Origin: Rhodospirillales bacterium
Lineage (GTDB): Bacteria > Pseudomonadota > Alphaproteobacteria > BOG-932 > Roseiterribacteraceae
Direction of reading: 5' to 3'
Assembly: GCA_028291345.1 (NCBI GenBank)
Contig: JAQGIF010000126.1
Span: 1-64,000, forward strand
DNA length: 64,000 bases
Shown: piece after piece, positions 1 to 64,000 of the stretch
How the letters are laid out: each line of letters starts with the position of its first letter
Position numbering within the stretch: the first letter of the stretch is position 1
Made by a program: the position numbers and the translations under genes
Notes under the pieces: model-generated
The model's database searches: none
Seen by the model: only the letters and a program-made list of their open reading frames with translations
What the model was told of the DNA's origin: nothing

Positions 1-2
1 TG

Positions 3-743
3 AATGTATTGTCATTGGGCCAGCGCGACCCCGTGCTGGTAGCCAAGCAATGCGCCACCATCGACATGCTATCCGGCGGCCGGTTGCTGCCCGCCTTCGG
101 CGTCGGCAGCGACCGTGCTCCGGAATGGAGCGCGATGAATCTCGACGCCAAGGTGCGGGGCGCGAAGACCGATGAGGCTCTGGAAATCATCCATCGGCTC
201 TGGACCGAGGACAAAGTCGATTTCACGGGCAAGCATTATCGCCTGACCGGCGCCTCGATCTCGCCCAAGCCGTTGCAGTCCGACCTGCCGATGTGGATCG
301 GCGGCTCGTCCCCGGCGGCGATCCGACGCACCGCGCGCTTCGGCACGGGCTGGCAGGGTGGTGCCGAAACGCCCGCCGCGGCGGGGCGTGTCGTCGCCGA
401 AATTCGTGCTGCACTCATCGGGACCGGCCGGACGATCGACGAAGATCATTACGGCGCCGGTTTTCCCTTCCGCCTGGGGCGGGTCGAGGATGTCGCCAGC
501 CTGCCCGCCACGATGGATACATATCGGGGATATCTGGGCATCGATCCGTTCGACTATTTCGCCGTCGGCGACGCGGATGTCATCCTTCGGCGCATCGCCG
601 ACTATGTCGATGCCGGCGTCTCGAAATTCGTGCTGCGGCCTTTAGCCGAAAGCGACGCCGACCTCATGAAACAGACCGAGGCATTGATACGGGATGTGCT
701 GCCGCGGGTGGCGGAGCGCTGGCCCAAGCCGAATGTGGGATAG
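3..743 (+). CDS. LLM class (luciferase-like, F420-dependent type) oxidoreductase, 5' end cut by window edge
   Basis: Frame is open to the window start (N V L S L G Q R D P V...); motifs GGRLLPAFGVGS and KPLQSDLPMWIGGSSPAAIRRTARFGTGWQ are typical of the family. Confidence 0.85.
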   Translation, partial: NVLSLGQRDPVLVAKQCATIDMLSGGRLLPAFGVGSDRAPEWSAMNLDAKVRGAKTDEALEIIHRLWTEDKVDFTGKHYRLTGASISPKPLQSDLPMWIGGSSPAAIRRTARFGTGWQGGAETPAAAGRVVAEIRAALIGTGRTIDEDHYGAGFPFRLGRVEDVASLPATMDTYRGYLGIDPFDYFAVGDADVILRRIADYVDAGVSKFVLRPLAESDADLMKQTEALIRDVLPRVAERWPKPNVG

Positions 744-747
744 GCTG

Positions 748-1326
748 CTAACGTGGACAGAACAGGCGTTGAAGGTCGAGCAAGCCGCTCAGCGCATGCA
801 GCTTTCTCTCCGGGTTCAACTCGCTGCCATAGAAGACGGCGATCGTTGCAATGACGCCGATCAGCAAGAAAGCGGTCTGCCGTCTTTTAACCGGCACGCG
901 CAGATAGCCAATGCTGAATGTCGTCAAGGCGACAGCGCCAATCGCGAAGCCGACCACGGTTTCAAGCGTGGTGTGCATCTCGAGCGCCACCCGTGACCTG
1001 GCGATCCCGACAACGAGGCTAACCGCCGCAAGTATGACTGCCGCCTTTCGCCTATTTGAGCGTAGCTCGGCCGCGATGATGACTGCCAAGCCGCCATAGA
1101 TCACCAGGCTAAACCCCGTATGGCCGCTGGGGCTCATGATGTCGGCAGCGGGCGGGCAGGCAAAGAACAGTATCTTGAGCCCACCCATGACGCCGCCGAG
1201 AAAAAGCAGGGCTCCTCCCCACCATATCGCCATCGCGAAAGGACGTGTCGCCAGCAGCCAGACCAGCACCACCATGGACAAGGGCAGCAAGACCGCGGAG
1301 TCGCCGAAGTCGGTCAGGAATTTCAT
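748..1326 (-). CDS. PAP2-family phosphatase, membrane protein
   Basis: Internal start MKFLTDFGDSAVLLPLS; SPSGHTGFSLVIYGG and later ARSRVALEMHTTLETVVGFAIG resemble PAP2 motifs; hydrophobic segments. Confidence 0.75.
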   Translation of the reverse strand: MKFLTDFGDSAVLLPLSMVVLVWLLATRPFAMAIWWGGALLFLGGVMGGLKILFFACPPAADIMSPSGHTGFSLVIYGGLAVIIAAELRSNRRKAAVILAAVSLVVGIARSRVALEMHTTLETVVGFAIGAVALTTFSIGYLRVPVKRRQTAFLLIGVIATIAVFYGSELNPERKLHALSGLLDLQRLFCPR

Positions 1327-1369
1327 TCTGGGTTGGGTATTCCGGCAGTGGCGGGTTGCAGTGCTGCAA

Positions 1370-1978
1370 TCACTTCGATTGTGGCTTCCGGAAGGACAAG
1401 GCGAGCCTCGCGACATATAAAAACACAACGAGTGCGACGACGATCTTAGTGCCCGGCTCCATATATTTGGCGACCAGCTCGTAATTCTGTCCCAAGCGAT
1501 AGCCGGCATAGGCTAGGCCGCCCATCCACAGCGTCGTGCCGGCGAGCGAATAGGCCAGGAATTTGGCCAGCGGCAACTCGGCAATGCCGGCGGGCAGGGA
1601 GATGATTGCGCGGATGGCGGGAATCATCCGCCCGAAAAAAACCGACGCCGCGCCGAAACGTGCGAACCAGCCGAACACCCGCCGCACTTCGGATGGGGTA
1701 ACGGTCAGCCAGCGGCCGTAGCGCGCCGCCAGCGCTTCAATGCGCTTTTCGCCCAGCAGCCGCCCGGCATAATACCAGGGCATCTGGCCGACCATGGAAC
1801 CCAGAACCGCGGCGGCGATCACGCCGGCGATATTCAATTCGCCACGCGCTGCTGCATAGCCACAAAACGGTGCGACGACTTCGCTCGGCAACGGCGGGAA
1901 GATGTTTTCGATGAACAGCAGCAGGAACACGCCGAAATAACCCAGCGTGTCGATCAGATGCTGGAAGAAATCTATCAT
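1370..1978 (-). CDS. DedA family (SNARE-associated) membrane protein
   Basis: MIDFFQHLIDTLGYFGVFLLLFIENIFPPLPSEVVAPFCGYAAARGELN; FGRMIPAIRAIISLPAGIAELP is a DedA signature. Confidence 0.9.
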   Translation of the reverse strand: MIDFFQHLIDTLGYFGVFLLLFIENIFPPLPSEVVAPFCGYAAARGELNIAGVIAAAVLGSMVGQMPWYYAGRLLGEKRIEALAARYGRWLTVTPSEVRRVFGWFARFGAASVFFGRMIPAIRAIISLPAGIAELPLAKFLAYSLAGTTLWMGGLAYAGYRLGQNYELVAKYMEPGTKIVVALVVFLYVARLALSFRKPQSK

Positions 1979-1991
1979 GATGTTTGGCCGA

Positions 1992-3053
1992 TCACGCGTT
2001 GGCGCCGGTTTCGGCGGGTACGCCCTTGGTGGTCGAATATTCGAAATGCAGCGCCTCGCCTGGCCGGGCGACCGCAAAGGCGGCGTGCGCTGCGGTCGCC
2101 GCCTCGGCAAAGCCGCTGAGGATCAGCTTCAGCTTGCCCGGATAGGTCGCGATGTCGCCGATGGCGAAAACGCCAGGTAAGGACGTGGCCATGGTCGAGG
2201 GTTCGACCGCGACGTGGAAACCATTGATATCCAAGCCCCATTCGGCGATCGGACCCAATTCCATCGCCAATCCGAAAAAGGCCAGCAGCCGGTCGGCCTC
2301 CAGGAGCTTCTCCTCGCCTTCCATCGTCGCGACCCTGACGCCATTCAGCATGCCGCCCTCGCCGTGCAAGCCGGACAGCTGATAGGGAATGACCATCTCG
2401 ATCTTCCCCTCGGCGGTCAGCTTTCGCATCTTTTGTACGCTTTGGGGCGCGGCGCGGAACTTGTCGCGGCGATGGACGACCATGACATGCGCAGCGATGT
2501 CGGCCAGCGACACCGCCCAATCGACAGCGCTGTCGCCGCCGCCGGCGATGACCACTCGTTTTCCGGCAAAATCCTGGCGCTTTTTAACTAGATAAAAGAC
2601 CGACCGGTTTTCATATTGTTCCAGCCCATCCAGCGGCGGCCGGTTGGGACCGAATGCGCCCGAACCGCCGGCGATGATCACGGCGCGGCAGGCGATCGCC
2701 GTCCCGTTTGAGGTTTCGACGATATAACTGCCGTCGGTGCGCGTCAGCCGCACGACCTGCTGTCCCAGATGATAGGTCGGCGAGAAGGGCGCCGCCTGTT
2801 CGGCGAGCCGCTCGATCAGTTCCGATGCTCCGATCTGGGGATAGGCCGGAATATCGAAAATCGGTTTTTCGGGATACAGCGCGATGCATTGTCCGCCGAC
2901 CGCGTCCAGTGCGTCGACGACATGACAATCGAGCTTCAGCATGCCGCATTCGAACACCGCGAACAGCCCGACCGGTCCGGCGCCGATGATGACGACATCG
3001 GTTCGGGGCGCGGCGCCCGGGCTGCTGCGGAGTGTTGCTGTGGTTTCAGACAT
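1992..3053 (-). CDS. NAD(P)/FAD-dependent oxidoreductase, thioredoxin reductase-like ferredoxin-NADP reductase
   Basis: DVVIIGAGPVGLFAVFECGMLKL, VGGQCIALYPEKPIFDIPAYP, VVIAGGGDSAVDWA, GVFAIGDIATYPGKLKLILSGFAEAA. Confidence 0.9.
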   Translation of the reverse strand: MSETTATLRSSPGAAPRTDVVIIGAGPVGLFAVFECGMLKLDCHVVDALDAVGGQCIALYPEKPIFDIPAYPQIGASELIERLAEQAAPFSPTYHLGQQVVRLTRTDGSYIVETSNGTAIACRAVIIAGGSGAFGPNRPPLDGLEQYENRSVFYLVKKRQDFAGKRVVIAGGGDSAVDWAVSLADIAAHVMVVHRRDKFRAAPQSVQKMRKLTAEGKIEMVIPYQLSGLHGEGGMLNGVRVATMEGEEKLLEADRLLAFFGLAMELGPIAEWGLDINGFHVAVEPSTMATSLPGVFAIGDIATYPGKLKLILSGFAEAATAAHAAFAVARPGEALHFEYSTTKGVPAETGANA

Positions 3054-3133
3054 GGCGGGAAGCGGCCTTTCGAAGCGATTGCCAGTTAATGTCCCATTGC
3101 GGCAGGCGGTTCAACCCCGGCATAAGGTCGCTC

Positions 3134-3634
3134 ATGGATGCGTTCCCTCCCATCGATCTGCCCGACGAGGCTGCGACAGCCGATTTGGCTCGCCGTGTTG
3201 GCGCGTTTCTCAAGGCTGGGGATGTCGTTGCGTTGCGCGGCGATCTCGGTGCGGGCAAGACAGCTTTCGCTCGCACATTGATCCGCGCGCTGATCGGTGA
3301 GGAGGGTGCGGGTACCGATGTGCCGAGCCCAACATTCACTTTGGTACAGACCTATGAAACGCCTGGCGGGCCTATCCACCATTTCGATCTGTACCGGATC
3401 GTGTCGCCCGACGAGCTCACTGAGATCGGCTGGGACGAGGCGCTGACCGGTGGGATCGTTTTGGTCGAATGGCCCGAGCGGGCGGGAGCTTTGCTGCCGG
3501 CTGCCAGGCTCGACCTCACACTGGAATTCGGCGCGGCGGCGGGCACGCGCCACGCGCTATTGCAGCCTAGTGCGGAGTGGATCGATAACCATGCCGGTTT
3601 CGCGGCTTTACAGCGCGGGCCGCAGGGAGAATAG
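3134..3634 (+). CDS. tsaE: tRNA threonylcarbamoyladenosine biosynthesis ATPase TsaE
   Basis: GDVVALRGDLGAGKTAFARTLIRAL, VPSPTFTLVQTYETPGGPIHHFDLYRI, VLVEWPERAGALLP; ATG at 3134. Confidence 0.93.
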   Translation: MDAFPPIDLPDEAATADLARRVGAFLKAGDVVALRGDLGAGKTAFARTLIRALIGEEGAGTDVPSPTFTLVQTYETPGGPIHHFDLYRIVSPDELTEIGWDEALTGGIVLVEWPERAGALLPAARLDLTLEFGAAAGTRHALLQPSAEWIDNHAGFAALQRGPQGE

Positions 3635-3665
3635 TCCCGCCGCATCCAGGATCCGGTTTAACGCA

Positions 3666-4490
3666 ATGACACAACCACAAGCCGCAGCGGCGACGTCTGC
3701 CTTCCTCTTCAACACACGTCCGAAGGCCGTGGCTGAGGCCGTGCCCAGGCCCGTGCCAAGTGCCGCGCCCAAGGCCGCGATGGTGCTGGCGGCCGGCCTG
3801 GGCGAGCGCATGCGTCCGCTCACACTCGAGAAACCAAAACCGTTGCTCGAAGTCGGGGGCAAATCACTGATCGACTGGACGCTCGATCGTTTCGCGGCGG
3901 CGGGTATCACCGATGTCGTCGTCAACTCCCATTACAAGGCTCCGATGCTCGAGCAGCATCTGGAGGGAAGGACCGATCTCTCCATCACGATCTCGCGCGA
4001 GACCGATCGGCTGGAAACCGGCGGTGGCGTCGCCAAGGCCTTGCCGCATTTTGGCGGCGCGGCCTTCTATGTCGCCAATTCCGACAGTGTCTGGCTCGAT
4101 GGTCCAACGCCGGCCCTCGACCGGTTGGCGGTCGCCTGGGATCCGACATGTATGGATGCGTTGCTGCTGCTGATGTCCGCGCCGCGCAGCGAGCTTTATG
4201 AGGGGCCGGGCGATTTCATGATGGATGCCGCGGGGCACCTGACCTTTCGGCCCGAGCGCCGGGTCGCGCCCTATGTCTATGCCGGCCTTCATATCTGCGC
4301 TCCCCGCCTGTTTGACGGCGCGCCGGACGGATCGTTCCGCCTGACCCGGCAGTGGCGGCAAGCCGAAGCCGGGGGGCGCCTGTTCGGTCTGGTGCATGAC
4401 GGCGCCTGGTTCCATGTCGGGACCCCGGAAGCGCTGGAGGCGGCGGACCTTCAACTCGATCCACGGAACGCACGCTGGCTCGAAAGATGA
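3666..4490 (+). CDS. murU: Nucleotidyltransferase, MurU-like (N-acetylmuramate-1-phosphate uridylyltransferase)
   Basis: AAMVLAAGLGERMRPLTLEKPKPLLEVGGKSLIDWTLDRFAAAGITDVVVNSHY; ATG at 3666. Confidence 0.8.
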   Translation: MTQPQAAAATSAFLFNTRPKAVAEAVPRPVPSAAPKAAMVLAAGLGERMRPLTLEKPKPLLEVGGKSLIDWTLDRFAAAGITDVVVNSHYKAPMLEQHLEGRTDLSITISRETDRLETGGGVAKALPHFGGAAFYVANSDSVWLDGPTPALDRLAVAWDPTCMDALLLLMSAPRSELYEGPGDFMMDAAGHLTFRPERRVAPYVYAGLHICAPRLFDGAPDGSFRLTRQWRQAEAGGRLFGLVHDGAWFHVGTPEALEAADLQLDPRNARWLER

Positions 4491-4508
4491 TCCCGGCAAC
4501 GGTGACCT

Positions 4509-7472
4509 ATGGCGGCTGACCAGCCGCGAGTCTATTCCATTCCGGCGGGCGTCGCCTTCGCCGACTCCCTGGCGCGCGGGTTGAAGGATCGCGCCGGCGA
4601 CGATCCGCTGTCGCTCGCCGCGATGACGGTTCTGCTCCCGACCCGCCGCGCGGTGCGGGCGCTGACCGACGCGTTTCTGCGCGTCACAGAGGGGCGGGCG
4701 CTGCTGCTGCCCAGGCTCCTTGCGCTGGCCGATCTCGACGGCGATCAGGACGCGTTGGGGGCGGGCGATATTCCAGCAGCCATCGACCCGCTGCAGCGCC
4801 GCCTGATCCTGGCCCGGCTCGTCATGTCGCGGGGCGGCGAATTTTCGGTCGCGCCGGACCAGGCGCTGCGGCTGGCCGAACCTCTGGCCGACCTGATCGA
4901 CGAGGTCGAAACAGAACAGGTTGACTTCGGCAAGCTTTCCGAGCTCGCGCCCGAAACCTTCGCGAGCCATTGGCAGGCGACGATCGAGTTCCTGCGGATC
5001 ATCACCGCTCACTGGCCGGCGATCCTCGAGCAGCAGGGCGTCGTCGATCCCGCCCGCCGCCGCGTACTGGCGCTGACCATGCGTGCGGCGCGCTGGCGCG
5101 CGCATCCACCCGAAAACCCAGTGATCGCCGCGGGCTTCATCGCCGCCGACCCGGCGCTCACCGATTTGATAGAGGTCGTTTCACGCCTGCCTGTCGGTTT
5201 TGTCGTTTTGCCCGGTCTCGATCTGCACCTGGACCATGAGGGGTGGGACGCAGTTGCGGCGACTCATCCGCAATGGGGCATGAAGCACCTGTTGGACCGG
5301 ATCGGCGTCGATCGCCAGTCTGTGCTGCTATGGCCGGCGGTCCCTGAAAAAGAGGTCACTGCGGCTTTGCCGAGGACGCGCCTGCTCAGCGAAGCGCTGC
5401 GGCCCGCCGAAACTACGGCGCAATGGCGGACCGGACCGCCGATCAATTCCGAGGCATGCGCCGGGATTGCGCGCATCGATTGCGAAACGATCGGCGAAGA
5501 GGCGGCGGTCATTGCGCTGGCGATGCGCGAGGCACTGGAGACGCCGTCGCGAACCGCTGCGCTGGTAACGCCCGATCGCAACCTTGCGCGGCGGGTTGCA
5601 GCGGCGCTGGGGCGGTGGGACATCGAGGTCGACGATTCGGCCGGCCAGCCGCTTGGCGAGACACCAGTGGGTGTATGGCTGCGCCTGGTGGCGGAGGCGG
5701 CGGTCGCCGATTTTTCGCCGCGCCTGCTGCTCGCAATGTTGAAACATCCGTTTGCTGCGGGCGGTCTGCCGCCTGAAACAATGCGACGGAATATTCGCAC
5801 ATTGGAGCGGCTCGTGCTGCGCGGTCCGCGTCCGGGCCCGGGTTTCGAGGGCATCCAGAATGCGCTGGCCGAGGTTCCGCTATCCAGCTTCGACGGCGAC
5901 GCCGCTGTGAAACAGGGTTTACTGGCCTGGCTCGGCGACCTGTCACAGCGGCTCGCTCCGTTTCTGGATGTCGTCAAAGCGGGCTCCGGCAGTCTTGCCG
6001 ATCTGCTGATGCGCCATGCTGAGGCGGCGGAGGCATTGGCTGATACCCCAGGCGAGGCGGGCGGTCTCAGGCTTTGGCGTGGCCAGGACGGTGAGGCGGC
6101 AGCCGATCTTTTCGCCCGACTTGAGGGACCATCGGGTTTCGACCTGCCAGCCATTCCTGCTGACCGTTATCCGGCTGTACTGTCCGCCCTGATGGCAGGG
6201 GTTACCGTTCGGCCGCTTTACGGTGCCCATCCCAGGCTGGCGATTTGGGGCTTGATCGAGGCGCGGCTCCAGCGTGCGGACCTCATGATTCTCGGTGGAT
6301 TGAATGAAGGCAGTTGGCCGCCTTTGCCCGGTGACGAGCCATGGATGTCACGGCCGATGCGAGCACGCTTCGGGCTGCCCCCTCTGGAAGAAAGCGTGGG
6401 CGCGGCGGCACAGGATTTCGCGCTCGCCGCCGCCGGGCGTGAGGTGCTGTTGACCCGTGCGCAGCGCGTCGACGGGGCACCCACGGTCCCGGCACGCTTT
6501 CTGTCGCGGCTCGAAACACTCCTCAAAGGGTCAGGGTTGTCGCTGCCCAATGATATGGCGGCATCCTGGCGCAACTGGGCGGAGGCACTCGACAAGCCCG
6601 ACACCTTCGCGCCATGGCCCCGTCCCGAGCCGCGACCGCCGCTTTCGGCCCGGCCGCGCAAATTGTCGGTTACGGCGATCGAGATGTGGATGCGTGATCC
6701 CTACGCGCTTTATGCAAAGCGGATTTTGAAACTGAATCCGCTCGATCCACTTGATGCCGATCCCGGCGCCGCGGAACGTGGGCAGATCATTCATCATGCG
6801 CTGGACATGTTTGTCAGACGCCACCCCGATCTCTTGCCCGCCGATGCGCTGGGCGCATTGCTGGCGGCGGGGCGGGAAGCGTTCGGCGAGGTGCTGGGGC
6901 ATCCGTCCGTGGCGGCTTTCTGGTGGCCCCGATTCGAGCGGGTCGCCGCTTGGTTCGTCGAATTCGAACGTGCGCGCCGACAGGACGGCACGCGGCCGCT
7001 CGCGACGGAGGTCAGCGGCTGGATCGATATCGAGACCGCGCGCGCACCGTTCCGGCTGACCGCGAAGGCGGATCGAATCGATCGCCTTGCCGACGGGCGC
7101 TTGGCGATCATCGACTATAAGACCGGCCGGCCGGCCGAAGTCCGTAATGTCAGGCGGGGACTGGCACCGCAACTGCCGCTCGAGGCATTGATCGCCGACC
7201 ACGGCGGGTTTGCCGACGTGCCGATGGGCGAGACGGCGGAGCTCGCCTATCTGCGTCTAGGCGGCGGCAACCCGCCCGGTGCCTTTATGCCGGCCTTAGG
7301 GAGGGATGCACCGGATGAGGCCATCGCCGACGCTTGGGTCGGCTTGATCAAGCTGATCGACGCGTTCGACGATCCATCGACGGCCTATTCCGCCTGGACG
7401 CGCCCGGAATTCGCCTTTCCCGGTGATTACGACCACCTGTCCCGTCTCGACGAATGGGCGGCGGGATCGTGA
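4509..7472 (+). CDS. addB: Double-strand break repair protein AddB
   Basis: 987 aa; RADLMILGGLNEGSWPPLPGDEPWMSRPMRARFGLPPLEESVGAAAQDF; C-terminal PD-(D/E)XK region RIDRLADGRLAIIDYKTG; upstream of addA. Confidence 0.93.
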   Translation: MAADQPRVYSIPAGVAFADSLARGLKDRAGDDPLSLAAMTVLLPTRRAVRALTDAFLRVTEGRALLLPRLLALADLDGDQDALGAGDIPAAIDPLQRRLILARLVMSRGGEFSVAPDQALRLAEPLADLIDEVETEQVDFGKLSELAPETFASHWQATIEFLRIITAHWPAILEQQGVVDPARRRVLALTMRAARWRAHPPENPVIAAGFIAADPALTDLIEVVSRLPVGFVVLPGLDLHLDHEGWDAVAATHPQWGMKHLLDRIGVDRQSVLLWPAVPEKEVTAALPRTRLLSEALRPAETTAQWRTGPPINSEACAGIARIDCETIGEEAAVIALAMREALETPSRTAALVTPDRNLARRVAAALGRWDIEVDDSAGQPLGETPVGVWLRLVAEAAVADFSPRLLLAMLKHPFAAGGLPPETMRRNIRTLERLVLRGPRPGPGFEGIQNALAEVPLSSFDGDAAVKQGLLAWLGDLSQRLAPFLDVVKAGSGSLADLLMRHAEAAEALADTPGEAGGLRLWRGQDGEAAADLFARLEGPSGFDLPAIPADRYPAVLSALMAGVTVRPLYGAHPRLAIWGLIEARLQRADLMILGGLNEGSWPPLPGDEPWMSRPMRARFGLPPLEESVGAAAQDFALAAAGREVLLTRAQRVDGAPTVPARFLSRLETLLKGSGLSLPNDMAASWRNWAEALDKPDTFAPWPRPEPRPPLSARPRKLSVTAIEMWMRDPYALYAKRILKLNPLDPLDADPGAAERGQIIHHALDMFVRRHPDLLPADALGALLAAGREAFGEVLGHPSVAAFWWPRFERVAAWFVEFERARRQDGTRPLATEVSGWIDIETARAPFRLTAKADRIDRLADGRLAIIDYKTGRPAEVRNVRRGLAPQLPLEALIADHGGFADVPMGETAELAYLRLGGGNPPGAFMPALGRDAPDEAIADAWVGLIKLIDAFDDPSTAYSAWTRPEFAFPGDYDHLSRLDEWAAGS

Positions 7473-10400
7473 ACGCAGGCTCACTGATGACCGCCCGCCG
7501 TCGGGCATCAAATCCTCGCGTCAGCGCCTGGGTCGATGCATCGGCGGGCACGGGCAAAACCACCGTGCTGACCGATCGTGTATTGCGGCTTCTGCTCGAC
7601 GGGGCATCCCCTGACCGCATCCTGTGCATCACCTTTACCCGCGCCGCGGCCGCCGAGATGGCGAACCGGATCATAGACCGGCTTGGGCAATGGGCCGTAA
7701 TGGATGATGGCGCGCTCGTCGATCGCCTTTACGAATTGACCGGCGAGCGGCCGAACGCGGATGTGCAGACCCGCGCACGGCAGCTCTTCGCCGCCATCGT
7801 CGATGCACCCGCCGGTTTCCGCATCCAGACCATCCATGCCTTCTGCCAGTCGGTATTGCGCAGATTTCCGCTGGAGGCGGGCCTCGCGCCGCATTTCGAT
7901 CTGCTCGACGATCGCACGGCCGGCGAATTGCTGGCCGAGTCGCGGCAGAGCGTGTTGGCTGATGCCGGGCGAGAGCCGCGCGGACCGCTGGGCCGGGCGC
8001 TCGCGGTACTGGTCGACTATATGGACGAGCGCGGCTTTGCCGCCCTGATCCAGGCGGTGCTGACAGCGCGGCGCAAGCTGACCCGAAGCTTCGAGGCGCA
8101 TGGTGGTGTTGGACTGGTTATTCCCCGCATGCGACGCGGGCTGGGGCTGGAGCCCGGCGAGACCCAGGCGGCGATTCTGGATGAGGCCTGTCGCGACGAA
8201 GCGGTCGATTGCACCGGCCTCCGCCAAGCCTGCGCTGTGTTGGGGAACGGCAGCGCAACCGATCAACGGCGTGCCGAAGGTATCGCTGCCTGGATCGCAG
8301 CCGCCGATCGCTCGGCGCGTTGGACCGACTACATCGCTCAGTTCCTTACGGCCAAGGGCGAGCCGCACGGCACCTATGCCCGCACCAAAGCGCACAAGGC
8401 GATGGCGCACATCTTGGAACCGGAGGCGCTGCGGCTGGTCAAGGTGCTGAACAGGCTGCGCTGTGCAGCGACCGCGACCGCTACCGAAGCGATGCTGGTC
8501 GTTGCCGACGCCATCTTCCGTCACTACGAGGCTCAGAAGTCCGCACGCGCCTTGCTCGACTATGACGATCTGATCGATGTCACGCGCCGCCTGGTCGAAA
8601 GCGACGCAGCCTGGGTGCTCTACAAGCTGGATGGGGGTATCGATCATCTGCTGGTCGATGAGGCGCAGGATACCAATCCGGAGCAATGGGGCATCATACA
8701 GGCTCTGGCGGCGGAGTTCTTCGCGGGCCAGGGCGCATGTGACAACGACCGGACGATCTTCGTCGTCGGCGACGGCAAGCAGTCTATCTATAGCTTTCAG
8801 GGTGCGGACCCGACCGCTCTCGGCCCGATGCGCCGGCACTTTGAGGGGCAACTCGCAAATATCGAAAAGATACTTCAGCCGGTCGACCTCACTCGCTCGT
8901 TTCGTTCGACTGAGCCGGTTCTCAGGTTGGTGGACGGCGTTTTCGCCAACCCGGAGGCAGCGGGGGGTGTTCACGAGGATCCGGACAATCCATTGAAGCA
9001 CGATCTATCGCGCGTCGATGCCCCGGGCCTGGTTGAGCTCTGGCCTGCTTTCGTGCCCGAGGAGATCGAAGAAACCGACGAGCCATGGCCCGTACTCCAA
9101 AGTCTCAGGCCCGGGCGGGATCCAGAGCACGCGCTGGCCGATAGGATTGCCTTGACCATTCAAGGTTGGCTCGACCGGCGTGAAACGCTAGGGAACTCGG
9201 GTGCGCCGATCGGACCCGGCGATATCATGATCCTGGTCCGCCGCCGCACACGCTTCGTCGCGCCGATGGTGCGGGCGCTGAAAGCGCGCGGCGTGCCGGT
9301 CGCGGGCGTCGATCGTCTGGCCTTGACGGAACCGCTCGCGATCCGCGACCTGATGGCGTTGGGCCGCTTCCTGCTGCTGCCCGAGGACGATCTGACCTTG
9401 GCCGCTTTACTCAAATCGCCGCTGATCGGATTGGACGAGGATCGGTTGTTCACCTTGGCGCATGGGCGGCGTGGCACTTTGTGGACTGCGCTCCTCACCG
9501 CGGCGGAAACCGACGCGGTGTCGTTCGAGCCCACGCGCGCCTGGCTGGCCAAATTGTTGGCGGGGGTCGATCTCGCGCGACCCTTCGAGCTTTATGCCGG
9601 TGTACTCGCGGTGCCATGTCCGGGTGATACGCTGGGTAGTGGCCGGCGGGCGCTATGGCGCCGGCTGGGGCCTGACGCGCTCGACCCGCTCGACGAATTT
9701 CTATCTGCCGCACTCGACTATGAGCGGCGTCATGCTCCGACGCTGGAGGGTTTTATCGGTTGGCTGGAAGCAAGCGACGCGGAGATCAAGCGCGAACTGG
9801 CGGGGCGGGGCGACGCGGTCCGAATCGTGACCGTCCACGGAGCGAAGGGGCTCGAGGCCCCAATCGTCTTCATGCCCGACACGATGCAGGTTCCGGCCCC
9901 GAATACCGGCCCGCAGCTTTTGTGGCTGGATATGGATGGGGACGATCGCGCCGTCCCATATTGGTCGCCGCGCGCCGACCTTCGCCCGACGCTCTGCGGG
10001 GCGCTCGGCGCAGCAAACCATGAGGCAGGTTTGCGGGAATACCGCCGCCTGCTCTATGTCGCGCTCACCCGGGCGCGGGACCGTCTTTATATCGCTGGCT
10101 GGCACGGTAAACGTGTGCCTCCGGCTGGTCATTGGTATGGGCTGGTGGATGCCGGAATGCGCGCCTTGAACGCTCTGGAGATCGAGGACGCGGACGGCAC
10201 GCTGCTGCGCATCGACTATGCGGGAACCGGCAAAACGGCCGCTCATGCGGGCGGCTTGCCGGCCGTTACGCGCCTTCCCCTGCCGGAATGGGCGCGGCTG
10301 GCTCCCCGGGCGGAGCCCCGCCCGTTCGTGCCCTTGGCCCCGTCGCGGATCGAGCTTCCAGGCGCGGCTGATCCCGCCGTGCGCTCGCCTGCGACATCGG

Positions 10401-10936
10401 ATGAGTCCGGCCGGTTGCGGCGCGGCCGTGCAATGCATCGACTGCTCCAGCTTTTGCCCGACATCCCCGCCGCGGACCGCGCGGCCGCTGCGTCCAGGTT
10501 GCTGCCCGATTTCCCACACGAAGAGCAGGCCTGGATGGTGGGCGCGGCGGTTGCCGTGATCGATTCTCCCGATTGCGCGCGTTTCTTCGGCCCCACATCG
10601 CGCGCCGAGGTGCCGATCGTCGGGCGTATCGGCGTGCGCGGTGTCGCTGGCCGAATCGACCGCCTGCTGGTCGAATCGGATCGTGTTACCGTCGTCGATT
10701 TCAAGAGTGGCCGTGTTCCTCTGTCGGGTGCGAAGGACGTTCCTGCCACCTATCTGGCGCAGATGGCGGCCTATCGTGCGGTCCTGCGGCAAATCTATCC
10801 CGATCGGGCGATCCATTTGGTTCTGGTGTGGACGGACGGCCCGGCGGCTGTCACGCTGGAGCCGTCTGCGCTCGATCCGTTCGAAACATATCTGACATCC
10901 GAGCCGGTCAATGCTCAACCCCCCGCCGCTGCTTGA
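7454..10936 (+). CDS. addA: Double-strand break repair helicase AddA (UvrD family + nuclease domain)
   Basis: DASAGTGKTTVLTDRVLRLLL, ILCITFTRAAAAEMANRI, HLLVDEAQDTNPEQW, VVGDGKQSIYSFQGADP, VRIVTVHGAKGLEAPIVFMPDT, LLYVALTRARDRLYIAGW, nuclease VVDFKSG; start may be 7487. Confidence 0.95.
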   Translation: MGGGIVNAGSLMTARRRASNPRVSAWVDASAGTGKTTVLTDRVLRLLLDGASPDRILCITFTRAAAAEMANRIIDRLGQWAVMDDGALVDRLYELTGERPNADVQTRARQLFAAIVDAPAGFRIQTIHAFCQSVLRRFPLEAGLAPHFDLLDDRTAGELLAESRQSVLADAGREPRGPLGRALAVLVDYMDERGFAALIQAVLTARRKLTRSFEAHGGVGLVIPRMRRGLGLEPGETQAAILDEACRDEAVDCTGLRQACAVLGNGSATDQRRAEGIAAWIAAADRSARWTDYIAQFLTAKGEPHGTYARTKAHKAMAHILEPEALRLVKVLNRLRCAATATATEAMLVVADAIFRHYEAQKSARALLDYDDLIDVTRRLVESDAAWVLYKLDGGIDHLLVDEAQDTNPEQWGIIQALAAEFFAGQGACDNDRTIFVVGDGKQSIYSFQGADPTALGPMRRHFEGQLANIEKILQPVDLTRSFRSTEPVLRLVDGVFANPEAAGGVHEDPDNPLKHDLSRVDAPGLVELWPAFVPEEIEETDEPWPVLQSLRPGRDPEHALADRIALTIQGWLDRRETLGNSGAPIGPGDIMILVRRRTRFVAPMVRALKARGVPVAGVDRLALTEPLAIRDLMALGRFLLLPEDDLTLAALLKSPLIGLDEDRLFTLAHGRRGTLWTALLTAAETDAVSFEPTRAWLAKLLAGVDLARPFELYAGVLAVPCPGDTLGSGRRALWRRLGPDALDPLDEFLSAALDYERRHAPTLEGFIGWLEASDAEIKRELAGRGDAVRIVTVHGAKGLEAPIVFMPDTMQVPAPNTGPQLLWLDMDGDDRAVPYWSPRADLRPTLCGALGAANHEAGLREYRRLLYVALTRARDRLYIAGWHGKRVPPAGHWYGLVDAGMRALNALEIEDADGTLLRIDYAGTGKTAAHAGGLPAVTRLPLPEWARLAPRAEPRPFVPLAPSRIELPGAADPAVRSPATSDESGRLRRGRAMHRLLQLLPDIPAADRAAAASRLLPDFPHEEQAWMVGAAVAVIDSPDCARFFGPTSRAEVPIVGRIGVRGVAGRIDRLLVESDRVTVVDFKSGRVPLSGAKDVPATYLAQMAAYRAVLRQIYPDRAIHLVLVWTDGPAAVTLEPSALDPFETYLTSEPVNAQPPAAA

Positions 10937-10988
10937 CCAAACGCGGCGGCTCCCCATACTTGATTGACACATTTGAGGAGTTCAATTC

Positions 10989-11306
10989 GTGACCACCGCC
11001 GTGACCGATGACACATTCGATACCGCCGTCCTGAAATCGGAGACGCCGGTCCTGCTGGATTTTTGGGCGGAGTGGTGCGCGCCCTGCCGCGCGATCGCGC
11101 CGATCCTGGAAGACGTGCAGCGCGATAAGGGCGACAAGCTGATCGTCGCCAAGATCAATATCGATGAGAACCCGGGCGTGCCGAGCAAATATGGTGTGCG
11201 TGGCATTCCGACCCTGATGCTGTTCAAGGGCGGCCAGCTTGCTGCCACCAAGATCGGTGCGCTGCCCAAGGGTGCGCTCTATGAATGGATCGATTCGGTC
11301 CTCTGA
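10989..11306 (+). CDS. trxA: Thioredoxin
   Basis: [16 protein letters not shown] (CxxC), [22 protein letters not shown]. Confidence 0.97.
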
Positions 11307-11317
11307 TAGCGACCATC

Positions 11318-11355
11318 CGCCACGCGGCCGGGCTTATTCCTCCTGCCGCGTGGCG
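11318..11355. terminator. Candidate bidirectional hairpin between convergent trxA and membrane-protein gene
   Basis: Perfect 11-bp inverted repeat CGCCACGCGGC (11318-11328) / GCCGCGTGGCG (11345-11355), 16-nt loop; no T-tract. Confidence 0.55.
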
Positions 11356-11371
11356 ATCTTCGATATCTGCG

Positions 11372-12307
11372 TTAGTCTTGGTCCGAAGCAGCAAGCAGTT
11401 TTTCGATTCCCGCCCGCACTTCGGCCAAGGCAGATTCGATCGCCTGATCGCGCGATTGCGGCGCGGCGGCGCTGCTCAATTTCTCCGCTGCCTCGGCCAG
11501 CCGGCCCAGCGGTTCCCAAATGACATGGGACAGCGCCGCGGCGATGATCTCTGCCTCCTCTTGCTCGATCCGCTTCGCCGGTGCTGCGCCTGACGGCGGT
11601 ACGATCTGGCGGGGCAGGTCGAGCGCACGGGCGGCGCTCAACGGGCGCACCGCTGCAGTTGCTCCCGCGACCGCGGAATCGACCAGCGGCGCCAGCGCGG
11701 CCCGGACCAGATACTGAACCAGGCGGATGATGAACCAGCCGGCCGTTCCGGCGGCAAGCACGGCGCCCCATTTGTCGCCCGCCTCATAGGCGAACAGTGC
11801 GAGCGTTGCGGCCAGTCCAACCACGATCGCGGGCAGTGGCGCAATCGTCCAAGTCAGTGTCAACCGGTCCAGCCAAATCCGGTTCAGGCCGAGCAACAGC
11901 GGCGTATCGACCACGACCCGGCGCGCTTCGTCTTTGTCGACCGGGGCCAGAGCGATCATTGCCTCCGCTTGGTCTGCTATTGCCGTGTGGGCGAAGGCAG
12001 CACGCCAATCGGCCGCATTCCAGCGGTCGGCCAATGCTGGATCATGCCGCAGCTTATCGATCTGCTGGCGCGCCTTAGCGATTTCGGCTGCGCCGCCGAT
12101 CAACGCTACCAGCAGCGCTACTGTTGCGAACACGGCCGTTCCGACGGAAATCGCCCAGGCCAATCGCGACACCGGACTGCTGAGCGAAGCAGCCACCGCA
12201 TTTGCCTGCAGGAAAGCCGTCGCCGCGTTCCAGTCGAGCTTAAGAACGAAAAATAAGGCGATGCCGGCGATCAACCCCAGTATCACCGGCGCGCTGCGTG
12301 ACGTCAT
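11372..12307 (-). CDS. Hypothetical membrane protein
   Basis: 311 aa, several hydrophobic segments and a C-terminal soluble part; no family recognised. Confidence 0.7.
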   Translation of the reverse strand: MTSRSAPVILGLIAGIALFFVLKLDWNAATAFLQANAVAASLSSPVSRLAWAISVGTAVFATVALLVALIGGAAEIAKARQQIDKLRHDPALADRWNAADWRAAFAHTAIADQAEAMIALAPVDKDEARRVVVDTPLLLGLNRIWLDRLTLTWTIAPLPAIVVGLAATLALFAYEAGDKWGAVLAAGTAGWFIIRLVQYLVRAALAPLVDSAVAGATAAVRPLSAARALDLPRQIVPPSGAAPAKRIEQEEAEIIAAALSHVIWEPLGRLAEAAEKLSSAAAPQSRDQAIESALAEVRAGIEKLLAASDQD

Positions 12308-12526
12308 CGGGCGTTTCCTTTACGGTCGGTGGGTCGTTGTCCATTCTTCCATTGAGGTCTGCTCATGTGCGGGACCAAATCCTTTTTAACAGCGTGGGAC
12401 GCACTCCTGGCGAGTCAATTTCGACTGGCTAGCCTTTCCGCGTTACCGGTAAGTCCGCGATAACGACCTGCCTGCGATGATGCAAGCGGAACCGGTCATT
12501 AGTCATGCCGAATATGTGCATGCTCT

Positions 12527-12555
12527 TTGCCAGCGTCTTGTGCGCCTGCTATACA
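12527..12555 (+). promoter_or_regulatory. Candidate sigma70-like promoter of the XrtA exopolysaccharide cluster
   Basis: TTGCCA (12527-12532), 17-nt spacer, TATACA (12550-12555), in a locally AT-rich stretch 30 bp before the proposed start at 12586. Confidence 0.5.
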
Positions 12556-12585
12556 TATAGACTAATAATATTTTTTAAGACGAGC

Positions 12586-13191
12586 ATGCATCTCAATCGA
12601 TTTATTCTTATATGTCTGGCGCTTGCCATGTCGGGCTGTGGTTCTACCCAACCATCCGAGGCAGTTCTGCAATCGCGGGCTTCGACGGCGATTTACCGCA
12701 TCGGCCCGCTCGACTCGCTGGAGATATTTATTTGGCGTATGCCTGAATTGTCGCGCGGCGTGACAGTGCGCCCGGACGGGAGGATTTCGGTTCCGTTAAT
12801 TGATGATTTGGTGGCAACGGGAAAAACGCCGACACAATTGGCCCGCGACATCGAAGTGCAGCTAACAAAGTATGTTCAGGACCCGACTGTTACTGTTATC
12901 GTCGGTGGTTTTCATGGTCCGTTCGACCAGCAGGTGCGCATTGTCGGAGAGGCGACGGATCCTCAGGCAATTCCGTACCAAGCCAACATGACAGTACTTG
13001 ATGTGATGATCGCCGTGCACGGATTGACGAAGTTCGCCGCCGGCAATCGCGCCGAATTGATCCGATCGGTCAATGGGAAGGAAGCTGTGATTCCAGTTCG
13101 GATCAACGACTTGGTCAAAGACGGCGATATCGATGCAAATGTTGCGGTCCAGCCCGGTGATGTCTTGATCATCCCACAGGCCTGGTTTTAG
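12586..13191 (+). CDS. XrtA/PEP-CTERM system polysaccharide export protein (Wza-like lipoprotein)
   Basis: MHLNRFILICLALAMSGCGS lipobox; YRIGPLDSLEIFIWRMPELSRGVTVRPDGRISVPLIDDLVATGKTPTQLARDIE; ends QPGDVLIIPQAWF. Confidence 0.9.
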   Translation: MHLNRFILICLALAMSGCGSTQPSEAVLQSRASTAIYRIGPLDSLEIFIWRMPELSRGVTVRPDGRISVPLIDDLVATGKTPTQLARDIEVQLTKYVQDPTVTVIVGGFHGPFDQQVRIVGEATDPQAIPYQANMTVLDVMIAVHGLTKFAAGNRAELIRSVNGKEAVIPVRINDLVKDGDIDANVAVQPGDVLIIPQAWF

Positions 13192-13197
13192 TTAGGC

Positions 13198-14748
13198 ATG
13201 GGCTCACTCAAGGTAATCCTTTTTCAGTATGCGCGCGATATCTGGCGCCGTCGCTGGTACGCCGTCGGAGTGGCCTGGGCGATCTGCCTTGTCGGATGGG
13301 TGATCGTTTCGCGGATGCCGGACATCTACGAATCCAATGCCCGCGTTTATATGAATGCCGACGAAGCCTTGACGCCGTTGCTGCGCGGGCTTGCGGTCGA
13401 AAGCGATGTCGATGCCCGCCTCGAACGCATGCAGCGCACGCTGCTTAGCGGCACTAACATGAAAAAGCTGATCCGCATGACGGATCTCGATTCCCGGGTA
13501 AAGGACTCTGCGGATCGCGAGGCGATGGTCGCCCGGCTACAGAAGGCCATCGTGATCAAACTGCAAACCCGCAATCTGTTCACGGTCACCTATTCCGATA
13601 CCGATCCGCAGTTGGCCCAGAGTGTTGTTTCGAACGTCCTGTCGCTGTTCATGGAATCGAGCGCCGGTGATTCCCGCACGGATATCGACAGCGCGCAACG
13701 GTTCCTGCAAACGGAAATCGACCGTCTCGAGACTCAGTTGCGTGAGGCGGAACGCAAGAAATCCGAGTTCCAGACGCGTTATTACGATCTGCTGCCGAAC
13801 GGCGAAACCGGCGGCTCCCGCCTGGAAGGCTCGCGTGCCGAGGTCCAGAAGATCACCGAAGACCTGAACGATTCGATCGCGGAGCGCGATAGCCTGCATA
13901 AGCAGCTCGATGCCCAGCAGCAATATGACTCTGTCGACAAGCCCGCTTCCGCGCCCAGCGGCAATGAAGGGCTCTCGACCGCCCCCCAGACGCGCCTAGC
14001 GCAATTGCGGACCCAGCTAGAGACGGCAAAGTCGACTTTGACGGACCAGCATCCGGTTGTCATCGCGCTTAAGCACCAGATTGCCGCCGTGCAGAGCGAA
14101 ATCGCCAAGACAGTGGTGCATACGAAGGCTGGTCCTACGTCGCAGAACATCGCCAATCCGGTCTATATCGAGATGGCGGGTCAACTGAGCGCGAAGGAAA
14201 CGAAAATCGCGTCCCTCCGCCGCCGCCTGGTTTCGGCGGAAGAAGACCGCGATAAAATTGAAGACGAGGCGCGCCGGGCTCCGAGCGTCGGCGCCGAGTA
14301 TCTGAATCTCGACCGCGATTACGAAGTCGTCAAGAAGAACTACACTGAGCTTCTGGCCCGTCGTGAATCGGCCCAGATCGCCGAAAATGCCGATAAGAAG
14401 GGCGACAAAATCGACATCAAGACGATCGACACGCCTGAAGTGCCGTCCTTGCCGTCGTCGCCCAACCGGCCGCTCTTCCTCTCGATGGTCCTGGTCGCCG
14501 GACTGGGCGCCGGGATCGGCGTGGCCTTCGTGCTGAGCCAGATCGACACCTCCTACAGCACGACGACGGCATTGCAGGCATTGGGCCTCCCCATTCTTGG
14601 CAGCATTTCGATCATCAACTCGTTCGACCGGCGTCCGCGCCATTGGTTCCTCAGTGCGAAGGTCTTTGTGGCGGCGTGCGTGATGCTCGTCGTTATCTAT
14701 GGTGGCTTATTGCTCGCCTTCCTCGGCGCGCATCATAAAGGTGCCTGA
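13198..14748 (+). CDS. XrtA system polysaccharide chain-length determinant protein (Wzz/Wzc transmembrane-like)
   Basis: N-terminal Wzz-like region, long coiled coil, EYLNLDRDYEVVKKNYTELLARRESAQIAE, C-terminal TM segment. Confidence 0.9.
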   Translation: MGSLKVILFQYARDIWRRRWYAVGVAWAICLVGWVIVSRMPDIYESNARVYMNADEALTPLLRGLAVESDVDARLERMQRTLLSGTNMKKLIRMTDLDSRVKDSADREAMVARLQKAIVIKLQTRNLFTVTYSDTDPQLAQSVVSNVLSLFMESSAGDSRTDIDSAQRFLQTEIDRLETQLREAERKKSEFQTRYYDLLPNGETGGSRLEGSRAEVQKITEDLNDSIAERDSLHKQLDAQQQYDSVDKPASAPSGNEGLSTAPQTRLAQLRTQLETAKSTLTDQHPVVIALKHQIAAVQSEIAKTVVHTKAGPTSQNIANPVYIEMAGQLSAKETKIASLRRRLVSAEEDRDKIEDEARRAPSVGAEYLNLDRDYEVVKKNYTELLARRESAQIAENADKKGDKIDIKTIDTPEVPSLPSSPNRPLFLSMVLVAGLGAGIGVAFVLSQIDTSYSTTTALQALGLPILGSISIINSFDRRPRHWFLSAKVFVAACVMLVVIYGGLLLAFLGAHHKGA

Positions 14749-15860
14749 TGACTGGAAATCGCATCGACATGATCGAGCGAGCGGCGGCGAGACTGCGCCG
14801 CGATGCGCCGCTGCAAAAGCCGTTGATCGATCAGCGGACGCCGGCAGCCAATACGCCCGATGCAGGCGTACAGCCCGCTGGCGATGGCGCGGCTGCTGCT
14901 CCCGCCGGCGCCGCGCCGCCACTTTTCAATAGACAGGCCCCCGATAACTTCGCGACCCGGCAGGCCCCGAACATCGCCGCGCCCAGCCCCGGCGGTCTGG
15001 CCAATCGGCAGCAGCCTCTTATAAACAATCTGCAATCGCCTGCCCTTTCACGTACCCCGCTGGCAGCGCCGCCGTTGAGCGCCCTGATGCGGCCAGTGGA
15101 GACGCCGGCGGCGGAAACATCGGCGGGACCGAGGACAAGCCGCAGCGTTGTGCTGGATACGGCGCGCCTCGCTCTCGCCGGCACAGTGGATTGGACCGCT
15201 GATCGGACGCCCGTCATGGAGGAATTGCGGCTGATCAAGCGGCGCCTGCTAAGGCGCGCCTTCGACGAGGCGAACGGTCCGGATTCGATCTCGCACCTAG
15301 TGATGATCACGAGCGCCAAGCCGCGTGAGGGCAAGACCTTCACCTCGACCAATATTGCGATCAGTATTTCCCTTGAGGAAGATTACAATGTCCTGCTGGT
15401 GGATGCCGATGTCCGGCGCCAAGCGTTGCGGCAGAATTTGGGTCTCGAGGCCAATCAGGGTTTTGTCGATCTCCTGCTCAATCCGGGGCTGGATATGGCC
15501 GACGTCCTGTTGCGCACCAATATCCCGCGGCTGAGCATCTTGCCGGCGGGGATGATGAGTGACAGGGCGCCCGAACTGCTTGCCAGCAGCCGGATGCGCG
15601 ATTTGATCCACGATATGGCGCAGCGTTATCGCGATCGTATCATCATATTCGACACGGCGCCTTGCCTCGTCAGCAGCGACGCGGCGACGCTGGCGGCGCA
15701 CGTAGGCCAGATCGTCTTCGTGGTGGAAGCCGAGCAGACTCAGCAGCACGAAATTGTCGCCGCGCTGAACTTGATCAGCGCCTGCCCCGACATATCCCTC
15801 GTCCTGAACAAGGCACAGCCTCTCGCCACCACCTCCTACGGCGGTTACGGGGCGTATTGA
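14748..15860 (+). CDS. XrtA-associated tyrosine autokinase (BY-kinase)
   Basis: SHLVMITSAKPREGKTFTSTNIAISISLEEDYNVLLVDADVRRQ (Walker A/A'), DRIIIFDTAPCL; C-terminal Tyr cluster TSYGGYGAY. Confidence 0.92.
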   Translation: MTGNRIDMIERAAARLRRDAPLQKPLIDQRTPAANTPDAGVQPAGDGAAAAPAGAAPPLFNRQAPDNFATRQAPNIAAPSPGGLANRQQPLINNLQSPALSRTPLAAPPLSALMRPVETPAAETSAGPRTSRSVVLDTARLALAGTVDWTADRTPVMEELRLIKRRLLRRAFDEANGPDSISHLVMITSAKPREGKTFTSTNIAISISLEEDYNVLLVDADVRRQALRQNLGLEANQGFVDLLLNPGLDMADVLLRTNIPRLSILPAGMMSDRAPELLASSRMRDLIHDMAQRYRDRIIIFDTAPCLVSSDAATLAAHVGQIVFVVEAEQTQQHEIVAALNLISACPDISLVLNKAQPLATTSYGGYGAY

Positions 15861-17407
15861 GACGGATTTGTTGGGCGCGGACGGGATTGCTGCGTCCGGC
15901 CGGAACGCTCTGCGCGATTCGTCGCGGCGTCAGGCCTGCTTTCCTTGCCGCATTGGGGACTCTGGTGGTTGCGGGCGTGGCGTCCGCCGATCCCGGGATC
16001 AGGATCACGCCATCGATCGGTCTTAACCAAGCCTACACCGACAACACCGCAGGCTTACAGAAAAGCCGGTCCGATTTCGTCACTCAGATCAGTCCCGGGC
16101 TCAGCATCAATGGAGAGGCCGCCCATACTCAGGTCAATTTCACCTATCAGCCGACTTTCAACCATTTCGACCTTGGGCGATCACCAGATCGGGTCGACGA
16201 AAATCTCGATGCCGTGGGTACGATCACACCGATCACCAACGAGTTGATAGTCGATTTTCAGGCCTCGGCAAACGAGGCTGGGGCCACCGGCAATTCGAGT
16301 AACCAGCAGGGGATCATTATCCCAGCCGGCAATCAAATTCTTTATTACCTCGCGACGGTGACGCCGCATCTCACCGAGCATTACCACGATATTGCGACCT
16401 TGGACCTGATCTATTCGATAAATTCGGCCAATACGAGCGTCGATGGAAAGCCCGCTCTCATTAATCAGGGGATAACATCAACCAATTCACTTGGCCAGGA
16501 TGCGGAACTGGCGATTGGATCGGCGGAAAGCTTCGGTCGTTTAGGTATGAGGCTCGATTTCAAGCACAGCGCAAACAGCGGCAACGGTGCCAATACGAAC
16601 TCGACGACCGACCTCGAGGTCCTAGGGGGCAGCTATCACATAAACCGGGTTTATTCTCTCAGCGGTTCAATCGGCTATCAGGCTATCGACTATCCAGCTA
16701 ACGGCGAAAGCCTTCCCTATCATAGCGAAGGATTGACCTGGAGCATCGGGCTCAACATCACCCCCAATGAATTGAGCACGATCGCACTGGGCTACGGCAA
16801 GCAGCAAGGGGCCTATAACCCGAGCATCCAGGTAGGCTACGCGCTGGGACCTCTTACGACTATCACCGCAAGCTACCTGGTCAGTGTTCAGAACCAGCTC
16901 TCGGCGGCACTTCAAAACACGCGCTTCTTGGTATTCGACCAGTTCGGCAACGCCATCGACAGCCGAACAGGGTTACCTTTTAGCGCGGTCAATCAGAGTT
17001 TTGGTTCGCAGAACATACTTTTTCGTGATAAGCCCGCCGTGATATCCATCTCCCATCAGCTTTTGCGTTCGTCTCTATCGCTAACCACCCAATATGAGGT
17101 GCGCACGTCGCTGAGTGGTCCTTCGATGAGTACTGAGGTGTTCGGAGCGACGATAAGCTATACCCGTGAGTTGACGCCGGTGATTCACGGCAATGTGCGC
17201 CTTGGCTATACCCAAAGCACCACTTCCGGCTTCGGATCATTGACGGGTCATACTGAGAGCATCAGTGTGTCAGCAGGGCTATTTTATGAACTAAGTGATT
17301 CGGTAACCATGAATGTTATTGAAAACTATTTTAACAATACATCGGGTCTTGCGGCGAATGGATCAAAAACGCAGCAGCTGACGATCGGATTGAGGAAATC
17401 GTTCTGA
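15857..17407 (+). CDS. PEP-CTERM/XrtA system-associated outer-membrane beta-barrel protein (TIGR03016-like)
   Basis: Signal-like N-terminus then ADPGIRITPSIGLNQAYTDNTAGLQKSRSDFVTQISPGLSINGE; repeated beta-strand pattern; ends in Phe; putative TTG start overlapping the upstream stop. Confidence 0.85.
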   Translation: MRRICWARTGLLRPAGTLCAIRRGVRPAFLAALGTLVVAGVASADPGIRITPSIGLNQAYTDNTAGLQKSRSDFVTQISPGLSINGEAAHTQVNFTYQPTFNHFDLGRSPDRVDENLDAVGTITPITNELIVDFQASANEAGATGNSSNQQGIIIPAGNQILYYLATVTPHLTEHYHDIATLDLIYSINSANTSVDGKPALINQGITSTNSLGQDAELAIGSAESFGRLGMRLDFKHSANSGNGANTNSTTDLEVLGGSYHINRVYSLSGSIGYQAIDYPANGESLPYHSEGLTWSIGLNITPNELSTIALGYGKQQGAYNPSIQVGYALGPLTTITASYLVSVQNQLSAALQNTRFLVFDQFGNAIDSRTGLPFSAVNQSFGSQNILFRDKPAVISISHQLLRSSLSLTTQYEVRTSLSGPSMSTEVFGATISYTRELTPVIHGNVRLGYTQSTTSGFGSLTGHTESISVSAGLFYELSDSVTMNVIENYFNNTSGLAANGSKTQQLTIGLRKSF

Positions 17408-17408
17408 G

Positions 17409-18410
17409 ATGTATGCCGAGTTTTACAATCTCACCGGCCTGCCGTTTCAATTAACGCCCGATTCACGATTTTTCTTCGAGAGCAGCGTTCATTCGAAAGC
17501 GATGGCGCATCTTACCTATGGCCTGAATCAAGCGGAGGGCTTCATCGTCATCACCGGGGATGTCGGCGCCGGCAAGACGACGCTGGTGGAGCATCTATGC
17601 TCGAGCCTCGATCCTCAGCAATACACAATCGCGAGAATGCTATCTACGCAAACTTCGGCGGACGACACGTTGCGGCTTGTCGCCAATGGCTTCGGCATTC
17701 AATCCGAAGGGGTCAGCAAGGCCGAATTGCTCCGGCGCTTCGAAGACATGCTGATCGCGAACTTCAACGATGGCCGCCGCTCGTTGCTCGTTATCGACGA
17801 GGCGCAAAATCTGACGGTGCCGGCGATCGAAGAGCTGCGGATGCTGTCGAATTTTGTCGTCAATCATATGCCGCCCTTGCAAAGCTTCCTGCTGGGACAA
17901 CCGCAATTCCGCTCGATCATGGCCTTGCCGGAGCTGGAGCAGCTGCGCCAGCGCGTACTGGCGTCGTTCCATCTGGGGCCACTAACCGAAAGTGATACCC
18001 GAGCCTACATCGAACATCGGCTGAGTCTGGTCGGCTGGCAGTCGGACCCACGTTTTACCCAAGGGGCCTTTTGGCAGATCTATCGGGAGACCGGCGGCGT
18101 GCCGCGAAAGATCAATGCCTTATGCTCCCGCCTCATGCTTTTCGGGTTTCTTGAGGAAACTCACATGGTGGACGAGCAATCGGTCCTCCAGGTCGCCGAG
18201 GAGCTGAAGACCGAACTCGGGGACGTCGTCGAGTGGGGCGCCGCTGCCGTGCAGAACGGCGTGATCGCCAGGCCTCCCGGGATCGATGACGAGCTCGGAC
18301 AGTTCGATCAACGGCTGTCGCGGATCGAAGCGAAGATGGACAGGAACGACCAGGCGATCAAGCGGGCGCTAGCGCTGATCGCGTCGCGCATGGATAAAGA
18401 AAGCGAATGA
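17409..18410 (+). CDS. XrtA/PEP-CTERM-associated ATPase (AAA, ExeA/GspA-like)
   Basis: MYAEFYNLTGLPFQLTPDSRFFFESSVHSKAMAHLTYGLNQAEGFIVITGDVGAGKTTLVEHL; LLVIDEAQNL. Confidence 0.93.
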   Translation: MYAEFYNLTGLPFQLTPDSRFFFESSVHSKAMAHLTYGLNQAEGFIVITGDVGAGKTTLVEHLCSSLDPQQYTIARMLSTQTSADDTLRLVANGFGIQSEGVSKAELLRRFEDMLIANFNDGRRSLLVIDEAQNLTVPAIEELRMLSNFVVNHMPPLQSFLLGQPQFRSIMALPELEQLRQRVLASFHLGPLTESDTRAYIEHRLSLVGWQSDPRFTQGAFWQIYRETGGVPRKINALCSRLMLFGFLEETHMVDEQSVLQVAEELKTELGDVVEWGAAAVQNGVIARPPGIDDELGQFDQRLSRIEAKMDRNDQAIKRALALIASRMDKESE

Positions 18411-19321
18411 CGCTGCTTGCCCGCAACCAGGGGCAGGATCATCGGGATTATACCGAAGCGCACGCTTCCGCGGGGATATCCGGCGGAACCCTGCTGAATG
18501 CAATGTCGGTGGATGTGGAGGATTATTTCCAGGTCCAGGCCTTCGCGAACACAATCGATCGCGCTGACTGGGACAGCCTGCCGTGCCGGGTCGAGCACAA
18601 TGTTGACCGCCTGCTCGAAATATTCGATGACGCGGGAGTCAAGGCGACGTTCTTCACTCTGGGATGGATCGCCGAGCGTTATCCCGCGCTTATCCGTCGC
18701 ATCGTAGCCGGCGGCCATGAGCTTGCCAGTCATGGCTGGAACCATACCCGCGCCGATTCACAGGATCGAGATGCATTCCAGGCGGATATCAGGAAAACCA
18801 AAAGCTTCCTTCAGGATCTGGGTGGGGTTGAGGTCATCGGATATCGTGCGGCGACATTTTCGATCGGCCCCCAAAACTATTGGGCTTTCGATGTGCTGGA
18901 GGAAGAGGGACACCGATACAGCTCCAGCCTCTATCCAATCCGCCACGACCTTTATGGCGATACCGCCGCATCGCGTGTACCGTTTCATCCCTCGGGCTCA
19001 CCCTTGCTCGAAATTCCGATGACGACAGTGCAGTGGTTCGGGCGCAATCTGCCATGTTCGGGCGGCGGCTATTTTCGGCTGCTGCCCTATGCGGTTTCGC
19101 GCTTCAATATGCGACGGGTCAACCGGCATGACGGACAACCGTGCATTTTTTATTTCCATCCGTGGGAGATCGACCCGGAGCAACCCCGGCAACAGAAGAT
19201 CGATGCCAAGACGCGGTTCCGTCATTACACCAATCTCGGCGTGATGGAGACGCGATTGAAGCGCCTGCTGAAGGATTTCGCCTGGGACAGGATGGACCGC
19301 GTGTTCCTGGGCACAGCGTAA
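18407..19321 (+). CDS. XrtA system polysaccharide deacetylase
   Basis: NAMSVDVEDYFQVQAF, ATFFTLGWIAERYPALIRRIVAGGHELASHGWNH, FYFHPWEIDPEQPRQ. Confidence 0.93.
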   Translation: MTLLARNQGQDHRDYTEAHASAGISGGTLLNAMSVDVEDYFQVQAFANTIDRADWDSLPCRVEHNVDRLLEIFDDAGVKATFFTLGWIAERYPALIRRIVAGGHELASHGWNHTRADSQDRDAFQADIRKTKSFLQDLGGVEVIGYRAATFSIGPQNYWAFDVLEEEGHRYSSSLYPIRHDLYGDTAASRVPFHPSGSPLLEIPMTTVQWFGRNLPCSGGGYFRLLPYAVSRFNMRRVNRHDGQPCIFYFHPWEIDPEQPRQQKIDAKTRFRHYTNLGVMETRLKRLLKDFAWDRMDRVFLGTA

Positions 19322-19347
19322 GCGGCCATCTTGCAGCGGGTATTCCT

Positions 19348-20397
19348 ATGATCGGCGCCCAAGATACGCGCCTAGCCGTAAAGCCTCTGACGCAGGCCGA
19401 TCGGGCACGGTGGGATGCGTTCGTGACGGCCACGCCGTCAGGTACATTTTGTCACCGCGCCGGATGGCAGCGTGTGATTGAGCGCGCCTTCCGTCACAAG
19501 ACACATTTCGTCTATGCCGAACGTGGCGGGGAAATCACCGGCGTTCTGCCGCTCACGGAAATTTGCTCGCGACTGTTCGGCCATTCTCTGGTGTCCAACG
19601 CCTTTCAGGTTTACGGCGGTCCGGTGGCAACCGATGAGGCCAGCCGTGATGCCCTGGTCGGCTACGCGACCGACCTGCTCGCGCAGACCAAGGCGGATCA
19701 TCTCGAATTCCGTTCCGTCGACGCGGAAATGCCCGGCTGGTTGGTCAAGGATGGACTCTATGCCACGTTTCGGTGCGAGATTTCGGCGGACCATCAAGCG
19801 AACCTGACGACGATCCCGCGCAAACAGCGGGCCGTCGTCCGCAAGGGCATCGCCAATCAGCTGAGCACCCGCGTCGGGCATGATTGGCGCACGCTGCATC
19901 GCGTTTATGGCGAAAGCGTCCGCAACCTGGGCACGCCGGTGTTTTCGCGGAAATATTTCGCACTGCTTTGCGAAGAGTTCGGCGACGATGCCGAGATCCT
20001 CGTCGTCGAAGATCAGGAAACGCCGATCGCCGCGGTGCTCAGCTTCTACTTTCGCGACCAGGTGTTGCCCTATTATGGCGGCGGTACGCCGGCGGCGCGG
20101 GCGCGGGCTGGAAACGACGTCATGTATTGGGAAGTCATGCGCCGGGCGGCGGATCGCGGTTGCCGGATCTTCGATTTCGGCCGCAGCAAGATCGACACTG
20201 GGGCGTATAGCTTCAAAAAGAACTGGGGCTTCACGCCGACACCACTGAACTACGAGTTCAAATTGCGAGTCGGCGACACGATCCCGGACGTCAATCCACT
20301 GAATCCGAAATACCGCCTGATGATCGAAACATGGAAGCGTTTGCCGTTGCCCGTCGCAAACCTCCTGGGACCCACGCTAGTGCGGAATCTGGGATAG
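19348..20397 (+). CDS. FemAB family XrtA/PEP-CTERM system-associated protein
   Basis: ATG at 19348; PSGTFCHRAGWQRVIERAFRHKTHFVYAERGGEITGVLPLTEICSRLFGHSLVSNAFQVYGGP; FDFGRSKIDTGAYSFKKNWGF. Confidence 0.9.
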   Translation: MIGAQDTRLAVKPLTQADRARWDAFVTATPSGTFCHRAGWQRVIERAFRHKTHFVYAERGGEITGVLPLTEICSRLFGHSLVSNAFQVYGGPVATDEASRDALVGYATDLLAQTKADHLEFRSVDAEMPGWLVKDGLYATFRCEISADHQANLTTIPRKQRAVVRKGIANQLSTRVGHDWRTLHRVYGESVRNLGTPVFSRKYFALLCEEFGDDAEILVVEDQETPIAAVLSFYFRDQVLPYYGGGTPAARARAGNDVMYWEVMRRAADRGCRIFDFGRSKIDTGAYSFKKNWGFTPTPLNYEFKLRVGDTIPDVNPLNPKYRLMIETWKRLPLPVANLLGPTLVRNLG

Positions 20398-20469
20398 AAC
20401 AGTGCCGGATTTGCCTCCAACCCGCTACGACAAGAGGCCCATGGGCCGGCCGAATACATCCGTTGCAGC

Positions 20470-21549
20470 ATGACATCAATCTACAAGGTCCGGTGGAAGA
20501 GTGACTTTATGAGCACGATTTCCGTGCCCACGGGCGGGTCAGGTGTTTCCGTACAACGCCTGTGGAGTGGTGCGATTATTGTGCTGGCGATCGGCGCTAT
20601 CGCGTTCGGCATTGTCTTTCGTGTGGAGGTTGCCCGTGCCGTCGCGGTCTGGGAGGAATCGACTGCCTTTAATCATTGCTTCCTGATCCTGCCGATTTCC
20701 GCATATCTCATCTGGGAGCGACGACAGGCGCTCGCCGCGCGGCCGCCCCAACCTAATGGCTGGGTCGCAATCGCCATGCTGCCCATGGGGCTCGTCTGGC
20801 TGATCTCGGCGAATGCCGAGATCATGGAAGGCCGACAGCTGGCGGCGATGTCGCTGTTCCAGCTGTTCGTGTTGGCGGTGCTGGGCTTCCAGGTTTGGCG
20901 TGTGTCGGCGTTCGCGTTGCTCTATTTGTATTTTCTCGTTCCCAGCGGCGCATTCCTGACAGCGCCGATGCAGGATTTCGCGGCGCGTTTCGCGGTAGCG
21001 GGTGTCGAACTGCTGGGGATACCGGTTTACTCGAGCGGGCTGAATATCGAGGTTCCAGGCGCCAGATTCACGGTCGCCGAGGCCTGCGCCGGGCTGCGTT
21101 TCCTGATCGCGTCGGTCGCGCTGGGCACGCTCTACGGCTATACGATGTATCGAAGCTGGAAGCGACGCGCTGCCTTCATCGTCGTTTCGATCATCGTTCC
21201 CATCATCGCCAACGGAATGCGTGTCATGGCCATCGTCCTGCTCGGCTATTGGCTTGGCAATGCGGAGGCGGCGACCGCCGATCATCTGATCTATGGCTGG
21301 GTGTTCTTTTCGATGGTCAGCGTCATACTCATCTTGTTGGGACTGCCGTTTCGGCAGGACGTGCCCGCCTTCGCAATTCCATCCGCAGAAGCCAACAATA
21401 TGCGCCGTCAGCAGCTGAAAATGGTCGCAACCGCGGGGATATCGATCTTGCTGATCGCCATCCTGGTTAGTCCTATAACGACCTACGGGCCGGTCGGCGG
21501 CGCCATGGATGCCGTCGTCATGGCCCTCAAGCACATCCTCGGGCGGTAA
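20470..21549 (+). CDS. xrtA: Exosortase A (XrtA), without an evident EpsI/DUF3485 domain
   Basis: Catalytic-type motifs AEACAGLRFL (Cys), ANGMRVMAIVLLGYW (Arg), TADHLIYGWVFF (His); multiple TM segments; start could be 20509. Confidence 0.92.
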   Translation: MTSIYKVRWKSDFMSTISVPTGGSGVSVQRLWSGAIIVLAIGAIAFGIVFRVEVARAVAVWEESTAFNHCFLILPISAYLIWERRQALAARPPQPNGWVAIAMLPMGLVWLISANAEIMEGRQLAAMSLFQLFVLAVLGFQVWRVSAFALLYLYFLVPSGAFLTAPMQDFAARFAVAGVELLGIPVYSSGLNIEVPGARFTVAEACAGLRFLIASVALGTLYGYTMYRSWKRRAAFIVVSIIVPIIANGMRVMAIVLLGYWLGNAEAATADHLIYGWVFFSMVSVILILLGLPFRQDVPAFAIPSAEANNMRRQQLKMVATAGISILLIAILVSPITTYGPVGGAMDAVVMALKHILGR

Positions 21550-22631
21550 TGACGATCAAGCCGCCGGATATCGACATCCGGCCGGTCAAGAATTTCGCCG
21601 CTCTTGCTTCGATCTGGCTCGACCTCGAACGGCGCGCGGCGGGGTCATTCTTCCAGTCCTGGGCCTGGACCGGCTGTATGGCCGAGGCGCGGTTTGCCGA
21701 CCCCTGGCTGCTGACTGCTTGGCGCAATGGCGAAATCGTAGGGCTGGCCTTGTTCAACAGAGGTCCGCGCGAGCGCTTGGGGCTGTCGCGGCCATTGCTG
21801 CTCGGCGAGAGCGGAAAACCCGGTCTCGATGAGGTGTTCATTGAACATAATGGCCTCCTGCTTGATCGCAGCGCCGGTGACGAGCTCGCCCGGAGCTGCT
21901 GGGCCGCGCTCGGCTCAAGGGGTGAAGGTGGCTTCCGCAGCACGAAATGGATTTTGAGCGGTGTGGCGCAGGCCGCGCTCGCAGCGCTGCCGGGCGATCG
22001 ACGGATGCGCGTTGCCGCGCGCCGCCCCGCGCCGTATTTGGACCTGGCAGTCCTCGCGGCCGACGTCCCGGCGATTGACCAACTCAGCGCGAACACGCGC
22101 CAGCAGATTCGCCGGTCGCTGCGCGCCTGGGAGGAAATCGGGCCACTCAGGCTAGAAATTGCCGCCACTCACGGTGCGGCCGATGCGTTTCTCGATGCGC
22201 TCAAGGATCTCCATCAGCGTTATTGGGTCAGCCGTGGCAAGCCGGGCGCGTTCGCCGAACCGTTCTTCGGCCATTTCCACCACGGGCTGATCCGTCGACC
22301 ATCGGATGCGCAATCGGTGGATCTCATCCGGGTCAGCGCGGGCGAGCAGACCGTTGGCTATCTCTATAATCTTGTACATGACGGATGGGTCGCCGCCTAT
22401 CAAAGCGGGTTCGATTTCCGGCCGAACGCTGACCGGCTGAGACCGGGTCTTGTCTGCCATCTGATGGCAATTGAGCATTACCGCCGCGCGGGCGCACATC
22501 GCTATGACTTCCTGGGCGGCGAGGCGCGGTATAAGCGCAGTTTCGCCAATGCCGAAACCGAACTTTTATGGTTGGAAGGGCGCCGCAAATTGCCTTGGCA
22601 TTTCGGCCGCTCCGCCGTCTCCTCTTCATGA
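21549..22631 (+). CDS. GNAT/BcsL-like (CelD-type) acetyltransferase
   Basis: AGSFFQSWAWTGCMAEARFADPWLLTAWRNGEIVGLALF; AYQSGFDFRPNADRLRPGLVCHLMAIEHYRRAGAHRYDFLGGEARYKRSFAN. Confidence 0.8.
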   Translation: MTIKPPDIDIRPVKNFAALASIWLDLERRAAGSFFQSWAWTGCMAEARFADPWLLTAWRNGEIVGLALFNRGPRERLGLSRPLLLGESGKPGLDEVFIEHNGLLLDRSAGDELARSCWAALGSRGEGGFRSTKWILSGVAQAALAALPGDRRMRVAARRPAPYLDLAVLAADVPAIDQLSANTRQQIRRSLRAWEEIGPLRLEIAATHGAADAFLDALKDLHQRYWVSRGKPGAFAEPFFGHFHHGLIRRPSDAQSVDLIRVSAGEQTVGYLYNLVHDGWVAAYQSGFDFRPNADRLRPGLVCHLMAIEHYRRAGAHRYDFLGGEARYKRSFANAETELLWLEGRRKLPWHFGRSAVSSS

Positions 22632-23860
22632 ATGCGAAGCAAATCGAGGGTAAGGTGGCGCGTACGGCAAAGCAGATCCGGCTGGTCACTTTCTCGTCCC
22701 TCTATCCGAATGCCGTTCAGTCTAATCATGGCGTTTTCGTCGAAAACCGGCTCCGCCATCTGATCGCTAGCGGCGAGGTGGTGAGCCGCGTCGTGGCGCC
22801 CGTGCCGTACTTCCCGTTTCGCTCGTCCCGCTTCGGGCAATATGCGCAGTTCGCCCAAGTCCCAACTTTGGAAGAACGTCACGGGCTGACAATCCATCAT
22901 CCCCGTTACTTGCTGATCCCCAAGGTCGGGATGAATTTGTCGCCGTATTTGATGGCGCTGGCGGCGTTGCCAGCGGTAAAGGCGGCCATCAAGGCTCAGG
23001 GGGGGGCGGATATTCTCGACGCGCATTACCTGTTTCCGGATAGCGTAGCCGCCACGATCATCGGCCGCATGCTGGATATACCGGTGGTGATGACAGCACG
23101 CGGGACCGATGTCAGCCTAATTCCGCGTTATCCCGTCCCGCGCCGTCTGATCCAAAAGGCATGCAAAAGCGCCGCTGGTACCATCACGGTCAGTGCCGCG
23201 CTCAAGGATGCGTTGGTCGGTATGGATGTCGATCCGGAGCATGTCACTGTATTGCGGAATGGCGTCGATCTTGGCCTCTTCCGACCACTGGACCGGCAGG
23301 CGACGCGGCATAGGCTCGGCCTTGATGGGCCCACGTTGATTTCGGTCGGTCATTTGATCGAACGCAAAGGACATCACCTGATCATCGAGGCGATGCCGTC
23401 CTTGCCCGGCTTCACGCTATTGATCGCAGGCGAGGGGCCAGAACGGCCGCATCTGGAAAAGACGATTACGGCTTTGGGCCTGGGTGACCGCGTCAGGCTG
23501 CTCGGCGCCCTGCCGCACGCCGAACTGCCCGAACTCTATGGCGCGGCCGACGCGCTTATTCTTGCCTCAAGCCGTGAGGGCTGGGCCAATGTGCTGCTGG
23601 AGGCGATGGCATGCGGTACGCCTGCGATCGGAACACAGATCTGGGGCAATCCCGAGGTCATCGCCAAGCCCGAGGCCGGCATCCTGATGACTGAACGAAG
23701 CGCCAAAGGCGTCGCGGATGCGGTGCGCGCGCTGTTCGGTCCTCGCATGCCGACGCGCGAGGCAACCCGGGCCTATGCCTCGGCTTTTTCCTGGGACGCG
23801 ACCACCGAGGGGCAGATCGAACTTTTCCGCAAGATTATATCGCGGCAGCCACGACCCTAG
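22628..23860 (+). CDS. Glycosyltransferase family 4
   Basis: ATGA overlap with preceding gene; VTFSSLYPNAVQSNHGVFVENRLRHL; GPTLISVGHLIERKGHHLIIEAMPSL; ASSREGWANVLLEAMACGTPAIGT. Confidence 0.92.
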   Translation: MNAKQIEGKVARTAKQIRLVTFSSLYPNAVQSNHGVFVENRLRHLIASGEVVSRVVAPVPYFPFRSSRFGQYAQFAQVPTLEERHGLTIHHPRYLLIPKVGMNLSPYLMALAALPAVKAAIKAQGGADILDAHYLFPDSVAATIIGRMLDIPVVMTARGTDVSLIPRYPVPRRLIQKACKSAAGTITVSAALKDALVGMDVDPEHVTVLRNGVDLGLFRPLDRQATRHRLGLDGPTLISVGHLIERKGHHLIIEAMPSLPGFTLLIAGEGPERPHLEKTITALGLGDRVRLLGALPHAELPELYGAADALILASSREGWANVLLEAMACGTPAIGTQIWGNPEVIAKPEAGILMTERSAKGVADAVRALFGPRMPTREATRAYASAFSWDATTEGQIELFRKIISRQPRP

Positions 23861-25781
23861 CCGCTGCGTCACGAGTCAGGGGAACGGCCACAGACGCGGC
23901 ATGGACCGATTTCAGCCAACCATCGAACATCACCAGCGACCAGATCGCCTGGTTGTGATCGAACGCGCCTGAATCGTGCTGATCGACCAGCGTGGATATC
24001 GCGGCATTGTCGAACAACCCGCTATCGCGGAAAACCTGGCCGGTCAGCCGGCTGCGTACCCGCTCAGCCCCGATACCTCGGAATTGCGGCGCCAGCGAGG
24101 TCGCGAAGCCCTGTTTGGTTCGATAGAGGTTTTCGTGGGGCACATAGGGCTCCAGCGCCTTCTTCATGATGTATTTTCCGCCGGTTGAGCGGATCTTGAG
24201 GGTGGGCGGCACCGTCGCCGCCCACTCGACCAGCTCATGGTCCAGCAAGGGGGCACGGGCTTCCAGCGAATGCGCCATGCTCGCACGATCGACCTTGGTT
24301 AATATATCGCCGATCAGATAGGTCTGGATGTCCGCGAATTGCGCGCGTGCCATCGGGTCGTCGGTGCCGGCCGCGGCCATCGCTGCGCGGATCAGGTTGG
24401 CCGGTCGATAGCCGTTCAGCGACGATGACAGGCGCGGAGAGAATAGGCCGCTGCGCGCCGCATCCGGTATTTTGCAGACCGTCCGGTAATAGCCCTCGAA
24501 TTCGTCGACCGACAATTCCTGGAACGTCGTCTTCGCCCTCAGCCAGCGCGGCGCGCGGTCCAGCTTGGGGTAGAGGCTGCCCAGGATGCTGAATAGTGGT
24601 TGGCGTATCCCGTCGGGAATGCGGGATCGTAAATTCTGTGTGGCCATATGAAAGCGATAGCGGCGATATCCGGCGAACAATTCGTCGCCCGCATCGCCTG
24701 ACAAGGCGACGGTCACGCCGCGCCGCGCCAACTCCGATACGCGTCCCGTCGGGATCGCCGAACTGTCGGCAAACGGCTCGCCAAAGATCGCGGCCTGCTC
24801 GTCGATCGTGTCGAGATAATCGACGATCGAACGCTCGGCGGTGTGGTTGGTGCGATAGCGATCGGCGACCCGTTGGGCATAACCCAGCTCGTCCTCGCTG
24901 CCACCGAAGCCGATCGCGAAGGTCTTCACCGGATCTGAGGTCAGGCTGGCCATCATCGCGACGACTGCCGACGAATCGACGCCACCCGATAGGAAAGCGC
25001 CCAACGGCACGTCCGATACCAGCCGCAGACGAGTCGATTCGCGCAAACGTTCGATGAATTCGACTTCCGCGTCGGCCTCGTTCATCGGGCGCGGATCGAA
25101 GCGCAGCGTCCAGTACCGGCTAGGTTCGGGCATTGGCTTGCCTCGTTCGACAGTCAGGGAATGAGCCGCCGGCAGCTTGCGGATATTTTGATAAATGGAT
25201 CCGGGTTCCGGTACATAACCCAGCGCGAAATAGCCATCGACGGCGGTGGGATCGATGCGCCGCTCGACACCTGGATGGCAAAGCAAGGCGCGCATCTCCG
25301 ATGCGAACACGAGCTGCCCATCCGGCAAGAGGCTGTAATAAAGCGGTTTCTTGCCCAACCGGTCGCGGGCCATGAACAGGTTCTGGCGCCGCCGGTCCCA
25401 CAAAGCGAAGGCAAACATGCCGCGCAACCGGCCGAGGCAGGCTGGGCCCCATTCCTCCCAGCCATGAACGATGACTTCGGTGTCGCTATGCGTTTTGAAG
25501 CGATGGCCCAGCGCCATCAGTTCGGTCATCGTTTCGCGGTAATTATAGATTTCGCCGTTGAAGACGACGGCGACATCGCCAGTCTCGTTGAATAAAGGCT
25601 GTGTACCGCCGGCGAGGTCGATGATCGCCAAACGGCGGTGGCCCAGCCCGATGCCGGGCTCCAGCAGAAAGCCGTCGCCGTCGGGACCGCGATGGGCGAT
25701 GGAATCGTTCATTGCGGTGAGAATGCCAGGATCGATCGGCCGCGCGCCGGTGGTGTCAAATATGCCGCTCAGTCCACACAT
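23835..25781 (-). CDS. XrtA/PEP-CTERM system amidotransferase (asparagine synthase-like)
   Basis: MCGLSGIFDTTG (Cys2 nucleophile), IAHRGPDGDGF, VVFNGEIYNYRE, VPLGAFLSGGVDSSAVVAMM. Confidence 0.93.
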   Translation of the reverse strand: MCGLSGIFDTTGARPIDPGILTAMNDSIAHRGPDGDGFLLEPGIGLGHRRLAIIDLAGGTQPLFNETGDVAVVFNGEIYNYRETMTELMALGHRFKTHSDTEVIVHGWEEWGPACLGRLRGMFAFALWDRRRQNLFMARDRLGKKPLYYSLLPDGQLVFASEMRALLCHPGVERRIDPTAVDGYFALGYVPEPGSIYQNIRKLPAAHSLTVERGKPMPEPSRYWTLRFDPRPMNEADAEVEFIERLRESTRLRLVSDVPLGAFLSGGVDSSAVVAMMASLTSDPVKTFAIGFGGSEDELGYAQRVADRYRTNHTAERSIVDYLDTIDEQAAIFGEPFADSSAIPTGRVSELARRGVTVALSGDAGDELFAGYRRYRFHMATQNLRSRIPDGIRQPLFSILGSLYPKLDRAPRWLRAKTTFQELSVDEFEGYYRTVCKIPDAARSGLFSPRLSSSLNGYRPANLIRAAMAAAGTDDPMARAQFADIQTYLIGDILTKVDRASMAHSLEARAPLLDHELVEWAATVPPTLKIRSTGGKYIMKKALEPYVPHENLYRTKQGFATSLAPQFRGIGAERVRSRLTGQVFRDSGLFDNAAISTLVDQHDSGAFDHNQAIWSLVMFDGWLKSVHAASVAVPLTRDAAARVVAAAI

Positions 25782-25847
25782 GCGCTTATTCTACAGCAGT
25801 TCGGTTTGTGTGGAACGGCTGACGCCGGATTAAATGCCGGCCCTGGA

Positions 25848-26474
25848 TTACAGGACGCCGTGTTCGATATAGTCGATCAATGGCTCCCAATCGGCGCGGA
25901 GGGCGCTGCGAACGCCCTTGATCTCGAAGATCGACAGGCCCTGCACCGCCGCCTCGCCATAGGCCTGGCTGTCGCGGATGCGCGCAACGACGGCATGGCC
26001 TAGCCCGCTCAGGAATCTGTCCAAGCGATCCGCCGCGCGTGTGCGGTCGCGCATACGGTTGCCAACGATGGCAACACCCTTGCGGTTCTTACGGATCGAC
26101 TTCAGGGCCTCGAGCTTTTCCAGAAACGCCGTGCTGGCATCCTGATCGAACGATGACGGCAGCACCGGCATGACCACCAAATCGGCCTCGGCGACCAGCG
26201 CCTCAAACCCGTCCTTGCGCAGGGCCGCCGGTCCGTCGATTACCAGCCGCGTGATCTTCTTTGGAACCTCGCCCGGTCCTTTTGTCCAATCCGCGATGGT
26301 AATGGATCTCGCGGTTTCTGGACGCCGCTTCGCCCAGGCCGTGGCGGATTTCTGCCGGTCGGCGTCGGCGAGCATCACTTCATGCCCCGCCAATGCCAGG
26401 GCCGCCGCCAGATTGGCGCTAAGAGTCGACTTACCGCAGCCACCCTTCGAATTCGCGATCAGGACTGTAATCAT
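25848..26474 (-). CDS. ParA family ATPase
   Basis: MITVLIANSKGGCGKSTLSANLAAALALAGHEVMLADADRQKSATAW (deviant Walker A). Confidence 0.9.
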   Translation of the reverse strand: MITVLIANSKGGCGKSTLSANLAAALALAGHEVMLADADRQKSATAWAKRRPETARSITIADWTKGPGEVPKKITRLVIDGPAALRKDGFEALVAEADLVVMPVLPSSFDQDASTAFLEKLEALKSIRKNRKGVAIVGNRMRDRTRAADRLDRFLSGLGHAVVARIRDSQAYGEAAVQGLSIFEIKGVRSALRADWEPLIDYIEHGVL

Positions 26475-26521
26475 ACCGCAAAGCTATAGGGACGGGTGGG
26501 CATAGCCAAGGGGCTTTGGCC

Positions 26522-28390
26522 TCAGGCGATGCCGCTCTCCAGCACGCTGGCCAACCGGCGAGCGAAGGCGTTGGGGTCCAACACCGCGTCGCCCTCCAGG
26601 ATGCGGGCCTGATCGAGTAACAGCCATATCCGGTCGGCTAGCGCGTCACTGGCCCCGTCCGCGCCGGCGCGCTTGGCCATTTCACGGATCAGCCGGTGGG
26701 CGGCATTGATCTCCAGCACATGGGCGCTGGCTTCCTGCAGCTGGCCATGCATCCGCAACAGTTTTTCCAGATGGATATCCGGTGCGCCCTCGGCTGCGAC
26801 GAGCCGGACCGCGCTTTCGCGCAGCGTCGGCGATATTTTCACATCCTTCACCGCATCGCCCAGCACTGTCTTGATCAGGGCGATCAGGCTGGCGATCTCG
26901 CCCTCCGGCGCGGTCTCGGCCTTTTCGTCGTCCTTGCCTTCAGCCGGCGCGATCTTGGACAGGTCGTCACCTGCCCTTGTAACGGAACGCAGCGGTTTGT
27001 TTTCATAGTCGCTGGCGACCGCCGGCCAGAACTCATCGATCGAATCCGTCAGCAGCAGAACCTCGATCCCGCGGGACCGGAAGCCTTCCAGATGCGGGCT
27101 GTTGCGGAGGTTCGCCACGTTGTCGCCGGTCAGGAAATAGATCGCCGCCTGATCCGGTTTCATCCGGCTGACATAATCGGCAATCGAGATCAGATCCTCG
27201 CCGGCGGTCGAGCGGAACCGCACAGCCTTGAAAAGTTCGGCACGGTTCTCGCGATCCTCATACAGGCCTTCTTTCAGGATCGACCCGAAGGTGCCCCAAA
27301 ACTCGGCATACTCGTCGGACTTCTCAGCGCGCTTAGCGAGTTCGCTCAGCACGCGCTTGGTCACGCCGGCGCGAATCTTCGCCAGCACGGGCGATAGCTG
27401 CAGCATCTCGCGGCTGATATTCAGCGGCAGGTCCTCGCTTTCGACCACTCCGCGCAGAAAGCGAAGATAGGGCGGGATCAGCCCCTCTGTGCCCTCGGTG
27501 ATGAATACCCGTTTGACGTAAAGCTTCACCCCATGCTTACGGCCGGGGTCGCCCATGTCGAAGGGCTTGGTCTTTGGCACGAACAGGAGCGCCGTATAGT
27601 CGATCATCCCTTCCGCGCGCCAATGCAGCGTAGCCCAGGGCTCGTCGAAGGCATGCGCCACATGGTGATAGAACTCGCGATATTCCTCGGCGGTGATTTC
27701 CGACTTCGGCCGCGTCCAAAGCGCCGCTGCGTGATTGAGATTTTGGGCGTCGGCATCGACGCCGAAGCGGATCGGAAAACTGATATGGTCGGAATATTTG
27801 GTGACGATCTGGCGTAGCCGCCATTCTTCGAGGAACTCGTCTTCGCCCTCTTTCAGATGCAGGCTGATATCGGTGCCACGGGTGGTCTTTTCGGCGGACG
27901 CTACAGTGAACTCGCCCTTGCCCTCGGAAGCCCACCGCCAAGCCGCGGCCTCGCCGGCATGACGGCTCAGAACCTCGACCCGGTCCGACACCATGAACGC
28001 GGCATAGAAGCCGACGCCGAATTGGCCGATCAGGCTCAAATCCTTTTTCGCGTCGCCCAAGGTCGATAGAAAGGCCGACGTGCCCGATTTGGCGATGGTG
28101 CCCAGATTCTGGATCAGCTCGTCCCGGTTCATGCCGATCCCGCCGTCCGAGATCGTCAGCGTGCGCGCATCCTTATTGACTACAAGACGGATGCCCAGTT
28201 CCGCGCCGTCTTCGCTTAGTTCAGGATGGGTGATGGCGGCATAGCGCAGCCGGTCGCAGGCATCGGCGGCATTCGAGATCAATTCGCGAAGGAAGACTTC
28301 CTTGTCGCTGTAAAGCGCATTTGCGACGATATCGAGCAGCCGACTGACCTCGGCTTGAAACGGCAATTTTGATTCGTGTGATTCAGTCAT
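26522..28390 (-). CDS. htpG: Molecular chaperone HtpG (Hsp90)
   Basis: KLPFQAEVSRLLDIVANALYSDKEVFLRELISNAADACDRLRY; SLIGQFGVGFYAAFMVSDRVEVLSR; start MTESHESK. Confidence 0.97.
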   Translation of the reverse strand: MTESHESKLPFQAEVSRLLDIVANALYSDKEVFLRELISNAADACDRLRYAAITHPELSEDGAELGIRLVVNKDARTLTISDGGIGMNRDELIQNLGTIAKSGTSAFLSTLGDAKKDLSLIGQFGVGFYAAFMVSDRVEVLSRHAGEAAAWRWASEGKGEFTVASAEKTTRGTDISLHLKEGEDEFLEEWRLRQIVTKYSDHISFPIRFGVDADAQNLNHAAALWTRPKSEITAEEYREFYHHVAHAFDEPWATLHWRAEGMIDYTALLFVPKTKPFDMGDPGRKHGVKLYVKRVFITEGTEGLIPPYLRFLRGVVESEDLPLNISREMLQLSPVLAKIRAGVTKRVLSELAKRAEKSDEYAEFWGTFGSILKEGLYEDRENRAELFKAVRFRSTAGEDLISIADYVSRMKPDQAAIYFLTGDNVANLRNSPHLEGFRSRGIEVLLLTDSIDEFWPAVASDYENKPLRSVTRAGDDLSKIAPAEGKDDEKAETAPEGEIASLIALIKTVLGDAVKDVKISPTLRESAVRLVAAEGAPDIHLEKLLRMHGQLQEASAHVLEINAAHRLIREMAKRAGADGASDALADRIWLLLDQARILEGDAVLDPNAFARRLASVLESGIA

Positions 28391-28503
28391 TCTTTTTTGA
28401 CCCTTGAGGCGATAGAAAGTTCCGGCGGGAGATGTGCGCTCGCACTGCGGGACCTGCAAGACCTCTAAGTTCAAAATTATTGAGTTCGCTTCGCAGGCGA
28501 GAG

Positions 28504-29067
28504 TCAGCCACCCGCCTTGGTCGCGACCAAGTCGACATCGACGCCCACCTCGAGCGCTACCCATTCGCCGGATGTCCAAGGGCCTTGGCCGATGCCAAAC
28601 GCCGTGCGGGTCAGTGTCAGATGGCCTTTGGCGGCGGCACTATCGCCAGTGATTGTAAGCGTAAAGGGCAGGACGACATCCTTGCTGACGCCGTGTATGG
28701 TTAGTTTCCCCGGCGCCTCATAAGCATCGCCGCCTTTGGCATTGAACCCGGCGGCCTCGAATGTCGCCTGCGGGAATTTCTTTACGTCGAACCAATCGCC
28801 CTGCGGCAGTGCCGTGTCGCGCTGTGTGTCGCCCGTCCTGGCGCTGGCGAGGTCGATGGTGACCTTGGCATGGGCAGCCTCCGGATGGGTGGGATCGAAG
28901 GCGATCTCAGCGCTCCAGTTGTCAAAGGCCCCCTTGAACGGTGCGCCGGTTTGCACGCCAGTGAAGCTCAGACGGCTTTTGTCGGTTTGTACTCGCCAGG
29001 CCGCCGCGAAGGTGGGCATGGCGGCGAGCGTCAAGCCGCAGGCCAGGATCGCGCGCGAAAAGATCAT
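28504..29067 (-). CDS. YceI family periplasmic protein
   Basis: Signal peptide MIFSRAILACGLTLAAMPTFAAAW; WRVQTDKSRLSFTGVQTGAPFKGAFDNWSAEIAFDP; GKLTIHGVSKDVVLPFTLTI. Confidence 0.9.
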   Translation of the reverse strand: MIFSRAILACGLTLAAMPTFAAAWRVQTDKSRLSFTGVQTGAPFKGAFDNWSAEIAFDPTHPEAAHAKVTIDLASARTGDTQRDTALPQGDWFDVKKFPQATFEAAGFNAKGGDAYEAPGKLTIHGVSKDVVLPFTLTITGDSAAAKGHLTLTRTAFGIGQGPWTSGEWVALEVGVDVDLVATKAGG

Positions 29068-29651
29068 AGTTGGGAACCTCCCGAACGGTCGCAGCCGATG
29101 GGCAACATCCGACGCAGAATGCCATCGCGCAGAATGAATTGATGACGCAAGGCTGCGCCGAGATGTACGGCGAACAGCGCAATAAGCAGCCACGCACCTT
29201 TGCCGTGGATCAGCTTCAGAACGTGCTCGAGCGGCGCCTTATTCTCCAAATCCGCAAGCATCGGTAGGTGTGGCCAGGGCACGACGCCATAAAGCACGGT
29301 CGGCAGGTTGAGAGGCGACGCCGAGACCAATGCCCAACCGGTCAGCGGCAGGAAAAACAGAAAGGCATAGAGCGCCAGATGCACACCGTCGGCCGCTTTG
29401 CGTTCGAGCGGCGGCATTGTGACTGGCAGGGGTGGCGGCCGATGAGTCAGGCGCCATGCCAGCCGCAGGATCGCGGCAAGCAGTACGGTGATGCCGATCG
29501 ATTTATGCAGCTGGTATAGCCGGAATTTGCTTGCCAGGCCAAAATTCCCATGGGTCATGGACAGTCCGATGACGACCAGCGCCAGGATGCCAAGTGCGAC
29601 CAGCCAATGCAGCACGATCGCGACGGCGTCATAGCGTGCTTGCGCAGTCAT
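29064..29651 (-). CDS. Cytochrome b561 family protein
   Basis: RYDAVAIVLHWLVALGILALVVIGL; LYQLHKSIGITVLLAAILRLAWRLTHRPPPLP; 4-TM pattern; 4-bp overlap with downstream YceI gene. Confidence 0.9.
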   Translation of the reverse strand: MTAQARYDAVAIVLHWLVALGILALVVIGLSMTHGNFGLASKFRLYQLHKSIGITVLLAAILRLAWRLTHRPPPLPVTMPPLERKAADGVHLALYAFLFFLPLTGWALVSASPLNLPTVLYGVVPWPHLPMLADLENKAPLEHVLKLIHGKGAWLLIALFAVHLGAALRHQFILRDGILRRMLPIGCDRSGGSQL

Positions 29652-29676
29652 GCGTCCGCCGCTGCGATCATCCCGC

Positions 29677-30297
29677 TTATTTATGTTCGAAAGCCGCGCT
29701 GATCGTCAGGTCGACATCGTCGCCGATCAGCGGAAGGTAGGCCTTCACGCCGAAATCGCTGCGCTTGATCTGGCCCGAAACCTCGAACCCGGCGGCGTAG
29801 CTCTTCGCCATCGGAATCGGACCGGCAGCATTGAAGGTCGCTTTCAGCACCACCGGCTTGGTGACGCCGTGCAGGGTCAGGTTCCCGGTCACGTCGGCTG
29901 TGCGCGGGCCGGTCGGCGTGACCTTGGTCGAATAGAACGTCATCGTCGGATACTTGCCGGCGTCGAGCCAGTCCGCGCTCTTCAGTTCGTTGTTCAGCTT
30001 GTCGCTGGGCGTATAGATGCTGCCGACCGGAACGCTGACTTCGATGCGGCTGGCCGAGGGCGCCTTGGGATCCAGGTTCAGCGTGCCGGACGTGCCGTTG
30101 AATTCGCCGTAATAGGTCGAAATTCCCAGATGCGAGATGCCGAACAGCACGCGGGTATGAGCAGGTTCGATGGCATAGGTTCCGGCCTGCACAGCCGTGG
30201 GGTCCGGGTTGGGCGTGGTCGGCACCTGGGCATAGGTCGAGGCCGACACAGCAACAAGGCCGGCGGAGAACAGGGCTGAAATGAGTTTTCGATTCAC
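29677..30297 (-). CDS. YceI family periplasmic protein
   Basis: GTG start at 30297 (VNRKLISALFSAGLVAVSASTYA signal peptide); TYAIEPAHTRVLFGISHLGISTYYGEFNGTSGTL; NLTLHGVTKPVVLKATFN. Confidence 0.92.
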   Translation of the reverse strand: MNRKLISALFSAGLVAVSASTYAQVPTTPNPDPTAVQAGTYAIEPAHTRVLFGISHLGISTYYGEFNGTSGTLNLDPKAPSASRIEVSVPVGSIYTPSDKLNNELKSADWLDAGKYPTMTFYSTKVTPTGPRTADVTGNLTLHGVTKPVVLKATFNAAGPIPMAKSYAAGFEVSGQIKRSDFGVKAYLPLIGDDVDLTISAAFEHK

Positions 30298-30374
30298 GGC
30301 TGGGCTTTCATAACAATGAATTTGCACACAATAGGTAATCGGCAAAACGCGCGCGGGAAAGTGTTTGCAGAGGG

Positions 30375-30983
30375 CTATGCCGCCAGCGCGGAGATTTCAG
30401 TCCGGGCCGAGGCCAGCGCAGCTTTACGGGACTCCGGGCTGACCGCGATGCCTTCGGCGCGGACGACCGTGATATCGGTCAACCCAATGAAACCGAGCGC
30501 CTGCTTCAGATAGCTTTCCTGGTGATCGAAAGTGGCCGTCGGCGAGTTCGGGCCATAAAATCCGCCGCGCGATGAGGCGATGATCACTTTCTTGCCTTTG
30601 GGCAGAAGCCCTTCCGGCCCCGTCGCGGTGTAATGAAAAGTCCGGCCGGCAATCAGCGATCGGTCGATCCAGGCCTTGAGCTGGCTGGGAACGGCGAAAT
30701 TATACATCGGCGCACCGATGACGATGATGTCGGCCGCGAACAGCTCGTCCAGCACCGCGCCGCCGCTGGCCAGGTCGGTCGAGACCGCGGCATCGGGTGT
30801 CGCCCCCTGCGCTGCTGCGATGTGGGCCGGCGAAAAATGCAAATGTGGTTCGGCTGCGAGGTCGCGATAGGTGACTTCGATTTCAGGATGAAGACGGCGC
30901 TGTCGTTCCACGATTTCGGCAGTCAGCGTACGGCTGACCGAGTTCGGTCCAAGAATGCTCGAATCAATATGCAGAAGCTTCAC
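30375..30983 (-). CDS. azoR: FMN-dependent NADH-azoreductase
   Basis: MKLLHIDSSILGPNSVSRTLTAEIVERQRR; IIVIGAPMYNFAVPSQLKAWIDRSLIAGRTFHYTATGPEGLLPKGKKVIIASSRGG. Confidence 0.93.
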   Translation of the reverse strand: MKLLHIDSSILGPNSVSRTLTAEIVERQRRLHPEIEVTYRDLAAEPHLHFSPAHIAAAQGATPDAAVSTDLASGGAVLDELFAADIIVIGAPMYNFAVPSQLKAWIDRSLIAGRTFHYTATGPEGLLPKGKKVIIASSRGGFYGPNSPTATFDHQESYLKQALGFIGLTDITVVRAEGIAVSPESRKAALASARTEISALAA

Positions 30984-31106
30984 GATTGGAATCCTTTAAG
31001 GGGGAAGCCGAGCTACGGGCGAACGAAATGCTTGCCGGTCTCGTCACCTCCGGCGAGATATGGAAGGTACGCGACCCCTTGAACAGCCTATATATTGCGA
31101 TACAAT

Positions 31107-31125
31107 CCATCGCTAATTTCGATGG
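31107..31125. promoter_or_regulatory. Candidate LysR-type regulator binding box between azoR and the LysR gene
   Basis: CCATCG-N7-CGATGG perfect inverted repeat containing ATC-N9-GAT (T-N11-A); adjacent ATTG-N5-CAAT palindrome at 31094-31106. Confidence 0.6.
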
Positions 31126-31139
31126 TTGGAGAGTGGCGA

Positions 31140-32102
31140 ATGCTTGACGGACTCTCGCTTGATCAGCTGAGAACGTTCATCGCGGCAGCTGAGGAGGGCA
31201 GTTTCTCGGCCGCGGGACGGCGGCTTGGGCGGGCGCAATCAGTCGTCAGCCATACGATCGCAAACCTTGAGGATCAGCTCGAAGTGTTGCTGTTCGATCG
31301 TTCAGGCCGTTATCCGAGGCTGACCGACCAAGGCCGCATCCTGCTGGGCGATGCGCGCGCGGTGGCGGGTGGCATCGATTCACTGAAAGCGCGGGCGAAA
31401 AGCATGGCTGGTGGCGTCGAGCACGAATTGTCGGTTGTCATGGATGTGATGTTTCCGATGGCTGTGGTGACAAAGCTTGCCGGGTCATTCAGTCAGGCTT
31501 TCCCCGCAACGCCGTTGCGCCTGTATGTTGAGGCTCTTGGCGGCGTCGCCAAAGCTTTGCTCGACGGCCGTTGCGATCTGGGTGTTATGGGGACGCTCGC
31601 GGTCGATGTTTCCGAGTTGGTGAGCGAACGACTGGTGGGCGTGCGGATGATTATGGTTGCATCTCCCGACCACCCGCTGGCCCGTCATCCCGGCTTGATC
31701 GGTCAATGCGAGCTATCCAAGCATGTGCAGCTTGTCCTGACCGATCGAACCGAGCTTTCTGCAGGTCAGGAATTCGGGGTGTTTTCGCCCCGCACCTGGC
31801 GGCTCGCCGACCTGGGCGCGAAGCATGCTTTTCTGCGCGCCGGTCTCGGCTGGGGCGGTATGCCGGCGACGATGGTCGAGCGCGATCTCGCCGAAGGCGC
31901 TTTGGTCGAGATCGCGCTGGAGGATGCGCCGGCAGAGGGAATGACCTTGGCAATGTCGGCCGCCTATCGCGCGGATGCTCCTCCAGGCCCTGCCGGCCGT
32001 TGGTTTGTTGATCAGATGAAAATCCTCACATCCCAATGTCCGGGAGGCCATGACGCGGCGACCGCCAAGGTTGTACGCCCGATCCGACGGGCGGCCGGAT
32101 AG
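31140..32102 (+). CDS. LysR family transcriptional regulator
   Basis: LSLDQLRTFIAAAEEGSFSAAGRRLGRAQSVVSHTIANLEDQLEVLLFDRSGRYPRLTDQG. Confidence 0.95.
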   Translation: MLDGLSLDQLRTFIAAAEEGSFSAAGRRLGRAQSVVSHTIANLEDQLEVLLFDRSGRYPRLTDQGRILLGDARAVAGGIDSLKARAKSMAGGVEHELSVVMDVMFPMAVVTKLAGSFSQAFPATPLRLYVEALGGVAKALLDGRCDLGVMGTLAVDVSELVSERLVGVRMIMVASPDHPLARHPGLIGQCELSKHVQLVLTDRTELSAGQEFGVFSPRTWRLADLGAKHAFLRAGLGWGGMPATMVERDLAEGALVEIALEDAPAEGMTLAMSAAYRADAPPGPAGRWFVDQMKILTSQCPGGHDAATAKVVRPIRRAAG

Positions 32103-32168
32103 CCGAGTTGGGCATATTCAACCGGTAATGGTCTTGCATTTTTCCACTCGCCCCACGATCGTTTAGCC

Positions 32169-34679
32169 ATGGCGAATTCGCCGTCATTCGAGTCAGCCCG
32201 CGTCCGCGCGGTATTGGGGCCGACCAATACCGGCAAGACACATTTCGCCATCGAGCGCATGCTCGGTCACGGCACCGGCATGATCGGCTTTCCGCTGCGT
32301 CTGCTGGCGCGGGAGAATTACGATCGGGTCGTTGCCCTGAAAGGGCCTGCCGCGGTCGCACTGGTGACAGGGGAAGAGAAGATCCTGCCGCCGCGCCCGC
32401 GTTATTGGGTCTGCACCGTCGAATCCATGCCGCTGGATCAGCGGGTCGATTGCCTGGCGGTGGATGAAATACAGCTGGCTGGCGATACGGAGCGCGGCCA
32501 CATCTTCACCGACCGGCTGCTTCATGCAAGGGGCATGTCGGAAACATTGTTCCTCGGTTCCGACACCGCGCGTACCTTGATCCAGCGGCTGGTGCCGGGC
32601 GTGGAGTTGATCCAGCGCGACCGTCTGTCGACCCTCACCTATGCCGGGGCCAAGAAACTCACCCGACTGCCGCCGCGCTCGGCAATCGTCGCCTTTTCCG
32701 CGGCCGAGGTCTACGAGACCGCTGAGTTGATCCGGCGGCAGAAGGGCGGGGCTGCTGTGGTGATGGGCGCGCTTAGTCCCCGCACCCGCAACGCCCAGGT
32801 GGCGATGTATCAGGCGGGCGAGGTTGATTATCTGGTGGCGACAGACGCGATCGGCATGGGGCTCAATATGGATATCGACCATGTCGCCTTCGCCCGCCTG
32901 TCGAAATTCGACGGCGTGCGGCCGCGCCGGCTGACCGCCCAGGAAATCGGCCAGATCGCCGGCCGCGCGGGGCGTCACATGACCAACGGCACCTTCGGCA
33001 CGACCGGCAATATGGGCGAGCTGGACCTCGACCTTGTCGAGGCGGTCGAGAATCATCGGTTCGACCCGCTGACGCTGTTGATGTGGCGGAACAGGGACCT
33101 CGACTTACACAGTGCAGCCGGGCTCTTGCGCAGCCTCGATATGCCGCCGCCCTATAATTGCCTGCGTCGGACACGGGAGGCGGACGATCACCAAGCCTTG
33201 GCCACGCTCGCGCGCGAACCCGATATCGTCGCCCGGGCGCGCGGCCTGAACGCCGTCCGCCTGCTATGGGATGTCTGCCAGGTCCCCGATTTCCGCAAGG
33301 TGATGAGCGACCAGCATACCCGGCTGCTGTCCCAGATATTCCTGCATTTGGCGAAAGATGGGCGAGTGCCCGACGACTGGGTCGACGGGCAGGTCAAGCG
33401 GCTGGAGAGCACCGAGGGCGACATCGATACGTTGGTCACACGCATCGCCCATGTCCGCACATGGACCTATATCGCCAACCGCCCGAACTGGATAGCCAAG
33501 CCGCTGGAATGGCAGGAGCGGACGCGCGCTATCGAAGATCGGCTGTCCGATGCGCTGCACGAAAAACTGACCCAGCGTTTCGTCGACCGCCGAGCGGCCG
33601 GCTTGGTCCGCAGCCTGGGCATGGGCGGTGAACTGCTGGCCGGGGTTCAGGCAGGCGGCGCGGTGGTGGTGGAGGGGCATCCGGTGGGCCAGTTGGACGG
33701 GTTCCGCTTCGTCGCCGATCCCACGGCCTTGGCCGGGGATGCGAAACCGGTCCTGACCGCCGCTCGACGAGCTCTCCGGCCCGAAATCGCCCGGCGGGTG
33801 ATGCTGCTTGAACAGGCGCCAGATACGGACCTCGCGCTGACCGATCTCGACCAGATTGCCTGGGAGGGTGCGCCGGTCGCGCGGCTGGCGACGGGTGGCA
33901 CATTGCTGAAACCGCGCATCGTGCCATTGGAAAGCGACCTGCTGAACGCGGGCGAGGGCGACCGGGTTCGCGACCGGGTAGCGCACTGGCTGGATGCCGA
34001 GGTACAGCGCTGCTTCCCGGTGCTGCGCGCCATCGCCGAAGCGAAGCTGGAAGGGCCTGCGCGCGGCTTGGCATTCCAGCTTGCCGAGACGCTGGCGCCC
34101 ATTGAACGATCCCGGCTTGAGTCGCTGATCGCCGGGCTGGAGCGGGCGGATGAGCGAATACTTGCCCGCTTGGGCGTCGTGATCGGCGGCTCTTTCGTGT
34201 TCCTGAAGGGCCTCACCAAGCCCGCATCGCTCAGCCTGCTTCGCGCCCTATGGCGGGCGGGGCATGAAACCTGGGGTCCGCTGCCAATTCCACCAGCCGG
34301 GCGCGTATCGGTTCCGGCGGATGGGGGTATCGATCGCGGCTATTATGTCGCGATCGGCTTTCCTGTGACCGGTCCGCGGGCCATTCGGGTCGATATGCTG
34401 GATCGCCTGATCGGCCGGCTTCGGCGCGCAACCGCGCAGGGCACGATGGCACCCGACCCGACGATCGCTCCCGTGTTGGGATGCGGCAAGGATGAGGCCG
34501 ATGCAGTGCTGTTGGCGCTGGGCTGGGGACGCCACGAGGCGGATGGTGCCGTTACCTATCGCCGCCAGCGTCCGCCGGCCCCGCCGGTGGCCGCGCAGCG
34601 CCGCCGTCGCGCGCCGCCGCTGGGTGACGGCGATCGCTCGCCATTCGCAATCCTTAAGCAGCTGAACGCGGCCAAGTGA
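32169..34679 (+). CDS. SUV3-like ATP-dependent helicase
   Basis: VRAVLGPTNTGKTHFAIERMLGHGTGMIGFPLRLLARENYDRVV; DEIQLAGDTERGHIFTDRLLHARG; TDAIGMGLNMDIDHVAF; IGQIAGRAGRH. Confidence 0.93.
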   Translation: MANSPSFESARVRAVLGPTNTGKTHFAIERMLGHGTGMIGFPLRLLARENYDRVVALKGPAAVALVTGEEKILPPRPRYWVCTVESMPLDQRVDCLAVDEIQLAGDTERGHIFTDRLLHARGMSETLFLGSDTARTLIQRLVPGVELIQRDRLSTLTYAGAKKLTRLPPRSAIVAFSAAEVYETAELIRRQKGGAAVVMGALSPRTRNAQVAMYQAGEVDYLVATDAIGMGLNMDIDHVAFARLSKFDGVRPRRLTAQEIGQIAGRAGRHMTNGTFGTTGNMGELDLDLVEAVENHRFDPLTLLMWRNRDLDLHSAAGLLRSLDMPPPYNCLRRTREADDHQALATLAREPDIVARARGLNAVRLLWDVCQVPDFRKVMSDQHTRLLSQIFLHLAKDGRVPDDWVDGQVKRLESTEGDIDTLVTRIAHVRTWTYIANRPNWIAKPLEWQERTRAIEDRLSDALHEKLTQRFVDRRAAGLVRSLGMGGELLAGVQAGGAVVVEGHPVGQLDGFRFVADPTALAGDAKPVLTAARRALRPEIARRVMLLEQAPDTDLALTDLDQIAWEGAPVARLATGGTLLKPRIVPLESDLLNAGEGDRVRDRVAHWLDAEVQRCFPVLRAIAEAKLEGPARGLAFQLAETLAPIERSRLESLIAGLERADERILARLGVVIGGSFVFLKGLTKPASLSLLRALWRAGHETWGPLPIPPAGRVSVPADGGIDRGYYVAIGFPVTGPRAIRVDMLDRLIGRLRRATAQGTMAPDPTIAPVLGCGKDEADAVLLALGWGRHEADGAVTYRRQRPPAPPVAAQRRRRAPPLGDGDRSPFAILKQLNAAK

Positions 34680-34984
34680 CGGAACTCAAGGCAAAAATCC
34701 GCCTCGACAAGTGGTTGTGGCACGCCCGCTTCGTCAAAACACGCAGCCTGGCAGCGAAACTCTGCGACGGCGGCATCAGGATCGACGGCAAACTGGTGGC
34801 GAAAGCGGGAGCGACGGTACGCCCTGGGCAGGTTTTGACCTTCGCCCTCGGCCGGCATGTGCGGGTGATCGAACTTGTCGCGATCGGCGAACGGCGGGGT
34901 CCGGCGGAAGAGGCGCGCACGCTCTATCGGGATCTGGCTCCCCCGACGATCGAGACCGCCCTTCCCATGGATATCCCTTTCTAA
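34676..34984 (+). CDS. RNA-binding S4 domain protein (HslR-like)
   Basis: KIRLDKWLWHARFVKTRSLAAKLCDGGIRIDGKLVAKAGATVRPGQVLTF; GTGA-type 4-bp overlap with the helicase gene. Confidence 0.92.
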   Translation: MTELKAKIRLDKWLWHARFVKTRSLAAKLCDGGIRIDGKLVAKAGATVRPGQVLTFALGRHVRVIELVAIGERRGPAEEARTLYRDLAPPTIETALPMDIPF

Positions 34985-34991
34985 AAAGGCG

Positions 34992-35777
34992 TCACTTCCC
35001 CTGGAACTCGGCCGGGCGTTTTTCGATAAAGGCGGTACAGCCTTCATGGGCATCGTCGGTATCGAACACCAGACCAATCATCGCATGTTCGTGGCGCAGC
35101 GCGGCGCGCAGAGGCATCTCATCGCCGTCAACCATCGCACGCTTGAGGATTTTCAGAACCAGCGGCGACTTTTTGGCCATCGCCCTGGCCATCTTCATCA
35201 CCTCTTCCATCAGCGCATCATTGGGCACGACCTTGTTGATGAGGCCCAGCCGTTCGGCTTCCTCCGCGCTGATGCGGTTGCCCAGGAACATCATCTCCTT
35301 GGCTTTGCACAGCGGGATCTGGCGCATCAGCCGCTGCGAACCACCGGCGCCAGGGAACAGGCCCAGATTGATTTCGGGCAGGCCTAGCTGCGCAGACTGG
35401 ACCGCAACGCGAATATCGGTTGACAGCAGCAATTCGGTGCCGCCACCCAGGGCCCAGCCGTTGATGGCGGCAATGGTCGGCTTGTCACAGGTTTCGATCC
35501 GGCGGAAAACGGCATGGATGCGTTCGCCGAAATCGAGATAGTGCTCCAGGCCCCGCCTCGTGACGAGGTCGGGAATATCGCCGCCCGCGACAAAGGCCTT
35601 GTCGCCAGCACCGGTGAATACGAGCACGCGCACGGATTTGTCGGTTTCGGCGCGAACCACTGCTAGGTCCAAGGCTTCCAAGGTCGGCAGGTTCAGTGGG
35701 TTCAGCGATTTCGGACGGTTCAGCGTGATGATAGCGACCGCGCCGTCCTGCGCGTAAGTGACCAGATCGTCGGACAT
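34992..35777 (-). CDS. Enoyl-CoA hydratase/isomerase family protein
   Basis: VAIITLNRPKSLNPLNLPTLEALD; AFVAGGDIPD; AAINGWALGGGTELLLSTDIRVAVQSAQLGLPEINLGLFPGAGGSQRL. Confidence 0.95.
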   Translation of the reverse strand: MSDDLVTYAQDGAVAIITLNRPKSLNPLNLPTLEALDLAVVRAETDKSVRVLVFTGAGDKAFVAGGDIPDLVTRRGLEHYLDFGERIHAVFRRIETCDKPTIAAINGWALGGGTELLLSTDIRVAVQSAQLGLPEINLGLFPGAGGSQRLMRQIPLCKAKEMMFLGNRISAEEAERLGLINKVVPNDALMEEVMKMARAMAKKSPLVLKILKRAMVDGDEMPLRAALRHEHAMIGLVFDTDDAHEGCTAFIEKRPAEFQGK

Positions 35778-35789
35778 CGATGATAACTC

Positions 35790-36767
35790 CTAGGCAAGCA
35801 GGCGGCGTACGGCCGCGATAACGGATTCGGGGTTGGGCAGATAGCGGCGCTCAAGTGCCTTGGCGACGGGCGAGGGCATAAAGGGCGCCCCGACGCGCAG
35901 GATCGGTGCATCCAACTCGTCGAAGCCGACATCGGCCATGCGGGCGGCTATTTCCGCGCCGATGCCGAATGCTTCTACGGCCTCATGGACGATCAGCAGC
36001 CGATGCGTGCGGGCCAAGGAGGCCAGCACTGCTCCCTCATCCCAGGGCTGCAGGCTTCGCAGATCGAGGATCTCGGTCTCGATCCCCTCGGCTGCCAAAC
36101 GCCCGGCAGCTTCGGCAGCGGCCCGCAGCGCCGCGCCATACGACACAATTGTGAGGTCGCGACCCGGCCGCAGGATTGCCGCCTTGCCGATCGACAGAAT
36201 GGGCAGACTGTTCGGCTCTGGCACCCGAGTTGCGTAAAGCGCCTTATGTTCCACCACGATCACCGGATCGGGGTCGTCAATCGCTGCGCGCAGCAACCCA
36301 TAGGCGCTGGCGGGATCGCCAGGGCAGACAACTTTCAGGCCCGGCACATGAGCGAACCAGGCCTCCAGACATTGCGAATGCTGCGGCCCCGAACCGGCCC
36401 CCCCGCCATGCTGTGTGCGCAAAACCATCGGCACCGAGCATTGGCCACCGAACATCGTGCGCATCTTGGCGGCTTGGTTGACCACCGCATCCATCGCGAA
36501 GGTCATGAAATCGATGAAGGAAATCTCAACGATGGGCTTGAGGCCGCTCAGCGCGGCGCCGACCGCCATCCCCACGATCGCCGCCTCGGAAATCGGCGTA
36601 TCACGCACGCGTTTCCCGCCATACCTGTCTCGTAAACCACGCGTGGCGCCATAGACGCCGCCGGCACCCGCGACGTCTTCGCCGAACAGGACAACCGTCG
36701 GGTCGGCCGCCATCGCGTCTGCCATCGCCCGGTTGACCGCATGGTTATAGCGAAGCTCGCCCATCAA
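35790..36767 (-). CDS. 2-oxo acid/acetoin dehydrogenase E1 beta subunit
   Basis: VVLFGEDVAGAGGVYGATRGLRDRYGGKRVRDTPISEAAIVGMAVGAALSGLKPIVEISFIDFM. Confidence 0.92.
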   Translation of the reverse strand: MMGELRYNHAVNRAMADAMAADPTVVLFGEDVAGAGGVYGATRGLRDRYGGKRVRDTPISEAAIVGMAVGAALSGLKPIVEISFIDFMTFAMDAVVNQAAKMRTMFGGQCSVPMVLRTQHGGGAGSGPQHSQCLEAWFAHVPGLKVVCPGDPASAYGLLRAAIDDPDPVIVVEHKALYATRVPEPNSLPILSIGKAAILRPGRDLTIVSYGAALRAAAEAAGRLAAEGIETEILDLRSLQPWDEGAVLASLARTHRLLIVHEAVEAFGIGAEIAARMADVGFDELDAPILRVGAPFMPSPVAKALERRYLPNPESVIAAVRRLLA

Positions 36768-37744
36768 GCGGCGTCCGCGGCATAGACGGAAGCGACAGCA
36801 TCATCCCAACCCGGCTCCCCCGCCAATCTGGCGAAAGCGATGGCAGCCGCAATGTCCGCCGTCACCTCGGTTTCGATCTTCGCGACCGCCGCATTACTCA
36901 GGTCTTTTGCGGCGATCGTTAGCGGGTCGCGCGCGGCAGCCTTGGCGAGGTCGCCGGGATCGCGGCCGCGTTGGGGGTCGCCCTCGTAATGCCCGCCGAC
37001 ACGCATCGTGTGGCAGTCCAGGATCGCCGGCCCGCCGCCACTGCGAATGTTCGCGACAATCTCGCCGGCTGCCTGTGCCACCGACGCGACATCATTGCCA
37101 TCGATCGGGACATGCGGAATGCCATGCGCCGCCGCTAGCCTGTCCAAAGTGAACACGATCTGCTGCGCCGTCGGAAGGAACTCGCCCCAGCCGTTATCCT
37201 CGCAGACGAACAGGACCGGCAGATTCCAGAGCTTGGCCAGGTTCAGGCATTCGTGCAGCAGCCCCTCGGCCATCGCACCGTCGCCGAAGAAGGCGACTGC
37301 CACCGCATCGCGCTCCAGCGTCTGGTGCGCCAGCGCGCTGCCCAGCGCGATCGGTATGCCGGCGGCCACGATGCCATTCGCGCCCAGCATCCCCTGGGCG
37401 ATGTCCGCGACATGCATCGACCCGCCGCGCCCCCTGCAGGCGCCGGCATCCTTAGCCAGGAGTTCTGCAAAGAACTTATCCAGCCTTATGCCCTTCGCGA
37501 TGGCGTGGCCATGCCCGCGATGGGTTGAAGTGATCGTGTCGGCTGGGGTCAGCACATCCATTACCCCGGCCGCGATGGCTTCCTGACCGATTGACAGGTG
37601 GATAAAGCCGGGAATCAACCCCTCGGCTAACAGTCCAACCAGCGCTTCTTCAGTCCGACGAATGGTCAGCATCGTTCGGTAAAGCCGCCGCAGACGCACG
37701 TCGTTGGAAACAGGTTTTGCAATCGTCGGTGCGGTCTTCCCCAT
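36764..37744 (-). CDS. 2-oxo acid/acetoin dehydrogenase E1 alpha subunit (TPP-dependent)
   Basis: GLIPGFIHLSIGQEAIAAGVMDVLTPADTITSTHRGHGHAIAKG; VAVAFFGDGAMAEGLLHECLNLAKLWNLPVLFVCEDNGWGE. Confidence 0.93.
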   Translation of the reverse strand: MGKTAPTIAKPVSNDVRLRRLYRTMLTIRRTEEALVGLLAEGLIPGFIHLSIGQEAIAAGVMDVLTPADTITSTHRGHGHAIAKGIRLDKFFAELLAKDAGACRGRGGSMHVADIAQGMLGANGIVAAGIPIALGSALAHQTLERDAVAVAFFGDGAMAEGLLHECLNLAKLWNLPVLFVCEDNGWGEFLPTAQQIVFTLDRLAAAHGIPHVPIDGNDVASVAQAAGEIVANIRSGGGPAILDCHTMRVGGHYEGDPQRGRDPGDLAKAAARDPLTIAAKDLSNAAVAKIETEVTADIAAAIAFARLAGEPGWDDAVASVYAADAA

Positions 37745-37904
37745 GCCCTCGGATATGCAGGAGTTCCAAGCCTCTGTCTATCGATGCAAATCGCCTTGGG
37801 TCCAGGCTATAATGCGCTTGTGTAATCGCCTTGTTCACAGTTATAGGCATCGGCGTTCACCCGCATGAATTAGGGCGTTTGAAAAAGCCGAAGGGAAGAG
37901 AAGC

Positions 37905-39131
37905 GTGACAGGTCCTTTGCATGGCATTCGCATCGTCGATATTACGGCGGTCCTGATGGGCCCTTATGCCACCCAGACATTGGGCGATATGGGCGCGGAT
38001 GTGATCAAGGTGGAATCGCCCGGCGGCGACGTCACCCGGCAGATCGGGCCCATCCTCCATGAGGGAATCGGGCCGGTCTTCATCAATGCCAATCGCAGCA
38101 AGCGCAGCATCGGGATCGACCTGAAGTCGGAGAAAGGCAAGGCTGCCTTGATGCGGCTGATCGATACCGCCGACGTCTTCACCTACAACATGCGCCCGCA
38201 CACGATGGCCAAGCTCGGCCTGGGCTACGAGGCGGTGTCGAAGGTCAATCCCAAGATCATCTATTGCGGCTTGTTCGGCTACAGCCAGAATGGGCCCTAC
38301 GGCACCCGCCCGGCCTATGACGATCTTATTCAGGGCGCATCGACCATCTCGTCGCTGATCGCCCGCTCGACCGGCGAGATTCCGCGCTATGTGCCCGCGG
38401 CCATCGCCGACCGGATCACCGGTCTCACCGCGATCAACGCCATCCTGGCCGCCCTGATTCACCGTGGTAAGGACGGCAACGGCCAGAAGATCGACGTCCC
38501 GATGTTCGAGACGATGACCAAGTTCTTCCTGAACGACCATATGAGTGGGCTGACCTACGACCCACCGCTGGATAAAGGCGGCTATATCCGCCAGCTGTCG
38601 CGCGACCGTCGTCCATATCAGACCAAGGACGGCTATATCTGCGCGCTGATCTACAACAACAAGCACTGGACCAATTTCTTCCAGGCGATCGGCCGCGAGG
38701 ACACGCTGAAGACCGATCCGCGCTTCGCCTCGGTCACCACCCGCACCGCCAATATCGACGGCATCTATGCCGAGATCGCGGAGCTGTTCAAAACCCGCAC
38801 CACGGCGGAATGGACCAAGCTGCTGGACGATGCCGATATCCCGGTGACGCCGATGCACACGCTGGAGAGCATCTTCACCGACCCGCATCTGGTGGCGACG
38901 AATTTCTTCGAATATGAGAACCACCCGACCGAGGGCCGGCTGCGCCATATGCGTGAGCCGACCGAATGGTCCGAAACCCAGCCGGCCGCCAACCGCCACG
39001 CCCCGCTTTTCGGCGAACATACGGCCGAGATATTGGCCGAGATCGGCTATAGCGACGCTGAAATCGAAAACATGCTAGCGGAAAAAGCAGTGATCGCCGC
39101 CGATGCGCCGGAAGCCGTGGGAGAGCTGTAA
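37905..39131 (+). CDS. CaiB/BaiF family CoA transferase
   Basis: GPLHGIRIVDITAVLMGPYATQTLGDMGADVIKVESPGGDVTRQIGP; NRSKRSIGIDLKSEKGK. Confidence 0.95.
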   Translation: MTGPLHGIRIVDITAVLMGPYATQTLGDMGADVIKVESPGGDVTRQIGPILHEGIGPVFINANRSKRSIGIDLKSEKGKAALMRLIDTADVFTYNMRPHTMAKLGLGYEAVSKVNPKIIYCGLFGYSQNGPYGTRPAYDDLIQGASTISSLIARSTGEIPRYVPAAIADRITGLTAINAILAALIHRGKDGNGQKIDVPMFETMTKFFLNDHMSGLTYDPPLDKGGYIRQLSRDRRPYQTKDGYICALIYNNKHWTNFFQAIGREDTLKTDPRFASVTTRTANIDGIYAEIAELFKTRTTAEWTKLLDDADIPVTPMHTLESIFTDPHLVATNFFEYENHPTEGRLRHMREPTEWSETQPAANRHAPLFGEHTAEILAEIGYSDAEIENMLAEKAVIAADAPEAVGEL

Positions 39132-40297
39132 TGGATTTCCGCCTGACCGAAGAGCAAGAGGCGATCCGCGACGCCATCGCCGGCATCTGCAGCCGCTTCG
39201 ATGACAGCTATTGGCTGAAGAAGGATAAGGAGGGCGGCTTCCCGTACGACTTCCACCAGGCCATCGCCGAAGGCGGTTGGCTCGGCATGTGCACGCCTGA
39301 GGAATATGGCGGCGCGGGTCTTGGTATCACCGAAGCGGCGATCATGATGCAGACGGTCGCCGAATCTGGCGGCGCCATGGCCGCCTGCACCGCGCTTCAC
39401 ATCAATGTCTTCGGGCTACACCCCGTCGTGATGCACGGCACACCCGAACAGAAGCAGCGCATGCTGCCTCCGATCGCGACCGGCAAGGTCAAGGCCTGCT
39501 TCGGCGTGACCGAGCCTAATACCGGCCTTAACACGACCCAGCTGAAGACCAAGGCGGAGCGGCGCAACGACCATTACCTGGTTAACGGCCAGAAGGTCTG
39601 GATTTCCACCGCGCAGGTCGCCGACAAAATATTGCTGCTGGCCCGTACCACCCCGTTGGACGAGGTCAAGAAGCCGACCGAGGGCTTGAGCCTGTTCTAT
39701 ACCGACCTCAACCGCGACAAGATCGCGGTGCGCGAGATCGAGAAGATGGGGCGTAAGGCGCTGGACTCGAACGAGTTGTTCATCGACGGGCTGGAAGTGC
39801 CATTCGAGGACCGCATCGGCGAAGAGGGCAAGGGCTTCAAATATATTCTGGACGGCATGAATCCGGAGCGCGTGCTGCTGGCCGCCGAAGCGGTGGGGCT
39901 GGGCTTGGCGGCGCTGAACAAAGCGACCGCCTATGCCAAGGAGCGCGTCGTTTTCAATCGGCCGATCGGCATGAACCAGTCGGTGCAGCACCCGCTGGCC
40001 AAAAACTGGATGGAGCTGGAAGCGGCGCGGCTGATGGTGATGTGCGGCGCCTGGCAGTTCGATAACGGGCTGAATTCCGGCGCTGCGGCGAACGCCGCCA
40101 AGTATCTCGCCGCCGAGGCGGGCCTCAGCGCCTGCCAGAACGCGGTGATGACGCATGGCGGCTTCGGCTATGCAAAGGAGTTCCATGTCGAACGCTATCT
40201 GCGCGAGATGATGATCCCCTGGATTGCGCCGATTACCCCCAACCTCATCCTCTGCTACATCGCCGAGCGGGTACTCGGGCTGCCGAAGAGCTATTAG
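39131..40297 (+). CDS. Acyl-CoA dehydrogenase family protein
   Basis: [70 protein letters not shown]. Confidence 0.95.
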
Positions 40298-40306
40298 GCT
40301 CGCACC

Positions 40307-42475
40307 CTACGCGGACGTGCTGGACATCAGCGGCAAGGTGCGAATCCGCTTGCCCGTCGCGGCGAAGACAGCGTTGGCGACGGCGGGCCCAATCGGCGGC
40401 ACTCCTGGTTCGCCGACACCTTTTGGCGGTTCGGAGGAGGGCAGAATATGGACCTCGACCTTAGGCATCCCGACCAATCGCAGGACGTGATAGTCGTGAA
40501 AATTCGACTGTTCGACCATTCCGTTCTTCAAGGTGATCGCGCCATGCATCGCCGCGCCGAGGCCGAAGCCGACTCCGCCTTCCATCTGGGCGCGGACAAT
40601 GTCGGGGTTGATCGCGATGCCGCAATCCACGGCGCAAACCACGCGATCCACCGTGATCTTGCCGTCGGCGCCTACGGTTACGTCCGCCACCTGGGCGACG
40701 ATCGTGCTGATGAATTTTGAGATAGCGATCCCACGTCCGCTGCCTTTGGGCGCCTTGCGGCTCCATTCGGCCTTTTCCGCAGCGAGATCGAGCACTGCTA
40801 GCCAGGTAGGCTGCTTGGCCAGCAAGGCCCGCCTGAAGGCGTAAGGGTCCTTGCCCGCCGCATGAGCGAGCTCATCGATGAATGTTTCGATGGCAAAGGT
40901 GGTGTGCGTGAGGCCAACCGAGCGCATCGGATTGACGGTAATGGCGCTTTCGGTGGTGTGCAGCTCGACCGTCAGATTCGGGATCGCATAGGGCAGATCG
41001 GTGAGGCCATCGATCGATGAGCCGTCGATCGCAGTTCCAGAATCGAACGGCGTTCCTTTCATGATCGACTGGCCGACGACCCGATGCCGCCATGCGATCA
41101 GCCCGCCATCGGCGTCCAGCCCGGCTTCGACCGCGTGGTAATACATCGGGCGATATTTGCCGCCGCGTATATCGTCCTCGCGGGTCCAGATCAGCTTGAT
41201 CGGCGTACCATCCGCGCCCATCGCCCTGGCGATCGACGCGGCTTCCATCGTGTAATCCGAATCGAACGGCCCGCGGCGCCCGAAGCCACCGCCGGCGTAG
41301 AGCGTGTTAATCCGCACATATTCGGGATCGAGGCCGGTCAATGCCGCGACATGCTTCTGGTCGCCCGATTGCATCTGCGTGCCGGACCAGATCTCGCAAT
41401 CTGTCTTTGTCAGTCGGACCACGCAGTCGAGCGGCTCCATCGGCGCGTGCGCCAGATAGGGAAATTCGAAATTGGCCGACAAATGTTTTGCCGCTCGAGC
41501 AATGGCCGAATCGCTATCGCCGATGCGTTTTGCGGAGAGGCCAGGTTGGGCGGCGGCGGCGCGATAGGCTGCCATCATTTCGGGCGAACCGCGCGTCTCG
41601 GCTTTTCCGTCGTCCCAAGTCACCTTCAGCGCGTCCCGGCCTTTCTTGGCTGCCCAAAAGCCGCGCGCGACGACCGCTACGCCGGTCGGAAGCTGCACCA
41701 CGCCGACAACGCCGGGCACTGCCTTGGCGGCGCTGTCGTCGAAGGATTTCACGGTCGCTCCGAAGCGGGGCGCATGTGCCACAAGGGCGGTCAGCATGCC
41801 CGGCAAGGTCACGTCGATGGTGAATTTGGCGGTGCCGTCGGTCTTATCGGTGCTGTCCAATCGGGCAAGATGTGGTTGACCGATCAGGGCGAAATCCTTT
41901 GGGTCCTTGAGCGCAACGTCGGTCGGCACCGGCAATGCCGCCGCTATGGCCGCCAGCGCGCCGAAGCGTGCGGTCTTGCCGGATCGGGCATGATGAACGA
42001 CGCCGGCAGCGACGGTCACCTCGTTCGCAGGCACGCCCCAATCGGCCGCGGCCGCGGCGACCAGCATAGCTCGCGCAGTCGCTCCGGCCTTGCGCAGCTG
42101 GTCCCACGAGGCGGTCATTGACAGGCTGCCGCCGGTCCCCTGCATCCGCAGCGCCGAATTTATGTAGAGCTTGAGATCGACCGGTGCGGTCTCGATCCTG
42201 ACACGGGACCAGTCGGCGTCCAGCTCATCCGCCAGGATTGTCGCGACGCCGGTATATACCCCTTGCCCCATCTCGGTGTGCTTGGAGATCACCGTGACAG
42301 TGTCATCGGGTGCGATGCGGACGAACGCATTCGCCAAAAACGGCCTAGCCTCCGCTGTGCTTTTGGCTTCGCGGGAGAGGCCGCCCCAGGAAAAGCCCAC
42401 GACAAGGCCCAGCGACGCTGTAGCGGCGCCCTTCAGTACGGCGCGGCGGGTCGGGTTCGGGAGAAGTCCGGCCAT
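40307..42475 (-). CDS. Molybdopterin-binding oxidoreductase subunit (isoquinoline 1-oxidoreductase beta-like)
   Basis: Tat-type N-terminus [79 protein letters not shown]. Confidence 0.9.
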
Positions 42476-42478
42476 GGC

Positions 42479-42937
42479 TCAGCCCTCCATCATCTTGGCG
42501 GCGGTATGGATGGCGGCGCGGATGCGGTTATAGGTGGCGCAGCGGCAGAGATTGCCGTTCATCGCGGTGTCGATGTCGCGGTCCGACGGCTCGGGCGTAT
42601 GGCTCAGCAGCGCCACTGCCGACATGATCTGCCCGGACTGGCAATAGCCGCACTGGACGACATCGAGTTGCCGCCAAGCGGCCTGGACGGCTTTCGCCGC
42701 TCGGCCCGATAGGCCCTCGATCGTGACCACCGCCTTGCCGGCGGCCAGTTCGACCGGCATTTGGCAGGAGCGGGTGGGTGCGCCGTCGATATGGACGGTG
42801 CAGGCGCCGCATTCACCGATGCCGCAGCCGAATTTCGTGCCGGTCAGGCCGGCGGTCTCGCGAATGGCCCATAGAAGCGGCATTTCCGGGTCGTCATCGA
42901 CCGACAGAGTTGCGCCGTTCAGAGTGAATTTCACCAT
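42479..42937 (-). CDS. (2Fe-2S)-binding oxidoreductase subunit (isoquinoline 1-oxidoreductase alpha-like)
   Basis: [20 protein letters not shown] and [15 protein letters not shown]...[17 protein letters not shown] cluster motifs; start [15 protein letters not shown]. Confidence 0.93.
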
Positions 42938-43136
42938 CGCATTTTCCCGCCCAGACGACCCGTTCATGCGCCGTAGGATAGGCCGGTGACGGGCGGAGCG
43001 CCATAATTAAGGTAAGGGAGGGGGCAGGCTGCCCTGGGAGAAGTTTGGACGTTGTTTCCTTGCCGCTACCGCCGCTTTCAGCCATTCTCCGTTGAAATTG
43101 GCCAAAGGCCGACATGATCTGGGAGCGGGGAATTTC

Positions 43137-44369
43137 ATGGGGACAGTAGCTCCGGTTATGCCCGAGGTCGATTTCGGCGCCGACCCGCTGGAGGACCTGT
43201 ATGAACGCATAGCGACATTGCGGGGGCAGGGCAGCCGCGTCGTGCCGGTGCGTTACATCGGCGAAATCGCCTGGCTTGTCCTACGCTATGACGACGTGAC
43301 CAGAACCTTTGCCGACGAGAAGCGGCTTCCGGCTGCGGCGGCCTATGAGCGGACCGGGATGCCTGCGATGGGCCGGATATTGATGGCGATGCGGGGCGAC
43401 CAGCATCGCGTCAACCGTGCCTTGGCGGGTGGGGCGCTTCTGCCTGGCGCGATTCGCCGCGCGACGGAAAGGTTGCTGGTTCCGGTGGCCAACTTGCTGA
43501 TCGATGCCTTCGGCGATCGGCGTGAACTCGACCTGGTCGAATCCTATACACGGCGCTATCCCTTCAACATTATCAGCCGGCTGCTGGGGGTGCCGATCGA
43601 GGATGAGGCGCGGATCATTGGCTGGCTGGGCCGGCTCATCCGGCTGCAATGGGACCGCGAAAGTGCGCTCCAGGCCCGCGCCGAGCTCGACGCCTATCTG
43701 ACGCCGGTCCTGGAGCAGCGCAGGCGCGAACCGGGCGAGGACCTGATCTCGCAGCTGGTGACCGCCGAGATCGATGGGCAGCGTCTCCAGGAAGAGGAGA
43801 TACTGTCCTTCCTGCGGCTGCTCTATCCGGCCGGTGGCGAAACCACCTTTCTCACCATGAGCGGGCTGATGCTCGAAGTCCTCTCGGACCGGGCGCTGTA
43901 CGACCGGCTGATCGCCCGCCCCGAGGACCGCGCGAGGGCGACCGAGGAGGCGTTGCGCAAGCACGCGCCTGCAACTCTGCTGCCGCGTTTCGCCGAGACT
44001 GCGGTGACGATAGCCGATATCGAGATTCCGGCCCGCAGCATGATTCTGCTGGGCAGCGGCGCGGCCAACCACGACCCAGATATTTTCCCAGACCCGGAAC
44101 GGTTCTCGCTCGAACGCGGCGCGAACGCTCACGCTACCTTCGGGCGAGGCCCGCATTTCTGCCTGGGCTCGCATCTGGCGCGCGAGGAGCTGCGCATTTC
44201 GCTGACCTTGCTGCTGGAGCGGCTGCCGGGCTTGCGCTTGGCCGACGACCGCACGATCCATGCCACCGGCGCGGTGGTGCGCGGCATTCATACGCTCCCG
44301 GTCGCGTTCGATGCGCTGCTGCCCACCGTCGCCTATGCCGACCCGGCCCGCAAGGGAGCCGCCCGATGA
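43137..44369 (+). CDS. Cytochrome P450
   Basis: I-helix YPAGGETTFL, ExxR EALR, heme motif FGRGPHFCLGSHLAREEL. Confidence 0.94.
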   Translation: MGTVAPVMPEVDFGADPLEDLYERIATLRGQGSRVVPVRYIGEIAWLVLRYDDVTRTFADEKRLPAAAAYERTGMPAMGRILMAMRGDQHRVNRALAGGALLPGAIRRATERLLVPVANLLIDAFGDRRELDLVESYTRRYPFNIISRLLGVPIEDEARIIGWLGRLIRLQWDRESALQARAELDAYLTPVLEQRRREPGEDLISQLVTAEIDGQRLQEEEILSFLRLLYPAGGETTFLTMSGLMLEVLSDRALYDRLIARPEDRARATEEALRKHAPATLLPRFAETAVTIADIEIPARSMILLGSGAANHDPDIFPDPERFSLERGANAHATFGRGPHFCLGSHLAREELRISLTLLLERLPGLRLADDRTIHATGAVVRGIHTLPVAFDALLPTVAYADPARKGAAR

Positions 44370-45541
44370 ATGTGCGGCCCTTCACGATAAAGATCGCGGA
44401 TCCCGTTCTGGACGATCTGGCCGAACGGCTGGACCGCACGCGCTGGTCGGCGGATTTCGCTAATCGCGATTGGGCCTATGGCGCTGAGTCAGGCTATCTG
44501 CACGATCTGGTCCGCTATTGGCGCAGCTCGTATGACTGGCGGCCCCACGAAGCCCTGATGAACCGGTTCGCGCATTTCCGGACCGAGATCGACAATGTGC
44601 CGATCCATTTCATCCATGAGCGCGGGAAGGGCCCAAAGCCGATGCCCTTGATCCTGACGCATGGCTGGCCCTGGACGTTCTGGGATTGGCAGAAGGTTAT
44701 TGGTCCGCTGGCCGATCCGGCGGCCTTCGGCGGTGACCCGGCGGATGCGTTCGATGTCGTCGCGCCGGATTTGCCCGGCTTCGGCTTTTCGTCGCCGCTG
44801 AACCGCGCGGGGGTCGATGCGCTGCTGACCGCCGACCTCTGGCAGAGGCTGATGAACGACGTGCTGGGCTATGGCCGGTTTGGTGCCCATGGTGGGGATT
44901 GGGGGGCCTTCGTCACCGCCCAGCTGGGCCACAAGCATGCCGACAGGCTGGTCGGCATCCATTTGGCCAACGGCGCACCGCTCGATTTTTTCCAAACCGG
45001 GCTGCCCGGGGCCGAGGACTACGCACCCGACGAGGCCGGTCTCCGTGAGCGCACCGTAGGCTTCTTCGCCCAGGGCCACGGCTATTCCGCGATCCAGAGC
45101 ACCAGGCCGCAGACGCTGGCCTATGGGCTTGCCGACTCTCCGGTCGGCCTCGCTGCCTGGCTGGTCGAAAAGCGGCGCGACTGGAGCGATTGCGGCGGCG
45201 ATGTCGAACGCTGCCATTCCAAGGACGACCTGCTGACCTCGGTAATGCTCTACTGGGTCACTCAAACCATCGGCACCTCTGTCCGCTATTATTATGAGGG
45301 CGCGCAGAATCCCTGGAAGCCGAGCCATGGCGACATGCCGGTGGTCAATACGCCCACCGGCATCATCCGCTTCGACAATGACGTCTGCTATTTCCCGCGC
45401 AAGGTGATGGAGCGGCATTACGACATCAGGCATTGGACGCGCGTCGCCACCGGCGGCCATTTCGCGCCGATGGAGCAGCCGGAAATTCTGGTCGATGACC
45501 TCCGAGCCTTCTTCCGGCCGCTGAGGCGCTGGTCTCTATAA
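44366..45541 (+). CDS. Epoxide hydrolase (alpha/beta fold with N-terminal EHN region)
   Basis: MNVRPFTIKIADPVLDDLAERLDRTRWSADF; LILTHGWPWTFWDWQKVI; FGAHGGDWGAFVTAQLGHKH; ATGA overlap with P450. Confidence 0.93.
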   Translation: MNVRPFTIKIADPVLDDLAERLDRTRWSADFANRDWAYGAESGYLHDLVRYWRSSYDWRPHEALMNRFAHFRTEIDNVPIHFIHERGKGPKPMPLILTHGWPWTFWDWQKVIGPLADPAAFGGDPADAFDVVAPDLPGFGFSSPLNRAGVDALLTADLWQRLMNDVLGYGRFGAHGGDWGAFVTAQLGHKHADRLVGIHLANGAPLDFFQTGLPGAEDYAPDEAGLRERTVGFFAQGHGYSAIQSTRPQTLAYGLADSPVGLAAWLVEKRRDWSDCGGDVERCHSKDDLLTSVMLYWVTQTIGTSVRYYYEGAQNPWKPSHGDMPVVNTPTGIIRFDNDVCYFPRKVMERHYDIRHWTRVATGGHFAPMEQPEILVDDLRAFFRPLRRWSL

Positions 45542-46461
45542 GCCTCGCGGAAGGCCGCGCTTGCGAAACAGAGGAGGTGGGACGGGCGGCAATTCTAAGC
45601 CATCCACGGGCAGCTCCCCGACAGGTCGTATCCCCACATGAACAGAGCGGCCATAAGGACGGCAGACGGATTCGCCTCGCACCCATTTCAGGATGAAGTT
45701 GACGGTCGGGATGATCTGAACCTTGCCGGCAAAGGTGTTGAAGGCATATTCGCCGGGCAGCAAAGGCTTCTGCCACACGCCCCGGCTTCCATGCAGCTGA
45801 CGGCCGCGATAGCCGCCCGCCTTCAGAAAGGCCTCCGGCTCCTGGAAGTTGTTGTGGAAGGCTTCTGCCTGTGTCCGGTCGGCGCCCACCTCCGGCGCGA
45901 TGATCTCGCCCGACGGCAAGGACGGCCCATCGTGAACTGTCACTCCGCCAACGCCGTCGCCGCCGATGGCCAGAATGAGCGGGGCGAGCCCATTGCGATC
46001 GGCGATGGTCTGCGCCATGCCGTCCAGCACTTACTGTTCCTGCAAGCTGAGCGCATGGCCATAGACTCGCTCGTCGGTCACGATGGCGAATTGCGTCGTG
46101 TTTATGGCATAGGTGCCCTCACGCAGGATCTTGCGCTGCGGCCCTTTCCGCCCCCCATTCACCAGGAACCGGCGCGCATCCTGGAAATCTGATATGTCGT
46201 CGGTTTCATTCGAGGCCAGCACTTGGCTTGACGCAACGGCTGTCCGTCACGCGCGAAGACATAGGGGATCTTGCCCTGTCCCACCGTCACCAGATCGGAC
46301 ATATGGATGCGATAGGTGAACGGCATGAACATATGGATGCCGCCGCGCACAATCTTCGGCTGGAAACCCGCTTCGTCGTGCAGTGCGATGAACCCCGATA
46401 TAATCGAACCTTTCGTGGACCGTCGTAGAACTGTGTCATTCAGAGGTGACGCAGCCGTCAT
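45536..46461 (-). pseudogene. Degraded SPFH/flotillin-like (band 7) gene
   Basis: Three ORF pieces collinear with one SPFH protein: PKIVRGGIHMFMPFTYRIHMSDLVTVGQGKIPYVFARDGQPL | VLASNETDDISDFQDARRFLVNGGRKGPQRKILREGTYAINTTQFAIVTDERVYG | TAA | VLDGMAQTIADRNGLAPLIL...GEIIAPEVG...FHNNFQEPEAFLKAGGYRGRQL. Frameshift near 46221-46235, in-frame TAA at 46031-46033, C-terminus missing. Confidence 0.75.
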
Positions 46462-46539
46462 GTAGCGGACACACTGCGGCGAGCTTCGCGGTGGGAATAT
46501 GCTTGGCCGGGAGGGGCAGGTTTTTATCGGCCTCTCGCA

Positions 46540-47862
46540 TCAAATCACCCTGGACACCTGCAGCACCAGCCAGGCATTTGCCGCGCCGATCATGCCGAAA
46601 AGGCCCCATGACACGATCCGCGTCATCGCCGAATTCGCGAACTCTCCCATCAATGTCCCGCTGCCGGTAAAGCGGATCAGCGGGAACATCGCGAACGGCA
46701 GCTGCAGGCTGAGTACCACTTGGCTCATCACCAGCATGCGTCCGACCGAATGCTCGCCCAGGAGCATCACGCCGGCCATCGCCGGGCCAAGCGCCAGCGC
46801 CCTGGTGATCAGTCTGCGCTGCCAGCAGGGGATGCTCATCTTGAGAAAGCCCTCCAGGATCACCTGGCCGGCGATCGTGCCGGTGAAGGTTGAACTTTGG
46901 CCCGAGGCGAACAGCGCCAGTCCGAACAGGATGCCCGCCGCCGCCGTCCCCGCGATCGGATCCAATAGGTGATAGGCATCCTCGATTTCGGCGACACCGG
47001 TACGGCCCGAAAAATAGAAGGCGCTGCCGGCCAGGATCAGGATCGCAGCATTGACGATCAGCGCCAGCATCAATGACGCGACGGTATCCAGCCGCACCAT
47101 CCCGATCGCCTCGCCGACGTCGCCGCGATTGCCGCGCACTTGCCGCGTTTGCACGATCGACGAGTGCAGATAGAGATTATGCGGCATCACCGTTGCACCC
47201 AGTATGCCGATCGCGAGATAGAGCGGCTGCTCGCTGGACAGTAGGCGCCCCGGGGGCACAAAGCCCAGCGCCACCTGGCTCCAATCGGTCGGCACAAAAG
47301 CGAGTTCGGCGAAAAAGCATAGGCCGATGGTGGCGACCAGCGCGAATATGATGGCTTCGATCTGGCGGAAGCCATGTCCCTTTAGGCCCAGTACGATCAG
47401 CGTGTCGAAGGTCGTCAACAGCACGCCGATCGGAAGCGACACGCCCAGCAGCAGCTTGAAGGCCAGCGCGGACCCCAGCACCTCGGCCAGGTCGGTCGCG
47501 ACGATCGCGATCTCGGCCAGGATCCACATGAAGCGCGACAGTGCGGGGTTCAGATTCTCCCGCGACAGAACCGCCAGGTCCTTACCGGTGACCAAGCCCA
47601 GCCGTGCGCTCAAACATTGCAGCACGATCGCCGCCAGGCTGGACAGCAACACGACGAACAGCATCGCGTAGCCATATTGCGACCCAGCCTGGATATCGGT
47701 CGCCCAATTGCCCGGATCCATATAGCCGACCGAGATCAGCAGCCCTGGACCGGCGAAGCGTAGCAGCTTCTTCCAACCGGGATCGCCGGCGGGGACGACG
47801 ACGCTGCCTTTCACCTCCGCGGGGCAAAAAGGCGCGGTTGCAGTTTTGGGGAGGCTGAGCAT
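46540..47862 (-). CDS. mntH: Nramp family divalent metal (Mn2+/Fe2+) transporter
   Basis: ISVGYMDPGNWATDIQAGSQYGYAMLFVVLLSSLAAIVLQCLSARLG; GATVMPHNLYLHSSIVQTR; ASGQSSTFTGTIAGQVILEGFL. Confidence 0.95.
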   Translation of the reverse strand: MLSLPKTATAPFCPAEVKGSVVVPAGDPGWKKLLRFAGPGLLISVGYMDPGNWATDIQAGSQYGYAMLFVVLLSSLAAIVLQCLSARLGLVTGKDLAVLSRENLNPALSRFMWILAEIAIVATDLAEVLGSALAFKLLLGVSLPIGVLLTTFDTLIVLGLKGHGFRQIEAIIFALVATIGLCFFAELAFVPTDWSQVALGFVPPGRLLSSEQPLYLAIGILGATVMPHNLYLHSSIVQTRQVRGNRGDVGEAIGMVRLDTVASLMLALIVNAAILILAGSAFYFSGRTGVAEIEDAYHLLDPIAGTAAAGILFGLALFASGQSSTFTGTIAGQVILEGFLKMSIPCWQRRLITRALALGPAMAGVMLLGEHSVGRMLVMSQVVLSLQLPFAMFPLIRFTGSGTLMGEFANSAMTRIVSWGLFGMIGAANAWLVLQVSRVI

Positions 47863-48102
47863 GGTGCAGTTATAATGCCGTGCGTAACCGCGAAACTATG
47901 TCAGGATTGCTGCTTTATGGTTCCCCTTGCTGCCGGCATACCTAAAAAGGATTAGTGGGGCATGTGACCCGGCGTCGCGTGTCGCTGTTAAGGGGCTGTA
48001 GCCCTTTGCAATGGTCTCGACTCGTGATTTCCTCAACCTAACTATAATAGATTACGGTGCCAACGAAGCGCCCGGACCTGACAGAGCCTGAGAGAGGGCA
48101 TA

Positions 48103-48297
48103 ATGAACGATGCAGATATAAGGGCGATCGAAGATGCCCTGCAATCCAATCCCCTGGCGATCGCTGAAGCCGAGGGTCATTTGAAAAAAGGTCTCCTGAT
48201 CCTCAGCAAGGAGATCGGACTGACCGCAACCAGCAATGTGGTCTCGGGTATTCTGGCCCGCCTGCATGGCGACATACCGGAAGGCCGCCTGCACTAA
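48103..48297 (+). CDS. Small hypothetical protein
   Basis: 64 aa; purine-rich segment before ATG (agagagggcataATG); TATAAT hexamer at 48043-48048; hairpin after stop. Confidence 0.5.
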   Translation: MNDADIRAIEDALQSNPLAIAEAEGHLKKGLLILSKEIGLTATSNVVSGILARLHGDIPEGRLH

Positions 48298-48304
48298 GGA
48301 TCCG

Positions 48305-48318
48305 GCCCGCTCGCGGGC
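48305..48318 (+). terminator. GC-rich hairpin after the small ORF
   Basis: GCCCGC-TC-GCGGGC directly downstream of the TAA; no T-tract. Confidence 0.3.
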
Positions 48319-48444
48319 GGGTCGAGAATACGGAAATGATAATGACCTGCTGATGTGGCGGGCGTTGCCGCAATGCGGAAGGTCGCGTAAACCGGAGCGA
48401 CGCCCTTAATTTACAGTTTTGGGCAACATAAGTTTGGGCCATTA

Positions 48445-50583
48445 ATGACCAGCTTCCGCACCGCCGTGATCGGCGCCGGCTTTATTTCGACGACGCATAT
48501 CGAGGCGTTGAAAGCGGTGGTGCCGGAAACCGAGATCGTGGCGATCGTCGACCGCAATCTGGCTCTGGCGCAAAGGCGCGCGGCGCAGTGGGGCATTCCC
48601 AACGCTTACGGGAATATAGAGGAGCTGATCGCGGCGAAGGTCGCCGATGTGGCGCATGTGCTAGCGCCGCCCGACCTGCATGCCCCCATCGCCAAGCGGC
48701 TGATCGAAGCCGGGCTGCATGTGTTGCTCGAAAAGCCGATGGCGACCTCGGTCGCGGATTGCGAGGCGCTGACGGCGCTTGCTGCCGACAACGGCGTTGT
48801 TCTCGGCATCAATCAGAATTTTGTCTTCCACCCAACCTATCGCGCCGCCCGCCGGATCTTGCTGGACGAGCGCCGGCTGGGGCCGATCCGTTCACTCCAT
48901 GTCACGTTCAACGTACCGCTGCGCCAGCTTGGCGCGCGCCAGTTCGGCCATTGGATGCTGCAGGAACCGGTCAACATCCTGCTCGAACAGGCGGTCCATC
49001 CCCTGTCGCAGATTGCTGATCTGCTTGGCGCCCCCACGGTGGTCGGCGGCCAGGCCGGCAAGCCGCTGCAGATTGCACCAGGGCGGATGGTCTATGACCG
49101 CTGGAGCGCCGATCTGATGTGCGGTGAAACGCCGACGCAGCTCTATCTGGCGTTCGGCCAAAGTTTCCATGCCTGGCGGTTCACCGCGATTTGCGACGAC
49201 GGTCTGCTTATCTGCGATCTGTCGGCGGGGCGGGTGATGGTGCAGGGCCGTGCGCAATGGCCGGAATTTCTCGATAATCTGGTCACCGGAGCGGGCGTTG
49301 CCGGGCAGATCGCCGGTCAATCGATCGGCGGGGCGGTGGGCTATCTGGCCGGCCTGCTGAAAATCCGGCCCCGGTCCGACGGCTTCTTCGTCAGTATGCG
49401 CGACAGCATCGCCGCCTTCTATAAAGCCATCCCCACCGGACATGCGCCGCTGGATGGGGCGTTCGGCGCGTCTCTGGTCGGTGTCTGCGAAACGCTGGCC
49501 GCCAAAGTTCCGGGGCTGCCGGTCCCGGCAGAGCCCGTCAAGAAAACACGCAAACCAGCCGCCAAGCCGGTTTCTACCCCTGAGCTGGTCGTGTTCGGCG
49601 GCACCGGCTTCATTGGATCTCATCTGATATCGCGGCTGGTCGCAGTGGGCAGGCCGGTTCGCGTCGTGTCGCGCGCGGCCGGGGCGCAATCGCCGCCGTT
49701 CGATTCGGCGATGGTCGAGATCATGCGTGGCAACGTAGCCAAGCGCGAAGACGTCGAACGCGCCCTTGCTGGCGCCAAGCAGGTTGTGAACCTGGCCCAT
49801 GGCGGCGGAGGCATGAGCTGGGACGAGATCAAGCGCACGATGGTCGACACTGCCGTGCTGGTCGCCGATTGCGCGGCCGCGGCCGGCGTTGCCAGGCTGG
49901 TGCATGTCGGATCGATCGCCGGCCTTTATCTCGGCGATCCCGAGCAGGTCGTTACCGGCGCCACACCGCCGGACGTCGAGGCTGAGAAGCGTAACCTCTA
50001 TGCGCGCGGCAAGGTGGAGGCTGACAAGGCGCTGCTCGCCGTTGCCGCCGAAAAGCTGCTCGACCTCGTTATCCTGCGGCCGGGTTTGGTTGTGGGCGAG
50101 GGAACGGCGGCGCTGCATGGCGGTCTCGGCTTCTTCAATAACGAACAGCATGTGATCGGCTGGAACGGAGGAACCAATCCGCTGCCCTTCGTGCTGGCTG
50201 AAGACGTTGGCGATGCGATCATAAAGGCCCTGGATACCGCTGAAATACCGGGCAAAACCTATAATCTGGTCGGCGACGTGCGTCCGACGGCGCGCGAATT
50301 CGTCGGGATGCTGATCAACGCGACGGGGCGGCCTATCGCCTACCACCCGCAATCTGTCGATTGGCTTTATGCAGCCGAACTGTTCAAGTGGGGAATAAAG
50401 CGCGCGACCGGCCAAACGCCGGATCTGCCGTCGCGCCGGGATTTGCTGTCGCGCGGCCTGCGGGCCCAGTTCGATTGCAGCGACGCAAAGCGCGATCTCG
50501 ATTGGCATCCGGTCGCCGATCGCGGGACTTTCATCGCCCGCGCTATCGAGATTCACAAAATCCCGTTCAAGCGGGTGGCATGA
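48445..50583 (+). CDS. Fusion protein: Gfo/Idh/MocA family oxidoreductase + NAD-dependent epimerase/dehydratase
   Basis: N-terminal TAVIGAGFISTTHIEALKAV...HVLLEKPMATSVADCEALTALA; linker EPVKKTRKPAAKPVSTPE; second Rossmann VVFGGTGFIGSHLISRL...VNLAHGG. Confidence 0.9.
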   Translation: MTSFRTAVIGAGFISTTHIEALKAVVPETEIVAIVDRNLALAQRRAAQWGIPNAYGNIEELIAAKVADVAHVLAPPDLHAPIAKRLIEAGLHVLLEKPMATSVADCEALTALAADNGVVLGINQNFVFHPTYRAARRILLDERRLGPIRSLHVTFNVPLRQLGARQFGHWMLQEPVNILLEQAVHPLSQIADLLGAPTVVGGQAGKPLQIAPGRMVYDRWSADLMCGETPTQLYLAFGQSFHAWRFTAICDDGLLICDLSAGRVMVQGRAQWPEFLDNLVTGAGVAGQIAGQSIGGAVGYLAGLLKIRPRSDGFFVSMRDSIAAFYKAIPTGHAPLDGAFGASLVGVCETLAAKVPGLPVPAEPVKKTRKPAAKPVSTPELVVFGGTGFIGSHLISRLVAVGRPVRVVSRAAGAQSPPFDSAMVEIMRGNVAKREDVERALAGAKQVVNLAHGGGGMSWDEIKRTMVDTAVLVADCAAAAGVARLVHVGSIAGLYLGDPEQVVTGATPPDVEAEKRNLYARGKVEADKALLAVAAEKLLDLVILRPGLVVGEGTAALHGGLGFFNNEQHVIGWNGGTNPLPFVLAEDVGDAIIKALDTAEIPGKTYNLVGDVRPTAREFVGMLINATGRPIAYHPQSVDWLYAAELFKWGIKRATGQTPDLPSRRDLLSRGLRAQFDCSDAKRDLDWHPVADRGTFIARAIEIHKIPFKRVA

Positions 50584-51725
50584 CCGACGGCGGCGCCAGT
50601 GATCGCACGATCACGCTGCTGCATGTCTTTTCAACCTTTGCCGTTGGCGGTCCGCAGACCCGGTTCGCGACCATTGCCGACAGGCTGGGACCGAAATACC
50701 GCCATCTGATCGTGTCCATGAGTGGCCGGACAGAGGCTACGGAATTATTACCGGCGCAGATCGATTACAGCTTGGTGCCGATCCACAACACGCCGCGCAA
50801 TCCCCTCGCAAACGCCTGGCGTTTCGCCAAGCAACTACGCCAGATCAGGCCCGATCAGCTTGTCACCTATAATTGGGGGGCGCTGGAATGGGCCCTGGGT
50901 AACAGGTTCGGTCCCTGCCTGCCGCATATCCATATCGAGGACGGCTTCGGGCCCGACGAGATAGTGACACGGTTCAAGCGGCGGATTTGGCTGCGCCGCG
51001 TCGGCCTGGCGCGGGCGAATCTGATTGTCGTACCGTCGCGTAATCTCGAGAGGATCGCGCTGGAGGAATGGAAATTCGATGCGTCGCGGGTGCGTTACCT
51101 ACCGAACGGGGTGGACACGCAGCGTTTCGGCGCATCGGTGCCCGAGGGCGACCGGGCCTTCGAGAAACGTCCTGGCGAACTGATCGTCGGCACCTGCGCC
51201 GCGCTGCGCCGCGAAAAAAACTTGGCCAGACTGATCCGCGCATTCGCCGCATGCCGACCGCAGAACGCCAGGCTGGTGATCTGCGGCGACGGGAGTGAGC
51301 GGGCGGCCCTGGAGGCGGCTGCGCGTGCCAACAATATTGTCGACCGGGTGATTTTCACCGGCTATCTCGCAAAGCCTGAACTGGCGCTTGCCGGCTTCGA
51401 CATTTTCGCCATGTCGTCGGATACCGAACAGATGCCTTATGGCCTGTTGGAGGCGATGTCGGCCGGCCTTCCTGTCGTATCGACCGACGTAGGCGACATC
51501 AAGGCGATCGTGTCCGACCTGAACCGGCCGTTTATCGTGAGCGCGGTCGATGAGGCGGCGCTCACCGGGGCGTTGCGCAACCTGATGAGAGACCCCGCCA
51601 TGCGTACGAAGCTTGCAGCCTCCAATTTGGTCAAGGCACGCGCCGAATTCTCGATCCAGGCAATGATCGCCGCCTATGATCGGTTGTTCGGCGATATGAG
51701 CCCGAGGCGCCGTTCCATCGCTTGA
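50580..51725 (+). CDS. Glycosyltransferase family 4
   Basis: ATGA overlap; LLHVFSTFAVGGPQTRFATIADRLG; GTCAALRREKNLARLIRAFA; EQMPYGLLEAMSAGLPVVSTDVGD. Confidence 0.92.
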   Translation: MTDGGASDRTITLLHVFSTFAVGGPQTRFATIADRLGPKYRHLIVSMSGRTEATELLPAQIDYSLVPIHNTPRNPLANAWRFAKQLRQIRPDQLVTYNWGALEWALGNRFGPCLPHIHIEDGFGPDEIVTRFKRRIWLRRVGLARANLIVVPSRNLERIALEEWKFDASRVRYLPNGVDTQRFGASVPEGDRAFEKRPGELIVGTCAALRREKNLARLIRAFAACRPQNARLVICGDGSERAALEAAARANNIVDRVIFTGYLAKPELALAGFDIFAMSSDTEQMPYGLLEAMSAGLPVVSTDVGDIKAIVSDLNRPFIVSAVDEAALTGALRNLMRDPAMRTKLAASNLVKARAEFSIQAMIAAYDRLFGDMSPRRRSIA

Positions 51726-51750
51726 CGGGGGCGATCGCGAGGCATATAAG
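51722..51750 (+). promoter_or_regulatory. Candidate str-operon promoter
   Basis: TTGACG (51722-51727), 17-nt spacer, TATAAG (51745-51750), about 230 bp upstream of rpsL and overlapping the glycosyltransferase stop. Confidence 0.75.
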
Positions 51751-51930
51751 CTCCACCTCCGCGAGGGATTGGTGGTCGGCACGTCTTAGGCCGAGACGCA
51801 GTCTTTCCGGAAAGCCTGTTTTTCGATCATAGCCGCTACCGATGACGACGATGTCGGACGGCGTTTGGGTTTTAAACCCCCTGGGCGGCTTATGCACTGT
51901 CCCTGGCGGGTTTTCGCGTTTTTCAATTTG

Positions 51931-51960
51931 CCTTGGCCGGGCTGTTCCGGTGGGCCAAGG
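51931..51960 (+). promoter_or_regulatory. Leader hairpin upstream of rpsL
   Basis: CCTTGGCC (51931-51938) / GGCCAAGG (51953-51960), 8-bp perfect stem, 14-nt loop, 19 nt before the rpsL ATG. Confidence 0.5.
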
Positions 51961-51979
51961 TTTCGGACGGGTAGAGCAG

Positions 51980-52351
51980 ATGCCGACGATCAATCAGTTG
52001 ATCCGCAAGCCGCGCCAGCCGCTGCGGGTGCGCAACAAGGTTCCCGCGCTTGAGGCATGTCCTCAGAAGCGCGGCGTATGCACGCGTGTCTATACGACGA
52101 CGCCGAAAAAGCCGAACTCGGCGCTCCGCAAGGTCGCCCGCGTGCGGCTGACCAACGGGTTCGAAGTCACCAGCTATATTCCCGGTGAAGGCCACAACCT
52201 TCAGGAGCACTCCGTGGTGATGATCCGCGGCGGTCGCGTGAAGGATCTTCCCGGTGTCCGTTATCACATCATCCGCGGATCGCTCGATACGCAGGGCGTC
52301 AAGGACCGTAAACAATCGCGCTCGAAGTACGGCGCGAAGCGGCCGAAATAA
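51980..52351 (+). CDS. rpsL: 30S ribosomal protein S12
   Basis: [80 protein letters not shown]. Confidence 0.99.
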
Positions 52352-52369
52352 GGCGAGGAGTAGTAAGCA

Positions 52370-52840
52370 ATGTCGCGTCGTCGCCAAGCCGAGAAGCGTG
52401 AAATTCTGCCGGACGCCAAGTTCGCGGACATCACTCTGGCCAAATTCATGAACGTCATGATGGTCGATGGGAAAAAGTCCGTCGCCGAAGGCGCGGTCTA
52501 TGATGCCCTCGACCGGATCGCCCAGCGGACCCGTGCGGAGCCGCTGCGCATTTTCCATGATGCGCTCAACAACGTTCGCCCTTATGTCGAAGTGCGGTCG
52601 CGCCGCGTCGGTGGCGCCACCTACCAGGTGCCCGTCGAAGTGCGCCCCGAGCGCAGCCAGGCTTTGGCCATCCGCTGGCTGATCACCGCATCGCGCGCCC
52701 GGTCCGAGCGCACGATGATGGAGCGTCTGTCGAATGAGCTGATGGACGCGGCGCAGCAGCGCGGCACCGCCGTTAAGAAGCGCGAAGACACCCATCGTAT
52801 GGCGGAGGCGAACAAGGCCTTCTCCCACTACCGCTGGTAA
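52370..52840 (+). CDS. rpsG: 30S ribosomal protein S7
   Basis: [40 protein letters not shown]; canonical length. Confidence 0.99.
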
Positions 52841-52858
52841 TCTGGGCTTTATATTCCC

Positions 52859-54901
52859 ATGTCCCGCAACCATCCTCTCGAGCGTTACCGCAATATCGGC
52901 ATCATGGCCCACATTGATGCCGGTAAGACGACGACAACCGAGCGAATCCTTTATTATACTGGGAAGTCCTCCCGGATCGGCGAGGTGCATGAAGGCACCG
53001 CGACGATGGATTGGATGGAGCAGGAGCAGGAACGCGGCATCACGATCACATCTGCCGCGACGACCTGTTACTGGAACGACCACCGCATCAACATCATCGA
53101 CACGCCTGGCCATGTCGATTTCACCATCGAAGTTGAGCGTTCATTGCGCGTCCTCGATGGTGCGATCACCGTGTTCGACGCGGTTGCCGGCGTCGAGCCG
53201 CAATCCGAAACCGTGTGGCGCCAGGCCGACAAATACGGCGTGTCGCGGATCTGCTTCATCAACAAAATGGATCGGGTCGGCGCGAATTTCTACCGGACAG
53301 TGGACATGATCGCCGAGCGCCTCGGGGCCACGCCCCTGGTGCTGCAGCTGCCGATCGGTTCCGAGTCCGGTTTCGCCGGCGTCATCGATTTGCTTAAGAA
53401 CAAAGCCATCGTCTGGAAAGACGAGACGCTGGGCGCCGAATTCTACGAGACCGATATCCCGGCCAATCTGGTCCAACACGCAGCTGAATATCGCGCGGCG
53501 CTGATCGAATTGGCTGTCGACCAGGACGATGCGGCTCTCGAGTCCTATGTCGGCGGCGTCGAGCCCTCGATCGAGGCGCTGAAGGCTTGTATTCGTCGCG
53601 GCACGATCGCCGGGACGTTCGTGCCGGTGACCTGCGGCGCCGCTTTCAAGAATAAGGGCATTCAGCCGCTGCTAGATGCGGTCGTTGATTATCTGCCGTC
53701 GCCGCTCGATGCGAGCGAACTGGCGGTTCAGCCTGACGATGACGCGGCGTTCGCCGGTCTGGCGTTCAAGGTGATGAACGACCCGGTGGTCGGCACGTTG
53801 ACTTTCGTGCGGATTTACGCGGGCAAGCTCGAAGCCGGCACGACTGTGCTGAATTCGGTGCGGCGTCGGTCCGAGACGGTCGACCGGATGCTTGAGATGC
53901 ATGCCAATGCGCGCGAAGAGATCGCGGTGGCCTATGCCGGCGACATCGTTGCGCTGCCCGGCCTTACTGTGACCAGCACCGGCGATACGCTGTGCGATCC
54001 GGTCGCGCCGGTCGTGCTTCAGAGCATCGCCTTCCCGGAACCGGTGATCGAGGTCGCGGTCGAAGCCAAGACGGCCGCGGACCAGGAAAAGATGAGCGCG
54101 GCCTTGGCGCGTCTCGCGCAGGAAGATCCGACCTTCAAGGTGGCCCTCGATCCCGAAAGCGGCCAGACCGTCATCCGCGGTATGGGCGAATTGCACCTTG
54201 AGATCATCGTCGATCGCATGAAGCGCGAGTTCAAGGTGAACGCCAATGTCGGCACGCCGCAGGTCGCCTATCGCGAGACGATCACTCGCCGCGCCGAGAT
54301 CGATTACACTCACGACAAGCTGCTTGGCGGCAGCGAGCATTTCGCCCGCATAAAGCTGGATTTCGCGCCCGGCGATGTCGGTTCGGGTTTCGCCTTCGAA
54401 TCGAAGATCGCGAAGGACGCGATACCGGTCGAATTCGTGTCGAGCGTGCGCAACGGATTGAATTCGGCTAAGGAATCGGGCGTTCTCGCTGGTTTTCCGG
54501 TTGTCGATTTCAGTGTCGCCCTGGTTGATGGGGCCTGTCGCGATGCGGCGTCTTCGGCGTTGGATTTCGAGGTCGCGGCCCGCGTCGCTTTCAAGGAAGG
54601 GATGCGCAAGGCCGCTCCTGTCCTGCTAGAGCCGGTTATGCGGGTCGAGATTTTGACACCTGAAGATTACATGGGCGATATTATTGGCGATCTAAGCTCG
54701 CGTCGCGGACAGATATCGGGTATGGATCAGCGTGGTCCCGCTCGTTCGATCGATGCGATGGCGCCGCTCGCCAACATGTTCGGCTATGTCAACACGCTTC
54801 GCTCCATGAGCAAGGGGCGTGCACAATATAGTATGCAATTCGATCACTACGACCCGGTGCCTCAGGCGATTGCCGACGAGGTTCGGGCAAAGCTCGCTTG
54901 A
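52859..54901 (+). CDS. fusA: Elongation factor G, divergent domain IV
   Basis: GTPase motifs [33 protein letters not shown]; str-operon position; domain IV loops altered (see findings). Confidence 0.96.
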
Positions 54902-54955
54902 ATAGTTTCGTTAGTCTCTAACTGCCCACGACTGGGCAAATTGGCGGAGTAGAAA

Positions 54956-56143
54956 ATGGCCAAATCTAAGTTTGAGCGGAATAAGCCGCACTGCAATATC
55001 GGCACCATCGGTCACGTCGATCATGGCAAGACTTCGCTGACAGCGGCGATCACCAAGGTCCTGGCCAAGTCGGGCGGCGCTACCTACACCGCGTACGATC
55101 AGATCGACAAGGCGCCGGAAGAAAAGGCGCGTGGCATCACGATCGCGACGGCGCACGTCGAGTATGAGACGAAGAATCGCCATTATGCTCACGTCGATTG
55201 CCCCGGTCACGCTGACTACGTGAAGAACATGATCACCGGCGCCGCGCAGATGGACGGCGCGATTCTGGTTGTGTCTGCCGCCGACGGCCCGATGCCCCAG
55301 ACCCGCGAGCACATCCTGCTCGCCCGTCAGGTCGGCGTGCCGGCGATCGTCGTTTTCATGAACAAGATGGACATGGCCGATCCGGAACTGGCCGAGCTGG
55401 TCGAGATGGAAATCCGCGAGCTTCTGTCGAAGTATGATTTCCCCGGCGACGACATTCCGATCGTGAAGGGCTCGGCCCTGGTCGCGCTCGAGGATGGTGA
55501 CCCGATCCTCGGCGAAAACGCGATCCTGGAGCTGATGGAAGCTGTCGATATCAGCATCCCGCAGCCGGAGCGCCCGATCGACCGTCCGTTCCTGATGCCG
55601 ATCGAAGACGTGTTCTCGATCTCCGGCCGAGGCACCGTCGTCACGGGCCGCGTTGAGCGCGGGATCGTCAAGGTTGGCGAGGAAATCGAGATCGTCGGTC
55701 TGAAGAACACCGTCAAGACGGTGGTCACCGGCGTCGAAATGTTCCGCAAACTGCTCGATCAGGGCCAGGCGGGCGACAATGTCGGCTGCCTGCTGCGCGG
55801 CACCAAGCGTGAAGATGTCGAGCGCGGCCAGGTTCTGGCCAAGCCGGGTTCGATCACTCCGCACACCAAGTTCACGGCGGAAGCCTATATTCTGACGAAG
55901 GAAGAGGGTGGCCGTCACACGCCGTTCTTCACCAACTATCGTCCGCAGTTCTACTTCCGCACGACCGACGTCACCGGAATGGTCGAGCTGCCGGAAGGCA
56001 CCGAGATGGTCATGCCGGGCGACAACGTGTCGATCGTCGTGAAGCTGATTGCGCCGATCGCGATGGACGAAGGCCTGCGCTTCGCGATTCGTGAAGGCGG
56101 CCGGACCGTCGGTTCGGGCGTCGTCGCCAAAGTTCTCGAATAG
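54956..56143 (+). CDS. tuf: Elongation factor Tu
   Basis: [24 protein letters not shown]; canonical length, 395 aa. Confidence 0.99.
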
Positions 56144-56186
56144 TCATCGCGGGACTTTCTCTAAGCCACCGCAAGGACAAGGAAAA

Positions 56187-56495
56187 ATGGATACTCAAAG
56201 CATCCGCATACGCCTGAAGGCGTTCGACCATCGCGTGCTCGACCAGTCGACCAGCGAGATCGTCTCCACCGCGAAGCGCACAGGCGCCCGCGTTCGTGGC
56301 CCGATCCCGCTGCCGACGCGGATCGAGAAATTCACGGTGCTGAGAGGTCCCCATATCGACAAGAAAAGCCGCGAACAGTTTGAGATCCGCACCCATAAGC
56401 GGCTCCTCGACATCGTGGACCCGACGCCCCAGACGGTGGACGCGCTGATGAAGCTCGACCTCGCCGCGGGCGTCGATGTCGAGATCAAGCTGTAA
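56187..56495 (+). CDS. rpsJ: 30S ribosomal protein S10
   Basis: [26 protein letters not shown]...[33 protein letters not shown] at 56187. Confidence 0.98.
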
Positions 56496-56505
56496 GAGTC
56501 GCAAA

Positions 56506-57282
56506 ATGACCACTGTTCAACCAACACGCACCGGGCTCGTCGCTCTGAAGATGGGCATGACGCGCCTCTTCAACGACGCCGGCGATCAGGTGCCCGTTAC
56601 CGTCCTTAAAGTGGACGAATGCCGGGTCATCTCGCACCTCACGGTCGAAACCAACGGCTATACTGCTCTCCAGCTCGGATTTGGTACCGCCAAGGTTAAG
56701 AACGTGTCCAAGGCGGTGCGCGGGCATTTCGCCAAGGCGAAGGTCGAGCCCTCGAAAAAGGTCGTGGAATTCCGTGTCCCTCCGGAGGCTTTGGTCGAAG
56801 TCGGGGCCGAAATCACGGCAGACCATTTCGTCGCCGGGCAGCAGGTCGACGTGACGGGCGTGACGGTCGGCAAGGGCTTCGCCGGCGGCATGAAGCGCTG
56901 GAACTTCGGCGGCCTTCGGGCAACCCACGGCGTGTCGGTCTCGCATCGCAGTCTCGGTTCGACCGGTAACCGCCAGGATCCGGGCCGAACCTTCCCGGGC
57001 AAGAAGATGGCTGGTCATCTGGGCGATGAGCAGGTCACGACGCTCAATCTGCAGGTCGTTTCGGTCGATGCCGAAAAAGGTCTGATCATGGTCAAAGGCT
57101 GCGTCCCCGGCTCCGACGGCAAATGGGTGCTGATCCGCGATGCGATTAAGCGGCCGCGTTCCAAGGATTTGCCGTTCCCGGCAGCTGTGCGCGCCATCGC
57201 GTCCGAGGCTCCCACTGTTGAAGCGGCGCCTGCTGATACGGCAATCGCGGAAACGCCCGCCGCCACTGAGAGCGAGGGCTGA
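56506..57282 (+). CDS. rplC: 50S ribosomal protein L3
   Basis: [74 protein letters not shown]; Ala/Pro/Glu-rich tail. Confidence 0.98.
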
Positions 57283-57285
57283 GTT

Positions 57286-57906
57286 ATGAAGGTTCCTGTC
57301 AAGAATTTGGCCAACGAAGCGGTCGGCGAGATCGAACTCGACGATACGGTTTTCGGGCTTGCGGTGCGCGAGGATCTGATCCATCGCGCCGTGAACTGGC
57401 AGCTGGCCAAGCGGCGCAGCGGCAATCACAAGACCAAAGGCATCAGCGAGATCAGCGGCACGACCAAAAAGCCCTATAATCAAAAGGGCACCGGTCGTGC
57501 ACGTCAGGGCTCGCTGCGGAGCCCGCAGTTCCGCGGCGGCGCCCGGATTTTCGGGCCGGTCGTCCGCAGCCACGAACATGATTTGACCAAGAAGGTCCGT
57601 AAGCTGGCGCTGAAGACGGCGCTGTCGGCCAAGGCCGCCGCGGGTCAGCTGGTCATCCTCGACACGATCGAAACGGCTTCGCACAAGACCAAGGCGATGG
57701 CCGCCACGTTCAAAACGATGGGTTTCGAGTCGCTGTTGGTCATCGATGGCGCGACGGTGAATGAGAATTTCGCCCGTGCCGCGCGGAACATCCCGCTGGT
57801 CGATGTTCTGCCCAGCCAAGGCGCGAACGTTTACGACATCATCCGCCGTAACATCTTGGTCCTGACCAAGAGCGCGGTCAGCGACCTGGAGGCGCGGCTT
57901 AAATGA
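57286..57906 (+). CDS. rplD: 50S ribosomal protein L4
   Basis: [35 protein letters not shown]. Confidence 0.98.
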
Positions 57907-58253
57907 GCGCAGTAAAAAAACGCCGCTTCGGCTTCGGCCGGGCGGCAGCCCCCGAGGCGGGAATCGATCCCCGCCATTACGACATCATCACCGCGCCCAT
58001 CATCACCGAGAAGGCGACGATGGGGTCGGAATACGGCCAGGTGACGTTCCGCGTTCCTCTCACGGCGACTAAGCCTGAGATCAAGGCGGCGGTCGAGGCC
58101 CTGTTCAAGGTGGAAGTGAAGGCGGTCAATACGTTGATCGCCAAGGGTAAGACCAAGCGCTTCAAGGGCCTGCCGGGTCGCCGGTCGGACGTGAAGAAGG
58201 CAGTTGTGACGCTGGCCGCCGGCCAGTCGATCGACGTGACCACGGGCGTTTAA
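57903..58253 (+). CDS. rplW: 50S ribosomal protein L23
   Basis: [53 protein letters not shown]. Confidence 0.98.
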
Positions 58254-58255
58254 CG

Positions 58256-59083
58256 ATGGCACTTAAACATTACCGTCCCATGACTCCGGGCACGCGCCAG
58301 CTGGTGCTGGTCGACCGCTCGGAACTGTACAAGGGCAAGCCGGTCAAGGCGCTGACTGAAGGTCTGAACAAGACCGGCGGGCGCAATAACTTCGGCAACA
58401 TCACCTCATGGCAACGCGGCGGCGGTCACAAGCGCCGCTATCGCCTGGTCGACTTCAAGCGTCGCAAGTTCGACGTGCCGGCGAAGGTCGAGCGGTTGGA
58501 ATATGATCCGAACCGCACGGCGTTCATCATGCTGATCACCTATGCCGATGGCGAGCAGTCCTATGTTTTGGCGCCGCAGCGCATTGCGGTCGGCGACACG
58601 GTCGTGTCGTCCGAACGCGCCGACATCAAGCCGGGCAACGCGATGCCGCTGAAGAACATGCCGATCGGCACGATCGTGCATAATGTCGAGATGAAGGTCG
58701 GCCATGGCGGTCAACTCGCCCGCTCGGCGGGGACCTATGTACAGCTCGTCGGCCGTGATGCGGGCTACGCCCAGCTGAAACTGTCGTCCGGCGAACTGCG
58801 CATCGTACGCGGCGAGTGCATGGCGACGATCGGCGCGGTGTCGAACCCCGATAAGTCCAACGAGTCGATGGGCAAGGCGGGCCGCAATCGCTGGAAGGGC
58901 ATCCGTCCGCACGTTCGCGGCGTCGTGATGAACCCGGTCGATCACCCGCATGGCGGCGGTGAAGGCCGCACCTCGGGCGGCCGTCATCCAGTCACCCCGT
59001 GGGGCAAGGGCACCAAGGGTAACAAGACACGCAACAACAAGACGTCGGACCGGCTGATTATCCGCCGCCGTAACAAGAAATAG
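58256..59083 (+). CDS. rplB: 50S ribosomal protein L2
   Basis: [67 protein letters not shown]. Confidence 0.99.
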
Positions 59084-59092
59084 GCCGCAGCT

Positions 59093-59371
59093 ATGGCACG
59101 TTCAGTTTGGAAGGGTCCCTTCCTTGACGGCTACCTTCTCAAGAAGGCAGACAAGTCGCGCAGCTCGGGTCGCAACGAGATCCTCAAGATCTGGTCGCGT
59201 CGCTCGACCATACTTCCCCAATTCGTTGGGCTGACTTTCGGCGTTTATAACGGCCAGAAGTTCATCCCGGTTTTGGTCACCGACAACATGATCGGCCACA
59301 AGTTCGGCGAGTTCTCGCCGACGCGGACCTTCTATGGTCATGCGTCGGACAAGAAGTCGAAGCGCTCGTAA
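59093..59371 (+). CDS. rpsS: 30S ribosomal protein S19
   Basis: [43 protein letters not shown]. Confidence 0.99.
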
Positions 59372-59387
59372 GCGGCTGGAGGGAACG

Positions 59388-59783
59388 ATGAGCCAAACAG
59401 CCAATCCGCGCCGACTTCCTGAGACCCAGGCACTCGCCCGGAACAAGATGATCCGCACGAGCGCGCAGAAACTCAACGTCGTCGCGGCGATGATCCGCGG
59501 CAAGACCGCCAGCGCGGCCTTGGCCAGCCTGGTGTTCTGTGAGCGCCGGGTCGCCCACGAAGTGAAGAAGGTTTTGCAGGCGGCGATCGCCAATGCCGAA
59601 AACAACCATCAGCTGGATGTCGACCGCCTGGTCGTGTCCGAGGCCAGCGTCGGCCGCGCTCTGGTGATGAAGCGGTTCCACACACGCGGACGCGGCAAGT
59701 CCGCCCGTGTCGAGAAGCCGTTCAGCAACCTGACCGTGATCGTCGCCGAGCGCGCTGAAGTCGTGACAGAGGGGAAAGCCTAA
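59388..59783 (+). CDS. rplV: 50S ribosomal protein L22
   Basis: [59 protein letters not shown] at 59388. Confidence 0.98.
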
Positions 59784-59786
59784 GCC

Positions 59787-60464
59787 ATGGGCCAGAAGAT
59801 CAATCCGATCGGTTTCCGCGTCGGCATCAACCGCACGTGGGACAGCCGCTGGTACGCCGATCGCGACTACGCCAAGCTGCTGCATCAGGATCTGAAGCTG
59901 CGCGATTATCTGATGACCCGCCTGTCGCAGGCTGGCGTCGGTCGTATCGTTATCGAACGCGCCGCCAAGAAGACCCGCGTCACCATTCACAGCGCGCGTC
60001 CGGGCGTCGTCATCGGCAAAAAGGGCGCCGATATCGAGAAATTGCGGCTCGAGCTTGCGAACCGGACCGGTTCAGACGTGTCGCTGAACATTCTCGAAAT
60101 CCGCAAGCCGGAAATCGATGCCAAGTTGGTCGCCGAGAACATCGCCAGCCAGCTGGAACGCCGCGTGGCCTTCCGCCGCGCGATGAAGCGCGCGGTTCAG
60201 TCGGCTATGCGTCTGGGTGCCCAGGGCATTCGTATCAACTGCTCCGGCCGTTTGGGCGGCGCGGAAATCGCGCGGCTCGAATGGTATCGCGAAGGCCGCG
60301 TACCGTTGCACACGCTGCGCGCGGATATCGATTACGGCACAGCGACCGCGAAGACCACTTACGGTACGTGCGGCGTGAAGGTTTGGGTGTTCAAGGGCGA
60401 AGTTCTGGCCCACGACCCGATGGCGCAGGACAAGCGCGCCGCCGAACAGCAACCGGCGCGTTAA
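59787..60464 (+). CDS. rpsC: 30S ribosomal protein S3
   Basis: [26 protein letters not shown] region [17 protein letters not shown]. Confidence 0.99.
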
Positions 60465-60476
60465 GGAAATAAGGCA

Positions 60477-60896
60477 ATGCTCAGTCCTAAACGTACAAAA
60501 TACCGTAAGGCCCATAAGGGCCGTATTCACGGTGTCGCCCAGTCCGGTACGACGCTGAATTTCGGCTCGTTCGGCCTCAAGGCGATGCAGCCCGAGCGTA
60601 TCACCGCCCGGCAGATCGAAGCGGCTCGCCGCGCCATCACACGCCATATGAAGCGGCAGGGGCGGTTGTGGATCCGGGTGTTTCCGGACGTGCCGGTGTC
60701 GACGAAGCCTGCAGAAGTTCGCATGGGTTCCGGTAAGGGCGCGCCCGAATATTGGGTGGCGCGGATTCATCCCGGCCGCATCCTGTTCGAACTCGACGGC
60801 GTGCCGTCGGACATCGCGCATCGTGCATTCGAACTGGCGCAAGCCAAGCTGCCGATCAAGACGCGGATTGTCGCGCGGATAGAGGAGGCCGTTTGA
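60477..60896 (+). CDS. rplP: 50S ribosomal protein L16
   Basis: [43 protein letters not shown]. Confidence 0.99.
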
Positions 60897-60897
60897 G

Positions 60898-61110
60898 ATG
60901 GCGAAAGTGACGGATTTTCGCGGTCGAACCGATGACGAATTGCAGGACGCGATCGCCTCTCTGAAGAAGGAGCAGTTCAATCTGCGCTTCCAGAAGGCGA
61001 GCGGACAGTTGGAAGCAACTGGCCGTGTGCAGGTCGTGCGGCGCGATATTGCGCGGATTAAGACGGTGCTTGGTGAACGCGGTCGTACCGCGTCCCAGGC
61101 TAAGGCATAG
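60898..61110 (+). CDS. rpmC: 50S ribosomal protein L29
   Basis: [37 protein letters not shown]. Confidence 0.97.
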
Positions 61111-61121
61111 AGGACTAACCG

Positions 61122-61379
61122 ATGCCCAAAAGGGTGATGCAAGGCCGCGTTGTGAGCGACAAGGGCGACAAGACTGTCGTCGTCCTGGTGGAACGCCGCG
61201 TCATGGACAAGGTCTATAAGAAATTCATTCGCCGCTCCAAGCGTTATGCCGCCCATGATGACGGCAACGTCTTCCATGTCGGGGACGCGGTGGAAATCGA
61301 AGAATGCCGTCCGATTTCAGCGCGCAAGCGTTGGCGGGTGATTACGCCGGCTCCGGCGCCTGACGGCGCCTCGGCCTGA
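61122..61379 (+). CDS. rpsQ: 30S ribosomal protein S17
   Basis: [46 protein letters not shown]. Confidence 0.98.
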
Positions 61380-61406
61380 CGTCAAGAATAAAGAAGGGTC
61401 GAGACA

Positions 61407-61775
61407 ATGATACAGATGCAGACGAACCTGGACGTCGCCGATAATAGCGGCGCGCGGCGGGTGATGTGCATCAAGGTGCTGGGCGGCTCCAAGCGGAGAT
61501 ACGCCTCGATCGGCGATATTATTATCGTCTCGATCAAGGATGCGATTCCGCGGGGCCGTGTGAAGAAGGGCGATGTTCATCGCGCCGTCGTCGTCCGCAC
61601 TGCATTTGCGCTCCGTCGTGGCGACGGCAGCGTCATCCGCTTCGATAACAACGCCGCCGTGCTGATCAACAAGCAGGGCGAGCCGATCGGCACGCGCATC
61701 TTCGGACCGGTCACACGCGAATTGCGCGGGAAGAAGTTCATGAAGATCATCTCACTTGCCCCAGAGGTGCTGTAA
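61407..61775 (+). CDS. rplN: 50S ribosomal protein L14
   Basis: [57 protein letters not shown]. Confidence 0.99.
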
Positions 61776-62092
61776 TGGCGTCGAAGATTAAAAAGGGCGA
61801 CACGGTCATCGTGCTGACCGGCCGCGACAAGGGCCGGTCCGGTGAAGTTCTGAAGGTTCTGCCGACGGACAACCGGGTGCTGGTCGATGGCGTGAACATG
61901 GTGAAGAAGCATAAGAAGGCTTCTCCGACCTCAGCCGGTGGTATCGAGACGATGGCCGCCCCCCTGCATATTTCCAACGTGGCGCATAAGGACCCCAGGT
62001 CCGGCAAGGCGACCCGCATCGGCTTCAAGATTCTGGAAGACGGTCGCAAGGTTCGCTTCGCGAAAGCCTCGGGTGAGGTGATCGACCGATGA
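61775..62092 (+). CDS. rplX: 50S ribosomal protein L24
   Basis: [45 protein letters not shown]. Confidence 0.98.
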
Positions 62093-62658
62093 GCAAGCAA
62101 TCTGAAGACACGGCGCTGCGCGCCCGGCTGCGCAACCATTACGATCAGGTCGTCCACGCCGCGCTGAAAACCGAATTCGGTTACGGCAACGACCTGGCCG
62201 TGCCGAAGCTGGAAAAGATCGTCATCAACATGGGAGTCGGCGAGACGACCGCTGATACGCGCAAGATCCAGGGCGCGGTCGCCGAGCTGCAGGCGATTGC
62301 TGGTCAGAAGCCGGTGATCACCAAGGCGAAGAAGTCCATCGCGCAGTTCAAGGTGCGCGAGGGCATGCCGCTCGGCTGCAAGGTCACGCTGCGCGGCCGC
62401 CGGATGTATGAATTTCTGGATCGTCTGATCACGATCGCCCTGCCGCGCGTCCGCGATTTCCGCGGACTGCCGGGCAACAGCTTCGATGGCCGCGGCAACT
62501 ATGCCATGGGCCTGAAGGAGCAGATCATATTCCCGGAGATCGATTACGATCAGGTGGATGCGATCCGGGGCATGGACATCGTGATCTGCACGACGGCCAA
62601 CACGGACAAGGAAGCGAAAGCTTTGCTGCGCGGTTTCAACATGCCGTTCGTAAGCTAG
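62089..62658 (+). CDS. rplE: 50S ribosomal protein L5
   Basis: [56 protein letters not shown]. Confidence 0.99.
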
Positions 62659-62671
62659 GCGGGGGCGAGAG

Positions 62672-62977
62672 ATGGCAAAGAAGAGTTCGATCGAAAAGAA
62701 CAACCGCCGTATTCGGCGTGTGAAGCAATATGCGAAGCGTTGGGATCGCCTGCGGGAAGTCGCGCGCGACAAGACGGCTCCGGCCGAAGAACGTTTCGAT
62801 GCTCAGCTGAAGATGGCCGAGCTGCCGCGCAACACCAATCCGACGCGTGTGCGCAATCGCTGCGAGCTGACCGGGCGTCCGCGCGCGGTTTATCGCCGCT
62901 TCAAACTGTGCCGCATCGCGCTCAGGGATTTGGCCTCGATCGGCCTGATCCCGGGCGTGACAAAGTCGAGCTGGTAA
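62672..62977 (+). CDS. rpsN: 30S ribosomal protein S14
   Basis: [64 protein letters not shown]. Confidence 0.98.
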
Positions 62978-62994
62978 GGGGGATCTGAAGTATC

Positions 62995-63393
62995 ATGTCA
63001 TTAAGCGATCCCTTGGGCGATATGTTGACCCGCATCCGCAATGGGCAGTCGGCTCATATGTCGGCGATCCATAGCCCGTCATCGAAGCTACGGCGCAATG
63101 TACTCGAAGTGCTGAAGCGCGAAGGCTATATCCGCGACTTCGACGAAGAGGCTGAAGTTAATGGCGCCGCCAACCTGCGCATTGAACTGAAATATCATGA
63201 CGGCGAACCGGTGATCCGCGAGATCAAGCGGGTATCGAAGCCCGGACGCCGGGTCTATTCGAAGATCGCCGATTTGGCGCGCATCTATAACGGGCTCGGA
63301 ATTTCGATCCTGTCGACGCCGCGCGGCATCATGTCGGATCACGAGGCTCGCGCTGCCAATGTCGGCGGCGAAGTCCTCTGCCGCGTGTTCTAG
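62995..63393 (+). CDS. rpsH: 30S ribosomal protein S8
   Basis: [75 protein letters not shown]. Confidence 0.99.
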
Positions 63394-63412
63394 AGCGGGT
63401 CAGGAAACCAAA

Positions 63413-63946
63413 ATGTCACGTATCGGTAAAAGCCCGGTCACAGTACCGCAGGGCGTCGAGGTCAAACTCGCCGGCCAGACGATCACCGCCAAGGGCAAGC
63501 TCGGCGAAGGCAGCATCACGCTGGTTGACGACGTGTCGGCGGAGATGAAGGATGGTTACATCACAGTGGCGCCGCGCAGCGAGACACGCCGCGCGCGCAA
63601 CATGTGGGGGACCTCCCGCACGATGGTGAACAACCTGGTTCACGGTGTTGCTGAAGGCTTCACGGAGAACTTGGAAATCAACGGCGTCGGCTATCGCGCC
63701 GCGGTGCAGGGCAAAGAGCTTGTGCTGCAACTCGGCTATACGCACGATATCAAATACCCGATCCCGACCGGCGTCACGATGAAGACCGAGAAGCCGACGA
63801 TGATCGCAATCACCGGGCCGAATAAGCAGCAGATCGGGCAGATCGCCGCTGAAATTCGCGCCTTCCGTCCGCCGGAGCCTTATAAGGGCAAGGGCGTGAA
63901 ATATGCGGCTGAGACGATCATCCGCAAAGAAGGCAAGAAGAAGTAG
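63413..63946 (+). CDS. rplF: 50S ribosomal protein L6
   Basis: MSRIGKSPVTVPQGVEVKLAGQTITAKGKLG; GPNKQQIGQIAAEIRAFRPPEPYKGKGVKYAAE; ATG at 63413. Confidence 0.98.
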   Translation: MSRIGKSPVTVPQGVEVKLAGQTITAKGKLGEGSITLVDDVSAEMKDGYITVAPRSETRRARNMWGTSRTMVNNLVHGVAEGFTENLEINGVGYRAAVQGKELVLQLGYTHDIKYPIPTGVTMKTEKPTMIAITGPNKQQIGQIAAEIRAFRPPEPYKGKGVKYAAETIIRKEGKKK

Positions 63947-63955
63947 GACCGGCAT

Positions 63956-64000
63956 ATGGCAAAGATCGATCCCAAATCAGCACGCAAGTTTCGCGTGCGC
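63956..64000 (+). CDS. rplR: 50S ribosomal protein L18, 3' end cut by window edge
   Basis: MAKIDPKSARKFRVR start immediately after rplF, conserved order. Confidence 0.75.
   Translation, partial: MAKIDPKSARKFRVR

Follow-up and report, generated by a model that had tools for sequence, protein, structure and literature searches.

Repeated erosion of the translocation tip in the str-operon EF-G of Alphaproteobacteria that possess a second EF-G

The str-operon EF-G encoded in the window, i.e., the whole stretch of 64,000 nucleotides of Rhodospirillales bacterium DNA analyzed here, is a full-length protein in which the domain IV tip used for translocation is altered, and the same genome encodes a second, non-str EF-G with a canonical tip. 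The tip has been lost repeatedly, in several lineages whose genomes likewise contain such a second EF-G. The explanation that probably accounts for these observations is that the second EF-G has taken over translocation and that the str copy persists for a ribosome-related job that does not depend on the tip, most likely RRF-dependent recycling. The hand-over of translocation to the second EF-G is well supported; recycling, deduced from sequence comparison and published biochemistry, would be the best candidate for the residual role of the str copy and is a weaker proposition than the hand-over itself.

The fusA gene of the window (52859..54901, + strand) is an open frame of 680 amino acids set in a str operon that also comprises rpsL (51980..52351, +), rpsG as the 5′ neighbour (52370..52840, +) and tuf as the 3′ neighbour (54956..56143, +). 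Its product scores 996.6 bits against TIGR00484, the NCBIfam EF-G equivalog (cut-off 659.4), and holds all EF-G domains I to V in Pfam, EFG_IV included; the equivalog score and the five domains place the protein within EFG I, as do its position between rpsG and tuf and its RGITI G2 motif. The G1, G3 and G4 GTPase motifs are unbroken, as the sequence-only reading had held, and the predicted fold (mean pLDDT 82) fits solved EF-Gs. The domain I-II linker (53705..53752, +), already suspected of being short, lacks about 12 residues relative to its relatives in alignments. Elsewhere in the window, a 712-aa frame (48445-50583) appears by eye to be a fusion of oxidoreductase-like and epimerase-like parts.

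During translocation, domain IV reaches into the decoding centre with its tip, and loss of this tip should cripple the process. Three elements of the tip are altered in the window EF-G. Loop 1 (consensus HKKQ[ST]GG[ST]GQF) spans residues 485-495 (54311..54343, +) and loop 2 spans residues 557-570 (54527..54568, +); in the latter the conserved His is replaced by Arg561 (codon CGC at 54539-54541), which corresponds to E. coli His584 when Met is counted and hence to H583. The sequence-only reading had described both loops and placed this Arg exactly. A third element, additional to the two loops recognized there, covers residues 519-532 (54413..54454, +) and carries the changes G519K, G520D, P528S and K532N. 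Altogether, 7 of the 13 core tip residues are changed, the protein carries H561R, and the conserved tip of a translocation-competent EF-G (HKKQxGGxGQ; H583) is absent; both glycines of loop 1 are retained, the residues around the glycine pair having changed instead. At 257 positions with 97% identity or more among 129 alphaproteobacterial EF-Gs, the protein departs 23 times, and the departures are far denser in domain IV (11/33) than elsewhere (12/224; Fisher p = 1.4e-5).

The str EF-G of an independent genome of the same genus, 90% identical to the window protein, reads HEKHLGGSDYF / DGTYRDTASS and carries the same Arg. Sequencing error, earlier thought unlikely, is thus ruled out by the shared Arg and the similar loops. 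Misassembly, contamination or sequencing error, taken together, can be given a negligible probability: the draft assembly is indeed fragmented (401 contigs, 3.9% contamination), but the changes are present in the independent genome, eroded copies are also found in assemblies comprising one to ten contigs and the orthologues of the second EF-G track the family. A lineage-specific change, as had been proposed, describes the situation only in part, for tip loss recurs in several lineages with a second EF-G. Nor are the altered loops standard for the housekeeping EF-G of the clade, since those of G004, a member of the same family, follow the consensus; and for insensitivity to an antibiotic as the driver, a further suggestion, no evidence was found.

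The same reading had envisaged a duplicate with the canonical copy elsewhere, and such a gene exists: a second full-length EF-G, 56% identical to that of the window, is encoded at G000:C113:39462-41576 (G000 being the window genome) and has the canonical loops HKKQTGGSGQY / DGKYHDVDSNAL. Its orthologues are 96% identical in the same genus and 85% identical in another genus of the window's family; it scores 857 bits against Rickettsia EF-G versus 546 against mtEFG1, and is thus not as close to the latter as would mark an spdEFG1. The window genome has one RRF gene, and its contig G000:C124 encodes an EF-G-like protein (30% identical) that may be an EFG II / EF-G-like paralogue. Effective codon number is lower in the second copy in 13 of 13 genomes, even where the str tip is canonical (sign test p = 2.4e-4, the genomes not being independent of one another), and in the window genome the CAI reaches 0.683 for the str EF-G, 0.786 for the second EF-G and 0.789 for tuf. 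Shine-Dalgarno strength showed no difference among eroded, canonical, single and second copies.

Across the 385 genomes surveyed within the class, the second EF-G type (at least 75% identity) occurred in families f1 (that of the window), f51 and f60, together with a 66% identical relative in G030; most of the 79 f51 genomes hold both types, and f51 is probably Azospirillaceae, to judge solely from the 88% identity at the DNA level between Azospirillum thermophilum fusA and an f51 second copy. With tip erosion defined as at least two departures in the 13 core tip residues, 50 of the 69 str copies that come from alphaproteobacterial genomes possessing both types are eroded, as against a single one of 142 comparison rows, which has an ambiguous X in loop 1; over half of these rows are named GTDB contigs from genomes unchecked for a second copy, and the contrast leans on the surveyed genomes and on the scarcity of the second type. 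The second-type copies examined (16/16) are all canonical with zero tip departures, and the single-type f60 members that were looked over by eye are canonical too, save for an occasional HRKQ. The tip is still canonical in 19 two-copy str copies, among them that of G004, which is sister to the eroded G003 within the window's family and is counted as two-copy because a fragment of a second EF-G lies at a contig end. Continued service of the str copy as the principal translocase, its altered tip being compensated by changes in tRNA or 16S rRNA, would agree with the retained str-operon position and, as modelled, the full-length EF-G fold; it is nevertheless very improbable, as the same genome has a canonical EF-G with more codon bias, tips are canonical wherever surveyed genomes showed no second EF-G, and the tip is never lost in the second copies examined.

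Departures concentrate in domain IV in eight of nine eroded copies tested, the exception being the g260 copy of G348. P528 is altered in 13 of the 15 tip-eroded groups, substitutions at K406, P528, Y483 and K486 recur between different groups, and the second Gly of loop 1 is replaced by Asp, as in EF-G2mt, in G003, g260, two Azospirillum-type groups and G453. When domain IV is left out of the tree, which comes from a quick search and contains some long branches, parsimony requires at least eight changes between the eroded and canonical states and gives them no direction; they would be losses, as an exact regain of the consensus is implausible.

The str copies can be arranged in five grades, an ordering of present-day states with no time course demonstrated. 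In the first, a canonical str EF-G coexists with the second EF-G; in the second, exemplified by the window protein, the tip is eroded and the GTPase motifs are intact. The third combines the eroded tip with a Lys-to-Arg replacement in the P-loop, found in all four g260 copies inspected (G348, G399, G407, G416), and with DTPGH changed to DTPSH in three of them; in these copies (L245, L247, L244 and L243, respectively) switch I is heavily altered and the protein is otherwise full-length, and the P-loop and switch I changes suggest that normal GTPase activity is lost there. The fourth grade is a domain I-II stub of about 395-399 amino acids between rpsG and tuf in the f60 genomes G278, G355 and G830, where the full-length EF-G is of the second type and located elsewhere; the stubs occupy the fusA position of the str operon at L283 3810-5000 (+), L284 4145-5332 (-) and L285 902-2101 (-), have no switch II, share the C-terminal motif PA[TS]AG[RH]A[KG]H and have a P-loop changed from AHIDAGKTT to ARLDAGRTT or ASQDAGRTT. 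In the fifth grade, represented by G030 (L301, G030:C70), str fusA is absent, rpsG being followed directly by the tuf start, and the sole EF-G found lies outside the str operon. Five further candidates for loss of the str copy (G425, G429, G444, G459 and G831) were rejected: with rpsG absent too, their assemblies do not contain the operon, and they are not counted as losses.

Comparison of the window fusA with its same-genus orthologue (G000 vs G001, simple Nei-Gojobori method) yields a dN/dS of 0.079 overall at a dS of 0.73, and 0.054, 0.047, 0.106 and 0.020 for domains I, III, IV and V, respectively. Domains I, III and V of the str copy are thus under strong purifying selection and erosion is mostly confined to domain IV. 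These values bear on the reading of the str copy as a gene in slow decay, redundant or kept for the integrity of the operon, whose most function-specific residues are lost first while the second EF-G both translocates and recycles. Such decay is unlikely, if less so than the other alternatives weighed here. It would account for the graded series from canonical through tip-eroded copies, the g260 P-loop and switch II changes and the f60 stub to the absence in G030, and it agrees with the window CAI lying close to that of one ordinary gene neighbouring fusA (0.661); however, dN/dS is 0.079 overall and as low as 0.02 in domain V over a dS of 0.73, the eroded copies are free of frame damage, and the GTPase motifs are intact in the inspected eroded copies outside g260. 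Even the f60 stub has a dN/dS (0.18, G278 vs G355) similar to that of the main EF-G of those genomes (0.185).

For a hand-over of translocation, we infer the following direction of events. The second, non-str EF-G (G000:C113), with its canonical tips and strong codon bias, would have taken on tRNA-mRNA translocation and freed the ancestral str EF-G from having to reach into the decoding centre with domain IV, whereupon all three tip elements could change and translocase function would be lost. The G domain and the cores of domains III and V, which touch the sarcin-ricin loop, the stalk and RRF, remain under strong purifying selection, as the str EF-G would retain GTPase activity and with it a GTP-driven task on the ribosome without need of the tip. 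The candidate task is subunit splitting with RRF, i.e., recycling, the splitting of hibernating ribosomes included. In some lineages this residual task would lapse as well, leaving a mutated P-loop, a protein cut down to domains I-II or no gene at all.

Published biochemistry is consistent with a recycling role. The S. aureus EF-G mutant H572K (equivalent to E. coli H583K) keeps its GTPase and performs RRF-dependent 100S splitting at wild-type level (PMC7196661), and H583K in E. coli lowers translocation, as cited in the same source; bacterial ribosome disassembly is hardly affected by mutations of the loop 1 tip (PMC8203779). The window genome displays the pattern of a recycling-specialised factor, with intact GTPase motifs, an altered tip, and a canonical-tip EF-G and RRF also present, and a specialised EF-G, one of the earlier suggestions, appears likely on the comparisons made here. 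Against recycling, the P-loop Arg of g260 and the f60 stub make a GTP-dependent role of this kind unlikely in those lineages; the second EF-G must then manage both jobs there, and a str copy devoted to recycling is less needed elsewhere. The analogy with EF-G2mt would also be imperfect, as the window EF-G does not have the EF-G2mt change and its domain IV has no specific likeness to that protein.

A specialised factor with a role beyond classical recycling, whether as a translocase that is slow or specific to stress or in dealing with ribosomes that hibernate or stall, is decidedly unlikely. The Bacteroides paralogue EF-G2 is reported to be used under stress (PMC6989115), a precedent among bacteria, and the recurrent substitutions at K406, P528, Y483 and K486 could mean a new shared function; but no regulatory signal was found, the place in the str operon beside rpsG and tuf is retained, and the version in which 100S ribosomes are split overlaps with the recycling hypothesis.

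The second EF-G has a 62% identical relative in G818, a genome of another proteobacterial class. For spdEFG1, a three-residue KDG insertion in switch I is a distinguishing trait; at switch I, the second copies of f1 have a KD-containing insertion and the G818 protein has one with KDG, and there is none in the second copies of f60. In G818 (L264 / L304), the EF-G with this insertion accompanies a canonical str EF-G. The Azospirillum-type second EF-G lies near rpsM-rpsK-rpoA-rplQ (L298 = NZ_CP029358.1, L047, L251, L252, L263), and in A. thermophilum this block is on a record named as a plasmid. A mechanical comparison of open reading frames, with many spurious frames, revealed no second-copy neighbourhood common across families outside the Azospirillum-type genomes, and the second copy may stem from transfer or from an old duplication. 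A broader proposition, which is tentative, has the str translocase of Alphaproteobacteria displaced again and again by a second EF-G that either spread horizontally or was duplicated in ancient times. The displaced protein would become recycling-only and then either be lost or be maintained, as in f60, as a domain I-II protein that is GTPase-dead and has acquired a new role in regulation or assembly.

EF-G is regarded as a single protein that does two jobs, and the str-operon fusA was taken as constantly constrained in a computational survey (PMC3150367); here it is the str-operon copy that changes, repeatedly. Within a limited body of open-licence literature, no description was found of recurrent erosion, truncation or deletion of str fusA in favour of a non-str EF-G. 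The intermediate stages occur in living, partly culturable genera and form a natural series that sets the residues of translocation against those of the remaining function. The str-operon fusA is not always the translocase, which calls for caution in annotation and with drugs that target EF-G.

A functional division between EF-Gs is already known from mitochondria, Borrelia and P. aeruginosa. Mitochondrial EF-G2 (GFM2) and Borrelia EF-G2 (spdEFG2) are recycling-only, have altered loop 1 glycines and are partnered by a canonical-tip translocase (PMC8203779, PMC3150367). However, spdEFG2 proteins form ancient separate subfamilies, whereas the eroded protein described here is an ordinary alphaproteobacterial str EFG I with several origins: the window EF-G scores 976 bits against Rickettsia EF-G versus 527 against mtEFG2, outside spdEFG2/mtEFG2, and its domain IV, taken by itself, gives no match to mtEFG2 at E 1e-5. 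Whole-protein scores against mtEFG2 and mtEFG1 are 527 vs 524 bits for the window and 495 vs 587 for the canonical G004, a shift to which the short linker may contribute; convergence on mtEFG2 was considered and dropped, as neither protein matches mtEFG2 through its domain IV by itself. EFG II / EF-G-like proteins exist beside a normal EF-G and diverge in domains I-III while conserving domain IV (PMC3150367); the window protein, with its divergence in domain IV, shows the opposite pattern. The gcEFG2 group, a second EF-G of gamma-, some alphaproteobacteria and cyanobacteria, has no assigned function (PMC4342817); the second EF-G described here possibly belongs to it, given the 62% identical relative in another proteobacterial class. 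In P. aeruginosa, as here, two EFG I-type proteins coexist, one str and one non-str, and the str-operon EF-G1A, reportedly almost inactive in poly(Phe) synthesis, is assigned to recycling and the non-str EF-G1B to translocation (PMC3832671). The P. aeruginosa pair is 84% identical with no reported tip erosion, whereas the two proteins described here are about 56% identical and the tip of the str copy is rebuilt.
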